Shown here: in pieces, positions 1-64,000 of the stretch
Position numbering within the stretch: the first letter of the stretch is position 1
Layout: each line of letters starts with the position of its first letter
Source: Azospirillum canadense
GTDB taxonomy: Bacteria > Pseudomonadota > Alphaproteobacteria > Azospirillales > Azospirillaceae
Direction of reading: 5' to 3'
Assembly (NCBI RefSeq): GCF_025961225.1
Contig: NZ_JAOQNG010000005.1
Coordinates: 186,001-250,000, forward strand
DNA: 64,000 nt
The notes under the pieces: model-generated
What the model saw: the letters and a program-made list of their open reading frames with translations, nothing else
Told to the model about the DNA's origin: nothing
Databases searched by the model: none
Position numbers and translations under genes: made by a program

Positions 1-59
1 TCAACCTGCTGACCGATCTTGTCTACAGCATTCTCGATCCGCGAGTGACGCTGTCATGA
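1..59 (+). CDS. ABC transporter permease, C-terminal end (DppB type, partial)
   Basis: Only the last 18 codons are in the window. They read in frame from base 3 and end NLLTDLVYSILDPRVTLS at a TGA (57-59), the typical end of DppB/OppB-type inner-membrane permeases. The stop overlaps the start of the next permease as ATGA, the usual coupling of a DppB-DppC pair. The gene starts upstream of the window. It should form the channel with the next gene for import of peptides or similar solutes; the substrate cannot be read from this fragment. Confidence 0.8.
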   Translation, partial: NLLTDLVYSILDPRVTLS

Positions 60-976
60 ACGATATTCCCTCCTTTACGGCCGCGGCTCACGTGGTTGCG
101 GGTGCCAACGCGGCCGAAGGCACTGCGCGCCGCAACGGCTTGGCCATTTTCTGGCGGCAGTTTCGCCGTTCGCAACTGGCGCTTCCAGGCGGGCTGCTCG
201 TGCTCGCCTTTGTGCTGGTCGCCTGCTTCGCGCCGCTCATCGCCACTCACGACCCGCTGAAGAACGACCTCGCGCGGACGCTGATGCCGCCCGGCGCGGA
301 GAACTGGTTCGGCACCGACGAATTGGGGCGGGACGTGTTATCGCGGGTGGTCTACGGTGCGCGGTTGTCCCTCAGCGAGGGGCTAGTGGCCGTGTTGCTG
401 GCGCTGGCGGCCGGGGTGCCGATCGGGGTCGTCGCGGGCTACGTCGGGGGCCGTACCGACATGATCATCATGCGCCTGATTGACGTGCTGATGGCCTTCC
501 CAGGCGTCCTCCTCGCGATCGCCATCATCAGTGTGCTGGGCCCGAGCCTCTTCAATGTGATACTGGCCGTCGCGCTCTACACCATTCCGATTTTCGCGCG
601 GCTGGCGCGCGGGGCGACCCTGTCGGTTAAGGAGGAGCCCTACATCGAGGCCTGCCGCGCGCTCGGCGTACCGCACCTGCGCACGCTGTGGCGGCACGTC
701 CTGCCCAACATAGCGGCGCCGATCCTGGTCATCGCCGCGCTGCGCGTGGCGATCTCCATCCTGACCGCGTCGAGCCTCAGCTTTCTCGGGCTGGGCGCGC
801 AGCCGCCGAGCCCGGAATGGGGCGCCATGCTGGCCAGTGGCCGGAACTACATCCTGATCGCGCCTCATCTGGTCATCTTTCCTGGCCTGGCGATCGTGCT
901 GCTCGTTTTCGGCCTGAACCTGTTCCAGGACGGCCTGCGGATCGCGTTGGACCCCAAAACCACCGACCTCCGGTGA
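56..976 (+). CDS. ABC transporter permease, DppC type
   Basis: This 306-residue inner-membrane permease belongs to the DppC/OppC (BPD_transp_1) family. It has a first membrane helix around residues 40-62, the conserved GTDELGRDVLSRVVYGAR segment near residue 83, several further helices and the EACRALG coupling-helix loop that contacts the ATPase. The length is normal for the family. The start overlaps the stop of the preceding permease (ATGA), implying translational coupling. Together they would import oligopeptides, nickel or related solutes. The amidase and CocE-type hydrolase that follow suggest the imported compound is an amide or ester-containing nutrient, but this is inference. No binding protein or ATPase gene is visible downstream, so they probably lie upstream. 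Confidence 0.93.
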   Translation: MNDIPSFTAAAHVVAGANAAEGTARRNGLAIFWRQFRRSQLALPGGLLVLAFVLVACFAPLIATHDPLKNDLARTLMPPGAENWFGTDELGRDVLSRVVYGARLSLSEGLVAVLLALAAGVPIGVVAGYVGGRTDMIIMRLIDVLMAFPGVLLAIAIISVLGPSLFNVILAVALYTIPIFARLARGATLSVKEEPYIEACRALGVPHLRTLWRHVLPNIAAPILVIAALRVAISILTASSLSFLGLGAQPPSPEWGAMLASGRNYILIAPHLVIFPGLAIVLLVFGLNLFQDGLRIALDPKTTDLR

Positions 977-1021
977 GCGGCGCGCACCGCCGCTGCCCCT
1001 TTTCTCGGGAGCCCCCCAACC

Positions 1022-2464
1022 ATGACCGATGCCTGTGAACTGTCCGCCGTGGATGCGCGCCGCCTGATCGGCGAGAAGCGACTGTCTCCAGTGGAACTGC
1101 TGGACTCCTGCATCGCCCAGATCGAGCGCGTGAACCCCGCGGTCAATGCGGTGGTGACCACAGCCTTTGATCGTGCCCGGATGGAGGCGCGGGCCGCCGA
1201 GGCGGCCGTGATGCGTGGCGACCCGCTGCCGCCGTTGCACGGTCTGCCCGTCGCCATCAAGGACACGCACATCACGGCCGGCGTGCGGACCACCTACGGC
1301 TCACCCCACTACAAGGACAACGTGCCGGAGCGCGACGATCATGTGGTGGAGTCGATCCGCGCGGCTGGCGGCATCGTGCATGCGAAGACCAACGTGCCGG
1401 AACTGGGCATCGGCGGGAACACGGTCAACCGACTGTTCGGCGCCACGGGCAACCCGTTCGGCCTCGAGCGCACCTGTGGCGGCTCGTCTGGCGGCTCGGC
1501 CGCGGCACTGGCTGCGAACATGGCCCCGCTCGCTTCCGGGTCTGACACCGGCGGCAGCCTGCGGCTGCCCGCCTGCTTCTGCGGCGTGGTCGCACACCGC
1601 CCGAGCGCTGGGGTCGTCGCGCACGGCGGACGGGCGCTTGCCCAGTCCTATTACAACACGCAGGGCCCCATGGCGCGCACCGCCGGCGACGCGGCGCTGT
1701 TGCTGGCGGCGATGGCGCGGCGGTCGCGCCGTGACCCCATGGCGTACCCGCTCGACCCGGACCAGTTCCTCCAGCTGGACGAGATCGATCTAAGCGGCCT
1801 GCGGGTGGCCGTCTCACCGGACCTCGGCGGCGTCCCGGTGTCCGACGTGGTCCGGCGCACCTTTGCCGAACGGGTCGAGCGCTTCCAGGGTGCGTTCAAG
1901 GTGTGCGAATGGCGCAGCCCCGCGTTCGCCGACGCTATGGACGTGTTTTGGAAGCTGCGCTCCATTGTTTTCATCGCACAGTATTACAGGGAGATCGATG
2001 GCTATGACGCCGACTTCAACCCGAACATCCGCAGCAACTACCAATCCGCGCTGAAGATGGACCTGAAGGAGGTGGCGGTGGCGCACCGCCGCCAAATGGA
2101 GCTTTACCAGGACCTCCAGAACCTGTTCGAATCCTTCGACGTGCTGCTGTGCCCCGGCGTGTCGATTCCGCCGTTTCCGTGGCGTGACCTGTTTCCCAAA
2201 GCAATCGACGGCATGCCATCCAACACTTACGTCGATTGGGTGGGCATGACCTCGGCCCTGACCATCACTGGGCACCCCATCACCGCGTTGCCCTGCGGCC
2301 TGGACCCGACGGGCGCGCCATTCGGCATCCAGGTCATCGGCCCCAACTTCGCGGACCGCTTCACCTTGGGCGTTGCCCAGTCCCTTGAGCGTCTCTTCGA
2401 GGCGGACGATGCGCTCCGAAGGCCGGTTCCCGGGATCGCGCGCCGGCCGGCCGACTCTCGTTGA
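1022..2464 (+). CDS. Amidase signature family hydrolase
   Basis: This 480-residue protein belongs to the amidase signature family (GatA/FAAH type), which hydrolyses amides with a Ser-cisSer-Lys triad. The triad is visible as Lys80 (VAIKDTH), Ser155/156 in GGSSGGSAA and the nucleophile Ser179 in SDTGGSLRLPA. The length fits the family. It starts with ATG 45 bp after the permease gene and ends 12 bp before the CocE-type gene, so the three genes look like one operon handling an imported amide or ester. It is not GatA, since no gatB or gatC is present. The true substrate is unknown. Confidence 0.93.
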   Translation: MTDACELSAVDARRLIGEKRLSPVELLDSCIAQIERVNPAVNAVVTTAFDRARMEARAAEAAVMRGDPLPPLHGLPVAIKDTHITAGVRTTYGSPHYKDNVPERDDHVVESIRAAGGIVHAKTNVPELGIGGNTVNRLFGATGNPFGLERTCGGSSGGSAAALAANMAPLASGSDTGGSLRLPACFCGVVAHRPSAGVVAHGGRALAQSYYNTQGPMARTAGDAALLLAAMARRSRRDPMAYPLDPDQFLQLDEIDLSGLRVAVSPDLGGVPVSDVVRRTFAERVERFQGAFKVCEWRSPAFADAMDVFWKLRSIVFIAQYYREIDGYDADFNPNIRSNYQSALKMDLKEVAVAHRRQMELYQDLQNLFESFDVLLCPGVSIPPFPWRDLFPKAIDGMPSNTYVDWVGMTSALTITGHPITALPCGLDPTGAPFGIQVIGPNFADRFTLGVAQSLERLFEADDALRRPVPGIARRPADSR

Positions 2465-2476
2465 GGAGCGTGTCCG

Positions 2477-4489
2477 ATGACCTGCTGTGGGTTTATTGTC
2501 GATCGCGGCGTCGCGATGGCCGCCGGTGACGGCACTATCTTGATGATGGACGTGTACCGGCCCGCCGTGGCAGGCGTGCCACTCCCCGGCGCCTTTCCGG
2601 TGCTGCTGGAGCGCACCCCCTACGGCCGGGCGTCGCCGCGCGTTGCCGGTTTGGCGGAACGGGCGGCGGAGCGCGGCTACGTCTTCGTCGCCCAGGACGT
2701 TCGGGGACGCGGGGAGTCCGGGGGGCACTTCCACATGCTCACCAACACTCCGGACGAGGGCGCGGACGGCGCGGACACCGTGGCGTGGTTGCACCTCCAG
2801 CCCTGGTGCGATGGGCGGATCGGCACAGTGGGGGGCTCGTTCAGCGCCGCGAACCAGCAGGCCCTGGCGCTCCACCGCCCGCGCGGCCTGCGCGCGCAGG
2901 TGCTGCGCGACGCCGGCACCAACTACTACCGCCGCATGCTACGCACACATGGGGCGTTCAACGTCGGCATGGTTTTGCCCTGGGTGCTGAATCAGGCGCT
3001 CGACAGTCCCGAGGCGGCCACCGATCCGCACGTTGCGGCCGCGCTCGCCGAGATGCGCGGCAACCTGAGCGAGTGGATCGGGCGGCTTCCGCTCCGCCGG
3101 GGCGAGACGCCGCTGGCGCTCGTGCCCGCCTACGAGGATATCTATTTCACCATGCTGGAGACGTCGGATGACGTACCGTACTGGCATAACCCCACCGCGC
3201 GCCTGGAGGGGCGTTGGGACGAGTACCCGACCGACGTCGCCATCCTGCTCATTTCCGGCTGGTTTGCCCACCACGCCGCTGCCAACGTGGACAAGCTGCG
3301 CGAACTTGGGCACCGCTTGACGCGGCCCGTGCGCCTTGTCATCGGACCGTGGATCCACGGACCGGACATGATAGAGGCCACCCACGCCGGCGAAGCGGAT
3401 TTCGGGGTTGCTGCTGCGGATCAGGGACCGCTGCACGATCTGCGCCTCGACTGGTTCGACCGCTTCGTTCTCGACGTACCGGGACCAGCGGTGCCGCCGC
3501 TCACCTACTTCGTTATGGGGACCGGTGACGGTCACAAGACGCCCGAGGGCCGCGTATTTCATGGTGGCGAATGGCGCCACGCTGACGCTTGGCCACCAGC
3601 CGGTACCACACCCACCCCATTTTATCTTCATGATGGCGGGGTGCTCGCGAGCCATGCGCCAAAGAAGCACGCCGCGCAGGACACCTATGACTTCGATCCG
3701 GCCGATCCTTGCCCGGGCATCGGGGCCACTAACCTGCAGTCGACTGAGTTTCCGGAGTTCGTGCTTCCTGGGCCGCGCGACCAACGCTGCCGCTCAGGCT
3801 TCGCAGCGTGCCGCGGCAGCGACCGGCCGCTCGCGGAACGCCCGGATGTGCTCGTGTATCAGACGGAGCCGCTGGCGGAGGACACCGAGGTCACCGGTGA
3901 TCTTGAAGCCCGCCTATGGGTGGCATCGAGCGCACCCGACACGGATTTCATGGTGCGGCTTATCGACGTTTATCCGGATGGCGGAAGCGAGTTGCTGATT
4001 GCGGAGGGGGTGGTGCGGATGCGCTATCGCGGCGATCGGCCAACCGGTGCGCTGATTGTTCCCGGCAGGACCTATGCCATTGCCGTCGAACTAGGACCGA
4101 CTAGCAACGTCTTCAAGCGCGAGCACCGGATCCGCCTGGACATCACCAGCTCTAGCGTGCCGGAATACGACGTTAACCCGAACACGGGTGAGCCGCTGGG
4201 CCGACACACCCACATGCGTGTGGCCCGGCAGACCATCTGGCGGGATGCCTATCGCCCCTCACACTTACTAGTTCCCTTGGCTACTAGTTCCCTTGGCGAC
4301 GCTACGTCGTTGAGCCGTGTTTCAGACGGGAGGCCATCCAGGTCAAACAGGCCCTCAAACTTTGTTCAGGGCGACTATTCCGGGAACGGGTTTGCCGAAA
4401 CGCATTCAATGGTACGAAAAGCGATTAGAGTTCTACGTCAGCATCTGGAAGAACGTTCCGGGATAGGACGATTTGCTCGCCCGCTATGA
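2477..4489 (+). CDS. CocE/NonD family hydrolase with a frameshifted C-terminal tail
   Basis: This is an alpha/beta-hydrolase of the CocE/X-Pro dipeptidyl-peptidase family (esterases and acylases). Visible elements are an N-terminal DGT-MMDVYRP strand, a nucleophile elbow GTVGGSFSAANQ near residue 120, the GPWIHG histidine segment near residue 293 and the C-terminal jelly-roll domain (VTGDLEARLWVAS, EHRIRLDITSSS). The loop usually written GWxD reads GWFAHH here, so the catalytic Asp may be displaced or lost. A 16-bp tandem duplication at 4266-4297 shifts the frame after Ala602. With one copy the protein would end LATLRR at the TGA 4311-4313 (606 residues); the present tail of about 68 residues is non-native. 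It is probably the last gene of the DppBC-amidase operon. Confidence 0.85.
   Translation: MTCCGFIVDRGVAMAAGDGTILMMDVYRPAVAGVPLPGAFPVLLERTPYGRASPRVAGLAERAAERGYVFVAQDVRGRGESGGHFHMLTNTPDEGADGADTVAWLHLQPWCDGRIGTVGGSFSAANQQALALHRPRGLRAQVLRDAGTNYYRRMLRTHGAFNVGMVLPWVLNQALDSPEAATDPHVAAALAEMRGNLSEWIGRLPLRRGETPLALVPAYEDIYFTMLETSDDVPYWHNPTARLEGRWDEYPTDVAILLISGWFAHHAAANVDKLRELGHRLTRPVRLVIGPWIHGPDMIEATHAGEADFGVAAADQGPLHDLRLDWFDRFVLDVPGPAVPPLTYFVMGTGDGHKTPEGRVFHGGEWRHADAWPPAGTTPTPFYLHDGGVLASHAPKKHAAQDTYDFDPADPCPGIGATNLQSTEFPEFVLPGPRDQRCRSGFAACRGSDRPLAERPDVLVYQTEPLAEDTEVTGDLEARLWVASSAPDTDFMVRLIDVYPDGGSELLIAEGVVRMRYRGDRPTGALIVPGRTYAIAVELGPTSNVFKREHRIRLDITSSSVPEYDVNPNTGEPLGRHTHMRVARQTIWRDAYRPSHLLVPLATSSLGDATSLSRVSDGRPSRSNRPSNFVQGDYSGNGFAETHSMVRKAIRVLRQHLEERSGIGRFARPL
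4266..4297. repeat. 16-bp perfect tandem duplication in the CocE-type gene
   Basis: The unit TACTAGTTCCCTTGGC occurs twice in immediate tandem (4266-4281 and 4282-4297). Because 16 is not a multiple of three, the second unit shifts the reading frame and replaces a nearby natural stop with a longer tail. The pattern is typical of replication slippage or of an excised insertion. Confidence 0.95.
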
Positions 4490-4553
4490 CAAGGCAGTGA
4501 TGCAGGCCAGGACAGATGGCACGCTGCTGCGCATTGCCGCCAAGTACATCTGA
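4380..4553 (+). pseudogene. Remnant of a periplasmic solute-binding protein (family 3 type)
   Basis: In the frame ending at TGA 4551-4553 the sequence reads WYEKRLEFYVSIWKNVPG, an in-frame TAG (4464-4466), then DDLLARYDKAVMQAR and TDGTLLRIAAKYI. The last part resembles the C-terminus of amino-acid-type ABC solute-binding proteins (SBP_bac_3). There is no start codon in context and the frame holds a stop, so this is a decayed fragment. It overlaps the non-native tail of the CocE-type gene in another frame. Family assignment rests on the short C-terminal motif only. Confidence 0.5.
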
Positions 4554-4719
4554 TCGAATGCATCGGAGTTCCGATCCGGTGAACGCGACGGTAAACAGCG
4601 GGTGATCGATCCGGGGGACACACGCCGTTTCGGGCGAGATTGTCGCCCCATGCCGCTCGAGCGAACGCACAGTCATCGAGCGAGCGCAGTGTCAACGGTG
4701 CAAAGCACAATTTGTGCCG

Positions 4720-5099
4720 GAAGGCAGTGCTGATCGATGGCGCGCCTTATGCACGCGGGGCTTAGATCAGGAGCCTGAAAATGGATTGATGCCGCGCGCT
4801 GGTGCAACGTGCGCAACGATGGCCCGGGATCGGGAGCGGTCGAACGGAGCCATGCATCGAAGGGCAAGCGGAAGCCGAATTGACGTTAATTGCATCGGGG
4901 TTCGCCCGTATTGAAAACGTAATACTAACGCAAATTCAATGCTTTCCGGAGCTGCACCAATACGTGTCCATCATTCTCGAATCATATGCCGTCGCAGAAC
5001 TGGATTGGCGACGAGCTAATTTGAAGGAACTTGTAGCGTGCGTGCGTATGTCATCAACGTCCTGAGCGCGGGTGATCACCAATCACCCAGGAGGCAGCA
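4720..5099 (+). repeat. Conserved leader of pseudo-receiver module, copy A
   Basis: This roughly 380-bp stretch before the pseudo-receiver gene has a clear homologue, in inverted orientation, at 14129-14510. Shared landmarks in order are GATCAGGAGCCTGAAAATGG, GCGGAAGCCGAATTGACG followed by TTAATTGCATC, GCGTGCGTGCGTATGTCATC and the ribosome site CAGGAGGCAGCAATG. Reading frames in it are not preserved between copies, so it looks like a leader or promoter region rather than a gene. It holds no other coding sequence I can support; 4554-4719 appears empty. Confidence 0.7.
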
Positions 5100-5513
5100 A
5101 TGACCAGTCTTGCTGGGTCGACCGTGCTGATTGCGGAACCTTACGCGTCAGTCGCTTCTGGCCTTCGCTTGATCATCGAGCAATGGGGCGGATGCTGCCG
5201 GACGGTCCTGTCGGCAGGTGAGCTGCACGTCGCTCTGCAGTGCGCGTTGCCCGACGTGCTGCTGGTCAACATCGACCTGGTGGGGGGAAGCGAGGGCGTC
5301 GAAGCGCTGTCGCGCGCCTATTCAACGGCGGTTGTCGTTATGGCGGCACGCTTTCTGGGCAAAGATGAACGTGAGGCGGTGGCGTGCTTGGAAATGCCGT
5401 TCACCATTGCTGATCTGCAGCTCGCCATCAGGTCGGCGTCGGCCCGGTTATTGGGAGGAGCGGGAAGGTCGGTGCGCGGCTTGCCGGGCCGCGCGGCGGC
5501 TTGGGCCTTATGA
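5100..5513 (+). CDS. Stand-alone pseudo-receiver (degenerate response-regulator) protein, copy A
   Basis: This 137-residue cytosolic protein has the alpha/beta pattern of a response-regulator receiver domain (VLIAEPY beta-1, PDVLLVNIDL beta-3, AVVVMAA beta-4, CLEMPF beta-5) and no output domain. All signature residues are replaced: the acidic pair is Glu13-Pro14, the phosphate-accepting Asp is Asn57 (an Asp sits two residues later), the Thr/Ser switch is Ala82 and the conserved Lys is Met99. It should therefore not be phosphorylated in the usual way and may act by protein contacts. A strong Shine-Dalgarno (AGGAGG) precedes the ATG. A second, inverted copy with the same substitutions lies at 13715-14128. 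Confidence 0.75.
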   Translation: MTSLAGSTVLIAEPYASVASGLRLIIEQWGGCCRTVLSAGELHVALQCALPDVLLVNIDLVGGSEGVEALSRAYSTAVVVMAARFLGKDEREAVACLEMPFTIADLQLAIRSASARLLGGAGRSVRGLPGRAAAWAL

Positions 5514-6027
5514 GAATCAGCCTTTATCATCGGTCCAGTGTTTGGCTGTCGTCCAAATGCCATATGGGGACGGCCCTCTGCTTGCAAGCTGAAGAGGTTG
5601 AAGATCGTGGTCGGATCGCTTGCGCTCATATGTCCGGCCTGTTCGTGCGCCCGCACATGAGCGCTGCACAAGATGGTTTCCGCGACATGGGTCCCAAACA
5701 CCGATGCGACCACTGGGGGCCACTGGCATCTACGGGTTTGCTCACGTCTCGGATCGATCGATTACGCCATCTCCTCGTCACCCGGCAAGGTCCAACTCCG
5801 CCCGGCGTCGTCCACGGCTAAGCCGGGATCGTGTTGGGGGGATCCGATGCGGTCGTGGTCAGCGACACCAAGCCTGGCATCCGATGGTGGAACGAGCCGC
5901 CTGAAGACCGGCCCGTGTCAAGTCCGCAGCCGCCGCAGGCGATGGCCCGAGAGGGCCAGGCTTGAGGAGGAGCGGCCGAAGGCGAATCCTCGCTCGCGGA
6001 TGCCTGATGGGCTGAAGACGGCTCCGT
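5514..6027. other. No gene recognised
   Basis: About 500 bp between the pseudo-receiver gene and the IS110 remnant. Short frames exist on both strands but none shows a recognisable domain, a convincing ribosome site or conservation. The first 30 bp still resemble the flank downstream of the second pseudo-receiver copy (ATCGGTCCA-TG-TTG). The right part is probably the non-coding 3' flank of the decayed IS110 element. Confidence 0.5.
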
Positions 6028-6130
6028 TCAGGCATGTGCATGGTGCGCCTCATAGGTGGTCTGGCGCACCAGCACCGCCCAGGCGATCCGGGCCAGCTTG
6101 TTGGCGAGCGCCACGACCACGGTGTTGACT
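6028..6130 (-). pseudogene. IS110-family transposase, C-terminal remnant
   Basis: The minus strand reads VNTVVVALANKLARIAW-AVLVRQTTYEAHHAHA before a stop at 6028-6030. The NKLARIAWAVL segment is characteristic of the C-terminus of IS110/IS1111 transposases. Nothing upstream of it belongs to the same family, so only the last 34 codons survive. It abuts a decayed IS5-type element. Confidence 0.7.
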
Positions 6131-6190
6131 TGGGCGCTGCTCTGGTGCACGGAGGCGGGAGGGCGGAGTGCTGCTCTGTGTGCGTGATCG

Positions 6191-7146
6191 TCAGGCGATG
6201 CGAACGGATTCCGGGCGTCCGAGGTCAAGCATTCGGTTGCGAAGGTTGACGGCAATCTGGGTTTCGATCCGCTGTGTCGGTCGGGTGCGGGAGTTCAAGG
6301 TGTCGCCGATGACTCGTTTCTATCCGCTCATCGCCCCCTCGGCCCCGGCCCTCGCGTTATCTCCCGAACTTTTAGCCACCTCATCCGGCCCTGCTCGGCG
6401 ATAAGCTGGATATGGCGGGCGCGTTGCGTCGGGCGGAGGGGCGGAGTACGGCCGTGGACCGCGGCGGGACGACCACCACGGCTGAGGCATGGCGTTCGGT
6501 CACGGTCTCGTCGACGCGGTCCTGGTCGTCGGCACCGTCGGCAATGACCGCAGCGATCGGCTCGTCGACTTGGTCAAGCAAGGAGCCGAGTTCGGCGGCA
6601 TCGTCACCCTCCTTGGCGCTCAGGGCCGATGCCACGATCGTGTCGGTCTCGGCATCGACGCCCAGGTGCAGCGTCCGCCAAGCCCGACGCCGCTGCGTCC
6701 CATGCTTTTCGACCAGCCATTCGCCCGCCCCGCTCAGCTTCACACCGGCGCTGTCGACCAGCAAGCATACCGGGCCGTTCACCGTCCGCGCCGCCGGCGC
6801 TTTCACCAGCGTTCCGGCCCGCCGGCTCAGCGTGGAGTGATTCGGCACCGGCAGGTCCCGTTCCCTCAGCCCGCGCAGCGAGCGGACCAGCCCTTCGGTC
6901 TGCCGCAGCGGTTGGCGAAACACCGCCCTCAGGATGAGAGCGGCTTGATCGCGAGGTCCGAGGAGCGCGCCTGGCCCCCCGGCGTGGACCGCGGCGGTGC
7001 CCGCCACGCCGCAATGGCCTCTTGCGAAAACCGGATGGTCCAGGGGCCGCGCTGACGCAGCCCGGCTTCCTAGGCCGACCAGTTCGTCACCCTGTGGCGG
7101 GTTCTCGGAATCCGGTGGCGACGGTCGGCATTGTGCTTGTGCGGCA
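6191..7146 (-). pseudogene. IS5-family (IS903-like) transposase, degenerate
   Basis: The minus strand encodes most of an IS903-type DDE transposase in shifted frames. It runs from the start MPHKHNADRRHRIPRTRH and EAGLRQRG, through LLVDSAGVKLSGAGEW (first Asp) and WRTLHLGVDAETD, to the C-terminal KRVIGDTLNSRTRPTQ and RMLDLGRPESVRIA stop at 6191-6193. There are at least one early in-frame TAG, frameshifts near 6425 and 6385, and a TAG in place of the Tyr before KRVIGD. It is dead. Related fragments occur at 9123, 19125, 47484 and 54546, so this family was once active here. Confidence 0.85.
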
Positions 7147-7283
7147 TACTCGGGCGGATCGGTCAGGAAAGGGGGCACGCCTCCTACCCGACCACGTCCA
7201 TGCTGACAACCACCCCATCCCTGCACCAAAGCAGCGGATTGGCCTAGTCATCTTGGCGCATCGAACGAGGAAAGGGCGAACCG

Positions 7284-8117
7284 GTGGAGCGTACGATTGT
7301 CAATAGGGAAGCGGTCGGCGCTACGGCCCACATCACCCAGCGCCGCAAACTGCTCATGGCCCAGATCCTGATCGAGCATCCGACCCTGATCGTGGTTCGC
7401 CAGGGCCGGAAGCTGCTCCGCGGTATCGGCCAGGAATGGCATGTCGAGCCGGGGATGGCGGTGGCCCTGGCCGAGGATCAGAGGTTCGACGTGGTGAACA
7501 CGCCGGATGCCGAGACCGGCGTCTATGAAGCCGACTGGCTGGCCTGCGCGCCAGAGATCGTCACGCGCTTTGCCACAGGGGGCGTTACCGGCAAGCCCAT
7601 TTGCGACGTCCATGTTCTGCCCAGCGCGACCAGGGCATTCAGCGATGCCTTTATGCGTGCCCGCCAAGGCATCTTTGACGAGGACGAGGTGCCCAGGGCG
7701 GCCGCCATCGCGAGGATCGTGGAGATGCTGGCATGGCTGGACCGGAGCGGCGGGTATTTCCGATGCGAAGGCAATGCATCGGTCTCGCGCCGGGTCCGGC
7801 TCACGTTGTCGGAGAATCTTGGCACGAAATGGACGGCGCCCGGCGTTGCGGAACAACTCGGCATCAGTGAAGCCTCCCTTCGCCGGCGCCTTGCCGAGGA
7901 AGGAACATCCTTCAGCAGGCTGCTGATCGATACGCGGATGTCGCGTGCGCTGACTCTTCTTCAGGTCACCGACTGGCCGATCATCCAGATCGCCTTCGAA
8001 ACGGGCTATGAGAGTCCGTCTCGCTTTTCGGTCCGTTTTCGGGAGCGCTTTGGCTACTGCCCCTCGGCGGTTCGGACGCCGGACGGCGTGAATGCGGGAT
8101 CCGCTGATCTGCTCTGA
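7284..8117 (+). CDS. AraC-family transcriptional regulator
   Basis: This 277-residue DNA-binding regulator has an N-terminal cupin-like sensing domain (about residues 15-130, including VVRQGRKLLRGIGQEW) and a C-terminal AraC double helix-turn-helix (about residues 170-265). The first helix-turn-helix is PGVAEQLGISEASLRRRL and the second is IIQIAFETGYESPSRFSVRFRERFG. The start is a GTG at 7284 preceded by GAGGAAAGGG. It is transcribed toward the PEBP gene 250 bp downstream and may control it, but that is inference. The ligand is unknown. Confidence 0.92.
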   Translation: MERTIVNREAVGATAHITQRRKLLMAQILIEHPTLIVVRQGRKLLRGIGQEWHVEPGMAVALAEDQRFDVVNTPDAETGVYEADWLACAPEIVTRFATGGVTGKPICDVHVLPSATRAFSDAFMRARQGIFDEDEVPRAAAIARIVEMLAWLDRSGGYFRCEGNASVSRRVRLTLSENLGTKWTAPGVAEQLGISEASLRRRLAEEGTSFSRLLIDTRMSRALTLLQVTDWPIIQIAFETGYESPSRFSVRFRERFGYCPSAVRTPDGVNAGSADLL

Positions 8118-8367
8118 ACCTGAGCGCGATCCACGGTTCAACCGGAAAATCAAAAGCTGAGCATTGCGGATGCCATGGGCCGCTATCGCGGTCGACGGCG
8201 ATGCCATGGCACCGAAGGGTTTCACACAGGGAAATTCAGCCGAGGCGGCGTGGTGGCGGACCGTGGGCGGTGATCGGATCAGCACATTCATTGAGCGGCC
8301 GCGCACAGCAAGAGCTCAACCACAATGTTAGGCTCATATCGGTGATCATCTATGGAGCGTACCGATA

Positions 8368-8934
8368 ATGCTAAACAAAATAGCGTTTACCTCCGCACTG
8401 GCTACCGTTGCTGTGATGTCTGGTGCAGCTTCGGCGCAAAACTTCAGTCTTTCCATCCCTGATCTGAAGGCTGGAAAATTCACCAATGAGCAGTTTCTCA
8501 GTGAAACTTATGGCTTTGGTTGCTCGGGTGACAATGCATCTCCACGTCTGACCTGGAGCGGTGCTCCCGCAGGAACCCGGAGCTTCGTGCTGACCGTGTA
8601 TGACAAGGACGCACCGACCGGCTTCGGCTGGGTACACTGGGTCGTGGCGAACATACCGGGCAACGCCATCGAGATCGCCCGCGGGATCACTTCCGACGGT
8701 GTCGGACTGCCCGCCGGTTCTCTTCAGACACGCACCGATTTCGGCGTTCCGGGGTATGGCGGACCCTGCCCACCGCAGGGTTCCACTCACAACTACGTTA
8801 TCACCTTGACGGCCCTGAAGGTCGATAAACTGCCAGACGCCGTGACTCAGAATGCGCCCCCTGCTCTCGTCGGCTTCTTCACCAAGGCCAATTCGCTCGG
8901 AGAAGCAACGCTCGTCGTGAACCAAGGGCGCTAA
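8368..8934 (+). CDS. YbhB/YbcL-type phosphatidylethanolamine-binding-like protein (PEBP), exported
   Basis: This 188-residue protein has a Sec signal peptide (residues 1-23, cleavage after GAASA) and a full PEBP fold. The motifs are FGCSGDNASPRLTWSGAP, the ligand-site strand DKDAPTGFGWVHWVV and the loop GYGGPCPPQGSTHNYVITL. Bacterial members of this family are small periplasmic proteins of poorly known role, possibly binding phospholipid head groups or small anions. The start is ATG with an upstream GGAGCG. The 250-bp gap before it (8118-8367) holds no gene and probably contains its promoter. Confidence 0.93.
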   Translation: MLNKIAFTSALATVAVMSGAASAQNFSLSIPDLKAGKFTNEQFLSETYGFGCSGDNASPRLTWSGAPAGTRSFVLTVYDKDAPTGFGWVHWVVANIPGNAIEIARGITSDGVGLPAGSLQTRTDFGVPGYGGPCPPQGSTHNYVITLTALKVDKLPDAVTQNAPPALVGFFTKANSLGEATLVVNQGR

Positions 8935-9122
8935 GCCAGCGTGAATGGGATGGACGCTCCCCGTTTCTGGCGTGGTGACGCCATCTGAGGGGGAAGTCCC
9001 TCTCATCATGGAGACGGTGCGATGTGTGCGACGGTCACCGACATTGGCGCATAAATCGTCGGAAGCTGGCGGTGTTATGGTTTTGGCGGGTATAGAGGCG
9101 TCCCGCTGAAGCCGAGAGCCCG

Positions 9123-9345
9123 ATGCCCGACAAGGCCAACGAGAGCCGCCGCCATAAGATCCCGCGCGCCCGCGACCGGGTCGAGAACTGGTCGGCCTAT
9201 GATGCGGCGCTGCGTCGGCGTGGCGATCTGACCGTCTGGGTGACGCCGGAAGCGATCGCCGCCTGGACGCCGCCCGCCACGGGACGGCGTGGCCGGCCAG
9301 CGCGCTACGCCGACATCGCGATCGAAGCCGGGTTAGCGCTGTGGA
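9123..9345 (+). pseudogene. IS5-family (IS903-like) transposase, N-terminal fragment
   Basis: The plus strand reads the standard N-terminus of an IS903-type transposase: MPDKANESRRHKIPRARD, WSAYDAALRRRGDLTVWVTP and ARYADIAIEAGLALW. Similarity stops near 9345 and the frame ends at 9380. The catalytic domain is missing. The breakpoint joins the region leading to a serine recombinase fragment. Confidence 0.85.
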
Positions 9346-9676
9346 CAATCTGGCAAAATCCCTTTTTGAGCTATCGGTGAAATTCCAGCGTCACGCGTCG
9401 AAACGGATGCGTGATGGATACCGGGGAGCGCCGTTGATGGCGCAGCAGCCAAGCTGCGACGGTGCAAGGGCCGGAGGAGGCGCCAATGGAACGGCGCAAC
9501 TCGGGTCGTCCGGACAGGGAGGTTCGCGTGAGCTTTGAAACCTCCCGGGTCGGCGAACAATGTTTGAGCGATCGCTACGAGCACCTGCTTCCCTGGCGGT
9601 GTCCCTATCCCGAGCGGGCCCAACAGCCGCCAGCCATGCCGGTTGGTCCCGCCTCTGCTCTGCCGGAGAGAGAGCC

Positions 9677-10093
9677 ATGCAGCCTCTTCGTGTTGCCCTC
9701 GACGCCCGTGTCTCGTCCGGCCAGCAAGTGACGGATGCCACGATCGCCAGCCAGATCGCGGCCCTTGACGCGCGTCTCGCACAGGATGGTGTTCGCGTCC
9801 TATCGGAGCATCGGTTCATTGATGACCGCGACAGTGGCAACACCGTGCTGCGCCCCGCGCTGGAGCGCCTCCGCGATGCGGTGGCCACCGGCTTGGTGGA
9901 CCGTCTTTATGTTCATTCGCCCGATCGCCTGGCCCGGCGCTATGCCTACCAGGTTGTTCTGATGGATGAAGTTCGGCGGGCTGGAACGGAGGTGGTCTTT
10001 CTCAATCGCGCGATCGGCGTGTCGGCGGACGACGATCTGCTGCGGCAGGGTCCGGGCATCGTGGCCGAGTATGAGCGGGCCAAGATCCTGGAG
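9677..10093 (+). pseudogene. Serine recombinase (resolvase), N-terminal fragment
   Basis: From an ATG at 9677 the frame encodes a resolvase catalytic domain: RVALDARVSSGQQVTDATIA with the nucleophile Ser at SS, FIDDRDSGNTVLRPALERL, DRLYVHSPDRLARRYAYQ and the dimer helix VAEYERAKILE. It is cut at residue 139 by a 151-bp element with IS6-type ends, and no recombinase sequence is recognisable beyond it. The DNA-binding and zinc-ribbon parts are therefore absent. A frame of 39 codons precedes the ATG without recognisable similarity. Confidence 0.85.
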
Positions 10094-10244
10094 GGCACTG
10101 TCAACTTGGCTTCCGTAGCGAGTCATTCGCACAATGCTCATGCGCGAACACGTCCTGTGGGCGCATCAATCACGGCCGTAAGAGACACCACTTCGTCTCA
10201 TTATTGCGTTGGCAAGCCATAACCGAGACCAAGTTGACAGTGCC
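10094..10244. mobile_element. 151-bp MITE-like element with perfect 16-bp IS6-type terminal repeats
   Basis: GGCACTGTCAACTTGG at 10094-10109 is the exact inverse of CCAAGTTGACAGTGCC at 10229-10244. These ends match those of the IS6 element at 54641-60026 (GGCACCGTCAA and TTGACGGTGCC). The 119-bp interior has no gene. It interrupts the resolvase fragment. I see no clear 8-bp target duplication, so it may be an internal-deletion derivative of an IS6 element with an altered flank. Confidence 0.75.
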
Positions 10245-10338
10245 TCCGCGGCCGCACCCTGTTCCACTGGTGGCCGGCGTTCGCCTGAAAACTTCGGCAA
10301 ATCCCATCAGCAGAAGCATTCTCATGCCGTCGGTATGA

Positions 10339-11326
10339 GAGCCTGTTGAGAAGAAGGCCGAGAAGATTCAGTGCAAATGCGATGGCGACCGCGCGAGTCG
10401 CTTCACGAGAATGTGGCTCATCGCCATGTAAATGAATGTTTCTTCCGACTCTGGAAGGCGTTCGTAATCTTTTGACAAGCGGCGATGTCGGCCAAGCCAT
10501 GCGAATGTCCTTTCCGCGACCCAGCGGCGCGGTAGAACATGAAACCCCTTGGGAATTTCTGGAGGTTCCTGGCCAGGGGCGAGCCAAAAGCCCTGAACAC
10601 CGGTCCACCAGTGCTTGACGACTTCGATGGTCCAGCCGAGCCGATCTTTGGCCCAGGTCTTCAGCCCTTGATAATGCGTGTCCGCCCAGACGAGCTGGAT
10701 CGCGGGAAACCACAGGTGCAAGCCTGCCAGCAGGAGCATGCCCCCGGCCTTGTCATGAAGATCGGCCGGATGCACCCGCACCTTCAGGAGATCGCCTTCC
10801 GTATCGACTAAGGTCTGCCGCTTTCGCCCGCTCACCTTCTTGCCGCCATCATAGCCGCGCGGCCCACCGGATTCGGTTGTTTTCACCGATTGACTGTCGA
10901 TCGCCGCGGCGGTTGGTTGAGCTTTGCGGCCACGCCGGGTTCGATACGGCTCGCGCAGCGCCGCATTGACCTGTTCCCACTTCCCGCTTTTGCGCCAACG
11001 GCGGAAGTGATCGTACACGTCGGTCCAGGGTGGCAGATCGTGGGGCATCATGCGCCAAGCGATGCCGCCACGCAGGACATACAAGCATCCGTCAAGGATG
11101 CGCCTCAGGTCGTGTTTGCGTTGTGCTCCGCGATGCTCACTCTTCGTGAAAAGTTTCGAAATGACCGCCCACTCGTCATCGGTCAAATCGGACGGATACC
11201 GGTTCGGGGACATGCGATCACCTCTCAAGGCGACGACATTGCATGCTGAATCAATGGCTCCATTGGGGCGTGCGTTGCAAATCAGCATTGATGCCGTATT
11301 TCATCGGTCTTCATCTCAACAGCCTC
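10339..11326 (-). mobile_element. IS5-family insertion sequence (IS427-like), apparently intact
   Basis: A 988-bp element has imperfect terminal repeats GAGCCTGTTGAGAAGAAGG (10339) and, read on the minus strand from 11326, GAGGCTGTTGAGATGAAG. It is flanked by direct TGA triplets (10336-10338 and 11327-11329), as expected for the TNA target of the IS427 group. It contains one transposase gene on the minus strand. Confidence 0.88.
10368..11213 (-). CDS. IS5-family transposase
   Basis: This 281-residue DDE transposase begins MSPNRYPSDLTDDEWAVI, the usual IS5 start, with GAGGTGA as ribosome site. An upstream in-frame ATG at 11288 lacks one and is rejected. Domains: DUF4096-type N-terminal (LTDDEWAVISKLF, WRMMPHDLPPW) and catalytic DDE with AAIDSQSVKT, LVWADTHYQG and WVAERTFAWLGRHRRLSKDYE. 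All three acidic residues are present and the gene is intact, so the element could still be mobile. Confidence 0.92.
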   Translation of the reverse strand: MSPNRYPSDLTDDEWAVISKLFTKSEHRGAQRKHDLRRILDGCLYVLRGGIAWRMMPHDLPPWTDVYDHFRRWRKSGKWEQVNAALREPYRTRRGRKAQPTAAAIDSQSVKTTESGGPRGYDGGKKVSGRKRQTLVDTEGDLLKVRVHPADLHDKAGGMLLLAGLHLWFPAIQLVWADTHYQGLKTWAKDRLGWTIEVVKHWWTGVQGFWLAPGQEPPEIPKGFHVLPRRWVAERTFAWLGRHRRLSKDYERLPESEETFIYMAMSHILVKRLARSPSHLH

Positions 11327-11335
11327 TGAGAAGGC

Positions 11336-11656
11336 TCACGACGCATGCCCCAACAGTTTGCGCGCCAGAAGTTTTGTTTCGCTCCGTGCTATTTGTAACA
11401 GCGAAGACACAGTTGTCAGAACCACCTCGCAATCCGGGCGCATGGGGTCGAGCGATTGCATGATCCGCCCCATCGATTGCCAAAAACTGATCAGCCTCGG
11501 GATGTCCGGATGCGCATGCCTGGCGCCGAGACACTGCAGGTCGGCTATCGCATTGGCGACCACTCTCTGAAACTCCGTCTGGGCTGCGGCATACTCGGCG
11601 CGGTGAGCGGCCTCGACCGCCATGCGACGCCCCTTGATGCGTGGGTGCATGTCCAT
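11336..11656 (-). CDS. Hypothetical protein
   Basis: A 106-residue, probably helical cytosolic protein starting MDMHPRIKGRRMAVEAAH and ending ARKLLGHAS. The ATG at 11656 is preceded by CAGGGAC. It has no signal peptide or membrane helix and I do not recognise the family. It is convergent to nothing obvious and lies 3' of the chemoreceptor gene on the same strand, 150 bp away, so it may be cotranscribed with it. The neighbouring IS5 inserted just past its stop codon and left it intact. Confidence 0.5.
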   Translation of the reverse strand: MDMHPRIKGRRMAVEAAHRAEYAAAQTEFQRVVANAIADLQCLGARHAHPDIPRLISFWQSMGRIMQSLDPMRPDCEVVLTTVSSLLQIARSETKLLARKLLGHAS

Positions 11657-11808
11657 CACTGTCCCTGACCAAACACAAGCAACGCAACCCGCACAGTCGC
11701 TGACGCTTGCGCGTCCCACGTTGTGCCCTTGGCAGGCGGCGCGCGAAAACGCCTCCCTGGCCGGTTGGGCGGAACGCCGCCTTGGCCGGGCACGAAGGGA
11801 GGCGCCTC

Positions 11809-13494
11809 TCAGGCGCGTTTGACATCCTCAAGGAAGGTCTCGACGTCCACGCGCAGGCGCGCCGACTGGTCGGCCAGGTGAGCCGCGACGTCGTGCACCG
11901 CGCCCGCCGCCTGACCGGTCTGCCCGGCGGCGCGGGTCACGCCGGCGATGGTGCTGCTCACCGCCAGAGTGCCGTGGGCGGCCTCCTGCACGCTGCGGCT
12001 GATCTCCTGCGTCGCCGCGAACTGCTCCTCCACCGCCGTGGCGATGGCCGCGGAGATCTGGCTGATCTCGCCGATCACCCGGCTGATCTCCGCGATCGCC
12101 CCCACCGCCTCGCGCGTGGCGCCCTGGATCGCGCCGATCTGCTCGGTGATGTCCTCCGTCGCCTTGGCCGTCTGGGTGGCCAGGTGCTTGACCTCGCTCG
12201 CCACCACCGCGAAGCCCTTGCCGGCTGCACCGGCGCGCGCCGCCTCGATCGTGGCGTTCAGCGCCAGCAGGTTGGTCTGGCCGGCGATGGTGGTGATCAG
12301 GTCGACCACCCGACCGATGCGCTGCGCGCCCTCGGCCAGGCCGGACACCACGGTGCTCGCCCGGCCGGCGCCGGCCACCGCGCGCTCGGCCACCTGGGAG
12401 GACTGGGTCACCTGGCGGCCGATCTCGCCGATCGAGGCGGCGAGCTCGTCGGCCGCCGCCGCGACGGTCTGCACGTTGGCGCTCGCCTGCTCGGAGGCAT
12501 ACGCGACGGTGCCGCTCAGCTGGGTGCCGGTGTCCGCCGTCCGGGTCAGCGTGCCGGCGGCCTGCTGCATCTGGGTGGCCGAGCCGGCCAGGCTCTGCAC
12601 CACGCCGGTGATCGCGCCCTCGAAGCCGCGCATGAGCTCGTCCAGGCGCTCGACACGGCGGGCCTTGGCCGCCTCCTCCGCGCGCCGGGCGGCGGCGAGG
12701 CGCTCGGCCTCAAGGGCGTTGCGCTGGAAGACCGCGACCGCCTCGGCCATGGCGCCGATCTCGTCGCCGCGGCCGACGCCGGGGATCGCCCCCGTCCTGT
12801 CGCCGCTGGCCAGCCGGGTCATGCAGCCGGTCAGCGCGATGATGCCGCCGCTGATCGTGCGGCGGAGCAGCAGCCCCATCAGACCGGCCACCGCGAGGGT
12901 CAGCAGGCCGCCGACGAGGATCGTGGAGTAGGCGGTGTTGAAGGCCGCCTCCTCGTCGGCGCGGCGCGCGCCGAGCAGCCCGCGCTCCACGGCGTCGATC
13001 TCAGCGACCAGCTTGCGGATGGCGTCCATGTGCGTCTTGCTGACGCCGGAGGCGACCAGGCGGGCGGCCGCCTCGCGGCCGCCCGGTTGCCGCATCAGGG
13101 CGATCTCCGCCTCGGCGATTTCGGTGCGCCAGCGCTCGGCGGCGGCCTTGAGCCGGTCGAGGCGGGCCTGCTGCCCGGGGTTGTCGCCGGTCAGCCGCTT
13201 GAGGGTGGCGAAGGCGGTCTCGAACGCGGCGAGACCGCCCGTGTAGGGCTCGAGAAAGGCGGCGTCGGCGGTGAGCAGGAAGCCGCGCAGGCCGGTCTCC
13301 TGATCGACCATGGCGGCCATCAGGCGGCTGGCGTCCTCCAGCACCTCATAGCTGTGCGTGGTCCAGCCGTTGCTGGTCTGGAGGAAGCTCAGGGTGCGGA
13401 AACTGATAACGCTGACGCCCGCCGCGACCAGGATGATGGCGGCAAACGCGATCGTCGACTTCTGCGCAATGCGCAGCCTCATGAACCAAGTCAT
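11809..13494 (-). CDS. Methyl-accepting chemotaxis protein with CHASE3 sensor
   Basis: This inner-membrane chemoreceptor of about 561 residues has a first membrane helix (about 13-33), a periplasmic CHASE3 domain (about 35-185, with [11 protein letters not shown]), a second helix (about 187-210), a HAMP linker and a long cytoplasmic signalling coiled coil. The coil contains the kinase-control tip [17 protein letters not shown] and [15 protein letters not shown]. It would modulate CheA and flagellar behaviour; the ligand is unknown. The start is uncertain: a GTG at 13506 adds four residues, and the ATG at 13494 has AGGGAC very close to it. No C-terminal pentapeptide for CheR/CheB docking is visible, and no che genes are nearby, as for many orphan receptors. 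Confidence 0.93.
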
Positions 13495-13714
13495 GTCCCT
13501 GGACACCTAAAATCTGTCGCGTGAGCTGGGCCAGCATGGACCCAACACTTCCGCCGGGTATGCGCGGCCGGTGTGCTGCGTGAAGGCCCGCTGTCGGTTG
13601 TAAGGGCCGGTTGGGTCGCGGCGGCACCCGCCCCCGCTTGCGATGCGATTGCGGCGATCCCGGTGTTCCGTCTGGAACGCGGTCAAGCATTGGACCGATC
13701 AGGACGGCCAGTCC

Positions 13715-14128
13715 TCATAACGCCCAAGCCGCCTCGCGGTCCGGCACACCGCGCAGCGATCTTGCCGTCCTTCCCCATAACCGGGCCGACATCGACGCGA
13801 TCGCGAGCTGCAGGTCCGCTATGGTGAACGGCATTTCCAAGCAGGTTACCGTGTCACATTCGTTCGAGTGCAGAAAACGCGCCGCCATAGCAACGACCAC
13901 AGCGGAACAGGCCCGCGACAGCGCTTCGATGCCCTCGCGTCCCCCGGCCAGGTCGATGTTGACCAGCAGCACGTCGGGCAACGTGCTCTGCAGAGCCGCG
14001 TGCAGCTCGTCGGACGACAGCACTGTCCGGCAGGATCCGCCCCATTGCTCGATGATCATGCGAAGGCCAGAAGCGACTGACGCGTAAGGTTCCGCAATCA
14101 GCACGGTCGTCCCAGCAAGATTGGTCAT
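13715..14128 (-). CDS. Stand-alone pseudo-receiver protein, copy B
   Basis: This 137-residue paralogue of the protein at 5100-5513 has the same length, the same start context (GGAGGCAGCAATG) and the same C-terminal AAWAL. It conserves the unusual replacements: Glu13-Pro14 for the acidic pair, Asn57 for the phosphate-accepting Asp, Ala82 for the switch Thr and Met99 for the Lys. The retained fold with identical missing residues argues that the phosphorylation-independent form is selected rather than decayed. It is in inverted orientation to copy A, about 8.2 kb away. There is no output domain, so it may act as a single-domain adaptor. Longer upstream reading is open but lacks conserved protein similarity. 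Confidence 0.75.
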   Translation of the reverse strand: MTNLAGTTVLIAEPYASVASGLRMIIEQWGGSCRTVLSSDELHAALQSTLPDVLLVNIDLAGGREGIEALSRACSAVVVAMAARFLHSNECDTVTCLEMPFTIADLQLAIASMSARLWGRTARSLRGVPDREAAWAL

Positions 14129-14510
14129 TGCTGCCTCCTGGATGATCGGTGACCACCCGCGCTCAGGATGTTGATGACATACGCACGCACGCCACAAGCT
14201 CCTCCAAGTTAGATCGGCACCGATCCAGCTCTGCTGGCGCCAATCGATTGGAGAATGATGTGTGAGCATTGCCGCTGTTTCGACAAGCATCGTATTTGCG
14301 CTGGATTTCCGCTTTGAATACAGGTGATCCCAGATGCAATTAACGTCAATTCGGCTTCCGCCTTCCCTTTGATGCTTAGCTCCGTTAATCCCTTTCCGGT
14401 CCCGGACGGTCAATGCGCCCGTTGCACCCGCACGCGGAATCAGTCCATTTTCAGGCTCCTGATCTGAGCCCCGCGTGCTGTGGCATAAGCCTCGCCATCG
14501 ATCAGCGCCG
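14129..14510 (-). repeat. Conserved leader of pseudo-receiver module, copy B
   Basis: Reverse-complement homologue of 4720-5099, by eye about three quarters identical, with blocks of near identity at the GATCAGGAGCCTGAAAATGG and GGCGGAAGCCGAATTGACG positions and around the start codon. An open frame runs through this copy into the gene but not through copy A, so it is treated as a long leader. 13510-13714, downstream of the gene, shows no coding sequence. Confidence 0.7.
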
Positions 14511-14614
14511 CTTTCCGGCGCCGAATGGACTGTTACCCCGGATTGCGCGTGTCCTGGCCACCACCATTGGCGCTGAACCGACATCGAATCGTCATAGCCC
14601 TCGCTTCGCGCACA

Positions 14615-15445
14615 TTACGAATCCGCGGCGTCCCAATCCGGTGCGAATGGCGGTCGAACGAAACGCTGGTTCTTTGGCAAGGCGGCAATCGCGGCGCGAT
14701 CGTCGTCGCCGAGCCGGACTCCGAGCGCCTCGAGATTAGCCCTCTGGCTTTCACGACGGGCGGCCTTCGGGATCACGATCACATCCGGCTGATTGAGCAG
14801 CCAAGCGACAGCTATCTGGGCGGCACTGCAGCCATGCGCACGGCCAAGGGCGGCAAGCGTCGGATCGCTCGCCGCCCGGCCCTGGGCGAGCGGCGCGTAG
14901 GCGGTCAGCGGTATCCCCTTGCTACGAAGATAGGCCAGCATCGGCCCCTGCGACAGGAACGGGTGGTATTCGAGCTGGACATTGGCGATCGGCGCGCCGA
15001 TCGCCTCCACCGCATGGCGGATCATCGGAAGGTTGAAGTTGCAAACCCCAATGGCGCGTGTCAAACCGCAGTCCCGCAACGCCGTCAACGCGTCCAGCGT
15101 CGCCCCCATGTCCATTTCCTTCGATGGCCAGTGGATCATGTAGAGATCGACATGGTCGAGCCCCAGCTTGCGCAGGCTGCTGTCGAAGGCACGGCGGAGC
15201 GTATCCGGCGCGAGTTGGTCGTGCCAGACCTTGGTGGTGACGAACAGCTCGCTCCGGTCCACCCCGGATGCCGCGATGGCGGCGCCGACTGCGGCTTCGT
15301 TCTCATACATCGCCGCGGTGTCGATGTGGCGGTAGCCGAGCGCGAGCGCGCTCTCGACAACCGGCTGGGCGTCGGCGCCCGGCATGCGGAACGTGCCGAA
15401 GCCGAGGCGAGGTATTGCGACTCCCTGCGTGGTGATGGTTTCCAT
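14615..15445 (-). CDS. Aldo/keto reductase
   Basis: This 276-residue NADPH-dependent oxidoreductase of the aldo/keto reductase family resembles 2,5-diketo-D-gluconate reductases. The catalytic tetrad is visible: Asp42 and Tyr47 (HIDTAAMYENE), Lys72 (VTTKVWH) and His105 (MIHWPSKE). The cofactor loop IPKAARRESQRANLEAL is present near the C-terminus. It reduces aldehydes or ketones in the cytosol; the substrate cannot be stated. It is the last gene of a minus-strand cluster with an NmrA-like protein and an exported serine hydrolase, divergent from a LysR regulator. The dkgB name would be possible but is not proven. Confidence 0.93.
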   Translation of the reverse strand: METITTQGVAIPRLGFGTFRMPGADAQPVVESALALGYRHIDTAAMYENEAAVGAAIAASGVDRSELFVTTKVWHDQLAPDTLRRAFDSSLRKLGLDHVDLYMIHWPSKEMDMGATLDALTALRDCGLTRAIGVCNFNLPMIRHAVEAIGAPIANVQLEYHPFLSQGPMLAYLRSKGIPLTAYAPLAQGRAASDPTLAALGRAHGCSAAQIAVAWLLNQPDVIVIPKAARRESQRANLEALGVRLGDDDRAAIAALPKNQRFVRPPFAPDWDAADS

Positions 15446-15539
15446 GTCGGGTCCTTTCCTTGGTAGGGGTGCCGGCGGGATGCGCGGGAACGCCGTGCCC
15501 CCTCCGTCACCGTGACGCCTGCGGCAAGGTTCGATTCCG

Positions 15540-16418
15540 TCAGGCGGTCTTAGGGGCTCCCGCCCCGACGAGATCGGCGATGACGCTATCGAGCGTAGTC
15601 GCGCCTTTCACGACTGACCGGCCCCGGTCGTGGAACTCGATCCAGCCCTCATTGAAGCCGTCGAGCATCCGCATCCGCGGCAAGGGGTTCCGCGAGCCTT
15701 GGGCGTGGAAGATCCCTTCCCAACGCTCCCGTGGCACGGTTTCGACACGAACCGTGTGACCAAGCGCCTTGGCGAAGGACCGGGCGAGATCGTTCGGCGA
15801 GACGCGCGCCGGGCCTTCCAGCTCGACCACCCGCGTCCCGCTCCAGATCTCGCGCAGGAGCTTGGCGGCGAGGTGTCCGACATCCTTTGTGGCGATCATC
15901 GGGAACGGTTTGTCCGCCGGCTGCAGGAAGCTGCGCAGCACGCCCACGTCCCGCGCCGCCGGAACGTCCCAAAGCGCGTTCTCCATGAACCAGCCGGGCC
16001 TCAAGAAGGTGACCGGCAAGTCAAGGGTACCGAGCGCCTGCTCCAGCAGCGAGCGCTGGGTCAGCAGGTTCTCGTGCGGCGCATCGGCGCCGATGGTCGA
16101 CAGGCAGACCACCTTGCCGGGGCGGGCCTCCGCCAAGGCCGATGTGAGGGCCTCGATAACTCGCCGCGCTTCGGGGAAGCCGGGCTCTGGATCGAACTCG
16201 GAGGGTGGCAGGATGAAGACGCCCGCCGCACCGCGAAAAGCCGCGGCAAGGGCAGCGGCGTTGTCCATGGTGGCGAAGGCCACATCGCAGCCCTGAACGG
16301 TCCACTCCGCCGCCTTGCCCGGATCGCGTAGAACGGCGCGGACGGGCTGCTGGTCGTCGAGCAGGCGGCGGGCGAGCGCACCGCCGACCTTGCCGGTGAT
16401 TCCAGTGATTGCGTACAT
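15540..16418 (-). CDS. NmrA-like NAD(P)-binding protein (atypical SDR)
   Basis: This 292-residue Rossmann protein begins MYAITGITGKVGGALARRLL, where GITGKVG is the glycine-rich dinucleotide motif. It also has VVCLSTIGADAPHENLLTQ and the LRPGWFMEN segment typical of the NmrA/QOR2 group of atypical short-chain dehydrogenases. Members are quinone reductases or redox sensors. The ATG at 16418 has GGAGA upstream; a longer reading to 16673 lacks similarity and is rejected. It sits 94 bp upstream of the aldo/keto reductase and 38 bp downstream of the serine hydrolase gene, consistent with one operon. Confidence 0.9.
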   Translation of the reverse strand: MYAITGITGKVGGALARRLLDDQQPVRAVLRDPGKAAEWTVQGCDVAFATMDNAAALAAAFRGAAGVFILPPSEFDPEPGFPEARRVIEALTSALAEARPGKVVCLSTIGADAPHENLLTQRSLLEQALGTLDLPVTFLRPGWFMENALWDVPAARDVGVLRSFLQPADKPFPMIATKDVGHLAAKLLREIWSGTRVVELEGPARVSPNDLARSFAKALGHTVRVETVPRERWEGIFHAQGSRNPLPRMRMLDGFNEGWIEFHDRGRSVVKGATTLDSVIADLVGAGAPKTA

Positions 16419-16456
16419 GATCGGTCTCCAGAATGTGAAAGGGGCGTGGCGTGGGC

Positions 16457-17737
16457 TCAGGCGAGGCCGGCGTAGACGCCGCGCTCGAAGTCGCCGTAAA
16501 GGCCGACGACCCGGTCGTCGTAAAAGGGCAGGATCTGCGTGAAGAACGCGCCGGTGACCGCCTTCACCGGGTCGAGCCAGAAATAGCAGTTGAGCAGGCC
16601 GGCCCAGGAGATGCTGCCGGCGGAGCGCCCGTTCGGCCCCGGCTGCGTGTTGATGTCGAAAGACAGGCCCCACTTGTGCGGCTGGCCGGGGAACTGATCG
16701 AAGCTGTGGGAGTAGGGCGGCTGCGCCGACCGCATCTCGTGCACGTTCAACTCGCCGATCTGGTTCCGCATCATCATCGTGACCGTCTCCGGACGCAGGA
16801 TGCGAACGCCGTGTAGCGCGCCGCCGTTCAGCAGCGCCTGGAGAAACGTCATGTAGTCGCGCGGCGTGCTGAAGGTGCCACCGCCGCCCATGAAGAACTC
16901 TGGCCGCTGCGGCATCTCGAAGGGAGTGGGCTCCAGCTCGCCGTCGGCGCGGCGGTTGTGGAAGGTGGCGACCCGCCGCTTCTGCTCAGAGCCGATCAGG
17001 AAGCCTGAATCCGTCATGCCGAGCGGCGCGAAAATGTTCTCTCGGAAGTAGACTTCAAGCGACTGGTCGGTCACCGCTTCGATCAGCTTGCCGACCCAAT
17101 CCATGCTGATGCCGTATTCCCACCGCTCGCCCGGCTCGAATTCGAGCGGGGCCGTGAAGGCGGCGTTTTTGCAAGTTGCAACGTCGGGCATGCCCGTCAC
17201 CTGTTCGTAGCGGGTCAGCGCCTCGCTCCAGATCGAATAGGTGAAGCCGGAGGTGTGGGTCAGCAGGTGGTGCACCTTGATCGTGCGCTTGGCCGGGCGC
17301 AGCCGCGGCGTCCCGTCCGCGGCATAGCCCTCCAGGATCTTTGGTGCGGCGAGCTCCGGCAGGTATTTTGCCGCGTCGTCGTCCAGCCGCAGCCGGCCCT
17401 GTTCGACGAGTTGCATGCAGGCTGTCGCGGTGAAGGCCTTGGTCATCGACAGCAGCCAGAACACCGTGTCGGTCGTCATCGGGGTGCCGGTCGCGACGTT
17501 GGCCTTGCCGAACGCGCCCTCGTACACAATGCCCGTCGCCTGGGCGGCGAGAGCGACCACGCCGGCCACGTCGTTGTGTGCGACGCCGGCGCGCAGGGCG
17601 GAGTCGATTCGCTTGGCGCTGTGCAGCATGGGCGTGGGCGCCGTCCGCGCCAAAGCCGGGCTGACCGTGTCAAGGGCCAGGATGGCCCCCAGCATGCCGC
17701 CGCGCTGAAGCATCGTTCGACGGGAGATGTCGTTCAT
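16457..17737 (-). CDS. Exported serine hydrolase, class C beta-lactamase/esterase family
   Basis: This 426-residue protein of the beta-lactamase (PF00144) family has a twin-arginine signal (SRRTMLQRGGMLGAILALDT), so it is likely folded before export. The catalytic Ser97-x-x-Lys100 motif is SMTK and the Tyr motif is Tyr208 in WEYGISMDW. HHLLTHTSGFTYSIW is the conserved loop, and the C-terminal strand is AVTGAFFTQILPFYD. Such proteins (EstB-like) are usually esterases rather than beta-lactamases. It is the first gene of the minus-strand cluster facing the LysR gene, with a dyad operator candidate between them. Confidence 0.92.
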   Translation of the reverse strand: MNDISRRTMLQRGGMLGAILALDTVSPALARTAPTPMLHSAKRIDSALRAGVAHNDVAGVVALAAQATGIVYEGAFGKANVATGTPMTTDTVFWLLSMTKAFTATACMQLVEQGRLRLDDDAAKYLPELAAPKILEGYAADGTPRLRPAKRTIKVHHLLTHTSGFTYSIWSEALTRYEQVTGMPDVATCKNAAFTAPLEFEPGERWEYGISMDWVGKLIEAVTDQSLEVYFRENIFAPLGMTDSGFLIGSEQKRRVATFHNRRADGELEPTPFEMPQRPEFFMGGGGTFSTPRDYMTFLQALLNGGALHGVRILRPETVTMMMRNQIGELNVHEMRSAQPPYSHSFDQFPGQPHKWGLSFDINTQPGPNGRSAGSISWAGLLNCYFWLDPVKAVTGAFFTQILPFYDDRVVGLYGDFERGVYAGLA

Positions 17738-17877
17738 GGCTCGCTCCTTTTCGGATCACAGGACATGCGGGTGGCGGGAAAGCCGGCTCCCTCGGCCGGT
17801 CTGGACCGGCGCCGTTTGCGATGACGTCGTTTAAGCCGTATCCCGGCCTGATGGACGCGCAATAAGGTCAGCTTTAT

Positions 17878-17894
17878 AGTGATCAAAAATCACT
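17878..17894. promoter_or_regulatory. Candidate LysR-type operator
   Basis: The perfect dyad AGTGAT-CAAAA-ATCACT lies in the 217-bp divergent region between the serine hydrolase cluster and the lysR-type gene. It fits the interrupted dyad (T-N11-A style) bound by LysR regulators and lies about 60 bp before the regulator start. The function is inferred from position and symmetry only. Confidence 0.5.
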
Positions 17895-17954
17895 GTGATT
17901 GGCCTCCGGGCGGGTGCGTGGCGCCGTCAGCGTGGTACGAAAAAAGAGGGCGAC

Positions 17955-18875
17955 ATGGCATTCGACACGCGGCTTCTGACCGGCGTTGGCGTGCTGGCAG
18001 CCGTCACGGAAGCGGGGAATTTCGCCCGTGCGGCCGAGATTCTCGGCTTGACGCCGTCGGGCGTGAGCCGCGCCGTGGCGCGGCTGGAGGCCCGGGTCGG
18101 TGTCCGGCTGTTCGATCGCAACCCGCGCGAAGTGAGCCTTACCGAGGAGGGCCGGCGCTTCCACGCGCGAGTGATGCCGCTGCTGGCCAGCCTGGACGAA
18201 GCCGCCGCCGAGGCGGCGGGAGCCGCGGCAGTGGTGCGCGGCCGTCTGCGCGTATCGGTGGATCCATGGTTCGCGCGCATGGTGCTTGCGCCCGAATTGC
18301 AGCGGTTCCTCACCCGCTACCCGCTGCTATCGGTGGACGTCACCACCAGCAACTACCGCGAGGAGATGATGACCGGCGTGGACGTGGCGGTCCGCTTCGG
18401 GCCACCCGACGCCTCGTCCCTCATCACACGCAAGCTGTTGGAAACCCCTGTGCTGACGGTTGCCGCGCCAGCCTACCTCGACCGGCACGGAGAGCCACAG
18501 TCACCGCACGACCTTGTTCATCACGAGACGCTTCTCTTTCGGGATCCGCAGACCGGTCTCCCTTTTCCCTGGGAATTCCGCCGGGGTGGGAATGTCATCG
18601 AGATTAAGGTCTCAAGCCGACTGGTCTTGGACGACCCTTCCGTCGCGGTTTCCGCCTGTCTGGCCGGCCAGGGCATCTTCCAGAGCGTGGCCATCAGTTT
18701 GGCGCCCTTCTTGTCACGGGGCGAACTCGTGCGGGTTCTGCCCGACTGGTCGGAAGAGCTTTATCCACTCTATGCTTATCATCCTTCACGCCACTTTCCG
18801 CCCGCGAAAGTCAGGGCGTTCCTGGACTTCATCCAGGAAATAGCGAAGGAAGATTCATCATCGCTCAATTACTGA
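17955..18875 (+). CDS. LysR-family transcriptional regulator
   Basis: This 306-residue regulator has an N-terminal winged helix-turn-helix (FARAAEILGLTPSGVSRAVARLEARVGVRLFDR, residues about 17-50) and a C-terminal substrate-binding domain with the usual VDVAVRFGPPDASSL and CLAGQGIFQSVAISLAP. The ATG at 17955 follows AGAGGG; an upstream in-frame start at 17895 has no ribosome site. It is divergent from the hydrolase, NmrA and aldo/keto reductase cluster, the classical arrangement for autoregulation and control of the facing operon. Confidence 0.95.
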   Translation: MAFDTRLLTGVGVLAAVTEAGNFARAAEILGLTPSGVSRAVARLEARVGVRLFDRNPREVSLTEEGRRFHARVMPLLASLDEAAAEAAGAAAVVRGRLRVSVDPWFARMVLAPELQRFLTRYPLLSVDVTTSNYREEMMTGVDVAVRFGPPDASSLITRKLLETPVLTVAAPAYLDRHGEPQSPHDLVHHETLLFRDPQTGLPFPWEFRRGGNVIEIKVSSRLVLDDPSVAVSACLAGQGIFQSVAISLAPFLSRGELVRVLPDWSEELYPLYAYHPSRHFPPAKVRAFLDFIQEIAKEDSSSLNY

Positions 18876-19124
18876 ACCGTAGAGGCCATTGCATCACGCA
18901 GAACCGTTAAACCGAAATATTGGGGAAAGGGAACAAAGTTCACGCGCGAACACCGGGTTTCGAAGCGATCTGAAGCTCCCACGTTCAGCAGCGTGGTGCA
19001 TCGAGGCGAGTGTGGGCGGAATGAGCCCGTGTCCCCAGCGTGGTGCAGGGATGGGGGACTGGCGGCGGCCTACGGATCGGCGTAGAAGCCATGGCCCGTT
19101 GATGCTTGCCCCCACCGTCGCCCG

Positions 19125-19640
19125 ATGCCGTTCAAACAACACGCTGCCCACCGCCACCAGTTTCCTCGCGCCAAGTATCATGTGACGAACTGAGGGGCTT
19201 ATGAGTCCGGTCTCCGGCAGCGCGGCCGTTTGACCGTTTGGTTCAACGAAGAGGCCATTCAGGCCTGGCGCGCCGCCCCGCGCACCACGCGCGGCGGGCA
19301 GCCGCGCTACTCCGCTGTGGCGATCGAGACGGCACTGACGCGGCGAGCGCTGGTTCGCCTCGCCTTCCGGCAGACCGAGGGGCTGATCGGCTCGCTGATG
19401 CCGCTGCTCCGGCTCGATCTTCCGGTTCCGGAGCCCGCGAGGGCCAGCGCAGCTACCACACGACACTGAGCCGCCAGGCCCAGAGCTTGGCGATCACGCC
19501 ACGCGCGCTGACCGTCGGCCCGCTGCACCTGCTGGTCGACAGCACTGGCCTCAAGCTCAGTGGGCCGGGAGAATGGGTGGTGGAGAAGCATGGCTCCAAG
19601 AAGCGCCGATCCGCCGCGGAATATGATGGCGACAAGCGGC
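19125..19640 (+). pseudogene. IS5-family (IS903-like) transposase, degenerate
   Basis: The reading starts MPFKQHAAHRHQFPRAKYH and has a TGA where the Trp of TNW is expected. It then continues ESGLRQRGRLTVWFNEEA and RQTEGLIGSLMPLLRLDL, and shifts frame near 19445 to YHTTLSRQAQSL and HLLVDSTGLKLSGPGEW, losing similarity near 19640. The C-terminal half is missing. The stretch 18876-19124 before it and 19641-19938 after it show no gene; GGAGCCTGTTCACGAACGCC at about 19887 looks like an isolated IS5 end. Confidence 0.8.
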
Positions 19641-19938
19641 ATTGGCCATATGCGGCATCGGGAAACCATCGGAGCCGCGGAACGGCTGCCCTCCCTATCG
19701 CTGCAGGCGCCTCGCTGCAACAAGCTGACGGGACCCGTTGGGACGCTCGCCCCCGCAATCCACAGCGCCTCCCCGGCCCCGCCCGCCGCCTGCTTACTTA
19801 GAGAGCGCGGCGGGCGGGTCCGGGTCCCCTCCATGGATAGCGGGAACGAGTTGGCGCCATCAGGAACCGAGAAAAAGATGTAGTGGGAGCCTGTTCACGA
19901 ACGCCTTGACGCAGAGGCCCTCAAGCGATGCCCTCAGT

Positions 19939-20481
19939 TCATGAAGAGGTGGCCGGAAATTTAATCAGCGATAGAACGTGGATGCCGTCGACCTTGGGCC
20001 GGCCAACACCCAATGATAACGGATACTCTCCAATTTCATCGGTCAGTGTATAGCCGCGCCTCTCATAAAACGCCAAAAGCTCTGGCCGCGTTGAGAGCAC
20101 CGACATCCTGATGACGGACGCACCGAAGCACTCTGTTGCATATTGCTCCGCGTGAAGAAGCATCCTTTTGCCCAAGTCCCGCCCCTGCATCGCAGGAGCA
20201 GTCGCCAGCATGCCAATATAGGCGCTCGAGTCGGCGCGTTGGACATGCACGCAGGAAACGATCCTGTCGTCATGGGTCAGTAGCAGTATAACCGATCCAT
20301 CTCTGAAGAGGGAAAGCACTTTAGCGGCGGATGTTCTTTTCCCATCAATCAAGTCTGCTTCGTGTGTCCATCCTGCCTGTTGCGGCAACGGCCTGTAAGC
20401 CCGATTCACGAGGTCCGCTATTTCCACAGCGTCTTCTTCACGGGCGATGCGAAGACTTATTCCCATGTCATCAAACATCAT
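19939..20481 (-). CDS. GNAT-family N-acetyltransferase
   Basis: This 180-residue GNAT enzyme transfers acetyl from acetyl-CoA to an unknown amine. Visible signatures are ISLRIAREEDAVEIADLVN at the N-terminus, IGMLATAPAMQGRDLGKRML (the CoA pyrophosphate loop Q-x-x-x-G-K) and MSVLSTRPELLAFYERRGY near the C-terminus. The length is normal. Alternative starts exist at the second Met or at Met6. It is flanked by IS remnants and has no operon partner. Confidence 0.9.
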   Translation of the reverse strand: MMFDDMGISLRIAREEDAVEIADLVNRAYRPLPQQAGWTHEADLIDGKRTSAAKVLSLFRDGSVILLLTHDDRIVSCVHVQRADSSAYIGMLATAPAMQGRDLGKRMLLHAEQYATECFGASVIRMSVLSTRPELLAFYERRGYTLTDEIGEYPLSLGVGRPKVDGIHVLSLIKFPATSS

Positions 20482-20665
20482 TTCCCTTCCCTGCTTATTT
20501 CTTAAGCAAAGCCGTTGCGTATATTACGCTGTTCGTGACGGGCGCCAAGCGGAAGTTAGCGGCCATGTCAGGCGACACCTGGAACTGGCCCATCCGCATT
20601 CCCGGTGCATGACGGATGCGGATCGGCGCCGGAATGTGCACATAGAAGGGACGATTTCCCCTTCA

Positions 20666-20770
20666 GAATCTGTTTGTAGCGGGCGTGTCCCGGCCGGTGC
20701 TGAGCGGGATGCTACTTTAAGCTGAACAGGGGTGTTGCGGCGGGGGCGCGGTCTGGTAAGTCTGCGGCCT
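20666..20770. repeat. IS5-type end remnant shared with 46421-46525
   Basis: This roughly 100-bp block (containing GGGATGCTACTT and GTCTGGTAAGTCTGCGGCC) is clearly similar to 46421-46525, where it forms the left end of a decayed IS5 element. No transposase follows it here; an IS21 element starts about 40 bp later. The rest of 20482-20810 holds no gene that I can support. Confidence 0.6.
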
Positions 20771-20938
20771 TCGTTCCGACCGCTTGGATCTGCTGTCAGT
20801 GCCGGTTGTATGCTCCCCAGATCGGGCGGGTGAAATTTCCCCAGGCTGATGCCACGGCACGGCGTCGGGGCGTACGCCCCGACGCCGTGCGGCCACCGGT
20901 CGTTCATTCTTCCCTCGGTCGTCTGAGGGAGAGCGAGG

Positions 20939-22219
20939 GTGGTCACACTTGGGGAACTCGTCATGATTCTCGATCTCGCCCGTGAGGGCATGAGCGTGTC
21001 GGCGATCGCGCGCCGGACCGGCCTGGACCGCAAAACGATCCGCAAATACATCGCCAGGGGCCTGGAGCCTCCCGCCTACACGCCACGGCCACCTCAGCCG
21101 ACCCTGGTCGGGCCCTTTGAGCCCTACCTGCGGGAGCGCCTGCAGTCCTTCCCCGAACTCAGCGGGCGACGCTTGCTCCGGGAAATCCGGGAGCTCGGCT
21201 ACACGGGCGGCTACACCATCCTGAAGGACTTCCTACGCACCGTCCGGCCGAAAGCCGTGGCCCGGTTCGAACGCCGCTTCGAGACCCCGGCCGGCAAACA
21301 GGCCCAGGTCGACTTCGCCTTCTTCAAAACCACCTTCACCGACCAGCCGGAGGTCGAGCGGGTGGTCTGGCTGTTCTCCATGGTGCTCGGCCACAGCCGC
21401 ATGATGTGGGCCCGCTTCGTCGCCCGCCAGGACCTGCAGACCGTCCTGCGCTGCCACATCGCCGCCTTCGAGGCGTTCGGCGGCGTGCCCGAGCAGATTC
21501 TGTACGACCGCATGAAGACCGCCATCCTCGGTGAGCTCGAGGACCCGGATCAGCCGGCCAAGGGCATCGCCTATAACGCCAAGCTCCTCGACCTGGCGGC
21601 CCACTACCGCTTCCTGCCGAAAGCCTGCCGGCCCTACCGGGCGCAGACCAAGGGCAAGGTGGAGCGGCCGTTCCGCTACGTGCGCGAGGACTTCTTCCTC
21701 GCCCGCACCTTCCGCAACCTCGATGACCTGAACGCCCAGTTCACCCAGTGGCTGGACCAGGTCGCCAACGTCCGGCGGCACGCCACCACTCAGCGCGTCG
21801 TCATCGAGCATTTCGCCGAGGAGTGTGGCCGTCTCAAGGAGCTGCCGGCCGGCCCGTTCAACACGGTGCTCGGGCTGGAACGGCGCATCACCCGCGATGG
21901 CATGGTCTCGGTGGGCGGCAACCTCTACTCCGTGCCGGACAGCACCCGTCGGCGCATCGTGGAGGTGCAGGTCACGGCGGACGCGGTGAACCTCCTGGAG
22001 GACGGCGCGCTCATCGCCTCCCACCCGGCGCTGGAGGGGCGCGGGCAGCGCCGCGTTGCCCCGGGCCACCGCACCCAGCCGCCACCGGCCAACAGTCGGA
22101 CGCCGCGGGAGACGTCCACGCCAGCCCCCCGGCCGTGCGGCGACACGGTCACGCCCCGCTCGCTGGCCATCTACGACACCATCGGCCGCCGCCTCGCCAA
22201 CCAGGAGAGCGCCCGATGA
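20939..22219 (+). CDS. istA: IS21 transposase IstA
   Basis: This 426-residue transposase has an N-terminal helix-turn-helix (MSVSAIARRTGLDRKTIRKY) and an rve-type DDE core. The core shows KQAQVDFAFFKTTF (first Asp), EQILYDRMKTAI (second Asp) and AQTKGKVERPFRYVREDFF (Glu), followed by a C-terminal beta-barrel (GNLYSVPD). The start is a GTG after GAGGGAGAGCGAGG. Its stop overlaps the istB start (ATGA). It looks intact but is probably immobile, because its partner istB is split. Confidence 0.95.
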   Translation: MVTLGELVMILDLAREGMSVSAIARRTGLDRKTIRKYIARGLEPPAYTPRPPQPTLVGPFEPYLRERLQSFPELSGRRLLREIRELGYTGGYTILKDFLRTVRPKAVARFERRFETPAGKQAQVDFAFFKTTFTDQPEVERVVWLFSMVLGHSRMMWARFVARQDLQTVLRCHIAAFEAFGGVPEQILYDRMKTAILGELEDPDQPAKGIAYNAKLLDLAAHYRFLPKACRPYRAQTKGKVERPFRYVREDFFLARTFRNLDDLNAQFTQWLDQVANVRRHATTQRVVIEHFAEECGRLKELPAGPFNTVLGLERRITRDGMVSVGGNLYSVPDSTRRRIVEVQVTADAVNLLEDGALIASHPALEGRGQRRVAPGHRTQPPPANSRTPRETSTPAPRPCGDTVTPRSLAIYDTIGRRLANQESAR

Positions 22220-22806
22220 CCGCGTCCTCCCTCGAGACTGGCCCGGCCACCCTGGACCGCATCCGCCACTCTCTGGTCGGCCTGAAGATGCCGCGTGCCT
22301 TGGAGGTCCTGGAGCACATCCTGCGCCGGATTGAGCGCGGCGAGATCTCCGCCCTGGAAGCCATCGACAGCCTGCTCGGCGAGGAACTGACGTTGCGCGA
22401 GGGACGGCGCGTCAAGTCCGCCCTGAAGATGGGCCGCCTGCTCAATATCAAGACCTTGGCCGGCTTCGACTTCGCCTTCCAGCCCTCGCTCGATCGCGAC
22501 CGCATCATGGCTCTGGCGCAGCTCGACTTCGTCGACCGCCATGAGGTGGTCCATTTTCTCGGCCAGCCCGGTTGCGGCAAAACGCACTTGGCGCTTGCGC
22601 TGGGCGTCGAGGCGGTCAAGGCCGGCCGCTCCGTCTACTTCGCCACCTTGGCCGACATCGTCGGCTCGCTGGCCAAGGCCGAGCGGGAGGGGACGCTGCG
22701 CGAACGCCTGCGCTTCCTCTGTCGGCCACAGCTCCTGATCGTCGATGAGATCGGCTATCTGCCCGTCATCCCCGGCGGCGGCAACCTGTTCTTCCAGCTG
22801 GTCAAA
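22216..22806 (+). pseudogene. istB: istB, 5' part (interrupted)
   Basis: The AAA+ helper ATPase of IS21 starts at ATG 22216. Walker A is GQPGCGKTHLALAL and Walker B is LLIVDEIGYLP. The reading continues to GGGNLFFQLV and then leaves the family abruptly. The remainder, starting [16 protein letters not shown], is found 2.7 kb downstream at 25498. The two halves join without obvious loss, showing a recent insertion. Confidence 0.93.
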
Positions 22807-22829
22807 CATCGGCCAACACATTGCGTCGG

Positions 22830-23239
22830 GCAATTCCGCTCATGTCCAATGGATTCGGGTAACCGCACCGCATCATCCGTGGCTGGGGCGGGTTGTACGG
22901 GTCATACGGCGGCTGCGACGCGACGCCGGCACGGATCTGGTCGTTGAAGGAGAGGATGGCCACCGGCAGATGATGCCGCTGGCGTGGACCGAAGCTGCCC
23001 GTGTCGAGGAGCCTGTCATGCCGGTCCTGCGCTTCACGCCTGGAAGCCTGCGCGCCCTCATCCGACTGGTCGAAGCCTGCCGCACATTCCCGCGCGCGGA
23101 GGCTCGCCATGCCAACCCCGACCCCGATCCTGTGGAGCATTCTGCCGCTCGAGGCCCAGAGGCCGATGGTGGCGCTGTGGAGCGACCTGCTGCGGCGCCG
23201 GCTGACGGGCCGGATGGCCCGCAAGGAGACGCTCCATGA
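22830..23239 (+). CDS. DUF5372-like small protein of recombinase element
   Basis: The frame reads VQWIRVTAPHHPWLGRVVRV, then RQMMPLAWTEAARVEEPV and LRALIRLVEACRTFP. The VTxPxHPxxG opening and the PxAWT motif resemble DUF5372, a small protein often encoded just upstream of recombinases. No ATG, GTG or TTG lies in frame between the element edge and the motif, so the start is unresolved; an unusual codon or translation from istB is possible. The stop overlaps the recombinase ATG. An overlapping ORF from ATG 23109 (MPTPTPILWSILPLEAQRPM, to 23411) is also open and may be real. Confidence 0.55.
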
Positions 23240-25488
23240 TCCTCTCGCCCAAGATCGAAGCCCGTCATCAGCAACTGCAGGCGGTCGTCTACATCCGCCA
23301 GTCCACGCCCAAGCAGGTGCAGAGCAACCAGGAGAGCACCCGTCGTCAGTACGCCTTGGCCGAGCGCGCCCGCCAGATGGGGTGGCCAACCTCCCAGATC
23401 CGGGTCATTGATGAGGATCTCGGCCTCTCTGGCGCGAGCAGCCGGCAACGGACGGGCTTCCAAAAGCTGGTCGCCGCCATCGGTTTGGGCGAGGTCGGCA
23501 TCATCCTCGTCACCGAAGTGTCGCGCCTGTCCCGGCGCAACAGCGATTGGCACCGCGTCATCGAACTGTGCGGGGTCTTTCGCACCCTCATCGCTGACGA
23601 AGATGGCGTCTACGACGCGCGGGACCCTAACGATCTGCTTTTGTTGGGCGTCAAAGGCACGCTGTTCGCCGCCGAGCTGCACATTCTGCGTGGTCGGATG
23701 CGCGGCAATCTGCTGAACAAGGCGCGCCGCGGTGAACTCGCTTTGCGCCTGCCGGTCGGGTTCCGGCGCCGCCCCGACGGAGTGGTGGTGCAGGACCCGG
23801 ATGACGCTGTGCGTCTGGCCATCGCCACGGTATTCGAGCGCTTCGCCGTGTTGCGCAACGCTAGGGCCGTTCAGCGCCACTTTCTGGAAAACCGGCTGGC
23901 CTTGCCGCGATGCGCGCAAACCGGGGCTACCGCCGGCACGATCACGTGGGTGCGACCGACCTACCAGATGATCCAGCAGATCCTCACCAACCCCGCTTAC
24001 GCCGGCGTCTTCGTCTATGGGCGGCGGCGGCGCCAAGCCGTGCCAGGAGACCCGCCAACGGTGATCGACCACCGGATCGGCGTGACGGAGTGGGACATCG
24101 TGGTGCCCGATGTCTACCCCGGTTACCTGACCTACGACGCCTACCTGGCCAACCGGCAGGCGCTGCAGGACAACCTCTACAACTTCGCCCGGAAAGGCCG
24201 CGGCGCCCCGCGCGAAGGGCTTGCCTTGCTCACCGGGCTGGTCATCTGTGGCCGCTGCGGCCGCCGGATGGCCGTGAACTACGGCTCCGTGTACCACAGC
24301 TATCATTGCCGCCGGGCCCAGGTCGATTACGGCGAGCGGCAATGCCAGTCCTGTCCGGTGGGCCTGCTGGACGGCGTTGTCGCTGCCGCTTTCCTTGAGG
24401 CGGTGGCCCCGGTTGGCCTCGAGGCCACCCTGGCGGCCCTGGAAACGCTGGAGCGCGAGCGGGAGGTTGTCAACCGGCACTGGCAGCTGCGCTTGGAACG
24501 CGCCCGGTACGAGGTGGTCTTGGCCCAACGTCAATACGACGCCGTCGATCCGGACAACCGCTTGGTGGCCCGGGAGCTGGAACGGCGGTGGAACGCAGCG
24601 TTGCTCGCGCTGGAGACGTTGGACAGCGAATACGCCTTGATGCAACGAACCGATCTGATGCCGCTGACCGCTGCCGAGCGGGAGGAGGTGCGCCGGATTG
24701 CCGGCAATCTCCCCGGCTTGTGGCGGGCGGACACGACGACGGCCGTCGATCGCAAGCGGCTTCTGCGCTTGGCCGTTGCCGCTGTGACCGTGACGGTCGA
24801 TCGGATCGCACGTCGCGTCGATGTGGTCCTTCTGTGGACGGGTGGCGCCACCTCAACGCACACGGTGCCCCTGCCGCCGATCGGCCTGCACGCCACCACC
24901 GACGCCGCGGTGATCGCCCGCATCCGGGACCTGTCCGCCCGGTTGCCCGATCACGTGGTTGCCGGCGCACTCAACGCGTTGGGCCTGCGCACCCGGACTG
25001 GAAAGGAGTGGACCTACGAGCGCGTCTTTTCCATGCGCAAGCAACACAACATTCCAACCGGCTGCCCGGTCCGAACCGGGGCACTGCGACCCCGGGGCGA
25101 TGGGTGCATCTCCGCCAAGGCGGCGGCGAAGCGGTTAGGTGTCACGCCGTCTCTGGTGCAGGTCTGGGTGCAGCACGGTGTCGTCGCGTGCGATCAACGT
25201 TGTCGCTGTTCGAAGCAGTGGATCCGGCTGACGGACGCGGACATCGCGCGACTCGACGGATCCGCCGACGTGAGCGGATTGCCAACGCTCACCGCGGTGG
25301 TCGAGGAAACGGGACTGGAGCGTGATGCCGTCTGGGCCCGTGTTCGGCAGGGCGACTACATCGCTTTCCGAACCCCGCGCGGGCGAGGCCAGTGGGAGTG
25401 GCACCTAAAGGAACGTCCGGCCGCCGCGGAAATCGCTTCGGCCCGAGCCATTCGCGGAGATCACCATGGAACAGAGCAATATGGATAA
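23236..25488 (+). CDS. Large serine recombinase
   Basis: This 750-residue site-specific recombinase has an N-terminal resolvase domain (AVVYIRQSTPKQV, Ser at RQS, residues about 15-155, with TEVSRLSRRNSDW). A recombinase domain follows (about 180-300, with ILTNPAYAGVFVYGRRR), then a zinc ribbon (CGRCGRRMAVNYG with a later CRRAQVDYGERQC), a coiled coil (about 400-470) and a C-terminal helix-turn-helix resembling MerR/excisionase folds (AAAKRLGVTPSLVQVWV). It cuts and rejoins DNA through a Ser-DNA link and would excise or integrate the element in which it lies. The ATG follows GGAGACG. It appears intact. Confidence 0.93.
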   Translation: MILSPKIEARHQQLQAVVYIRQSTPKQVQSNQESTRRQYALAERARQMGWPTSQIRVIDEDLGLSGASSRQRTGFQKLVAAIGLGEVGIILVTEVSRLSRRNSDWHRVIELCGVFRTLIADEDGVYDARDPNDLLLLGVKGTLFAAELHILRGRMRGNLLNKARRGELALRLPVGFRRRPDGVVVQDPDDAVRLAIATVFERFAVLRNARAVQRHFLENRLALPRCAQTGATAGTITWVRPTYQMIQQILTNPAYAGVFVYGRRRRQAVPGDPPTVIDHRIGVTEWDIVVPDVYPGYLTYDAYLANRQALQDNLYNFARKGRGAPREGLALLTGLVICGRCGRRMAVNYGSVYHSYHCRRAQVDYGERQCQSCPVGLLDGVVAAAFLEAVAPVGLEATLAALETLEREREVVNRHWQLRLERARYEVVLAQRQYDAVDPDNRLVARELERRWNAALLALETLDSEYALMQRTDLMPLTAAEREEVRRIAGNLPGLWRADTTTAVDRKRLLRLAVAAVTVTVDRIARRVDVVLLWTGGATSTHTVPLPPIGLHATTDAAVIARIRDLSARLPDHVVAGALNALGLRTRTGKEWTYERVFSMRKQHNIPTGCPVRTGALRPRGDGCISAKAAAKRLGVTPSLVQVWVQHGVVACDQRCRCSKQWIRLTDADIARLDGSADVSGLPTLTAVVEETGLERDAVWARVRQGDYIAFRTPRGRGQWEWHLKERPAAAEIASARAIRGDHHGTEQYG

Positions 25489-25779
<291 letters not shown>

Positions 25780-25841
25780 CCACACAAACCATCTGGGGAG
25801 TTTTCGTCCGCCCGATCTGAGGAAGCTTCATCCGGCCTTTA

Positions 25842-26150
25842 CATGAGCGATGGGATGGTACCGGTTACCCCAATGGGCTGGCGGGCGAGAGCATTCCTTT
25901 GGAAGGGCGCATCGTCGCCGTCGCCGATGTTTGGGATGCACTGACGTCCGACCGGCCGTACAAGAAAGCATGGACCTTTGAGGCGGCGGCCGCCTTTCTC
26001 CGCGACCAAGCCGGCCGGCACTTCGACCCAGCCTGCGTGGATGCGTTGTTTGCCGATCCGGCGGCACTGTCGGCAATCCGGCACCAATTCCAAGATGAAC
26101 CCTCAGCGCCGCTCCCAACACCATTCATGGCGAGCGTCACGCCGCCCTGA
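25842..26150 (+). pseudogene. HD-GYP phosphodiesterase, C-terminal fragment
   Basis: The frame reads [40 protein letters not shown] and [13 protein letters not shown], the last part of an HD-GYP cyclic-di-GMP phosphodiesterase domain including the GYP motif. The HD dyad and any sensor domain are missing. Similarity starts right at the IS21 right end. No matching 5' part is seen left of the IS21 element, so a deletion has removed it. Confidence 0.85.
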
Positions 26151-26262
26151 GCGCGCAGTCGTCCGGCACGATGCCGTCCATGTCGAGCCGCCACAAGGCG
26201 ATCAGAAGCTTGCGCGCCAACGCCATGGTGAGCACGCGGCGTAGGCGTTCTTTTGAGGTGCC
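26137..26262 (-). pseudogene. IS110-family transposase, C-terminal remnant
   Basis: The minus strand reads GTSKERLRRVLTMALARKLL, then [21 protein letters not shown] and a stop at 26137-26139. The ARKLLIALWR segment is typical of IS110-type C-termini. Only about 41 codons remain, and the fragment overlaps the end of the HD-GYP remnant on the other strand. 26263-26410 holds nothing recognisable. Confidence 0.65.
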
Positions 26263-26410
26263 AGCCGCTCCTGCAGTCAGCGGGTTAAGGCACTTTCGGG
26301 CTCCTACATCACGCCTTTGGACGCTGCCGAATGGCTGGCGGGGGAGGGGAATCGCCTGCCATTCAGATCCCAGCTCTCTCCCACCCCGAATCAGCCCGCA
26401 GGGGCGCGGC

Positions 26411-26905
26411 TTATGTCGCCAACCGCCAGCCGATGAAAGCGTCGACGACGATCAGGGCGAGCCAGGCAAGGCCGTAAATTCCGCCGAACCAAGAGGTCTG
26501 CGGCTGGAAATAGCTTTCCCAGCCACGCCGGCCGCACGCCATATTCCTTTCCAGCTCCAAGAGGTATACGGCCATTGTACCGATACGGACATACCCGACT
26601 GCTGATAAAACGCCGAAGAATACGGAGATAACCGCAGGGAGATACCAGGCCAGCTCGAGACCGCTTTTTTCCGCGGAGTCCTTGTGCGTGATGAGCCAAG
26701 TGAAAATCCCCCCGGACATGAGCAAGGCATACTGAACGTTGGCTAACGAGGCTTTTACGAGCTCGCCGATCTCCGTCTTCAACGCTTTGAATTCCTCGAT
26801 GTGGAAGGTAACTCTTTGTCCCGGAACAAAATCCGCATCGCGGATGGCGACGATAGGCTCGTTCGGCTTCGCCTGGGATGTGACAGTATCGGTGTTCGTT
26901 GCCAT
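26411..26905 (-). CDS. Hypothetical membrane protein
   Basis: This 164-residue protein has a hydrophilic N-terminal third with a helical stretch (HIEEFKALKTEIGELVKASL) and three probable membrane helices: about residues 58-76 (YALLMSGGIFTWLI), 86-108 (AWYLPAVISVFFGVLSAVGYV) and 141-160 (GIYGLAWLALIVVDAFIGW). I do not recognise the family. It is downstream of the subtilase gene on the same strand, across a 319-bp gap, and could be a distal member of that unit. The ATG is preceded by a GAGGAAGAACC-like site. Confidence 0.75.
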   Translation of the reverse strand: MATNTDTVTSQAKPNEPIVAIRDADFVPGQRVTFHIEEFKALKTEIGELVKASLANVQYALLMSGGIFTWLITHKDSAEKSGLELAWYLPAVISVFFGVLSAVGYVRIGTMAVYLLELERNMACGRRGWESYFQPQTSWFGGIYGLAWLALIVVDAFIGWRLAT

Positions 26906-27224
26906 GGCGGTTCTTCCTCGGCTAACATTCCCTTATCGGCTTGGTCGCATTTTAGCGTCACGACATTGGCGATGGGCGCGGCCGAGCGATCGGCAATATG
27001 CGCTGCGCCGGAACCGGCTCTGGCCGGCCGCGGGAAGACGAGCAGACCGCCCTGGCGCGCCTAGAGAAGGGCATCGCCGGCCACTCGGTAATTCATGCCA
27101 AGATCAAGCGGAACAGGTACACGGCGCTGAAACAAGGGCCAGCTAACAGTTCCCGGCGTTCTCCGGAAGCTGATGAGCCGGCTCTGTCATGGGTGGACGA
27201 CGGCTACGGCGCGTCATGATCCAA
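26906..27224. other. Intergenic region, no gene recognised
   Basis: 319 bp between the subtilase stop and the membrane protein start. A short plus-strand frame (26998-27219) lacks similarity and a ribosome site. The region most likely carries the promoter of the membrane protein gene. Confidence 0.5.
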
Positions 27225-28766
27225 TCAGAGGAGTTGCTTCACCGCGGCGAACGCATCGACCAAGCCGGCGCCGGTTGCCCCATCCTCACCGCCCTCGGCT
27301 GCGAGGCCATTCCCCGTCGGATCACTGGCAGGGTTGGCGTGCCCGGTCGTTACGTCTCGTGCGGTGCGGCGTAGGATCGCCTTGACGTCGGCAGGAGAGA
27401 GCGACGGGTCAGCCTGGAGCAGCAAAGCGCACAGTCCGGCCAGTTGCGGCGCCGCGGCCGAGGTGCCGCTGAACACGCCCCATCCGTCTGTCGGCTGCGT
27501 GCCATCGTAGTTGGCGCAATCGCGGTCGAGTTCGCAATCCGGTGGAACCGGGAGCGCCAAATAGTTGGCGTGTGGCAGCAGGCCGACAAGGCCGCAGACG
27601 TCAGGAACACTTCGCCCGGAATAAATCCGACTCATAAAGGCGCTGGCATAATCTGCGGCGCGCATGGCACCGGTCTGGTCGACATAGACGCCGCCTGCCG
27701 AGATGACGTCGGGCATCTGTCCCGGAAAGGAATAATGGCCGTTGCCGGCGGAGAAAACGATCACAACACCGCGTTTGACCGCCGCCTGGATTTCGGCCTC
27801 GAGCGCGACCAGACTGTTGGGCAGGCGCGCCAACGGCGCGTTGCCCAACCCGCGCAGATCATAACCCAAGCTCACGGAGATCACGTGAGGATCGTGCTTA
27901 AGTGCCTCCTGGAGGCCCTCAAGCATTGAGGCACCTAAGCTCGGGTTGGTTTCGTTGTCGAGCTTCACACCAATAAAGGTTGCGGCTGGTGCGATGGCGA
28001 AGACGTTGGCCGACTCACCTGTGCCATGGCCGTTGCCGTCGGTGCTCCGGCCACTGGCGCCCGGCGCCAGAACGATTGAGGAGGAATAACCGTGTGCCTT
28101 GAAATAGGGATGACTGTGGGCGAAGCCGCTGTCGATCATGGCGACGCGGACACCCTTGCCAGTGAGCCCCTGGAGATGCGCCGGTGCCGCATTGAGATGG
28201 CGGGCGATATCAGCGGGCGCGGTGAGATGAAAATAGGGAACCATCGGGGGAGACGCTGAGGGAGGGGCTGCCGCTGGCGGGCCCGACGTGCGCTTTCCTG
28301 AGGCTTTGACCGCACTCGCCGCTTTCGCCATATAGATGTGTGGCCATTGGATATAGACATCATCAAGTAAGGATTGTACAGCGGGGTCCGGGCTCCATGA
28401 AGCGCCATCGGGCGGGTACAAAACCGCGCCGAACTGGGCCGCCGAACCACCGGGCACGCTCACGAGTTCGAGTTTCGTGTGGAACATCGCCTCAAAGTCG
28501 GACCGTGAACAACGCATTGACGCGGTGAGGGCCCCGCGGCCGGTCAGCCGAAAGCCTCGCCGCGCGAGCTCGGCGAGCGCCAGATCAGCTTGGATGGGAT
28601 CGGGGACGAAGGCGGTGACCGTGTCAGTCGACATCCGCGCGGCGAACTTCGTCGGGCCGGTCTGGTCGCCGGGCCGGTTGAATGTGACAGCGACACGGAG
28701 CTGTTGATCCTCTCCGCCGTTTCGGGAATCCCTGACATTGCGGTCGTTTGGCTCGTACGCCTTCAT
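27225..28766 (-). CDS. Subtilisin-like serine protease (S8)
   Basis: This 513-residue S8 peptidase has the catalytic triad Asp212 (VRVAMIDSGF), His247 (DGNGHGTGESANVF) and Ser436 (VFSGTSAAAPQLAG), with oxyanion Asn342 in SAGNGHYSF. An N-terminal domain of about 140 residues (including GFRLTGRGALTASMRCSRSDF and EAMFHTKLELV) looks like a propeptide or inhibitor-type fold, followed by a Pro/Ala-rich linker at 150-175. No signal peptide is visible, so it may act in the cytosol or leave by another route. It lies 12 bp after a small gene whose product resembles this N-terminal domain, so the two are very probably cotranscribed. Confidence 0.92.
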   Translation of the reverse strand: MKAYEPNDRNVRDSRNGGEDQQLRVAVTFNRPGDQTGPTKFAARMSTDTVTAFVPDPIQADLALAELARRGFRLTGRGALTASMRCSRSDFEAMFHTKLELVSVPGGSAAQFGAVLYPPDGASWSPDPAVQSLLDDVYIQWPHIYMAKAASAVKASGKRTSGPPAAAPPSASPPMVPYFHLTAPADIARHLNAAPAHLQGLTGKGVRVAMIDSGFAHSHPYFKAHGYSSSIVLAPGASGRSTDGNGHGTGESANVFAIAPAATFIGVKLDNETNPSLGASMLEGLQEALKHDPHVISVSLGYDLRGLGNAPLARLPNSLVALEAEIQAAVKRGVVIVFSAGNGHYSFPGQMPDVISAGGVYVDQTGAMRAADYASAFMSRIYSGRSVPDVCGLVGLLPHANYLALPVPPDCELDRDCANYDGTQPTDGWGVFSGTSAAAPQLAGLCALLLQADPSLSPADVKAILRRTARDVTTGHANPASDPTGNGLAAEGGEDGATGAGLVDAFAAVKQLL

Positions 28767-28778
28767 GTCTTCCTCCCC

Positions 28779-29069
28779 TTACTTGAATGATAGATGCTCC
28801 GGGGCCTCGCTGATCGAGGCGATATAGGGTTTAAGTTTTTCCGGAACCGCGAGAGCATTGTCGGTACCGGATGGATTGGGGAAAAGCTTCTTGAACTCGG
28901 CATCAGGCATGCGTGCCGACAACGTTGCGTGCCCCTCGCCGGAGAGGTTCATGCCGATGTCCTGCGCCACGCGTTTGACTTCTGCCCGCGCCTCATCGGT
29001 GCGGCATGCGTCATGCAGCAGCAGTTGGATCCGTCGGATCGGACGGGTTCTGCCAGTCATAACCGTCAC
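28779..29069 (-). CDS. Small propeptide-like protein paired with the S8 protease
   Basis: A 96-residue protein (93 from the inner ATG at 29060; GTG at 29069). Its core, AQDIGMNLSGEGHATLSARM, PDAEFKKLFP and PEKLKPYIASISEAP, has the same order of features as residues about 65-145 of the neighbouring protease: a Gly-Arg/Gly loop, a strand ending in an S-x-R/M segment, then DFEAMF or AEFKKLF. It looks like a stand-alone version of the protease prodomain, and could act as a folding helper or inhibitor; this is inference from pattern, not from alignment. It has no signal peptide. No clear ribosome site is seen, and its start overlaps the upstream Cys-rich ORF, suggesting coupling. Confidence 0.65.
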   Translation of the reverse strand: MTVMTGRTRPIRRIQLLLHDACRTDEARAEVKRVAQDIGMNLSGEGHATLSARMPDAEFKKLFPNPSGTDNALAVPEKLKPYIASISEAPEHLSFK

Positions 29070-29346
29070 CCGAACTGTTGCAGAGACATTGGTTTGATGA
29101 GCTCAATCCCTTGCCACAATCGCACTTCTGCACACACACCGAACTTGTCGAGCTGGTGGTGGTGATGCCAGGAAGTAATCGCGTAGAGCGAGGCTCCTCA
29201 AAAAAGCAGTCTGCATGACCTCCGGAAGAATTGCGGTTATCGGCGTAAGCGTTCAAAGAACACAGTCCAGGCAATGCAATGGTACGCAAGCAAGATCGGA
29301 TCCTCATTCCGCGAACAACACAGCTGTCGGGCGCTTTAGGCCCCAT
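29011..29346 (-). CDS. Possible small secreted cysteine-rich protein
   Basis: An open frame of 111 residues, or 98 from an inner ATG at 29307 (MRIRSCLRTIALPGLCSLNA). That N-terminus resembles a short signal peptide ending at AYA. The mature part contains CVQKCDCGKGLSSSNQCLCN, six Cys within about 25 residues counting CFFEE nearby. The last 58 bp overlap the propeptide-like gene in another frame. No family is recognised and no ribosome site is strong, so it could be fortuitous, but its position as first frame of the protease unit and its Cys spacing deserve attention. Confidence 0.4.
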   Translation of the reverse strand: MGPKAPDSCVVRGMRIRSCLRTIALPGLCSLNAYADNRNSSGGHADCFFEEPRSTRLLPGITTTSSTSSVCVQKCDCGKGLSSSNQCLCNSSGDGYDWQNPSDPTDPTAAA

Positions 29347-30656
29347 TTTGATTTATTCATCTCATCATTCTTCATTACCGCAGCTGGAATGCAACGTAAA
29401 ACTTGGCAGGTTGTTGGTAAAATTGACACAAATAAGCGGGACGTTCTCTCCTTAAGCTTTTCCGCGATCTGAAGGCGCCGATCAAACGGGAAGGGTGTTG
29501 CGGTTGCAAAGATTCAATGCGCGCGCGGCGGCGACCATGATTTCGGTGTCAACTTCTCTATATTCCATAAACACGTTTCACAAGTCACTGGCCCTGCTGT
29601 GTTATTGACTTAGCCCTATTAATGGCTAACATACTATTGTATGTTGATCGCGAAGTTCCATCAAATCTCCGACAACACCGGAACGTGAATAGAGAAGCCC
29701 CTTGCCGGTGAGCGTCGTCGATCACGCGACACGTGGCCCAGGCCGGCGACCCTCTGGGCACACATCCTCCGTCGCCAAGTTGCTGAAACGCGCTGTTTGC
29801 GCTTCATCTGACAGCGGCCAGGCAAGATGGCCCACGTCCGCTCCTTCGCACTCAACATTCTGCGCGCCGACAGTGTCGAGAACGTTGGCCAAGCCCTTGA
29901 CGCCAACGGTCGCAACCGGGAACTGGGACTCGCCCTCGGTGCCTCATGAGACCTGCATGGCCCTGCGGGCGCCCCTGCTACAAACATATTCTTGATGGAA
30001 ATGATCAAGCGCCGCCGGCATCACTCTGTTCTTGCCTTTTGCGGCGCGACGATTGTGGCCGCTTTTCACCTCCTGCATATCCGAGTATGTAGCGGCGGTG
30101 AATATAAGAGACTGCCGAAAGCGGGTTTATCCAAATTGCCTATTTACACACACAGAGGACCCAAGTACTTTTTGCAATGGGGAAAGGCAACACCTGCCGT
30201 TAGCCCTGGCAATATGCTATTGCGTAAATATGAACGCCGGTGCCAAACGGCACCTTCCAAGATGGTGAGGGATGCAGCCCCGCCGAATTCCTGACGCGAG
30301 CGCAACAGTAGCTGCAGGCCGGTCAAATGGGCACTCACATGACGGCATATGGCGATCGTTATTGCCGAGCACTGCCGCTAAGTCTTAGGTGCGGAAACAT
30401 CGCCGTAATGCCGCGCCTTGGCACGAGTAATTTCAATGTCTGATGCCATGTGTTCATCTAAACCACAATGCGATGAGTCGCTTGTGTCGGGAAATTCTCG
30501 CCGGCCGCTTGCGCGGAAACAGATGCATGCATTGATGCCATTTTCCGCATCGAGCGATAGGCAAGAGAATCCTGTGCTAAGCACGCGTTCGCGATCGATG
30601 TGGACCAATGACGCCCGGAGGGCATGGACCGACCATCCAACACGGTGGAGAGAAAC
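29347..30656. other. Long AT-richer intergenic region
   Basis: About 1.3 kb, visibly richer in A and T than the surroundings, between the divergent protease unit and the lipoprotein operon, so both promoters should lie here. Near 29826-29949 the plus strand reads KMAHVRSFALNILRADSVENV and ends ELGLALGAS, reminiscent of the C-terminus of ISAs1-type transposases, but the match is short. Frames at 29992-30294 and 30378-30848 show no domain or ribosome site and are not called. Confidence 0.5.
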
Positions 30657-31712
30657 ATGCGGGGAAAAGCAGTTCTGCTTCTGTTTGCCGTCTTGATGTT
30701 TGGCGCCTGCCAAACGAGCGATACCTATTCGGAGCTCAGATCCATTGGCGCGACGCAAACGCTTTTGACCACCGCTGATCTTCGCCTGGTGACGGAGCGG
30801 ATGCGCCCACAAGGTCAAAGAGGAGGCCTCGATTTGCCTCCCCAACACGTCGTGTGTGTGGAGCCGAGCCCCGACGTGGCCAAAGCTTTATCGACAGCCT
30901 TTTCCTTGGCCGCCAATGCAAGCGTGACGCCGCCGACCGGCGGCACCGCTCTAAGCGGAAACGTCAACCCCGATTTGGCAACCGCCGAGCAGCTTGCCCA
31001 ACTCACGGAACGCGTCCCCTCCATCCAAGCGCTCCGCGACGGTCTCTTCCGGGCCTGCGAGGCCTATGCGAACGGGTCCATCGGCGATTCCGCCTATTCT
31101 TTGATCCTAAGCCGCTACGGCGATATTCTGGTGACGTTGCTGCTGGGGGAAAGCGCGGCAGGCAGCTACGGTCGCCAGCTCGCCCTGCTGGCCGGGCAAT
31201 CGCTCCAGACCGACTCGACGAAGAAGAACAATCAGAACAGCCAACCTGAATCGAAGCCGCCCACCAAATCCGCTCCGTCGGCCAGTTTGGCGCCCGTTTT
31301 GGCGGCGGCGAGCATCGACGGCACACTGGACGCCAGCCCCACCGGCCATGCGCTGATGGTGCCCGCCCCCCCAGGGACCGGAACCGGCATGGTGGCCTTA
31401 GCCGCGACCACCGAGAACACGCCGGGTGGCGCGAGAACAGCCAAGGTCGCGGATGCACCGGACAAAACCATCCCGACCGACGCCATTCTGGCGATGCAGC
31501 AGAACTATCTCGTTCACAATCTCACCGGGCCGATGATGGTGCTGTGCGCCAACATCCTCGACCCGACGCGCCCCTTGTACTCGCAATCCCATCCACTGTC
31601 CGGGCACTGCAGTGATTACCTGCAAAGGATCTTTGCCCGATCGGTTGCTCTGATCGACGCACCGGCTTTCCAACCAACAGCGGCGACCAAACCGCGGCCG
31701 ATGCGGCAATGA
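30657..31712 (+). CDS. Hypothetical lipoprotein
   Basis: A 351-residue probable outer- or inner-membrane lipoprotein. The signal is MRGKAVLLLFAVLMFGACQT with the lipobox FGAC (Cys18). The ATG at 30657 follows GGTGGAGAG; a longer start at 30624 would bury the signal. The mature part has a helical N-terminal half (RACEAYANGSIGDSAYSLIL), a Pro/Ser/Ala-rich middle of about 80 residues and a C-terminal segment with Cys residues (VLCANILDPTRP, SGHCSDYLQRIF). I do not recognise the family. It heads an operon with a paraoxonase-like lipoprotein and two patatin-like proteins, so it may be a scaffold for them. Confidence 0.85.
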   Translation: MRGKAVLLLFAVLMFGACQTSDTYSELRSIGATQTLLTTADLRLVTERMRPQGQRGGLDLPPQHVVCVEPSPDVAKALSTAFSLAANASVTPPTGGTALSGNVNPDLATAEQLAQLTERVPSIQALRDGLFRACEAYANGSIGDSAYSLILSRYGDILVTLLLGESAAGSYGRQLALLAGQSLQTDSTKKNNQNSQPESKPPTKSAPSASLAPVLAAASIDGTLDASPTGHALMVPAPPGTGTGMVALAATTENTPGGARTAKVADAPDKTIPTDAILAMQQNYLVHNLTGPMMVLCANILDPTRPLYSQSHPLSGHCSDYLQRIFARSVALIDAPAFQPTAATKPRPMRQ

Positions 31713-31797
31713 TCGGCGCCGCCGCAGGCCGTTTGTCGGCCACGCGGAGCGGAGCGCGGAAGAACCGGGGAAGGCGTCGAGCGAGGAGAGAAAAACC

Positions 31798-32949
31798 ATG
31801 GGACGCAGGCGTTCCGCGGTGACCGGTGTCGCGTCGGGGGTCGGGGCAATCGGCGCCTTGGCGCTTTCGGCGTGCGGGCTTTTGCCGCCGGCGGGTGGTG
31901 ACATCCGCAACGCGCTGTGGAATTGGCGGTGCGATGCCATCGCGGGCATCCCTGGTCCGGAAGACATCGTGCTCGATAAGGGCGGAATGGCTTACGTCTC
32001 GTCCACCGATCGTTGGGCCGTCGAGCACGGTACAAGACCGGCAACCGCCGACGGTCGCCCGGGCCACCTCTTCCGCATCAATCTGACGGTCGAGCCGCCA
32101 ACGGTCACCGATGTCACGCCGGAAGCCTTCCAGGCGCGGGATTTCCACCCCCTGGGTCTCAGCCTCTTCACCGTGGGCTCGGTGCGTCGCCTCTTCGTCG
32201 TGGATCAACATCGCCCCGCGGGCGGCGGCGTGATGCTGTGTGGCGGCACCACGGTGGACATTCTGACGGTCGACGGCGACCGGCTCCAGCCGGAGCGCCC
32301 GCCCATCGAGGACGCGCGCCAGCTGCGCAACCCCAATAGCATTGCCGCGGTGGGGCCCAACGCCTTTTACGTCACCAATTCCAACGACACCGGGTCGTGC
32401 CTCGGGCAAAAGCTGGGCGACCTCTTCGACGTCACCGGCGGGCATGTCCTCTACTACGACGGCACACGCTTTCACCGGGTCGACGGCGATGTGCCGCTCG
32501 CGAACGGGATTATCGCCGACCTCGCGGCCCGGCGGCTTTTTGTTGCCTCAACGTTGCGCGGTGACATTCGGAGCTACTCCTGGGAGGCCGGGCACCCGGC
32601 GCGTCCTATGGCGGAGTTGGCGCCGATCCGCACGGGTGTGGGCGTCGACAACCTGCGCCAGCTGCCGGACGGGTCCCTCCTGGCGGCCGCGCACCCAAAC
32701 CCTCTGCGGTTCGCCCTGTACGCGGCGGGATGGACGGACAGCGCGCCGACCCAAATTCTGCGCGTGGTGCCTGACGGACCAGCGGGACCCGAGGTGATCC
32801 GCATCCGGGACGATGACGGCGGTGCGCTGTCGGCGGCCAGCGTTGCGGTGCTCTACGACGATGGACGGGGACGCCGGCGGCTTCTCATCGGAGCGACCTA
32901 CGCCAATCACGTGCTGCTCTGCCGTCCGGATACCAACGGCGATTCCTGA
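31798..32949 (+). CDS. Paraoxonase/arylesterase-like beta-propeller lipoprotein
   Basis: A 383-residue lipoprotein with a long signal ending LALSACGLLPP (Cys26). The mature part has the order of motifs of paraoxonase/SMP-30 six-bladed propellers: GIPGPEDIVLDKGGMAYVSS, FHPLGLSLFTVGSVRRLFVV, LRNPNSIAAVGPNAFYVTNS and PLANGIIADLAARRLFVAST. The Glu, Asn and Asp residues at these positions usually bind calcium. Members hydrolyse lactones and aryl esters. The ATG follows GAGGAGAG, 85 bp after the lipoprotein gene, and the next gene is 49 bp away. The substrate is unknown; the neighbouring patatins suggest acyl esters or lactones at the envelope. Confidence 0.85.
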   Translation: MGRRRSAVTGVASGVGAIGALALSACGLLPPAGGDIRNALWNWRCDAIAGIPGPEDIVLDKGGMAYVSSTDRWAVEHGTRPATADGRPGHLFRINLTVEPPTVTDVTPEAFQARDFHPLGLSLFTVGSVRRLFVVDQHRPAGGGVMLCGGTTVDILTVDGDRLQPERPPIEDARQLRNPNSIAAVGPNAFYVTNSNDTGSCLGQKLGDLFDVTGGHVLYYDGTRFHRVDGDVPLANGIIADLAARRLFVASTLRGDIRSYSWEAGHPARPMAELAPIRTGVGVDNLRQLPDGSLLAAAHPNPLRFALYAAGWTDSAPTQILRVVPDGPAGPEVIRIRDDDGGALSAASVAVLYDDGRGRRRLLIGATYANHVLLCRPDTNGDS

Positions 32950-32998
32950 CGCTGACAGGCGCTGCGGTCGCCAGCGGTGCCATGGAGGGAGGCCCATC

Positions 32999-35026
32999 AT
33001 GCGGGAACGAGCAATCTTCGGTGGACCGGGTCTTTTCCTGCTCGGCGGCGCGCTCCTTCTCCTGGACGCCTGCGCCGGACCTCAGCGCTATCTCTATCAG
33101 AACGAGGCGCAAACGGGGGCCGAGCGGCTGGACGACGGGGCGCGGATCGCGACCTACCGGTCCAACTGGCAGGCGACCCCTGGCTGTCGCGCCGGCGGGC
33201 CCGACACCCCGATGGCTGTCACCCTTTGCGGACCGTCGGGCACCCGCTCCGACACCGATCTCGTCGCCTTGGCCCTGTCGGGCGGCGGCCTGAAGGCGAC
33301 CGCCTTTGCCAGCGAGGTCATGTTTCAGCTCCAGGATCGCGGGGTTTTGCCATCCGTCGATGTGATCTCATCGGTGTCCGGCGGTTCTCTGGCAGCCGCC
33401 CTGTACGCCTACAGCGTGGACGGTCCGGACGATGCCCCCTGCGCCCGGGCGGCCCCCGCCAATGGGCCGGTGCCGCTGGTCTGGCGGCGGACGTGCGTGC
33501 ACGAGCGGATCGCCACCATCACAACGGGGCAGGCGTTGGGCGCCCTGCGTCCGGATCGCCTCGCCGCCTTCCTGACGACCAGCTATGACCGCAGCGACTT
33601 CGGTGCCGAACTGCTGGCTCGTGATCTGTTCGGCGCTGCGCCGGACAGGGAGAAGGGTGCGGTGATGGCGGATTTGAACCCGGCGCGGCCCACGCTGATC
33701 ATCAACGCGACGCAGACCGCGCGCCTGCTTCCATCGAATCGCGCCCTCTGGTGGCCGACCGACGGCGCCAGCCGCATCGCCTGTATGGACATTGATCCGG
33801 CGGGGCACGTGCGCCAGTACGGCTTGGAAAACGCGCTCAATTTTGGGTTCACACGCGAGCAGTTCGATTGTCTCGGCTCCGACCTCGGGCGCTATCCGCT
33901 GGCCTACGCCGCTATGGCGTCGGCCGCCATCCCCGGCCTGCTCGCCAATGTCACGCTGCGCGATTTCCGGGCGGGCGAGCCGCCGCGGTTTCGGCAGCTC
34001 ATGGACGGCGGCACCGGCGACAATCTGGGGCTGACGGGCTTGCGCACCGCATTTCATAGCTTGGCCCCTGAGAACGGGCACCCTTTCGTACTGCCGGACC
34101 GGATCTTGGTGCTGCAGGTGCACGCCGGAGTGGGCGTCGACGGGTATGAGCCGGAGGACGCCGAAACGCGCCACTTTCTGGATCATATCCTGCTGAACGG
34201 CAACGCACTGAAAGCCATCGACACCTTCATGTTCGCCGGCTACGAACCGCGCGAGGAGCAGTTCGACCAGCGGCTCTGCGCGCTGACCACCCAAGCCCGA
34301 GCAATGCTCCGTGACCGCATTCAACGCGAGCTTGGCGACCGAAGCCGTGGCGATCCCCGGGGGTACAGAGCGCGGCAGGCGTGGATTGGCACCGTTGCGG
34401 CCGGCATTCCGGCCGGCAAGCCCATCGCGCCGGAGCGGCTGATGCGCTTCCTCGCCAAGCTCTCTTTGCATGACGTCCCCTGCACCGACATCACGACGGA
34501 GCGCCTGATGGCCGTTGGCGCCTCCTACGCAACGGCGGCGAGAACGCTCTCGTCTGGCCGGCCGGTCAAGGGCGCCTTTGAGCCCGCGGACATCGACGCG
34601 GTGCCTTTGCTCGCCCGCCTTGTGCCAGCGCACAAACGGGAGAAAATTGCTTTGGTCAAGGCTCTGGCCTGCGACGAGAGCGACTGGGGGCCGCCCGCCG
34701 CCGCAGGCGCGTCGCCGACCACCCTCGACCTGTGCCGGGCCTATTCCGGCAACGGCAAGCTGCTGCCCCGGATCGCCAAGCTCGGCAGTCTGCTCAGCGC
34801 GATTCCCGGAGAAAAGGACCTGCAATGTGTCCGTTACGCCGCCAAGCTCGCCACCTTTCTGTCGTTCCGGAAGATGTGCGCCACCGACGAGTTCCGGCTC
34901 GCCTTTGGCGACCTCCTGCAGTGTGGGAGCGACCGGGATGCGGCCTTGGCAGATGAACTGGAACGCGATGACTGCCTGAGCGACAACGCCGTCGCCACCG
35001 CCCTGGCTCCCGCGATGCGGCCGTGA
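32999..35026 (+). CDS. Patatin-like phospholipase lipoprotein
   Basis: This 675-residue lipoprotein (signal to Cys25, lipobox LLDAC) has a patatin domain. The oxyanion loop is ALSGGGLKATAF (Gly95-97), the nucleophile elbow SSVSGGSLAAAL (Ser127) and the catalytic Asp336 lies in LMDGGTGDNLGL. Patatins hydrolyse acyl esters of lipids with a Ser-Asp dyad. The C-terminal 250 residues contain several Cys (HDVPCTDI, ACDESDW, LCRAYSG, MCATDEF, LLQCGSD), unusual for the family and suggesting disulfides outside the cytoplasm. The ATG at 32999 follows GGAGGGAGG. It lies between a paraoxonase-like gene and a second, membrane-embedded patatin. Confidence 0.92.
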   Translation: MRERAIFGGPGLFLLGGALLLLDACAGPQRYLYQNEAQTGAERLDDGARIATYRSNWQATPGCRAGGPDTPMAVTLCGPSGTRSDTDLVALALSGGGLKATAFASEVMFQLQDRGVLPSVDVISSVSGGSLAAALYAYSVDGPDDAPCARAAPANGPVPLVWRRTCVHERIATITTGQALGALRPDRLAAFLTTSYDRSDFGAELLARDLFGAAPDREKGAVMADLNPARPTLIINATQTARLLPSNRALWWPTDGASRIACMDIDPAGHVRQYGLENALNFGFTREQFDCLGSDLGRYPLAYAAMASAAIPGLLANVTLRDFRAGEPPRFRQLMDGGTGDNLGLTGLRTAFHSLAPENGHPFVLPDRILVLQVHAGVGVDGYEPEDAETRHFLDHILLNGNALKAIDTFMFAGYEPREEQFDQRLCALTTQARAMLRDRIQRELGDRSRGDPRGYRARQAWIGTVAAGIPAGKPIAPERLMRFLAKLSLHDVPCTDITTERLMAVGASYATAARTLSSGRPVKGAFEPADIDAVPLLARLVPAHKREKIALVKALACDESDWGPPAAAGASPTTLDLCRAYSGNGKLLPRIAKLGSLLSAIPGEKDLQCVRYAAKLATFLSFRKMCATDEFRLAFGDLLQCGSDRDAALADELERDDCLSDNAVATALAPAMRP

Positions 35027-35075
35027 TGCCGCACGGCCGGCGCCTTCCGCCACGCACACACAGGAAAACCGCACC

Positions 35076-37664
35076 ATGGTTCAGACAGTTCCGGGACGCA
35101 TTCCCCTTTGGCTGCGCAAAGCCGGGCTCATTCTGCGGCGCTGGCTGGAGGAACCTGTAGGCGTCTTTGTCCCACTCTTCGCCGCGCTTCTCATGCTGTT
35201 CGCTCCACAGATGCCCGATATGTTCGCCGGGATGGTCGTGGGCACGAGCCGAACGGGGCAGTCGGAAGAGGTTTGGTGGAAGGCGGCTCTGGGGCTTGGC
35301 TTAGCCGCTGCCGCTCTCGGAGTGATGGCGTGGTACTGGACCCGAGCGGCGCTGTGGGAGTCCTGCACCTATGCCCACCGGGTGATGTTCTTCGACCGAA
35401 TTCGGGGTGCTCAATCGGTGCTGCCGTCCGACCGCATGCAGATGGCGCAATGGCTCGACGAGGGGCGTCTCCCACACGCCACGTTGGTCGGATGGTCGCA
35501 CGACTGGGCTCCGCGCATTGCTATTCTGTTCGCTGCGGCAGTGGCGTTGGCTCCGCTTATTTGGGTGGTGCGGAGTGAGGAGGTGAGTCTGGCCGACGTG
35601 CGGTGGGGAACCGTGCTGGCCGGCCCGGCGTTCCTGTTGGCCTTGTTTCCCGCCGCCGTAATGCGCCGCCGTCTGGGATTGACCATGCGGACGCAGGCGC
35701 CCCTGTGGATGTGGCGGGCCAGGCCGACGGCGGTGCTCGCCGCCGCCCCGTTTGGTTGGCCCGTCGCTCTGCTCCTGCTGCTGCTCAGTGTGGCGGGTGG
35801 CATCGTGACCGGCGTGTTTCCGGAAATCATTGAGGAGCGCTTGTCCACACCAACCGCAGCGCTTCTGGCGTTGGCCCTGCTGATTGGCCCCTTGGTCGTC
35901 GCCCTGGCTCTGTTCCGTGACATCGCCACCCTCGTTCTGCTTGGATTGGTCGCCGCGGTAACGGCGCTTCGTGACGCCATCGGTCGCGGCCGGGCAAGCG
36001 TCGTCGGCCGCGTTGACCTGGCGGGCCTCAGCCGGGTTCTCGGAACGCTGATGCTGCTCTGCACTGTGTTCTACCGTCCGTTTCTGGGAGAGCCGTCTGG
36101 CCATTACGCGGTGCGAACGACCGGCGATCCTCTGAACGAACAGGCCGTGGTGTCTTGTCGGATCGGCCCCGACGGACGCCTGACGAGCGGAACGGCACTT
36201 CCCGGCACGCTGCGTCGGCCCACGGTGGCCGAAGCCTTGTGGGAATGGTACGACGCCCGGCTCGCTGCCGGCTATCCAGGCAATCGCCCAATGCCGCTCA
36301 TCATCGTCACCGCCGAAGGCGGGGCGAGCCGCGCCGCGGTCTGGCTGCTCTCGGCCATGCGAACGCTGGACGCGCGCACTGACGGAGCGTTCGGACGGCA
36401 GCTTTTCGCGATCAGCGGCGTGTCGGGGGGAAGCCTCGGGGCCGTGACCTACCTGCAGGCGCTCCGGCTTTACGGCAAAGGAAAGGGCGAGCTGGACTGG
36501 GACCGCCCGGAAGTTCAGAACGGCTTGAGGCAGCTGGGCAGCGGTGATTTGCTGGCCGCCACCATCGCGACCTATTTTCTCAACGACTCGCTCGGACGGC
36601 TGCTCGGCACCGTGTGGCCGGCGCCGGATCGAGGCGTAGCCTTGGAAAGGGCATTCGAACGGCATTGGTCTGGGCCCGCCGCATTCCACGTACCGGAGGC
36701 GCAGGCGCGAATGGGCCTCGTGGCGCTGCGCAATGCTGGCCCGAAGGGCATGCCACACCTTGTGCTCAACGGAACCGACCGGGAAACCGGGCGGCGGCTG
36801 ATCACCTCCACGTTCCGTTTCAACCCGGAGGATGACGTGTTCGCGGGCAGCGATGATCTCCTGACCATCCTTTGCCGCGACGTGCCCAGTTCCACCGCCG
36901 TCACCAACTCCGCGCGTTTTCCCTACGTTTCCCCAGCCGGCCGCTTTGTCGATTGGGAGGAGAAACGTCATCCAGCGTCAAGCGCCAGCACGGCCGTCCA
37001 CCAGGTCGAGTGGGAGGCGAAAGACCGCCAGGTGCTGGACGGCGGCTATTTCGAGAATTACGGCGCGCGGACCGCCGCCGAACTGGTCCACGCGGTGGAA
37101 CGCATCGCGCGCAAGCCAGCTTCGGATGGGCGGACGTTGAATGTGGTGCCCGTAGTCGTCGTGGTCAGCAACGACGCGGACGCCGCCCGCAACCCTCGGG
37201 AACCCGATGAGTGGGACCTGCCGAGCTTGGGCGAGGTTACCATCGCCTGCCCGATGCCGAGTGAGGTGCTTGCTGCGGCGCCGGGGCTCCGGCCGCTGCC
37301 CGTGGAAACGGCAGTCGGACGAATCCGCAAGGACAGCCGGAATACACCGGAGCTCCTCATCCCGATGTTGGGCCTGGCGGCGACGCGCGGAGCCCATGGC
37401 CAGGAGGCGCTGTATTCGCTGCGGCGGCAGAATTGCTCGACGGAACCGGGCGCCGATCCGCGGCTCATGCACATCGCCTTGCCCGCGCCACGACGGGGCA
37501 AGGAAGCCGCACCAATGAACTGGGTCCTCAATCCAACAGCCGCCAATTTTCTGATCAACATCGCTCCAGAGACAGGATTTAACCTTAAGCAAGCAGGCTT
37601 GCTGGAGCAGGCGCTCCGTTCCATGCGCGACAGGCCGCCCATTTCCAACGTCGGAATGCCGTGA
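35076..37664 (+). CDS. Multi-spanning membrane protein with C-terminal patatin-like domain
   Basis: An 862-residue protein. The N-terminal 335 residues hold about seven or eight membrane helices (for example 28-45, 70-88, 147-166, 178-195, 218-246, 260-280, 284-298, 318-335). The rest is a patatin-type lipase domain with EGGASRAAVW (oxyanion, about 414), SGVSGGSLGAVTY (Ser450) and VLDGGYFENYGART (Asp655). An interval of about 200 residues between Ser and Asp is within the family range. The ATG follows ACAGGAAAACC, 49 bp after the lipoprotein patatin gene. Two different patatins in tandem, one lipid-anchored and one membrane-embedded, suggest joint action on membrane lipids or an acyl polymer. 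Confidence 0.88.
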   Translation: MVQTVPGRIPLWLRKAGLILRRWLEEPVGVFVPLFAALLMLFAPQMPDMFAGMVVGTSRTGQSEEVWWKAALGLGLAAAALGVMAWYWTRAALWESCTYAHRVMFFDRIRGAQSVLPSDRMQMAQWLDEGRLPHATLVGWSHDWAPRIAILFAAAVALAPLIWVVRSEEVSLADVRWGTVLAGPAFLLALFPAAVMRRRLGLTMRTQAPLWMWRARPTAVLAAAPFGWPVALLLLLLSVAGGIVTGVFPEIIEERLSTPTAALLALALLIGPLVVALALFRDIATLVLLGLVAAVTALRDAIGRGRASVVGRVDLAGLSRVLGTLMLLCTVFYRPFLGEPSGHYAVRTTGDPLNEQAVVSCRIGPDGRLTSGTALPGTLRRPTVAEALWEWYDARLAAGYPGNRPMPLIIVTAEGGASRAAVWLLSAMRTLDARTDGAFGRQLFAISGVSGGSLGAVTYLQALRLYGKGKGELDWDRPEVQNGLRQLGSGDLLAATIATYFLNDSLGRLLGTVWPAPDRGVALERAFERHWSGPAAFHVPEAQARMGLVALRNAGPKGMPHLVLNGTDRETGRRLITSTFRFNPEDDVFAGSDDLLTILCRDVPSSTAVTNSARFPYVSPAGRFVDWEEKRHPASSASTAVHQVEWEAKDRQVLDGGYFENYGARTAAELVHAVERIARKPASDGRTLNVVPVVVVVSNDADAARNPREPDEWDLPSLGEVTIACPMPSEVLAAAPGLRPLPVETAVGRIRKDSRNTPELLIPMLGLAATRGAHGQEALYSLRRQNCSTEPGADPRLMHIALPAPRRGKEAAPMNWVLNPTAANFLINIAPETGFNLKQAGLLEQALRSMRDRPPISNVGMP

Positions 37665-38128
37665 CCATGACGATGCGCGCAAACCGTAAGGCGTCCCTGA
37701 GTTCCTAGCGCTTCGCGGGGCTCTGCGGTTTTGACATGGGCTCAGGTCGGCCAGGTGAGTGCTCGCGCACGACAGGCGAAGGGAAGGGGTGAGAGGATCG
37801 GTTGCCGTGTTTGCGCCGTCGCTTGGATCGGGCACAAACGGATGAGGGCTGGATGCGCTTACGACCGCTCGATGTCTGTTCCAAAGCGGTTCTGGAAGCG
37901 GCAGCCGACCCACCACTAAGGTAGAACTGAGCACGGTCGGCACCCTTTCACAAATACCATGTCCGTCCATACCTCCACAGCAACATCAGAAACCGGCTGG
38001 TTTTGCCAACGAAAAGTGACGGTCTATTGGAACTATAGGCATCTTATGGGATGAGCTCTTCTAGCGCCATCACGACCTTACCAACAGGACTTCAATCTGG
38101 ACAAGCAGCAACGGAAGGGAGCCTAACC
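37665..38128. other. Intergenic region before GH13 gene
   Basis: Some 460 bp without a supported gene. A short frame at 37731-37919 lacks similarity. The last 100 bp are A/T-richer (CTATTGGAACTATAGGC near 38022-38040) and are a likely promoter region. A frame from ATG 38051 leads in phase into the glycosidase but has no ribosome site. Confidence 0.5.
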
Positions 38129-40105
38129 ATGCCAGTGCTGAACCAGTTCATCGGACGCGACACACGGATGGGCGCAACGGTGGTCGACGGTGGCGTTGCG
38201 TTCCGGACGTGGGCACCGCACGCGCATGACGTGTTTGTTGTCTGTGATCAGGGAGTTCTCTCCAGCCCTTCCGCACATTGGACCCCGGATCCGACGGATC
38301 GGCTCATCCCACTGGGCGACGGCACCTGGACGGGTTTCGTCCCGTTTCTTGCCGATGGGGCGCCGTACCTGTTCTGGATTCGCGGCAGAGGAACGTCCGG
38401 CTTCAAGCGCGACCCTTACGCCCGAGAACTCGGGACGAACCCGCCTTTTCCAAACTCTCCTTGTGTGGCCCGCAACGCTGCAAATTATCCTTGGCATGAC
38501 GCCGGCTGGCGCCCGCCGGCCTTTCACGAACTAATAATTTATCAATTGCACGTTGGCGTATTCTGGGCGGTTGATGCTTTCGGCAAAGATCGTCGGAAAA
38601 GCTACGGTCGGTTCTTGGATGTGGTTGAGAAGATCCCTTACCTCCAAGACCTCGGCATCAATGCCATCCAGCCCCTCCCCGTGCAGGAATACGATGGCGA
38701 CGTTGGACTTGGCTACAGTGGCTTAGACTACTTCTCTCCCGAGATGTCTTACGTCGTTGAGGACCCGACGGAATTGGACCGCCATTTGGCAACGGTGAAC
38801 CGTCTGCTGGCAGTGGCCGGTCAGACCGCGGTATCCGGCAAGGACCTCATGTCGGGCCCAAACCAACTGAAATGCCTCGTTGACCTGTGCCACATCCACG
38901 GCATTGCCGTAATTCTTGACGTGGTTTACAACCATGCGGGAGGCGATTTCGGCGATCGAAGCCTCTATTTTTACGATCGGCAGTGGCAGGGGGATGATGA
39001 GCGTAGCCTCTACTTTGGCCATCCAGGGTGGGCCGGCGGAAAGGTTTTCGCATACGGGCAAGCTCCGGTCCGGCAATTCCTGATCGACAACGCGACATTT
39101 TACCTCGACGAGTTTCATGCAGACGGCTTTCGCTATGACGAGATTAGCGTAGCGAGCAATTTCGGTGGTGACCGGTTCTGCCGCGACTTGGCCGACACAG
39201 TACGTTACCACCGTCCAAACGCGGTCCAGATCGCTGAATATTGGAATTGGGACCGTGCCAAGGCCGTGACCCCAACGCCGGATGGGCTCGGCTTCGACGC
39301 AGCGCTGGCGGACGGGTTGCGCATTGCGCTTCGCGACGTTCTTCACCAGGCGGCAGGCGGTCAGAGCGCGCACATCAGCCTGAATCGAGTCCGTGACGCG
39401 CTCTATTCTCCACCAGCCTTTCCCGCCGCGTGGCGGGCCAATCAATGTCTTGAAAACCACGACATTGTCCGGTGGGACTACGACAATCACGCGCCGCGTG
39501 AACCGCGGATCCCGGCCGTGGCGGACCCAACGAATGCTCGATCATGGTATGCGCGGAGCCGCAGTCGGGTTGCGACGACGCTTCTGATGACCGCTCCCGG
39601 AATTCCGACACTCTTTATGGGCCAGGAGTTCCTGGAGGATAAGCCATGGCACGACGATGTCCGCTTCTGGTCGCAGTTTCTGATTTGGTGGGACGGCCTT
39701 GCGCAGGATCGGGTGATGGCTGATTTTCTGCGCTTCACAAGGGACCTTGTCCATCTCCGCCGCCGCCATCCGGCGCTCCAAGGAGAAGGCGTTCGCATAC
39801 CGCAGGTCCACGAACAGGATCGCGTTATTGCGATGCATCGTTGGGTCAACGGCGAGGGGAAAGACATCGTCGTTGTTGCCAGCCTGAACGAAAACACGCT
39901 CGAAGATTATCGAATCGACCTGCCCTGGCCTGGGCGCTGGCATGAGATCTTCAACAGCGATTTTTATGACGACTTTCCCAACCCGGCCGTCATCGGAAAC
40001 GCCGGTTCCGTCCAGGCCAACGCTCCCCCGGGGGCTACCTACCCGCACACAGCCCGCGTCCGGATCCCCGCGAACGGAGCGCTCGTCTTTGAGCGGGAGG
40101 TTTGA
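38129..40105 (+). CDS. GH13 alpha-glucan-active enzyme with N-terminal CBM48-like domain
   Basis: A 658-residue glycoside hydrolase of family 13. An N-terminal early-set/CBM48-like domain (GATVVDGGVAFRTWAPHAHD) is followed by the catalytic barrel with its four conserved regions: DVVYNHAG (I), GFRYDEIS (II, nucleophile Asp), IAEYWNWD (III, acid Glu) and LENHDIVRWD (IV). TAPGIPTLFMGQEFLED follows. The overall plan resembles branching enzymes and maltooligosyl-trehalose trehalohydrolases; which one cannot be decided. ATG 38129 is chosen because GGAAGGGAG precedes it; 38051 is an alternative. There are no glg or tre neighbours, so it stands alone. Confidence 0.88.
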   Translation: MPVLNQFIGRDTRMGATVVDGGVAFRTWAPHAHDVFVVCDQGVLSSPSAHWTPDPTDRLIPLGDGTWTGFVPFLADGAPYLFWIRGRGTSGFKRDPYARELGTNPPFPNSPCVARNAANYPWHDAGWRPPAFHELIIYQLHVGVFWAVDAFGKDRRKSYGRFLDVVEKIPYLQDLGINAIQPLPVQEYDGDVGLGYSGLDYFSPEMSYVVEDPTELDRHLATVNRLLAVAGQTAVSGKDLMSGPNQLKCLVDLCHIHGIAVILDVVYNHAGGDFGDRSLYFYDRQWQGDDERSLYFGHPGWAGGKVFAYGQAPVRQFLIDNATFYLDEFHADGFRYDEISVASNFGGDRFCRDLADTVRYHRPNAVQIAEYWNWDRAKAVTPTPDGLGFDAALADGLRIALRDVLHQAAGGQSAHISLNRVRDALYSPPAFPAAWRANQCLENHDIVRWDYDNHAPREPRIPAVADPTNARSWYARSRSRVATTLLMTAPGIPTLFMGQEFLEDKPWHDDVRFWSQFLIWWDGLAQDRVMADFLRFTRDLVHLRRRHPALQGEGVRIPQVHEQDRVIAMHRWVNGEGKDIVVVASLNENTLEDYRIDLPWPGRWHEIFNSDFYDDFPNPAVIGNAGSVQANAPPGATYPHTARVRIPANGALVFEREV

Positions 40106-41002
40106 GGGTGCTCCGCCGATGCGGAAGACCAACCTCGCAGAGCAACTCCTGGGAGCGGCATCGGTCACCTCCATGCCCATCGCACGAAATGCCAGCTTGG
40201 GACAGCCGTCGCCGCGAAAGCCGCGGGTTCGCCTTGCGACGCCACATACGGCCATGAACATGAGGGAACTGGAACAGGGCTACGAGGAGCGGCGGCGTGT
40301 TCGGCCTCAACGCCGCGAGCCTCACCGCCATTGGCCGCGAACTGACCACCTGACACTTTCCGATCCGGGTGCAGGATGGTGGTGCCACGATTCCCGAGGC
40401 CATTGTTTGCAACGCGGGGACCACCAGCGACAGCCTCTGCGCCGCACCGAATCCGCTGACGCCGGATCGATACGACCGAGCGAGGTCGGCACAGATTCCG
40501 CTCAGGCTGCTGCGCCTGCCCTGAGCACAGCCCCCCGGGCAGCCGCCGTCTCGATGCAACTACGTCGCGGCGTGGCGTTCCGCCGCGAATGGGCGACAGT
40601 CCATTATGTAACAATCTCGTTGATGCAAATATCATTGCAGCTGAAACGCAAGCGTTTGAGTAAAAATAGGCTATTCGTGCGCCGACGTGGCGATAAAGCT
40701 TTCGTAGTAGCTGGATAACACAGGAGCGCAAGTGACATTATGCATGACTTTGGCTACAATGATGAGGCTGTTTAGCGATATTACGGCCGCTCGATGATGT
40801 ATTGGCACATTCATCGGGGCTGTAGATTGTGAATGGCAATAAATTTTTCTCATTCGAGATCCCCAAACCTCACTGGAAATCCCAGATAAACATCCTCTAC
40901 CTCCGCCCCCTCTGAATCCGTCGCCGTTTTGGAACTACATGTCGGCGCCAGTACCCACTGGCGTCTTGTGGAAAAATCCGTCCACGCTCAAGGGAGACAA
41001 TC
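40106..41002. other. Intergenic region with possible decayed coding sequence
   Basis: Nearly 900 bp between the glycosidase and the DyP operon. Around 40298-40460 one frame reads FGLNAASLTAIGRELTT, stops, and continues PIRVQDGGATIPEAIV and CNAGTTSDSLCAAPN. This looks protein-like but is broken and unrecognised. From 40600 on the sequence is A/T-richer with no gene and probably carries the promoter for the downstream operon. No known repeat was identified. Confidence 0.45.
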
Positions 41003-41452
41003 ATGACAATTAAGACGATTGGGAAGATCAGCGCCCTAACGGCTATTTCGAAGATCAAGGAAGGGCAAGCCCCTCAGCTACGGGCAACTCTAGAAAAGCT
41101 AACCAGTGCCCATGGTGGCAAGATATCCGAGCTTGGCACCATTCATATGGTCCGCTGGGTAATTTTTGACAACGATACCCGGCTGCTCTTCGCAACCAAT
41201 TTCGACGGTGATGTCGAGGACTACATGCGCGACTTCGCTCTCAAGGCGCCGGAAGGAATCGATGCGATCTGGGGCAACTGCGAGGGTTATCCGGGGGCGA
41301 AAAATTACGAAAAGTTGAGAGATTACATCCTGGGTTGCGCCATTGACACCACCGGGTATTTCGTCGCTTACCCGGACGCCACCGTTCAGGAAATCCTGAA
41401 GGCACTCAACTTGCAAAGGAAATTTGAAGAGTTCGTCAGTGAGGTCAGTTGA
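41003..41452 (+). CDS. Small DyP-associated ferredoxin-like-fold protein
   Basis: A 149-residue cytosolic protein with IHMVRWVIFDNDTRLLFATN and FDGDVEDYMRDFALKAPEG, a pattern I associate with small dimeric alpha/beta proteins encoded beside DyP-type peroxidases. The exact function is not known to me. The ATG follows AGGGAGAC. Its stop overlaps the possible TTG start of the peroxidase gene, so the two are coupled. It lacks the haem ligands of DyP itself and may be a partner or a truncated relative of the DyP fold. Confidence 0.7.
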   Translation: MTIKTIGKISALTAISKIKEGQAPQLRATLEKLTSAHGGKISELGTIHMVRWVIFDNDTRLLFATNFDGDVEDYMRDFALKAPEGIDAIWGNCEGYPGAKNYEKLRDYILGCAIDTTGYFVAYPDATVQEILKALNLQRKFEEFVSEVS

Positions 41453-42843
41453 ACGCCATGACCGGGGCCACGGCCATGGAGCATGCACCGGAGCTCGACG
41501 ACATCCAGGGCATGGCGTTGCGCGCCTATCGCTTTCCAATGGCGCTCCACCACTTCCTGCGCATCGCCGATCAAGCCTCGGCCCGGGAATGGCTGGGGCA
41601 GATCGCCGATCGGGTGACCACCGTGCCGATTGTCGACGGGGCTCCGGATCGTGCCCTTAACGTTTCTTTGTCTTGGCGCGGGCTGAAGGCGCTTGGACTG
41701 GCGCCGGACGTCTTGGAGAGCTTCCCCGAGGCCTTCCGGCAGGGAATGGTGGAACGTGCGCGAGCCGGAAAGCTGGGCGATTCCGGCGACAGCTCGCCTG
41801 ACTGCTGGAACTCGCCGCTGCGGGACGGCGACCTCCATATCTTGGTCACGGTATCTGCCGCGTCCGCGGAAATCCTCGTCGAAGCCGATGATGCCTTCCG
41901 CGCGACCCTGGAAGGGACCGCGCGGCCGACCATCGTGCATACGGAGGCGACCTCCCTGTTGCCCGGACCGGACGGGACGCCGGTGCCCGTCGAACATTTC
42001 GGTTATCGTGACGGCATCGGCCAACCGGCCATCGAGGGGAGCGGCCTCGCGTCGATCCCCGGGCAGGGCACGGCGGGTGTCGGTGGCGACTGGCGCCCCC
42101 TGAAGCTCGGTGAGTTCGTTATGGGCTACCCGGATGAGTTCGGGAATGTCGCGACGTCACCCCAGCCGGAGATCCTGGCCCGGAACGGCACCTATCTCGT
42201 GTTTCGCAAGCTGCACCAGCACGTCGCACGGTTCCGAGCCTTCCTGAAGGAAGCCGCAGCCGATGACGGTGGGCGGGAGCGGCTTGCCGCCAAGCTCATG
42301 GGGCGCTGGCGCAGCGGCGCGCCACTGGCCCTCGCGCCGGAACGCGACGATTCCGCCCTTGCCGAGGACAGAAACCGGAACAACGACTTCAATTACGACG
42401 ACGACCTCAAGGGATGGGCATGTCCGGTCGGGGCGCACATCCGTCGCATGAACCCCCGCGCCGGTCTTGCGGGCCCTTCCGCCGACACCATCAACCGGCA
42501 CCGCGTCCTGCGGCAAGGCCTGCCTTATGGGGCACGCCTTCCGCCGGACGCGGCGGACGACGGCCAAGACCGTGGGGCCATAATCATCCTGATCAACGCC
42601 GACATCGCCAACCAGTTCGAATTCGTTCAACGGGTTTGGATGAACGACGGGAACTTCGCGGGGCTGGGATCGGCAAAGGATCCGCTGATCGGAAACAACG
42701 ACGGCACCGGAACCTTCAAAGTCCCGCGGAAGGGCGGGTTCAGGATCGTGAAGGGCCTGCCGGCCTTCGTGAGCACGCGCGGGGGCGAGTACTTCTTCAT
42801 GCCCGGAAAACGCGCCCTCGGCTATCTGTCGGAGGCTTTATGA
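41449..42843 (+). CDS. DyP-type haem peroxidase
   Basis: This 464-residue dye-decolourising peroxidase oxidises phenolic, aromatic or other substrates with hydrogen peroxide. The signature GYRDG (Asp188) is in HFGYRDGIGQP, the proximal haem ligand is His330 (CPVGAHIRRMNPR) and the distal Arg is Arg352 (NRHRVLRQG). The start is a TTG at 41449 overlapping the upstream stop, or an ATG at 41458. There is no signal peptide. It is followed by an overlapping gene for a di-haem c-type cytochrome lipoprotein, an unusual pairing suggesting oxidative attack on a shared substrate. Confidence 0.93.
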   Translation: MNAMTGATAMEHAPELDDIQGMALRAYRFPMALHHFLRIADQASAREWLGQIADRVTTVPIVDGAPDRALNVSLSWRGLKALGLAPDVLESFPEAFRQGMVERARAGKLGDSGDSSPDCWNSPLRDGDLHILVTVSAASAEILVEADDAFRATLEGTARPTIVHTEATSLLPGPDGTPVPVEHFGYRDGIGQPAIEGSGLASIPGQGTAGVGGDWRPLKLGEFVMGYPDEFGNVATSPQPEILARNGTYLVFRKLHQHVARFRAFLKEAAADDGGRERLAAKLMGRWRSGAPLALAPERDDSALAEDRNRNNDFNYDDDLKGWACPVGAHIRRMNPRAGLAGPSADTINRHRVLRQGLPYGARLPPDAADDGQDRGAIIILINADIANQFEFVQRVWMNDGNFAGLGSAKDPLIGNNDGTGTFKVPRKGGFRIVKGLPAFVSTRGGEYFFMPGKRALGYLSEAL

Positions 42844-44741
42844 TGATGCAACGTCGCGAACGAAGGACCGTGACCGTAAACGATTCCGTCATCGGTGATC
42901 CACGCCCGCTCTCCGCACGCGCCGGCCGCGTCGCCGTGGGCCTTGCAGCAGGCGCGCTCCTGGGATGCTCGCAGCCGGTTCCACGTGCCCCGGACCTGCC
43001 AACCTATCCGCCGGCAGCCCGAACCGTGTCAATCGATCAGCAATGGACGCCGGACCAGCGGGTCTGGTTCCATCACGTCTCTCAAGGGACCGCGACCTTC
43101 GGGATTCCCTACGAATGGTTCCTGGCGGTCGAGCGCCCCGAATTCTCCTTGGCTTCGCCGGGCCTGCTGAGCGACCCCGACTATCTGGCACGTTTCGGCT
43201 TTCTCACGAGCCCCCGCGACGCCAGGATGAACCCTGATCGGCTGCCCATCGGCTTCGCCAAAGGTCCCGAGAAGGTCAACCCGGTCAATGGCCAAGCCTG
43301 GACGAACCCGGCGACCGGACGGCCGATGCACGACATCGGCCTGACGTGCGCCGCCTGCCATACCGGCCAGATCGACTATCGGGGTACGAGCATCCTGATC
43401 GAGGGCGGACCGGCCCTGACCGACTTGGGCAAGTTCCGCGACGCGCTCGGCATCGCGATGGGCTTCACCGAGGCGCTGCCGATCCGCTTCGCTCGCTTCG
43501 CCGACCGGGTGCTGGGTCCGGACCACGGCGCCGAGGCCGAGCAGGCGTTGAAGCGGCAACTCAAGGAAATCGTGGAAAGGGGAAAGAAACTCCGCACACT
43601 GGAGGATCAGGTTGCGTCGCGTAGCGTGGCCGAGGGCTTCGGCCGGCTCGACGCGCTCAACCGCATCGGGAATGAGGTGTTCGCCCTGCAGTTGGAGGAA
43701 CTGTCGAACTACGCCCCGAAGAGCGCGCCGGTCGCCTATCCGCATCTGTGGGGCACGCCCTGGTTCGACTGGGTGCAGTACAACGCCTCCATCGAGCAAC
43801 CGATGGTGCGCAACGCCGGCGAGGCCATGGGCGTGCGGGCGTTGGCGAACTTGACGAACCGGAATAGCCAGCTCTTCGCATCCACGGTGCCCGTGCGCGA
43901 CCTGCATGCGATCGAGCATCAGATCGGTGGCGAACGGCCGAACAGGAACACCGGATTCCGGGGACTGAAGGCTCCGGCCTGGCCGGCCGACGTGCTGCCG
44001 CCCGTCGACGCCAGGATGGCCGAGCAGGGGCGCGGCCTCTATCGCGAACTTTGCGAAGGCTGCCACATGGCGCCGGTGACGAGCGCCGCCTTCTGGAATA
44101 CGCGCCGCTGGACGCCGCCGAACAAGGCCGGCGAGCGCTACCTGCGCATGCCGGTCATCCCGATCGACGAGATTGGCACCGACCCCGCGCAGGCGGCCGA
44201 TCTGAGGACGCGAAGGGTCAAAGTCCCCGCTTACCTGGGGCTCACAGACGGGGGCGCCGGTCCCCCGACTGACGGCACCTATTCCTTCGGCCCTGCCCTG
44301 GGGCAACTGGTCGAGAAGATCGTCGTCACCGCTTACGCCTCCGCGACTCCGCCCGTACCGACCGAGCTACGGGCGCGGATGAATGGCAACCGACCGAACG
44401 GCATCCAGGCACCGCTCGGCTACAAAGCACGGCCGCTCGATGGAATCTGGGCGACGCCGCCCTATCTGCACAATGGCTCCGTACCCACCCTCTACGACAT
44501 TCTATCGCCGGTGGCGGAACGACCCAAAACCTTCTATCTAGGCAGTCGCGAGTTCGATCCGGTCAACGTCGGCTACACGACGGCCCCCATCGAGGGCGGG
44601 TTCGAGGTGATCACCTCAATCCCGGGCAACCTGAACACCGGACATGAGTTCAAGGATGGCCCCAAAGGCAAGGGTGTGATCGGCCGGGGACTGACGCCCG
44701 CGGAAAGGCGTGCCCTGATCGAATACCTGAAGACGCTGTGA
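42840..44741 (+). CDS. Di-haem cytochrome c lipoprotein, RoxA-like
   Basis: A 633-residue exported protein with lipobox ALLGC (Cys43) and two haem c sites, CAACH (170-174) and CEGCH (405-409). Around them are PYEWFLAVERPEFSL, LARFGFLTSP, GTPWFDWVQYNASI and the C-terminal WATPPYLHNGSVPTLYDIL. This order of motifs matches the family that includes the rubber oxygenase RoxA and related di-haem peroxidase-like proteins. The family suggests dioxygenase or peroxidase chemistry in the periplasm, but a rubber substrate is not shown. The ATG 42840 (three ATGs in a row) follows GGAGG and overlaps the DyP stop. The gene ends 73 bp before the lipoprotein hydrolase. Confidence 0.82.
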   Translation: MMMQRRERRTVTVNDSVIGDPRPLSARAGRVAVGLAAGALLGCSQPVPRAPDLPTYPPAARTVSIDQQWTPDQRVWFHHVSQGTATFGIPYEWFLAVERPEFSLASPGLLSDPDYLARFGFLTSPRDARMNPDRLPIGFAKGPEKVNPVNGQAWTNPATGRPMHDIGLTCAACHTGQIDYRGTSILIEGGPALTDLGKFRDALGIAMGFTEALPIRFARFADRVLGPDHGAEAEQALKRQLKEIVERGKKLRTLEDQVASRSVAEGFGRLDALNRIGNEVFALQLEELSNYAPKSAPVAYPHLWGTPWFDWVQYNASIEQPMVRNAGEAMGVRALANLTNRNSQLFASTVPVRDLHAIEHQIGGERPNRNTGFRGLKAPAWPADVLPPVDARMAEQGRGLYRELCEGCHMAPVTSAAFWNTRRWTPPNKAGERYLRMPVIPIDEIGTDPAQAADLRTRRVKVPAYLGLTDGGAGPPTDGTYSFGPALGQLVEKIVVTAYASATPPVPTELRARMNGNRPNGIQAPLGYKARPLDGIWATPPYLHNGSVPTLYDILSPVAERPKTFYLGSREFDPVNVGYTTAPIEGGFEVITSIPGNLNTGHEFKDGPKGKGVIGRGLTPAERRALIEYLKTL

Positions 44742-44814
44742 TGCCGAAGGCTTGGCCAGCATGCCTCCAGGCAAGGGGCTTCCCGCGCTTCCACGGACCA
44801 TCATGGAGGAACGA

Positions 44815-46275
44815 GTGCCGTTGCTCGCCCGGTCGGCCAACCTGGGGTTGATCCTGCTCGTCATGGGGATGATTGCGGGATGCGCGCCGGACAGAGCCTA
44901 TCGCAGCGCGGCGCTGGATCCGGCGGTGAACGGGGCTGACTGGCCCACATGCGCGCAATGCCGGGGCGATGCCTCCCTCGAGCACCGGACTTATGTCACC
45001 AAGGACCGGGTCAAGGGCGATTACCTGCTTGGCTTCGTCGAGTTCGACGACCAGGGCTGGTACCATGACATCCGGCAAAAGCAGCTGCTTCTTTCCAGGC
45101 TGAAGGCTATGGACGCCGATCAAGGGGAAAAGTTCCTCATCATCGTCTATGCCCATGGCTGGAAACATAACGCGCGGGCCGACGACCCCGACGTGAGCGA
45201 GTTTCAGAAGCTTCTCGAACGGATCGATGTGATGGAAGGAGCCCGCGCCGCGGCGGGTGCCGGGAGTCCTGAGATCAAACGGCGAAAGATCGTCGGTGTC
45301 TATATGGGATGGCGCGGCAACTCCATCTCGCTTCCGCTTCTGCAGGAAGCGACGTTCTGGACGCGCAAGAACGCGGCCGAGAGGGTCGGCAGCGCCGGGG
45401 CAAAAGACCTGCTGCCGGAGTTGAAAAATTTTAAGAGAGTTTCGAATAAGGACCGCGGCAATGATGATTTGGGAGGGCCGAATGAAACCCAGTTGATCGT
45501 TGTTGGCCACAGCTTCGGCGGCTATCTGGTCTATACGGCGCTTCACTCGCAAATCCTGGAAAGGGCGACGAGGCTGCGGATCGACGGAGAGGAGGCGTAC
45601 TATGGAATCGCGCAAAGCTTCGGAGACTTCGTTCTTTTGGTCAATCCGGCCTTCGAGGGTTCGATCTACGAACCGATCCACAATTTTGCGGTGAACCGCT
45701 GCTATTCGCCCAAGCAGCGCCCGGTGATGATGATCGTGACGTCCGAAGGAGACTGGGCAACGGGCATCGCGTTCCCGATTGGCCGCCTATACACCTTTAC
45801 CCAATCGGCACCCCAGGACGGCGAGCGGGAAACCGTGCTCAAAGCGGTTGGCCACCTCAACCGTTATCGGACCCACCATCTGCGCATCCAAAGGACCGAG
45901 AATGACCAGCCGGTTTCCGAACCGAAAACGGTAATTCCGACCAACGAAAAGCGCGCCGAAGCCATGGCTGACGCAGCGACGGCGGAAATGAACCGCCAAA
46001 CCGGCGGAGCGATTTCCAAGACATCTGTGTACTACGGCAACGCTTATCTCGAACCAGCACGACCGCTCAGAGCCAACTATCCGTACCTCGTCGCGACCGC
46101 TGAAAAAGCGGTGATCCGCGACCACAATGACATCTTCAATGAGAATTTCATCGACTTCATCGTGCGCTTCATGACTGCCGAGGTCGTCAGTCCAAAGAAG
46201 AACGAACCGCCGGACGAACCGAGCGACTATCCAGGCTGTGCCCGGTTCCTGAGCAGCGCGCCCCCGGTGAAATGA
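44815..46275 (+). CDS. Alpha/beta-hydrolase-like lipoprotein
   Basis: A 486-residue lipoprotein. From the GTG at 44815 (GGAGGA four bases upstream) the product starts MPLLARSANLGLILLVMGMI and has the lipobox IAGC. The mature part shows FLIIVYAHGWKHNARADD (oxyanion His-Gly), VVGHSFGGYLVYTAL (nucleophile Ser) and VMMIVTSEGDWATG (probable Asp region), so it is an esterase or lipase-like fold. The family is not recognised precisely. It closes the DyP and RoxA-like operon. An earlier ATG at 44752 or 44803 is possible but leaves a poorer signal peptide. Confidence 0.82.
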   Translation: MPLLARSANLGLILLVMGMIAGCAPDRAYRSAALDPAVNGADWPTCAQCRGDASLEHRTYVTKDRVKGDYLLGFVEFDDQGWYHDIRQKQLLLSRLKAMDADQGEKFLIIVYAHGWKHNARADDPDVSEFQKLLERIDVMEGARAAAGAGSPEIKRRKIVGVYMGWRGNSISLPLLQEATFWTRKNAAERVGSAGAKDLLPELKNFKRVSNKDRGNDDLGGPNETQLIVVGHSFGGYLVYTALHSQILERATRLRIDGEEAYYGIAQSFGDFVLLVNPAFEGSIYEPIHNFAVNRCYSPKQRPVMMIVTSEGDWATGIAFPIGRLYTFTQSAPQDGERETVLKAVGHLNRYRTHHLRIQRTENDQPVSEPKTVIPTNEKRAEAMADAATAEMNRQTGGAISKTSVYYGNAYLEPARPLRANYPYLVATAEKAVIRDHNDIFNENFIDFIVRFMTAEVVSPKKNEPPDEPSDYPGCARFLSSAPPVK

Positions 46276-46417
46276 CGTGTGCCGCATCCGCAGTCAGTGT
46301 CTGTTCTCTCAACGCGAGCGCCGGCACAGGCCCTTGGAAGCGGTAGTTGGATGCACTTGCCGGTTCCATAGTACTCTCCAGGGTCAGAACGGGCCTGCCT
46401 CATGATGGGCACCGTCA
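46276..46417. other. Short intergenic region
   Basis: Spacer between the hydrolase lipoprotein gene and the decayed IS5 element; no gene or clear terminator is seen. Confidence 0.4.
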
Positions 46418-47421
46418 GAGCTTGTTCGTGACGGGCCGTCCTGACCGGTACCGGACGGGATGCTACTTGAAGGCGAAGAAGGGCGTTGCGCCGGGGGTGC
46501 AGTCTGGTAGGTCTGCGGCCCATCGTCAGGACCACATGAGCCAACATCTATGGGCACCGGTATGGGCACCGGCGGTCGCCCCGCAAGTACCGCTCCGGCC
46601 TCTTGGGATGCCTTGGCTGATGTCGATGCCTTCGGGGACGAGGTCCTGACGGAGTTGGCCGCCATGGCGGCGGATGGAACGCGGCCGACGCGCTCCAGGT
46701 CAAAGCCGGCGCTGACTGGCGCCCCCTTACGCAAGGCGGTCATGGCGGTGTGGTGTGTCTGCTTTTGCGGCGGGCCATCGGCCAGCTGTCCCGCATGCCC
46801 TTTGCATGGTGTGCACGCTGTTCGCCCGCGGGACCCGGCTTGGCGAGTGGCGCATTTGCTCGATCGGCTACGTCGAACATGGCGGCTGGCCTGCGGCGAT
46901 ACGGCCGAACCGAGCACGATGGTGATCGACAGCCGCACCGGTCCCCGACGCCGAGCTGCTTCGCCCGCGGCGTCAATGGCGGCACGAAGATCCGGGGCAT
47001 CAAAATGCATCTCGGCGTGGAGAAGTCCGGCATTCTCCCGGCGATCGATGCCTCGCCGGCGAACCTGGACGACACCACGGGCGTCGTGCCGGTCCTGCGT
47101 GAGCTCGCTGGTCACGACTTCAAGGGGGCAACCATTGGCGACCTCGGCTATCGCGGCGAACGCTTGGCCTAAGCCGGCGAAGAGCCCCGGCATCACCGTC
47201 CAGCCCATCGCCCGCGGCCGCGCCAGCGTATTTGTCCTAACCGAAATTGCTTGGGTGGTGGAGCGCTCCTTTGGATGGTTGAGCCGCTGCCGCCAATAGA
47301 ACACCATCGTTGGACGAACGAAGGCACACCTCGTCGCGTTCGCCTTCGTCTCAATCATCGTGCGGCACTTGAAGCGGCTCCTCGCCCGGCCAGTCCGCGC
47401 ATGACATCCAAGAACAGCCTC
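46418..47421 (+). pseudogene. Decayed IS5-family element
   Basis: About 1 kb with ends GAGCTTGTTCGTGACGG (46418) and, on the minus strand from 47421, GAGGCTGTTCTTGGATG. Flanking triplets are TCA and TGA (TNA type, not identical). Inside, shifted plus-strand frames give TMVIDSRTG, then GVNGGTKIRGIKMHLGV, IGDLGYRGERLA with a stop, VVERSFGWLSRCRQ with a stop, and IIVRHLKRLLARPVRA. These are the DDE segments of an IS5 transposase. Several stops and frame changes make it dead. Its first 100 bp are shared with 20666-20770. Confidence 0.75.
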
Positions 47422-47483
47422 TGACACCAACGGCGCTTGATCACTTCCATTGAGATCGGCGCAACGCCCTGAAACAGTTGGCT

Positions 47484-47640
47484 TCTTGGCCGCAAGCCGG
47501 AACTGTTCAAACGCTGTTGGTATGAGTAGGTTGACGACGATCCGGGTTTCGACCTTCTGCGCCGGCCGAGTGTGGGCGTGGAAGGTGTCGCTGATAATCA
47601 GTTTGTACCGGCTCAGCGCTCCCTCCATCCCCGCGCATGG
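47484..47640 (-). pseudogene. IS903-like transposase C-terminal remnant
   Basis: The minus strand reads RYKLIISDTFHAHTRPAQKV, then ETRIVVNLLIPTAFEQFRL. This corresponds to RYKRVIGDTLNSRTRPTQ and ETQIAVNL of the element at 6191-7146. Only this end survives and the last residues have diverged. 47641-47955 after it holds no gene. Confidence 0.65.
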
Positions 47641-47955
47641 GTACGTCTGAAGACAAAGAGCTGTTGGACTCGAAGCCACGTGTCGGGGCCCGGAATTTGC
47701 TGGGCTCTGGCCCACTGGCTTGAGAGATCCCAGCCTGCACAAGGGTCCGAGCCCAGTCCTGGTCTGGCGCCGACTGCCGGTTGCTCAGCGGCGGCGGCTT
47801 GCCGTGCTCTCACCGACTGCGCCTCGGGACCAATGGCCCTCGCGACGTAAGCAAATTTGACTATTGGAGCCGCCGCAGCCGTACATCGAAGCACCACATT
47901 CGGGCTTATAGCGTATTTATTCCACGCATGTAGAATAATCGTGGCCGAGCCTGAT

Positions 47956-47985
47956 GAATCGGAGATTCATACATACTGTGGTATG
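47956..47985. promoter_or_regulatory. Two adjacent small dyads before the caspase-type gene
   Basis: GAATC-GGA-GATTC (47956-47968) is followed directly by CATAC-TGTG-GTATG (47972-47985), about 30 bp before the start codon of the giant gene, in an A/T-richer stretch. They may be operator sites or affect translation by forming a small hairpin. No protein is known to bind them. Confidence 0.4.
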
Positions 47986-48011
47986 CCGAGCCTAACCTCG
48001 AAAGATGCGCC

Positions 48012-51000
48012 ATGGCCCGCGTGTTTGAACGGATGACGCTCGACGATTTCGCTGACATGCTGAATCAATTCCGATTCAGGCGAAGGATAAACGCCGTTCA
48101 CATGCACCACACGTGGCGCCCCAGCCACGCGCAATACCGCGGGCACGAGACCATCGTTGCTATGTGGCGCTATCACACGCAGGAACAGGGGTGGAGCGAC
48201 ATCGCACAGCACCTCACGATCGCTCCCGACGGAACGATTTGGCTAGGCCGCAATTGGAACCTGCCACCGGCCAGTGCAAGCGGGCACAACGGCAATACCG
48301 AGGCCGGGCCGTTCATGTTCGAGATGATCGGCGACTTCGATGTCGGCCAGGATCCGTTCGATGACCCGCAACGCAGCGTGGCCTTGGAGGTGATTGCCCG
48401 CGTACAGCAGCGCTTCGGTCTGCCGCCGGAAACATTGCGTTTCCACAATCAAATGTCGAGCAAGAGTTGCCCTGGCGGGGCCATCGATTATCAGGAAACC
48501 GTGGCGGCCGTGCGCGGCATACACACGCGGCTCAAGAAGGAAGCCACCGACAGCGCACGCAGCGCAGCCCGTGGCGGGCCCTTTGGCCAGGATGCCTCCC
48601 GTCTCGTGGAAATCCTCCGGCGCTTCGAGACGGAAGCGCCGGCCTTCCACGACCCGCCCAACGCCGAGCCGCGGGAGGATCAATCGATGGTGCGCGTGTT
48701 GGAGACACGCCAGGACCTCGGGGCCCGCGATCTCGCGGCCCTGCGGCCGCATGTCATCAATCTCGTGCAGGGGCGGTTCTCCGACGACGGGCGCTTCACG
48801 ACAGCGCAGGGCGATGTCGACGCGATCGTCGACCAGCACTTGGTGGCGGCTTTGGTGGCGGCGCGCGCGCGACAGGATAAGCTGCGCATCGTGATCTACG
48901 CGCATGGTGGCCTGGTGTCGGAGCGCAACGCGCTGGCCATGGCCCATGCGCAGCTTGGCTGGTGGCGACGCAACCATGTCTACCCCCTGTTCTTCGTGTG
49001 GGAAACCGGTCTGTTCGAAAGCATCGGACAGCTGCTCGCGCGCTCGCGTTCCGCCGTGCGGGACCGGGGCGCGCGTGATCTCGCCGATTACACTTCCGAC
49101 CCGCTCATTGAAGCGGCCGCGCGGGCGCTCGGCGGACCGCTGATCTGGTCCGGCATGAAGCGCAGCGCCGAACGGGCCAGCGATGCGCAAGGCGGCGCAA
49201 GCTACGCGGCCGCGAGGCTGGCGGCGTTCTGCCAGGCCAACCCGGAGGATGTCGAACTGCACGCTGTCGGCCATAGCGCCGGCGCGATCTTTCACGCGCA
49301 TTTTCTGCCCGCCTGCCTGGATCTCGGCACGCCGACGTTCCGGACGGTGTCGTTTCTTGCCCCGGCGTTGCGCATCGATGCCTTCCAGCAACGCCTCGCG
49401 CCGCTCGTCGGCGGGGGCATCGAGCACCTCGGCATCTTCACGATGCGCAAGGACCTCGAGCTGGATGACAGCTGCGCGCAGCTCTACCGCAAGTCCCTGC
49501 TCTACCTCATCCATTACGCCCTCGAACCGGAGGGGCGGACTCCAATCCTCGGCCTCGAAGCCAGCCTCCGGGCCGACCCCGCGCTCCGTGCGCTGCTCGG
49601 CCTGTCCGGCACGGCGGTGTCCGCCGCCGACGTGGTGTGGTCCATCACAGAGGAGACCAGCGGCCCCAACGCTTCGTTGGCGACCACGCACGGCGGGTTC
49701 GCCAACGACGCCGCCACGATGAACAGCGTGCTCCGCCGGGTGCTGGACCGGCCGGTCGGCGCAATCGACGAGTTCCCGCCGGAGGCGCAGGAGCGCGGAG
49801 CGCCAGACTGGCAAGAACAGGTCGACTGGCCGGAGGAGATGCAGTTTGGCAAAACAGCGGGATGGCCTTCTCCACGCCCGCCCGCCGGCGGTATCATGCC
49901 AGCTCCGGGCGCCGCGGCGCCGGTCACATCGCCCTTGGTGGCCGCTGGCCCTGTCGCCGCCGGCGCTCGCCGAGCGCTGTGCGTCGGGATCGATCGCTAT
50001 TTGACAAGCCCGCTGTACGGCTGTGTCGCCGACGCCAAGCTGTGGGCGCGGACACTGCAAGCACTGGGCTTTGAGGCCACGCTGCTGCTGGACAGCCAAG
50101 CCACCCGGCAGGGCATTCTGCGCGCGCTGGGGTGGCTCATCGACACGAGCCGGCCGGGTGATGTGCTGGTTTTCCAGTACTCCGGCCACGGCACACAGCT
50201 CCCGGACCTAGATGGCGACGAGGCGGGTGGCGACTCTGCGGCCCAGGACGAGGCGCTGTGCCCGATCGATTACCCGACGGGCGCCTTCGTCATCGATGAT
50301 GACATCGGGGCGATCTTCGGGCGCATTCCGGCCGGCGTGAACGTCACCAGCTTCATCGATTGCTGCCATTCGGGGACGATCTCGCGCTTCGGCGTCGGGC
50401 CGGGCCTGTCCGGACACACGGGGGCCGGCGATAGACCGCGCTTCGTCATCGCCACACCAGAGATGGTCGAGGCTCACCGCCGCTACCGGCAGATCGGGGA
50501 ACGCCGCTCCACACCGACCGGAGTGCGCGGGCGCGACACCATGCGCGAGGTTCTGTTCGCCGCCTGCTTGTCCACCGAGATGGCGTACGAGAGCGCCGGG
50601 CAGGGCGATTTCACTTTGCGGGCCACGCGCCTGCTTGCTGGCGGCGATGCCGGCCTTTCCAACGAGGACTTCCAGCATCGCGTGACTGAGGCGTTCGGCC
50701 CGGTCGCCCGCCAGCACCCCGGCCTTTACTGCACCGCTGAGGCGCGTGCCCGACCGCTGTTGGGTGACATCGGCGATGCTGCCGGTGCTAGCGTGCTCGG
50801 CAGCCGTTCAAGATGGGGCCTCGGAATTGTACCTGAATTCTATGCTCCCGCCGGCTCCTCAATGGAATTGGGAATGCCCAAAAGCATGTTCGGGTCCCCT
50901 TTCGCCGAGAAGCTCCGTGTTGAGCGGGCCGATAATCTAGTGTCGGCGTTCGCAGGCTCTACGCCGCCACAATCATGGTACGAGGACAGCCCGACAACGG

Positions 51001-52985
51001 AGCCACTGTCAGAGGCACAAGCCGAACGTGAATACCACAGCAGAGCTGGATATGGCGCACCACCTCTTGACCGCGCTGAGGTTACTGTGAGAATCCAAAG
51101 GATCGAAGAAGCAATTGGGGACAGCCTAACTGCGCCTCAAGCAGGCGGCGCGGCACCGAAGACCGAACCGGTGCCAGAAGCCGAGAGGCATATTGGCATT
51201 TGGCTCAGCGAACGCCCGGAGGGTTTGTCGGAGCCACTACGGGTCAATGAGATCTATACCCTAAACTTCAAGGTGGGGCGTCCGGTCGAGGGCAGTCTCG
51301 TCGGCGGTTCCGACACAGAGGTGCCTTTTTCCGATGTGCCGCCTGGCGGCCTCGCCACCGAGTGGGTAATTGCGTCCCAGACCGTTGAATTCATGGCCGG
51401 GACGCCCGGCACGTCGGTCACGACCTCCCTACTTGAGCGTGCGACGGCGTGGACGGCGCGCTTCCCTTTGCTGATCCCGGAAAAAGGCGACAGCTTTATT
51501 CCCCAGCTCCAGATCAGACCGCGAGCCGCGGAGGCGGCTCGGTTTGACGTGGTCGTCTACGCACATAGAGAGATCTATCGCCAGTTTACCGTCCGGCTGG
51601 CCATTGCCGACAGTGCAGTGGCCCCGAATACTGTCGCAGTCAGTGTCCAGGATGATTTGCTATATTCGCCGATAGCGCACCTCAATTTAGGAAAGCCCCA
51701 CGAATGGACAACTCCGCCGGGCGAGCTCGTCGTCACGGTAATCGGGTCGATGGCCTCCGTCCGGGGCGATGTCGGTTCGCAATTTGTTGATGATGTAACG
51801 TTCTGGTCCGGTGTTCAGGCGAAAGTTGCGGGGAACATACAAAACGTGCGCGCCGCCGCCGAGCGCTTCCGCGCTCGATGGGAAGCCGACCTGAATGATA
51901 TCGACCCCGACGACCTTGCGAATCGGCTACGTAACTGGACGCCCGAGTATAACTGGGCAATGCTTCGGGACCATGCCGACGACGACCATCGACGGCGTTG
52001 GGACGATACGCTGCGGGTTAGCCAAGAACTCCGTGATCTGGCCTTCGATGGGCATCGCCTTTACGAGGCGTTCTTTCCTGCAGGTTCCAATCTACGCTCA
52101 TGGATCGATGCACTCTCGCCAGGACACCGGCTTGACATCTCGTGGAAGCCCCAGGAGGGATGGATCCCTCACGTGCCGTGGGGCTTGATGTACCTCCCAG
52201 ATGTTCCCGCGCCGGGGCAGTCCATAGACCCTATGGGATTTCTGGCGTTGCGTTTTCGCCTCGGATACACGGCCCATGCCGTGCAGGCTGGCTCCAAGGC
52301 ACTGGGCGGCCTACAAGACACTCACCGCGCCCATTTTCTCTATTGGGGCGACGACCCAAAGGACGCCACCGGGCAGGAGTCACGTTGGCAGCAGCAGCAA
52401 TGGGCAGCCTGGAGCAACCAGGTGTTCGTCCCCACCACGCCACGAGGACTCGACCCTAAGGCCGAACTTGTGCAGCTACTGAATGAGCCCAAGCCGACAC
52501 CAGTATCGGTTCTGTACCTGTTCTGCCAATGCAACGTCGGGGACGGGAACGACCCAATCCTGCGCTTCGGCGGCACCGCGCAATTGACGGACATGGTGCG
52601 GCGGACCGAGCTTGGGACGAAGCTCCTGGCGGACCGCCCATTGGTGTTCGCCAACGCGTGTACGACCGCAGCTTCCGACCCCTACATTGCCAACTTGCTT
52701 GAGGAGGCTTTTTTCGCCCGTGGCTGCCGGGCGTATCTCGGCACAGAGACAAAGGTCCCAATCCAGTTCGCGAGCCGTTTTGCGTCTATTTTTTTCCATT
52801 TCTTCTACCGGATTGCAGATCCCGAAAAAGCGCCCCTGGCGGCTGGGGAAGCTGTCGCGCAGACGCGGCTGTTCCTCTGGACTCACTATCGCAACTTTGG
52901 AGGTCTCTTCTATACCTATGTCAATCAATACGAGCTTTTCATGGCACGGGATGCGGAGGTACTCGCCCTCCGCGCGCCAAGATAG
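48012..52985 (+). CDS. Giant multidomain protein: amidase_2 + alpha/beta hydrolase + metacaspase (C14) + CHAT-like
   Basis: A 1657-residue protein without signal peptide, so probably cytosolic. Residues 25-175 form an N-acetylmuramoyl-L-alanine amidase/PGRP-like domain (zinc ligands likely His32 or His33, His145 and Cys153 in RFHNQMSSKSCPGG). Residues 285-500 are an alpha/beta hydrolase (VIYAHGGL, VGHSAGAIFH with Ser422). Residues 653-915 are a C14 metacaspase (YSGHGTQL His726, FIDCCHSG Cys785). Residues 920-1390 are partly beta-rich and unassigned. Residues 1390-1657 are CHAT-like (WIPHVPWGLMYLPD, LVFANACTTA Cys1550), but the usual Cys-His-Gly motif reads FCQC (Gln1506). An LCAT-like lipase follows 11 bp later. 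The set of lytic domains suggests a conflict or self-destruction effector; this is inference. Confidence 0.85.
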   Translation: MARVFERMTLDDFADMLNQFRFRRRINAVHMHHTWRPSHAQYRGHETIVAMWRYHTQEQGWSDIAQHLTIAPDGTIWLGRNWNLPPASASGHNGNTEAGPFMFEMIGDFDVGQDPFDDPQRSVALEVIARVQQRFGLPPETLRFHNQMSSKSCPGGAIDYQETVAAVRGIHTRLKKEATDSARSAARGGPFGQDASRLVEILRRFETEAPAFHDPPNAEPREDQSMVRVLETRQDLGARDLAALRPHVINLVQGRFSDDGRFTTAQGDVDAIVDQHLVAALVAARARQDKLRIVIYAHGGLVSERNALAMAHAQLGWWRRNHVYPLFFVWETGLFESIGQLLARSRSAVRDRGARDLADYTSDPLIEAAARALGGPLIWSGMKRSAERASDAQGGASYAAARLAAFCQANPEDVELHAVGHSAGAIFHAHFLPACLDLGTPTFRTVSFLAPALRIDAFQQRLAPLVGGGIEHLGIFTMRKDLELDDSCAQLYRKSLLYLIHYALEPEGRTPILGLEASLRADPALRALLGLSGTAVSAADVVWSITEETSGPNASLATTHGGFANDAATMNSVLRRVLDRPVGAIDEFPPEAQERGAPDWQEQVDWPEEMQFGKTAGWPSPRPPAGGIMPAPGAAAPVTSPLVAAGPVAAGARRALCVGIDRYLTSPLYGCVADAKLWARTLQALGFEATLLLDSQATRQGILRALGWLIDTSRPGDVLVFQYSGHGTQLPDLDGDEAGGDSAAQDEALCPIDYPTGAFVIDDDIGAIFGRIPAGVNVTSFIDCCHSGTISRFGVGPGLSGHTGAGDRPRFVIATPEMVEAHRRYRQIGERRSTPTGVRGRDTMREVLFAACLSTEMAYESAGQGDFTLRATRLLAGGDAGLSNEDFQHRVTEAFGPVARQHPGLYCTAEARARPLLGDIGDAAGASVLGSRSRWGLGIVPEFYAPAGSSMELGMPKSMFGSPFAEKLRVERADNLVSAFAGSTPPQSWYEDSPTTEPLSEAQAEREYHSRAGYGAPPLDRAEVTVRIQRIEEAIGDSLTAPQAGGAAPKTEPVPEAERHIGIWLSERPEGLSEPLRVNEIYTLNFKVGRPVEGSLVGGSDTEVPFSDVPPGGLATEWVIASQTVEFMAGTPGTSVTTSLLERATAWTARFPLLIPEKGDSFIPQLQIRPRAAEAARFDVVVYAHREIYRQFTVRLAIADSAVAPNTVAVSVQDDLLYSPIAHLNLGKPHEWTTPPGELVVTVIGSMASVRGDVGSQFVDDVTFWSGVQAKVAGNIQNVRAAAERFRARWEADLNDIDPDDLANRLRNWTPEYNWAMLRDHADDDHRRRWDDTLRVSQELRDLAFDGHRLYEAFFPAGSNLRSWIDALSPGHRLDISWKPQEGWIPHVPWGLMYLPDVPAPGQSIDPMGFLALRFRLGYTAHAVQAGSKALGGLQDTHRAHFLYWGDDPKDATGQESRWQQQQWAAWSNQVFVPTTPRGLDPKAELVQLLNEPKPTPVSVLYLFCQCNVGDGNDPILRFGGTAQLTDMVRRTELGTKLLADRPLVFANACTTAASDPYIANLLEEAFFARGCRAYLGTETKVPIQFASRFASIFFHFFYRIADPEKAPLAAGEAVAQTRLFLWTHYRNFGGLFYTYVNQYELFMARDAEVLALRAPR

Positions 52986-52996
52986 GAGAAAGCGGC

Positions 52997-54472
52997 ATGC
53001 AAGACTTTACAATTGAAGACTTCCTGGGGGCTGCAACGCCGGAGCGGTTGAAGCTTTCCTGCGATGATCGTTATGCCGCAATATTGCGGAACTATCTCGG
53101 TGACGCCGCGTACGGTGAGTACCGTAGGCTCGCCGAGGAGAAATTCGACACCGCACATCTGGCGTTCGGCGCCCCCAAGAACCTGATCTTTGTCCCTGGT
53201 GTTATGGGCAGCCTGCTGCAGAGCAGAACCCGCGGTGGCATCTGGTGGATTGATGTGCGCACTCGCAAGCGCATCGACCAGCTCGGCCTGTCCCCCGATG
53301 GCACACAAGATGCCGACCTCGCCATTGACATCGTACCGACCACAACGGATCCGTCCTATGATCCCTTTTTGGCCGCCGTTCTGGAGCAGCCCGACTTCGC
53401 GCACGAGTTGTTCGCCTACGACTGGCGCAAGCCGCTGAAGCTTAGCACGGCGGCACTACGGGACCTCGTTTTCAAGCTCTATACTGAAAACGGCGGATCG
53501 CCGGTCCATCTCGTGGCGCACAGCATGGGAGGCTTAATGGTGCGGGCGGCGCTGATGGATTACGGACCGGAGCTGTGGCCCAAGCTCGGACGGGTCATCT
53601 TCATCGGAACTCCCCACTACGGTTCACCGGCGATCGCAGGGTACCTGAAGAACCACCTCTGGGGCTTCGATCTGATGGTGCTGCTGGGCCAGTATCTTAG
53701 CCGACAGACGCTTCGCTCGCTATGGGGTGTGCTTGGGATGCTGCCGGCGCCGAGGGGCATCTATCCGGGGACTCGGCCGGGCGATCCCACACCGTGGCAA
53801 CAAGACAGGGGTGCAGAAGTCTACGCCCATCCTTGTGCAAACTTCGACATGTACCGGGTCGAGGACTGGAAACTTGAACTCACACCTGAGCAATCCACGC
53901 AGCTGCAAAAGGTGCTCGACGGCGCCGCTGATTTCCACCGTCGTATGCACGAGGCCCACCAAATGTTGGACCAGAACTTCCGGGATCGCATGATGGTAAT
54001 CGCCGGAGTCGGCTATAAAACCCTATTCCGGTTGGAATACGAACGAAGATTTTTCGGAGTGTGGGAGCATGCGGCCAAGGTGACCGAGCGGGTCGAGAAC
54101 GACATGCACCGCGAAGGTGACGGGCGGGTACCACTGGCCTCAACAATGCTCGATAACGTTCCTGTCCGGTACGTCAGGGGAGCTCATGGCGGTTTACCCA
54201 ATATTCCTGCGGTATACTACGATGTTTTTCGGTGCCTTAGAGAGGAGGCGATGCGCCTTCCGGATAACGTACATGAAGCGTTGAGCGCCCATTTGTCCGC
54301 GGAGGCGGGAAGCGAAGCGCCTCACTTGGATGGCACAGCGATGGCGAACCCTTTCACGGACGACCTGGGGCAGTGGGAGCCCAGTCCGCCTTCGCCGGAG
54401 CGGCTCGGCGTTTTGACAGCGCAGCTTGAGGATGAGCGGCTTCCGGAATTTACGAGAGTCCGCCTCCTTTGA
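52997..54472 (+). CDS. LCAT/PDAT-like lipase or acyltransferase
   Basis: A 491-residue alpha/beta hydrolase of the lecithin:cholesterol acyltransferase family. The oxyanion segment is IFVPGVMGSLL (about 64-74), the nucleophile Ser176 lies in HLVAHSMGGLMVRAAL, the Asp is in GDGRVPLAS and the His in VRGAHGGLPNIP. Family members cleave or transfer acyl chains of phospholipids. There is no signal peptide, so it acts in the cytosol or on the inner membrane leaflet. The ATG follows AGGAGAAAGCGGC, 11 bp after the giant caspase-type gene, so they form one operon. A lipase next to a caspase-like protease suggests a membrane-damaging effector released by proteolysis, which is inference. Confidence 0.9.
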   Translation: MQDFTIEDFLGAATPERLKLSCDDRYAAILRNYLGDAAYGEYRRLAEEKFDTAHLAFGAPKNLIFVPGVMGSLLQSRTRGGIWWIDVRTRKRIDQLGLSPDGTQDADLAIDIVPTTTDPSYDPFLAAVLEQPDFAHELFAYDWRKPLKLSTAALRDLVFKLYTENGGSPVHLVAHSMGGLMVRAALMDYGPELWPKLGRVIFIGTPHYGSPAIAGYLKNHLWGFDLMVLLGQYLSRQTLRSLWGVLGMLPAPRGIYPGTRPGDPTPWQQDRGAEVYAHPCANFDMYRVEDWKLELTPEQSTQLQKVLDGAADFHRRMHEAHQMLDQNFRDRMMVIAGVGYKTLFRLEYERRFFGVWEHAAKVTERVENDMHREGDGRVPLASTMLDNVPVRYVRGAHGGLPNIPAVYYDVFRCLREEAMRLPDNVHEALSAHLSAEAGSEAPHLDGTAMANPFTDDLGQWEPSPPSPERLGVLTAQLEDERLPEFTRVRLL

Positions 54473-54545
54473 TGAAGCGGTTCAGGAGTGAAACAGCGTG
54501 CTGCATCGAGGCGAGCGAGGCAAGAGACCGCCCCCCTGCAGTTGA

Positions 54546-54603
54546 TCAGGCGATACGGACGGAATCCGGGCGTCCGAGGTCGAGCATGCGGTGATTTGTT
54601 GCA
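54546..54603 (-). pseudogene. IS903-like transposase C-terminal scrap
   Basis: The minus strand reads HRMLDLGRPDSVRIA and a stop (54546-54548), identical in pattern to the end of the element at 6191-7146 (RMLDLGRPESVRIA). Less than 20 codons remain, next to the left end of the IS6 element. Confidence 0.7.
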
Positions 54604-54695
54604 CGGAGGTCGGCGGAAGCTTAGGCCAAGCCCGCCAGCCGGCACCGTCAAGTTCGGGCTGGCTGGCGGGCTGGGGGTGACGGTATAGGGCTGGG

Positions 54696-54789
54696 ATGAC
54701 GACGCGCCCCGATCCGATGTACGCCGGCTACCGCTTCCCTGCTGAGGTGATTAGCTATGCCGTGTACCTGTACTTCCGCTTTCCTTTGA
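54696..54789 (+). pseudogene. IS6 transposase, 5' part (interrupted)
   Basis: Reads MTTRPDPMYAGYRFPAEVIS and YAVYLYFRFPL, the typical start of IS6 transposases. It stops at the IS256 left end. The next expected residues, S-L-R-M-V-E-E-M, are found at 59332 onward on the far side of the insert. Confidence 0.9.
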
Positions 54790-54833
54790 GGGACTATCAG
54801 GAATTTCGTGCTCGGCGGGGGCGGGTTTCACTT

Positions 54834-55062
54834 TCAGGCGCTCATCGCCTTAGAGAATCGCTCGCCGAAGATGACGGCCATCTGTGCCTTGGCGGCCGTC
54901 CATTCCCGCGGCGGCATTTTCCAGTCTTTCTCGGCGCGGTTCAAGACGAGAAACAGGAGTTTCAGCGCGGCCTCGTCGTTGGGGAAATGCCCCCTCGCCC
55001 GCACCGCCCGGCGCAGCTTGGAGTTCAAGGCCTCGATCGCATTGGTAACTGGTATGATGATG
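54834..55062 (-). pseudogene. IS256 transposase, C-terminal part
   Basis: The minus strand reads TNAIEALNSKLRRAVRARGH, then FPNDEAALKLLFLVLNRAEK and AKAQMAVIFGERFSKAMSA with a stop at 54834-54836. It joins logically to the RRILYTT end of the middle piece, since the family motif is YTTNAIE. The break is caused by the IS110 element. Confidence 0.9.
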
Positions 55063-56826
55063 CCCGATGCCGCCCTCGTCCGGTTGGGGCCTCTTGGGCT
55101 CTGATGTATGGTGCGACCATCCGGGACAAGGGGCATCGGGAGCGCGTAAGGTGGGCAGGCCGATGTATACGATGAGCTGCGAGCTCGTGTTAGTAGCTGG
55201 CCGCCCCTGCGACCCACCCGGTTGCGCTGCGAGCGCGGATCCGTAGTTGTCGTGTTGCCCGCCGCTCCCGCCGTTCATGAGGGAGAGCCATCATGCGACG
55301 CATCGTCGGAATGGACATCCATCGCACCTTTGCCGAGGTCGTGTTCTGGGAGGACGGCCGGCTGCGACCGGCCGGCCGGGTCGACATGACCCGCTCGGGC
55401 CTGGAAGGCTTCGGCCGCCTGCTGACCACGGAGGACGAGGTCGTCGTCGAGGCGACCGGCAACAGCATGGCCGTCGTCCGCGTTCTCTCGCCCTTCGTGG
55501 CGCGCGTGATCATTGCCAACCCGCTGGAGGTCAAGGCGATCGCCCACGCCCACGTCAAGACCGACAAAATCGACGCCGGCGTGCTGGCGTCTTTGCGGGC
55601 GGCCGATTTCCTGCCCGAGGTCTGGCTGCCGGACGCCGAAACCGAACGGCGCCGCCGTCTGGTGACGCGGCGCAACCAAGTGGTCCGGCACCGCACCCGG
55701 ATCAAGAACGAGGTCCACGCGATCCTGCACGCCCATCTGATCCCGCCATGCCCGCACGCTGATCTGTTCGGCCACCGGGGGCGGGCCTGGCTGGCGCGTC
55801 AACCACTTCCCGATGACGAACGGGCGGCCATTGAGCGCCACCTGCGCGAACTTGATCGCTTGGGCGAGGACTTGCAGGGGCTCGACCGTGAGATTGCCCA
55901 ATCCGTCTGTGATGATCCTGCGGTCAGACGGCTTCTGACGATCTCCGGCGTCAACCTCACCGTCGCCGCCGGGCTGGTTGCCGCGATTGGTGATATCCAT
56001 CGCTTCGACAGCCCGCAGAAGCTGGTGAGCTACGTCGGGCTCAATCCTCGGGTTCACCAGTCCGGGCTTGGGCTCGCCCAATATGGCCGCATCAGCAAGC
56101 GGGGACGCTCCCACGCCCGCGCCCTGCTGGTCGAGGCGGCCTGGGCGGCGTCCAAGGCGCCGGGACCGCTGCGGGCGTTCTTCCTGCGCATTCGCGCCCG
56201 CCGTGGCCACCAAGTCGCCGCCGTCGCCGTGGCTCGCAAGCTGGCGGTGCTCTGCTGGCATCTCTTGTCCAAGGGCACGGATTACCAGTGGGCACGGCCG
56301 GCTCTGGTCGCCCACAAGACCCGCGCGATGGAATTGCAGGCGGGAGCGCCGCTGAAGAAAGGCAATCGGCCTGGTGCGGCCCACGCCTACAACATCAAGG
56401 TCCTGCGCGATCATGAGATCGTCATGGCGCAACAGGCCCAGCAGGCTTACGAGGCGTTCGTCAGCCACTGGCAGCCACGCCGCCCTAAAGCGGCGTCGGC
56501 GCCAACGCAAGCCGCACCCGCGGGAGAGCCGTGACGGCGGACCGCCACCGATGCCACCGGCGAACTGAGTGCAAGATCAGCCCGCCTTCGGGACGAAGAA
56601 AGGGTCGCGCGGCACGGCTTGCCGTCAAGCCCTGCGCCGAAGGCGCACCGCTGCGCGGCTGCGGGGCTTGACCGCGGCACCGCGCCGCGCAGAGGGGCAT
56701 TCATGTCCCGAATGCCGGGGAGCGAGCCGATGCTTGCGAGGGCCTGTACCACGGTCACGGGTGAAAAACGCTGTCGGCAGATCAAGTCACATCGGAACTT
56801 GTCAATCTCATCCGTCGTGTATAGAA
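55063..56826 (+). mobile_element. IS110-family element inserted in IS256
   Basis: About 1.76 kb lying between the middle and C-terminal pieces of the IS256 transposase gene. It holds one intact IS110 transposase gene with about 230 bp on its left and 290 bp on its right. No terminal inverted repeat is apparent, as is usual for IS110. The target is within the YTT|NAIE codons of the IS256 gene. Boundaries are inferred from where IS256 similarity resumes. Confidence 0.75.
55293..56534 (+). CDS. IS110-family transposase
   Basis: A 413-residue DEDD-type transposase. The N-terminal DEDD domain shows VGMDIHRTFAEVVFW (Asp), EVVVEATGNSMAVV (Glu) and AHVKTDKIDAGVLASL (Asp pair). A coiled-coil region follows. 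The C-terminal Tnp20 domain contains LLTISGVNLTVAAGLVAAIG, VSYVGLNPRVHQSG and GRISKRGRSHARALLVEAAW with the conserved Ser. The ATG follows GAGGGAGAGCC. It appears intact and could be active. Confidence 0.94.
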   Translation: MRRIVGMDIHRTFAEVVFWEDGRLRPAGRVDMTRSGLEGFGRLLTTEDEVVVEATGNSMAVVRVLSPFVARVIIANPLEVKAIAHAHVKTDKIDAGVLASLRAADFLPEVWLPDAETERRRRLVTRRNQVVRHRTRIKNEVHAILHAHLIPPCPHADLFGHRGRAWLARQPLPDDERAAIERHLRELDRLGEDLQGLDREIAQSVCDDPAVRRLLTISGVNLTVAAGLVAAIGDIHRFDSPQKLVSYVGLNPRVHQSGLGLAQYGRISKRGRSHARALLVEAAWAASKAPGPLRAFFLRIRARRGHQVAAVAVARKLAVLCWHLLSKGTDYQWARPALVAHKTRAMELQAGAPLKKGNRPGAAHAYNIKVLRDHEIVMAQQAQQAYEAFVSHWQPRRPKAASAPTQAAPAGEP

Positions 56827-57352
56827 TACGCCGAACCTCGCGCGGGAAGGCGAAGAAGGGAATGACCTCCTGCCAGGCCCGGCGCCACGCCTTGCCGATG
56901 GCTGCGTATTTTTCACCCCAGGGTCCGTCCTCGAAAGCGGTCAGGGCGGCCTCGGCGGCTTTGTCGTCGACAGCGTCGTAGACCGTCTTTAAGGCGGCTG
57001 CGATGGCCCTGCGGTCCTTCCAAGACGCAAATTCCATGCTGTGGCGCAATAGATGAACGATGCAGGTTTGTACGATCGTCTCGGGATAGGCCGCCGCGAT
57101 CGCCTCGGGAAACCCCTTCAGGCCGTCGACCACGGCCAGCAGGATGTCCTCCACGCCGCGGTTCTTCAGCTCGTTCAGGACGCGCAGCCAGAACTTGGCG
57201 CCTTCGTTCTGCTCGATCCACAGGCCCAGCACCTCCTTGGCGCCGTCGGCCCGTACGCCGATGGCCACATGGATGGCCTTGTTGCGGACCAGGCCTTCGT
57301 CCCGGATCTTGACCCGGATGGCATCCAGGAACACCAGCGGGTAGATTGCTTC
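56827..57352 (-). pseudogene. IS256 transposase, middle part
   Basis: The minus strand reads EAIYPLVFLDAIRVKIRDEG (first catalytic Asp), ILLAVVDGLKGFPEAIAAAY (second Asp) and QTCIVHLLRHSMEF through to FPREVRRILYTT, the central part of an IS256 transposase. It is bounded on the right by the IS630 element and on the left by the IS110 element. Later codons on the minus strand belong to the IS110 flank. Confidence 0.9.
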
Positions 57353-57354
57353 TA

Positions 57355-58797
57355 GTGGGTCATTTGCCGCGGGCATAGCCATTCCTGGCGGCCGCTGCCC
57401 CGTCACATGCTGGATCGCGGGCTGTTGATCATGAAGTCGTGTTGGGAGGCTCTCATGTCCCGCCGTCAGATTGATCCGCTGCGTCCGCTCACGGCCGAAG
57501 AGCAGCATTGGCTGACGCGGATCAGCCGGTCCCATTCCGAGCCCGCGGCCCATGTCGCCCGGGCCAAGGCGGTGCTCGCCGTCGCCGCCGGCCAGTCGTA
57601 CACCGCGGCGGCGCGCGGAGCCGGGCGCTGCTCCGGTGATGCCGTGGCCCACCTGGTCAGCCGCTTCAATCGCGAGGGGCTGGCGGCCGTGGAGCCGCGG
57701 CACGCGGGCGGGCCCCCTCCCGTCTACACCCGGCCCGAGCAGGCGCGCATCCTGAGCGAAGCCAAGCGGCCACCCAATCGGGTGCTGGACGGTACGGCCA
57801 CGTGGTCGCTCACCACGTTGCAGCGGGCGCTGCGGCGCGCCCCGGACGGCTTGCCGCACGTGAGCACCTTCACGATCTGGCGGGTGCTGCACGATGCGGG
57901 GCTGAGCTGGCAACGCGACCGCAGCTGGTGCGCCACCGGCCGGGTCCTGCGCAAACGCAAGGCCGGCACGGTCGAGGTGACCGACCCCGACGCGGAACCC
58001 AAAAAAAGCTGATCGAGACCGCCTACACTCAGGGCGAGCGGCTCGGTCTGGCGGTGTGGGGCGAGGACGAAGCCGGCCCCTTCCAGACGATCCCCCATCC
58101 CGGGCAGCACTGGGGCCCGGCCGGGCACCCGGCGCGCTACCCGCACGAGCACGTGCGCAATGGCACGGCCAAGCTGCTGACGCTGTTCCATCCGGCCAGC
58201 GGAGCGGTGCGTGTTCAGGGCGTCACCTCCTGCCGCAATCCGGTCCTGCACGGATGGCTGAAAGCGGAATTGTGCGCCATCCTGGCGGCACGGCCCGCCC
58301 CACCGGAGCCGGTCAGCGTTGCGGCAAACCGGGCCTGCTGGGAGCGGTGGCAAGAGGGGCTGTCGCAGCCCATCACCCTGAGTGCCGCGTTGCCGCCCCT
58401 GCGCCTGCTCCTGGTCATGGACAATCTGACCGGCCACAAGACGCCAAGCTTCGTGTGCTGGCTGTTCGATCACGGCATCATGCCGCTGTACACGCCGCTG
58501 GGTGGTTCCTGGCTGAACATGACCGAGAGCGTGCAGCGCATTCTCAAGCGACGGGGGCTGGCCGGGCAACACCCGACGACACCGGACGCGATCATCGCCG
58601 CGCTCGAAGCCGCCGCGCAGGGCTGGAACGCAGCACCGACGCCCTTCGTTTGGGGCGGGCGACGGTCCGATCGCCGCCACCGTCGTCGCCAACGCCAGCA
58701 TGCTCTGGGCGGTTCCGGCGCTTGCACCCGCCGGCCATTGCCCCGGCCGCGCCCGACCGTCCTCCAGCAATGGCGATCAGCAGGTCAAGTGACCCAC
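57355..58797 (+). mobile_element. IS630-family element
   Basis: A 1443-bp element with ends GTGGGTCATTTGCC (57355) and, on the minus strand from 58797, GTGGGTCACTTGACC. It is flanked by TA on both sides (57353-57354 and 58798-58799), the IS630 target duplication. It splits the IS256 transposase gene between NRPL and EAIYP. The transposase stop codon TAG is completed by the duplicated target TA. Confidence 0.9.
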
Positions 58798-58800
58798 TAG
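57455..58800 (+). CDS. IS630-family transposase, probable -1 programmed frameshift
   Basis: The first frame (57455-58012, start [16 protein letters not shown] after GGAGGC) encodes the helix-turn-helix part, with [20 protein letters not shown]. At a run of seven A (58001-58007) a -1 shift joins it to the second frame, giving [14 protein letters not shown] and then the DDE domain. The catalytic residues are GEDEAGPFQ (Asp), [11 protein letters not shown] (Asp) and [10 protein letters not shown] (Glu). A slippery A-run between helix-turn-helix and DDE parts is a known expression device in the IS630 family. The fused product would be about 448 residues and the gene seems functional. Confidence 0.85.
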
Positions 58801-59268
58801 GGGCCGGTTCTGCCAGGTCGTCACCTCTTCGATCACCGCGTCCGTCACCGTGGAGATCAGGTCGGCCGAGACCTCGATGCCATAGAGCTCCCGCAGGTGC
58901 CCGGTGATCTCCCGCGTCGACATGCCCCGCGCGTACATCGAGATGATCTTCTCGTCGAAGCCGGGGAAACGCCGCTGGTACTTGCCGATCAGCGCTGGAT
59001 CGAACGTCCCTGTCCGGTCGCGGGGAATGGCCAGATCAAGCTTTCCCCCATCGGTCAGCACCGTCTTGCGGCCATAGCCATTGCGGCGGTTGTCGCTCTC
59101 ATCGCTGGCCAGATGATGATCCAGCTCCGCCTTCAGCGCCCGCTCCGTCAGTGCTTTCTTCAGCTGATCGAGCAAGCCGTTCTGCTCAAACGCCGTCTTG
59201 GCATCAGCTCCCGCCAGCAGCTGGTCAAGGATCGCGTCAGGGATAACAGGGTCTTTGCGTCGTGCCAT
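58800..59268 (-). pseudogene. IS256 transposase, N-terminal part
   Basis: From ATG 59268 on the minus strand: RRKDPVIPDAILDQLLAGAD, LKAELDHHLASDESDNRRNG, YGRKTVLTDGGKLDLAIPRD and [17 protein letters not shown], after which the IS630 element begins. These are the standard N-terminal motifs of the IS256/Mutator family. A ribosome site AAGGAG precedes the ATG. Confidence 0.92.
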
Positions 59269-59326
59269 AAGGGGGCTCCTTCCGTCTCACTATACCCCCG
59301 CCGAGCACGAAATTCCGGATAGTCCC

Positions 59327-59954
59327 TCCTTTGAGCCTACGCATGGTCGAGGAGATGCTGGCGCTGCGCGGCATCACAGTGAGCCATGAAACCGTGCGCC
59401 AGTGGGGTCTGAAGTTCGGACGCGCAATCGCCACCCGGATCCGACAACGACGTCTTGCCCGCGGCGACAAGTGGCACTTGGATGAAGTCGTCCTCAGCAT
59501 CGCGGGCAAGAAGCATTATCTCTGGCGCGCGGTTGATCAGGACGGCTTCGTTCTCGACGTGCTCGTGCAAAGCCGGCGCGACAAGCGGGCGGCCAAGCGC
59601 TTGCTGCGCAAGCTGCTCAAGAAGCAGGGCCGGGCACCGCGGGTGCTGATCACGGACAAGCTGAAATCTTATGCCGCGGCCAAGAAGGACCTGAAGCTGC
59701 GCTGCGAGCACCGCCAGCACAAAGGCCTCAACAACCGCGCTGAGAACTCACACCAACCCACGCGACGGCGGGAGCGGCAAATGAAACGCTTCAAATCACC
59801 GCGCCAGGTCCAACGCTTCTTGTCGATTCACGATCCCATCAACAACCTCCTCCACCTCCACCGCGATCACCTTACAGCCTCCGAATACCGAGCCGCCCGG
59901 GTCCAAGCCTTTCAGGACTGGGCGGACGTTGCCGGCGCCCGCTTGGCCGCGTGA
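59327..59954 (+). pseudogene. IS6 transposase, 3' part (interrupted)
   Basis: Continues the fragment at 54696 with LSLRMVEEMLALRGITVSHE, DKWHLDEVVLSIAGKKHYLW (first Asp), LITDKLKSYAAAKKDLKLR (second Asp) and NNRAENSHQPTRRRERQMKR (Glu). It is complete to its natural stop at 59952-59954. An ATG at 59343 lies in frame, but a product starting there would lack the N-terminus. Confidence 0.92.
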
Positions 59955-60026
59955 TCGGGCAGCACCTCGGCGTCTGCACCATCACTCCGCTCCCGCTTGA
60001 CAAACCACCATCAAGTTGACGGTGCC

Positions 60027-60252
60027 CCTCGGCGTCCTGCTTCAGCAAAGTCTCCAGCCGGTCCTTGTGGCTCTCCAACTGCGGCATCGGCTGGTGCTTG
60101 CGTGGGGTGTACCGGAACTCGGTGGCCCCACTGCGGATGATCTTGCGGATCGTGTTGCGGGACAGTTTCCGGTCGCGGGCGATCTCCTTGATGGCCTTCT
60201 TTTTGACGAAGTAGTCCGTGCGGACTTTTCCGATGGTTTCCACGACGAGCAT
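60027..60252 (-). pseudogene. IS21 istA, N-terminal fragment
   Basis: The minus strand from ATG 60252 reads VRTDYFVKKKAIKEIARDRK, LSRNTIRKIIRSG and TPRKHQPMPQLESHKDRLET, the helix-turn-helix start of an IS21-type IstA distinct from the one at 20939. It is cut at the right end of the IS6 element. Confidence 0.8.
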
Positions 60253-60361
60253 CCTCGATCCGGCCCCGCAATCTGTTCGCTGCGGGCGCCATGCCAGACG
60301 GAGGGGGCGGGGTCAAAGTTCGAAGCTGCCTACCCCCGGAGAGGGGTCAATCTTGCTCGCT

Positions 60362-60571
60362 GAAACACAGCGCCGCCATCCACCACGGCCCCAAGTCGGG
60401 CGGAATGGCGCGCCACTTCGCTCCGTTCGTATGCCGCCAGAGGATCGCCATAACCGTGCGACGTAGATGCTGGGGAGGTGTCTTGCCGCGCGGGCGGCAT
60501 ACTTCGATCAGGGGATGCAGAACCTCCCAGTCCGCGTCCTTCAGAACCTCGTGTCCGTACTCAACTGCCAT
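60362..60571 (-). pseudogene. IS5-family transposase, N-terminal fragment
   Basis: The minus strand reads VLKDADWEVLHPLIEVCRPR, GKTPPQHLRRTVMAILWRHT and NGAKWRAIPPDLGPWW, the N-terminal domain of an IS5-type transposase. The DDE domain is absent. Confidence 0.75.
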
Positions 60572-61089
60572 CCCGAAAAGATGGGCACAGACATCAAGCG
60601 CTAACAGGCCCTAAACAGAAGGGGGCCGGCTGGTCCGGAAACTCCTCCCGCGATCAGCCCTCCGGACGCCTTGGTTATTCCTGCGCGTGTCCTTTGGCTC
60701 GGCGGTCTCGGTCCCGAATTCCGGCGGCGCCGGCTTTGCGGATCAGGACTCTTCGCTTGACCGTGCTTGGCGTTGGAACGTTGCGGGGCCGTGTTCTGCG
60801 TTCGTGTCCGACGCGCGATGAGGTGGGTAAGCGGGCAGATCGCGCGCCGTCGGCCGCGTTCCCTGGTGCTCGTCGTACCGCGCCGCCTGGGGGGTCAAGG
60901 TGCCGCTGGCCGGGCTGTTGGGCAGCAAGGCGACAAAGGCGCGGCGCGCGGCCGACGGTTCATCACCATGCGCACCACGACATACAGCGCCAGTCCCGCA
61001 GACGCCGCGCCGCAGAATACGAACAAGCCGCGCGGGCATTGTCACACGAACTGAACTGACGCGCAGATCGCCCGAAGTCCCCGGCTGGC
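60572..61089. other. Intergenic region, no gene recognised
   Basis: About 500 bp between IS fragments. Frames on both strands are present because of the high GC content. One minus-strand stretch near 60960-61035 (GLFVFCGAASAGLALYVVVR) would be a membrane helix, but it lacks a proper start and family. Confidence 0.4.
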
Positions 61090-61785
61090 TCACGCCGTGG
61101 CGGTGGCGGCGTGCCACTCGGCCATCGCCTGCGCCCGGAAGGTGCGCAGGGTGCGACGAGAGATCAGATGGCGCTGAAGGTTGAAAGTGTTGTAGGTGGC
61201 GGAATGCAGGGAGACGAAGCGCTGGGCGGAGCCAGGTGATTTGAAGCGCTGCATCTTCCTTTCGCGTCGCCGGATCGGCTGGTGCGAGACCTCGGCCCGG
61301 TTGTTCTGCCGCCGGCCTTGCTCATGGCGGTCCGTCAAACCGATCTCCCGGAAGGCGGCCCCATAGGACCGAAGCTTATCGGTGGTGACCTGGGTGGGCG
61401 CGAAGCCGTGCTTCTTGAGCAGCTTGCGCATCAGCTTGAGGGCCGCAGCTTTGCCCCGTCGGCGCTGGACAAGCACCTCCAACACCTCCCCCTCATCATC
61501 GACCGCCCGCCACAGGGACATCAGCCGGCCGCCGATTTTTACGACCATCTCGTCCAGATGCCAGCGCGGGCTGGGCCTCGGCCGCTGGCGCCGCAGATTA
61601 CCGGCGATCGCCGGCCCGAACTTCACGACCCAGCGGCGGACGGTCTCGTAGGACACGTTAACGCCGCGTTCGGCCAGCAGCTCCTCGACATCCCGGTAAC
61701 TCAGCGTGAACCGCAGATACAGCCAGATCGCGTGCTGGATGACGGTGGGCGGAAACTGGTGGCGGGCATACGAGAGCGGCGACAT
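61090..61785 (-). CDS. IS6-family transposase
   Basis: A 231-residue IS6-type DDE transposase, apparently intact: SYARHQFPPTVIQHAIWLYL, LSYRDVEELLAERGVNVSYE, WHLDEMVVKIGGRLMSLWRA (Asp), QVTTDKLRSYGAAFREIGL (Asp) and NNRAEVSHQPIRRRERKMQR (Glu). It is a different member from the split IS6 element. I could not find clear terminal repeats around it; TTCAAGGACAATACCGTCAT at 61788 may be one end. Confidence 0.92.
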   Translation of the reverse strand: MSPLSYARHQFPPTVIQHAIWLYLRFTLSYRDVEELLAERGVNVSYETVRRWVVKFGPAIAGNLRRQRPRPSPRWHLDEMVVKIGGRLMSLWRAVDDEGEVLEVLVQRRRGKAAALKLMRKLLKKHGFAPTQVTTDKLRSYGAAFREIGLTDRHEQGRRQNNRAEVSHQPIRRRERKMQRFKSPGSAQRFVSLHSATYNTFNLQRHLISRRTLRTFRAQAMAEWHAATATA

Positions 61786-61996
61786 TCAAGGACAATACCG
61801 TCATGACCGGTGGACCGCTACCCTTCCTGTGACAATGCCATCCCGGTTGCTCGCTCGTTGCCCCCACCGGCGCCGACGGTGGGTTGCCGCGCTGGTCGAC
61901 AAGCCCTGCAATGTGGTCGAGCAACCGCGAACTGCCTCGGCCCGGTGGGCGCGCGGCACTCATGCGGTGACATCGGGAGTGGGAGTGTTGGTGGGT

Positions 61997-62025
61997 CGGG
62001 CGTGCCGGCGGATCAGGCACGCCCG
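61997..62025 (-). terminator. Strong hairpin downstream of the TauD-type gene
   Basis: CGGGCGTGCC and GGCACGCCCG form a perfect 10-bp stem with a 9-base loop, 11 bp after the stop codon of the minus-strand dioxygenase gene. There is no clear T-run, so it is a probable but not a classical intrinsic terminator. Confidence 0.6.
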
Positions 62026-62035
62026 AAATGACACC

Positions 62036-63007
62036 TTATGGGGGAGCATACGCGTCGATGGGGGCGCCCGTGATGGCGGTGGAAGGGCGGCCATCGACGC
62101 CCACCGGAACATCGCCGCGCAGGGTAATGCGGTAGAGTTGCCGGTCAAAATCCAGGCTGAAGATGTCACGCGGCGCCAGGTGAGCCGTCGTGCGGTTGTC
62201 CCAGAAGGCGATGCTGCCCGGCTGCCAGCGGAAGCGCACCGTGTATTCCGGCCGGGTCACATGCTCGAACAGCAGTTCCAGGAGCTGCTGGCTCTCACGC
62301 GGCTTCAGGCCGGTGATCCGCTTCAGGAAGGACGGGCTGACGAACAGCGCCCGCTCACCGTTTTCCGGAATGACGCGCACCAGCGGGTGCTCGCTGACCA
62401 GCGGCCGGTCGGCGTTCCGCTTGACGAAATTCTCGGTCGCGTCCTGGCCCTCCGGCGGCGTGAAGTAATGAACGCCGCGCAGGGTGTCGACGAAGCCGCG
62501 CAAGGTGTCCGACAGGCCATTGTAGGCCTCGACCAGATTGGTCCACTGCGTGTCGCCGCCGTAGGGAGGAATGTCGACGCCGCGCAGGATCGAGGCCGCC
62601 GGCGGGTTCACCGCCGCCGTTACGTCCGAGTGCCAACCGGTCCATGGACGGATCAGCAGCTCTCCTTTGTGCCGGTCGTCGAAGCGGTCGCGGGCCACCG
62701 AATAGACCTGCGGGTGCCCGTCGACGAAGCCGTAGACGGCGTGGCCTATGGTCGGCGCGCCGAAGGCGCTAGCGAACGCCACGTGCTGCTCATGGCTCAG
62801 CGGCTGGTCGCGGAAGAAGACGACCTTCCACGTCAGCAGCGCCGCCTTAATCTCGGCAACCACGGCGGGTTGGAGCGGCTGGCGCAGATCGACCCCGTCG
62901 ATCTCGGCGCCGATGTGGCCGGTCAGCGGATGCACGCCGATGTGCTGCGGATGGGTGTCGGTGGACGCACGATGCCGGGACGCGGCGGTCACAATGGTAG
63001 CGGTCAT
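62036..63007 (-). CDS. TauD/TfdA-family Fe(II)/2-oxoglutarate dioxygenase
   Basis: A 323-residue non-haem iron dioxygenase that, in this family, hydroxylates taurine or alkylsulfonates and so releases sulfite. The iron ligands are His126 and Asp128 (GWHSDVT) and His276 (RTTAHLAPRD); Arg293 (QLYRITLRGD) should bind 2-oxoglutarate. The N-terminal strand IGAEIDGVDLRQPL is typical. It lies 61 bp downstream of a sulfonate-type binding protein gene on the same strand, supporting a role in sulfur supply from organosulfonates. Taurine itself is not proven. Confidence 0.93.
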   Translation of the reverse strand: MTATIVTAASRHRASTDTHPQHIGVHPLTGHIGAEIDGVDLRQPLQPAVVAEIKAALLTWKVVFFRDQPLSHEQHVAFASAFGAPTIGHAVYGFVDGHPQVYSVARDRFDDRHKGELLIRPWTGWHSDVTAAVNPPAASILRGVDIPPYGGDTQWTNLVEAYNGLSDTLRGFVDTLRGVHYFTPPEGQDATENFVKRNADRPLVSEHPLVRVIPENGERALFVSPSFLKRITGLKPRESQQLLELLFEHVTRPEYTVRFRWQPGSIAFWDNRTTAHLAPRDIFSLDFDRQLYRITLRGDVPVGVDGRPSTAITGAPIDAYAPP

Positions 63008-63068
63008 GTCATTCCTCGTTTGCCGGGCACGGGCTGTGCCGGAGTTGGACGGGCGGGGTGGGGGCCGG

Positions 63069-64000
63069 TCACTGGGACGCGGGGGCGGGGGTCGGCTGGA
63101 CCAGGGGACGCGGCGTCACGCCGTCGGCCTTGTTCTGCGCGATGACGACCTCGTTGAAGCGGTCGGTCAGGTAGGGCGCGACGGCGACGTCACGCTTGAG
63201 GGCACCGGTCACGCGCAGCCCGTCGGCGATCTCCTGGAAGACCGCGACCGCCCGCTGGTCGATCGGGTAGAAGGCGCCCTGGCCTTCCGACTCGTACAGG
63301 AACTTGCCCTGCTCGACGCTCAGACCCTGCTTCTCGACGTAGCTTGCCTTGATCCAGTCGTCCGGCTTGGCGCCCTGCCAGTTGTAGAGGGCGACCGCCC
63401 GGCGCAGGTAGTCGGCCACGGCGGCGGACTTGCCCGGATCGTCCAGCAGGCTCTTGCGGACCACCAGGGCGTTCAGGCCCCAGTTGTGGCCGCGCCCGTC
63501 GGCCAACACCGGCGGCTTGCCCAGTCGAAAGAGCTGCTGGCCCAGCACGATGGCCGCGTCGACCCCGCGGGAGGAAAAGGTCGGCGCGACCTCGGTGCCG
63601 GCCAGCTGCACCCCCTTCACCGACGTGCCGAGGTCGAGGCCGTGCTGGTGCAGAATGCCGGACAGGGCCATGTGGCGCCCGGTTCCCGGCGGATAGGCCA
63701 CGGTCCGCCCGCGCAGGTCTTCGACTTTCGTGATCCCGCTGTTGGGCTGCGCGACCAGGAAGTAGTTGCCGGGGCTACCCGGGTTGGCGAAGAGCGCGAC
63801 AGCGACGACGCTGTCGACACCGGAGCCCAGGGCAATGGGCAAGGGCGCCTCGCCGACATAGCCGATGTCGGCGCCCCCGGCGATCACGGCTTCCAGAACC
63901 GCCGGACCGCCGTTGAAGTTGGCGAAGGTGATGCGGTAGGGGGCCCCCTCCGAGGCGCCGGACCGCTTCCAGGCGATGGAGGCCTGGTCGTTCTGTTCGG
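63069..64000 (-). CDS. Periplasmic aliphatic sulfonate/taurine-type binding protein (partial)
   Basis: The gene continues beyond the right edge; 310 residues of its C-terminal part are visible. They read PYRITFANFNGGPAVLEAVI, AGGADIGYVGEAPLPIALGS, LRGRTVAYPPGTGRHMALS and SRGVDAAIVLGQQLFRLGKP, the pattern of SsuA/TauA-type ABC binding proteins (NMT1/THI5-like fold). It ends ending PLVQPTPAPASQ with a Pro-rich tail. It would capture sulfonates in the periplasm for import and then cleavage by the adjacent TauD-type enzyme. The signal peptide lies outside the window. Confidence 0.9.
   Translation of the reverse strand, partial: EQNDQASIAWKRSGASEGAPYRITFANFNGGPAVLEAVIAGGADIGYVGEAPLPIALGSGVDSVVAVALFANPGSPGNYFLVAQPNSGITKVEDLRGRTVAYPPGTGRHMALSGILHQHGLDLGTSVKGVQLAGTEVAPTFSSRGVDAAIVLGQQLFRLGKPPVLADGRGHNWGLNALVVRKSLLDDPGKSAAVADYLRRAVALYNWQGAKPDDWIKASYVEKQGLSVEQGKFLYESEGQGAFYPIDQRAVAVFQEIADGLRVTGALKRDVAVAPYLTDRFNEVVIAQNKADGVTPRPLVQPTPAPASQ

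Follow-up and report, generated by a model that had tools for sequence, protein, structure and literature searches.

Four copies of a small protein with the predicted fold of a receiver domain are encoded in a genome of Azospirillum, a plant-associated genus of soil bacteria. The protein, called PsR (pseudo-receiver), is a stand-alone domain in which the phosphorylation switch appears to be replaced by a conserved set of other residues. Three of the copies (B, C and D) seem to head a cassette in which PsR is followed by a chemoreceptor with a CHASE3 domain and by a small protein, X. The fourth copy (A) is PsR alone. It is plausible, if somewhat short of probable, that PsR is a phosphorylation-independent binding partner, and that PsR and X are accessories of the signalling complex of the adjacent chemoreceptor. 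The window, i.e. the whole stretch of 64,000 nucleotides that was analysed, contains copies A and B with the following features:

4686..5099, + strand: leader of copy A, common to copy C from 4686 and to copy B from 4716; common to copy D over the last 56 bp only
5070..5088, + strand: possible 7-bp hairpin of copy A, directly 5' of the AGGAGG ribosome-binding site (5089-5094) and kept in all four copies
5100..5513, + strand: PsR A, 137 aa, an ORF with no chemoreceptor after it; the other copies are homologous as far as about 5544-5575
11336..11656, - strand: protein X of module B, 106 aa, with a start common to four X copies; predicted three-helix bundle
11809..13506, - strand: CHASE3-HAMP-MCPsignal chemoreceptor of module B, 565 aa, with a GTG start and an in-frame ATG at 13494
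13715..14128, - strand: PsR B, 137 aa, based on the ORF, residue alignment, AlphaFold2 model and structure matches
14129..14519, - strand: leader of copy B, based on inverted-repeat arms, blastn and the genus-wide DNA search
14140..14158, - strand: hairpin of copy B, the same as that of copy A, upstream of the ribosome-binding site (14134-14139)

The PsR proteins and their family

The original prediction, made from the sequence of the window alone, described two receiver-like proteins of 137 residues in inverted orientation. Both are indeed present, on opposite strands, and each ORF has AGGAGG upstream. The arms of the inverted repeat are 4716-4752/14483-14519 (86%), 4751-4983/14246-14478 (79%) and 4994-5575/13653-14234 (83%). 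A blastn alignment of A and B spans 836 bp with 81.8% identity, its E being printed as 0.0. The search for further copies that had been proposed brought the number of PsR genes to four on a 499-kb contig, with C and D outside the window. An initial scan of the genome contigs with a single PsR protein gave no relative.

The substitutions reported for A and B, namely Glu13-Pro14, Asn57, Ala82 and Met99, are all found in the two proteins. The broader claim that every phosphorylation residue is lost holds for four of the five positions in A-D (Pro14, Asn57, Ala82 and Met99), but not for Glu13, which is still acidic. Glu13 does not count as lost, since Glu also occurs at this position in canonical receivers from this family of organisms, and the accessible text of a review of pseudo-receivers counts any acid at the acidic-pair position as canonical (PMC12632262).

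Structural modelling agrees with the assignment of the proteins as receivers. The AlphaFold2 model of PsR (mean pLDDT 80.6, pTM 0.75) has the (beta-alpha)5 receiver fold, with alpha4 not formed. It matches structures in the PDB (best Foldseek E of 1.2e-6; 331 matches at E<=0.001), and the structural alignment obtained with VIA-align has a Z of 17.3 and an rmsd of 1.9 over 121 aligned positions. The Pfam Response_reg model, PF00072, gives E-values of 0.17 for A and 0.001 for B. The corresponding scores, 12.5 and 19.6 bits, are under the gathering cut-off of 30.2, so that PsR falls outside the PF00072-based set of pseudo-receivers. The best sequence-model matches of PsR B are to the NCBIfam models NF009971 (E 1.4e-7) and NF041832 (NahK/ErcS, E 2e-5), both far under the model cut-offs.

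The family is patchy. Nine members are found in 6 of 45 Azospirillum genomes, comprising A-D and five PsRs of other genomes (G018, G019, G020, G021 and G033). A FastTree tree unites the nine in a single group with a local support of 0.98. Asn57 and the LEMPF motif, in which Met99 stands for Lys, are kept in all of them, and the second position of the acidic pair (DD2) is Pro in five and Ala in four. The conserved set consists of the first acid, which is kept, followed by Pro/Ala, Asn, Ala/Ser and Met. The losses are not uniform across the family: the G020 protein still has Ser at the T position. Across 82 genomes of the order, eight further matches reach E<=1e-10, and these retain the acidic pair, Asp, Ser and Lys. 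A-D carry a basic tail, R..RG...R.AAWAL, that the five other-genome PsRs lack, a contrast confounded by descent because A-D are paralogues exchanging sequence.

Judged by their sequences, the PsR genes do not look decayed. None of the nine has an internal stop codon. The dN/dS ratio is 0.30-0.50 across all six pairs of paralogues, values that are rough because of gene conversion, and synonymous change exceeds non-synonymous change in the two pairs tested, A-D and B-C (approximate Fisher p of 5e-4 and 4e-4, from fractional counts). It had been suggested that the proteins might prove to be fragments of a longer gene. Each of the nine reads as a gene of its own that starts with ATG, but the frame is open further upstream in some of them (a total of 299 codons in B and as many as 493 in G020), so that a longer product is formally possible there. 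PsR and the gene upstream of it share a strand in A, B, C, D, G021 and the context of G018, G019 and G033, and are on opposite strands in G020; these are too few cases, called with a rough ORF caller, to carry meaning.

Among the nearest canonical sequences of the genus is a C-terminal receiver that belongs to a PAS hybrid histidine kinase of 906 aa and is the top canonical relative of PsR in its own genome (E 8e-9, 37%, about residues 3-75). Hybrid-kinase and single-domain receivers both emerge as possible sources, and the trees do not settle the sister. Asp and Lys are intact in the canonical receivers examined.

The chemoreceptor cassette and its leader

The chemoreceptor was originally described as part of 8 kb of mixed sequence flanked by the two modules. 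The modules are inverted as described, but the chemoreceptor lies downstream of PsR in three of the four copies and is thus part of the module. The order PsR, chemoreceptor, X is kept at nearly equal spacing in B, C and D, with gaps of 208 nt and 152 nt in module B, and copy A stops just after PsR. The receptor of B is a methyl-accepting chemotaxis protein (MCP) with a signalling domain, a sensor domain and HAMP; CHASE3 (E 2e-44) and MCPsignal (E 6.9e-31) are over the cut-off, and HAMP, at 21 bits, is under its cut-off of 25. Its identity to the receptors of copies C and D is 98.9% and 89.7%, respectively. The sequence of the copies is mosaic, which is best read as exchange between them by gene conversion. 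The original prediction had missed that both the chemoreceptor and the small gene downstream of it belong to module B, and that two further copies are present elsewhere on the contig.

Protein X has no Pfam or NCBIfam match. Its three-helix model has no PDB match at E<=0.001, and the VIA Z of up to 11.8 (rmsd 2.1, 93 aligned) is in the range that the tool calls common for helical bundles. Identification of X by its fold was rejected, the matches being generic helical bundles. X is also found at a fourth site, on contig C7, behind another CHASE3 chemoreceptor, and the two genes are therefore a recurring pair. No PsR is near this pair in the 17 kb fetched.

No match to the cassette chemoreceptor was found within 19-20 kb around each of the five other-genome PsRs (tblastn, E<=1e-5); PsR therefore does not need the chemoreceptor. 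The G021 gene is near TRAP-transporter-like (by eye) and amidohydrolase (Pfam) genes, the G033 gene has LysR and SnoaL-like genes (identified with Pfam) on either side, a layout seen also in G018 and G019, and the G020 gene is beside other genes. So far, the link between PsR and a chemoreceptor is specific to this genome. Among the matches listed in searches of the open-access literature, none describes the PsR-MCP-X arrangement in its title or the opening of its abstract.

A conserved leader had been claimed for A and B, and about 385 bp are common to both; the span common to A, B and C is about 385-414 bp. The accompanying claim that parts of the leader are more conserved than much of the coding sequence is half right. 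Positions invariant in A, B and C make up 74.7% of the leader, 78.8% of the CDS and 71.5% of the third codon positions. Calculated for blocks of 40 columns, the values are 55%-93% in the CDS and 57%-85% in the leader, apart from the block ending at the start codon, which has 93%. Leader substitution (JC 0.165-0.22) is mildly under the synonymous level of the same pairs (dS 0.27-0.33). The leader was rejected as coding sequence, as the gaps of 1, 4 and 6 nt between A, B and C do not look like those of a reading frame. Copy D keeps the last 56 bp only, including the possible hairpin. In a genus-wide DNA search covering 45 genomes, with up to 15 candidates scored per genome, the four copies were all that emerged, apart from two 35-bp matches among the 44 other genomes (G065 and G014); these are inside a predicted coding gene of another locus and look like chance.

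The possible hairpin beside the ribosome-binding site, 19 nt long, is the sole leader structure common to all four copies. In the RNA covariation check that had been proposed, 21 of 21 cells are paired, compared to 29-57% when the hairpin is slid, and there is no double-sided change. A shuffle control has no power here, as there are only three distinct sequences. No sigma-70-like promoter was found in 11250-14700 or 4450-5800. The former region contains four terminator-like patterns (1.6 expected), three of which overlap each other inside PsR B, the fourth being in the gap between the chemoreceptor and X (11700-11684). The latter region contains none.

Known systems and competing explanations

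Bacterial pseudo-receivers, or atypical response regulators, have a receiver fold without the catalytic residues, as does PsR (PMC12632262). In the accessible text of this review the common replacements are Glu at D, Arg at K and Ala at T, whereas PsR has Asn at D and Met at K, is single-domain and is placed here with a chemoreceptor and an orphan protein. The words 'chemoreceptor', 'single domain' and 'stand-alone' are absent from the review's main text in a whole-word search. Canonical CheY and single-domain response regulators are defined by a phosphorylatable Asp, an acidic pair, Thr/Ser and Lys, a definition that excludes PsR. NahK/ErcS-type hybrid kinase receivers and PRK13435 single-domain regulators are the best model matches; the canonical receivers examined, unlike PsR, have Asp and Lys. 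The Cle effectors of c-di-GMP, which are linked to motility, resemble PsR in being CheY-like single receivers with a short basic C-terminal extension. PsR was rejected as a Cle protein because the tandem arginine-rich motif, [Y/F]XGP[D/E][R/K]R, is absent from its tail (by eye, against the published motif). CheV, in which a CheW domain is fused to a receiver, works with particular chemoreceptors; its receiver is described as phosphorylatable in the accessible part of the source (PMC12691637). PsR, with 137 aa, has no CheW match in Pfam at E<=1. Stand-alone receivers are over-represented in Azospirillum (mean of 32 genes) according to a two-component survey, the accessible part of which does not discuss dead ones (PMC4618731).

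PsR could be a general phosphorylation-independent regulator that has no part in chemotaxis and came to lie beside the chemoreceptor and X only through a rearranging replicon. The five PsRs that occur amid other genes without the cassette receptor, the pair on C7 without PsR, and the IS and recombinase genes of the region are all consistent with this. We nevertheless consider it somewhat unlikely: the gene order is kept in three copies although their PsRs differ by dS 0.27-0.49, and an order that survives such divergence is not newborn, but has been kept. Decay is improbable. A by-product or pseudogene without function, such as a drifting receiver that was cut from a hybrid kinase, would explain why a hybrid-kinase receiver is among the nearest canonical sequences, why the NahK/ErcS model matches B, why so few genomes of the genus have PsR and why copy A has no receptor. 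It agrees poorly with the uninterrupted frames, the invariance of Asn57 and LEMPF, and dN/dS below 1.

The original prediction also took the leader for a possible regulatory RNA or a long region of protein sites, neither of which is supported. A cis-acting RNA (riboswitch, attenuator or sRNA) controlling the module would suit a long leader that is common to three copies and changes a little slower than synonymous sites, as well as a possible hairpin that abuts the ribosome-binding site. For the leader of copy B, folding is somewhat stronger than in shuffled sequences (z of -1.73), but 5 of 100 shuffles do as well, which is at most a hint. The z-scores of A (-0.13) and C (0.26) give no clear folding excess, Rfam has no match at the gathering score in 4400-14800, copy D has no leader upstream of -56 and the hairpin shows no double-sided change, all of which makes such an RNA very improbable. 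A mobile element with the inverted copies as its arms is hardly to be expected, even though each copy measures about 800-860 bp and transposases lie close by. A longer module begins with the right arm, its chemoreceptor and X being inside the supposed element, and C and D have one PsR each in the 18 kb fetched. The leader has no match in 72,556 plasmid records, which also argues against the suggestion that it is the end of a known transposon.

A possible role for PsR

As a binding partner that is not controlled by Asp phosphorylation, PsR should act via a fixed surface. It would occupy an interaction surface of the CheY/CheA type without taking phosphate and thereby bias the output or the membership of the array. 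Its activity would be set by the amount made, and the hairpin beside the ribosome-binding site may set this dose. The basic AAWAL tail of the cassette-type PsRs is the best candidate for a receptor-specific contact. We infer that the cassette is co-expressed, although the gaps of 208 and 152 nt in module B and the terminator-like pattern in the second of these speak against it; the partner of PsR and the direction of its effect are proposed in the same sense.

A more elaborate scheme, which we hold to be rather improbable, makes PsR and X a receptor-specific, phosphate-free control pair. PsR would sit at the CheA/CheY-type interface, where its fixed Asn/Met pocket or basic tail would read a cue other than phosphate, such as a ligand, X or the state of the cell. 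The receptor cores would be homogenised by gene conversion whereas divergence of PsR, the sensor end and X would leave each copy with private partners of its own. If this were true, a dead response regulator would replace phosphotransfer as the local adaptor in a chemosensory module.

The presence of four dead receivers in Azospirillum, three of them ahead of a chemoreceptor and X, suggests a non-standard accessory to bacterial navigation, its role being putative. PsR is small and stands alone, has an invariant Asn/Met pocket, and is adjoined by a possible receptor partner in three copies, while natural versions free of the receptor are available for comparison. A question that is usually hard should therefore be directly testable in this plant-associated genus.

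Copies, cassettes and mosaic structure

In the window (contig C5, 186001-250000), two 137-residue open reading frames in inverted arrangement are present, as the original prediction described. The Azospirillum canadense genome (9.73 Mb in 10 contigs) gave 13 matches at E<=0.01 when searched for this pseudo-receiver. Four are close copies, all on the 499-kb contig C5, and B, C and D are 76-88% identical to copy A. The other nine are weak (E 2.6e-6 or worse), and those inspected are receivers. At 9.73 Mb, the genome is larger than any of the 44 others listed for the genus, which span 5.5-8.2 Mb.

Pseudo-receiver copies found by the own-genome search, and other features between A and B
C5 154283, + strand: pseudo-receiver C
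C5 191100, window 5100-5513, + strand: pseudo-receiver A
Window 6381-7229: DDE transposase ORF, between A and B
Between A and B: AraC-type regulator
Between A and B: phosphatidylethanolamine-binding-protein homologue
Window 9560-10222: serine recombinase piece, perhaps truncated, matching the N-terminal part of CcrB/XisF/IS607-like proteins with E no better than 7e-8 and scores under the cut-offs
Window 10368-11288: IS5 transposase, near the serine recombinase ORF
C5 199718, window 13715-14128, - strand: pseudo-receiver B
C5 288909, + strand: pseudo-receiver D

In B, C and D the pseudo-receiver is followed on the same strand by a gene for a 565-residue chemoreceptor and then by one for a small protein of 106 residues, X, with spacing that is nearly identical in the three copies. 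Pfam assigns CHASE3, HAMP and MCP signalling domains to the B and C receptors; the D receptor is assigned by similarity. Homology of copy A to the others ends ~30-60 bp past the stop codon. The 8-kb interval that separates A from B had been described as mixed sequence flanked by two modules. Other genes do lie there, but because B, C and D run on into receptor and X, this stretch includes the receptor and X of B's own module. Copy D has, after X, a second chemoreceptor gene (667 residues, L015:10992-12995) with a different sensor region, resulting in two receptor genes in a row.

The receptor genes of B and C are ~99% identical over their entire length (dS 0.02), compared to a dS of 0.27 in the pseudo-receiver and 0.20 in X. 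The D receptor gene matches both at 96-100% across ~800 nt in its middle (genes at window 11809-13506 for B, L014:8906-10603 for C and L015:8534-10231 for D); in the protein, the second membrane helix and HAMP are identical and the following 124 residues 99-100% so. The ends of the D receptor, its pseudo-receiver and its X differ from those of B and C by ~10-25% or more. Since the middle is nearly identical while both ends diverge, it is likely a recent gene-conversion tract. Pseudo-receivers A and D are 96.5% identical in the last 198 nt and 82% in the first 135 nt. Gene conversion between copies appears to account best for the mosaic.

Active site, fold and distribution of the pseudo-receiver

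Pseudo-receivers, distinguished from ordinary receivers by E below 1e-18 plus alignment, were identified in six of the 45 genus genomes, A. canadense included. The same search gave some match at E<=1e-5 in 25 of the 45, mostly ordinary receivers judging by weak scores. Among 82 genomes of the order (family-alignment search, best 49 candidates or fewer each), the other matches at E<=1e-10 are eight canonical receivers that retain the acidic pair, Asp, Ser and Lys. In 385 sampled genomes of the class (best 10 candidates or fewer each) there was no match at E<=1e-15 beyond A. canadense, and a pattern scan of species-representative contigs gave three loci, all from Azospirillum. In three A. brasilense-type genomes, the G018/G019/G033 group, the gene (at L054:8968-11161, L055:8637-10833 and L056:8435-10631) has a LysR regulator on one side and a SnoaL-like gene on the other, all on one strand, possibly a regulatory trio, with this chemoreceptor not nearby.

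Nine pseudo-receivers, the four own-genome copies and five from other genomes, were aligned, all read from the aligning ATG; in some the frame is open 5' of it, giving a total of 299 codons in B and as many as 493 in genome G020. The phosphate-accepting Asp is replaced by Asn and the Lys by Met in all nine. The first acidic position is Glu in eight and Asp in one, the second Pro in five and Ala in four, and the Thr/Ser position Ala in eight and Ser in one (G020). It had been claimed that every phosphorylation residue is lost. Four positions are lost in eight proteins and three in G020, but the first acid is kept, and Glu there is also found in canonical relatives. The motif LEMPF is invariant. 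The dN/dS ratio is 0.30-0.50 across all six paralogue pairs, a rough value owing to gene conversion; the A. brasilense-type trio, whose members differ by no more than 4 synonymous and 5 non-synonymous changes, is too alike to add weight. The fixed Asn and Met, invariant LEMPF, uninterrupted reading frames and dN/dS argue for a function that is kept rather than decaying.

In the AlphaFold2 model (five sequences, mean pLDDT 80.6) strands and helices follow one another as in a receiver, and the titles of its PDB matches, among those listed, are nearly all receivers or response regulators. Helix 4 is absent between strands 4 and 5, and pLDDT is below 50 for most of residues 118-137. A review (PMC12632262) describes alpha4-beta5-alpha5 as the face through which receivers usually contact their partners. 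Because this face is changed in the model, a non-standard output would fit, the shallow alignment being the weak point.

Among canonical receivers of the genus, the strongest relatives are the terminal ones of a hybrid kinase. Its own-genome member has 906 residues, with PAS, HisKA, HATPase and Response_reg domains by Pfam, and is 37% identical over about residues 3-75. In NCBIfam, single-domain PRK13435 regulators and NahK/ErcS kinases both match at modest E-values. A FastTree tree that also contained 11 other receivers and six distinct receivers of the PAS hybrid kinase places the nine pseudo-receivers in one group (local support 0.98).

The leader and its possible hairpin

A leader of ~385-414 bp 5' of the start codon is common to A, B and C, and D has only the last 56 bp. 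Between these three copies, taken in pairs, the leader diverges by Jukes-Cantor 0.165-0.219 and the pseudo-receiver by dS 0.27-0.33, which suggests constraint that is mild at most. The leader had been proposed to hint at regulatory RNA. This was not borne out: no Rfam family was found, folding of the three copies had no consistent excess (z -0.13, -1.73 and 0.26), and D keeps only the short 3' part.

Only one element is shared by all four copies, a possible hairpin with a 7-bp stem and a 5-nt loop, ending directly 5' of AGGAGG. All 21 of 21 cells are paired (three distinct sequences), against 29-57% with the partner slid. Two pairs vary, by one-sided changes that preserve pairing; none has changed on both sides, and with three distinct sequences the shuffle control is without power. 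G020 has a different 6-bp hairpin in the same place, directly before the ribosome-binding site (L053, - strand, ~10-30 nt before the start codon at 10114). In G021 the hairpin there is weaker, and the G018/G033 type has none. The shared hairpin may affect translation, a reading that is only suggestive.

Protein X and the proposed receptor link

X is predicted by AlphaFold2 from its single sequence to be a three-helix bundle (pLDDT 80.1), and matches nothing in Pfam or NCBIfam. Searches of the 44 remaining genus genomes (E<=1e-4), of the 384 further genomes sampled from the class (E<=1e-5, best 12 candidates or fewer each) and of plasmid records (E<=1e-3) did not find it. A. canadense has it in four places: behind the three cassette receptors and on contig C7, where a homologue of 111 residues (37% identical) lies behind a fourth CHASE3 receptor (L083:8500-10752; C7 ~1208.5-1210.8 kb). 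No pseudo-receiver is present within the 17 kb fetched around this pair. Receptor and X thus form a pair in its own right, to which the pseudo-receiver looks like an addition.

A receiver lacking Asp and Lys cannot carry out the usual phosphotransfer. The pseudo-receiver would act by binding, and in A. canadense it and X would serve the receptor beside them. What the analysis itself shows is a predicted fold in which the phosphate-accepting Asp and three other positions are lost, together with the fixed replacements, the gene order, the copy number and the mosaic sequence. The binding reading with its receptor link is tentative, with slightly less confidence than doubt, because pseudo-receivers elsewhere lack the receptor nearby and a receptor-X pair lacks the pseudo-receiver; these are the chief evidence against a strict link.

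As a class, pseudo-receivers are already known; the direct analysis in the review puts them at ~6% of receiver domains in bacteria (PMC12632262). Among the open-access matches listed, as far as their consulted parts go, no report of a pseudo-receiver-chemoreceptor arrangement was found. By sequence comparison, the present proteins are a branch with a fixed Asn/Met replacement in an unusual setting, not seen outside Azospirillum in the genomes searched. The tail R..RG...R.AAWAL is found only in the four own-genome proteins and, with the caution that these are close paralogues, offers a concrete place to look for the receptor link.
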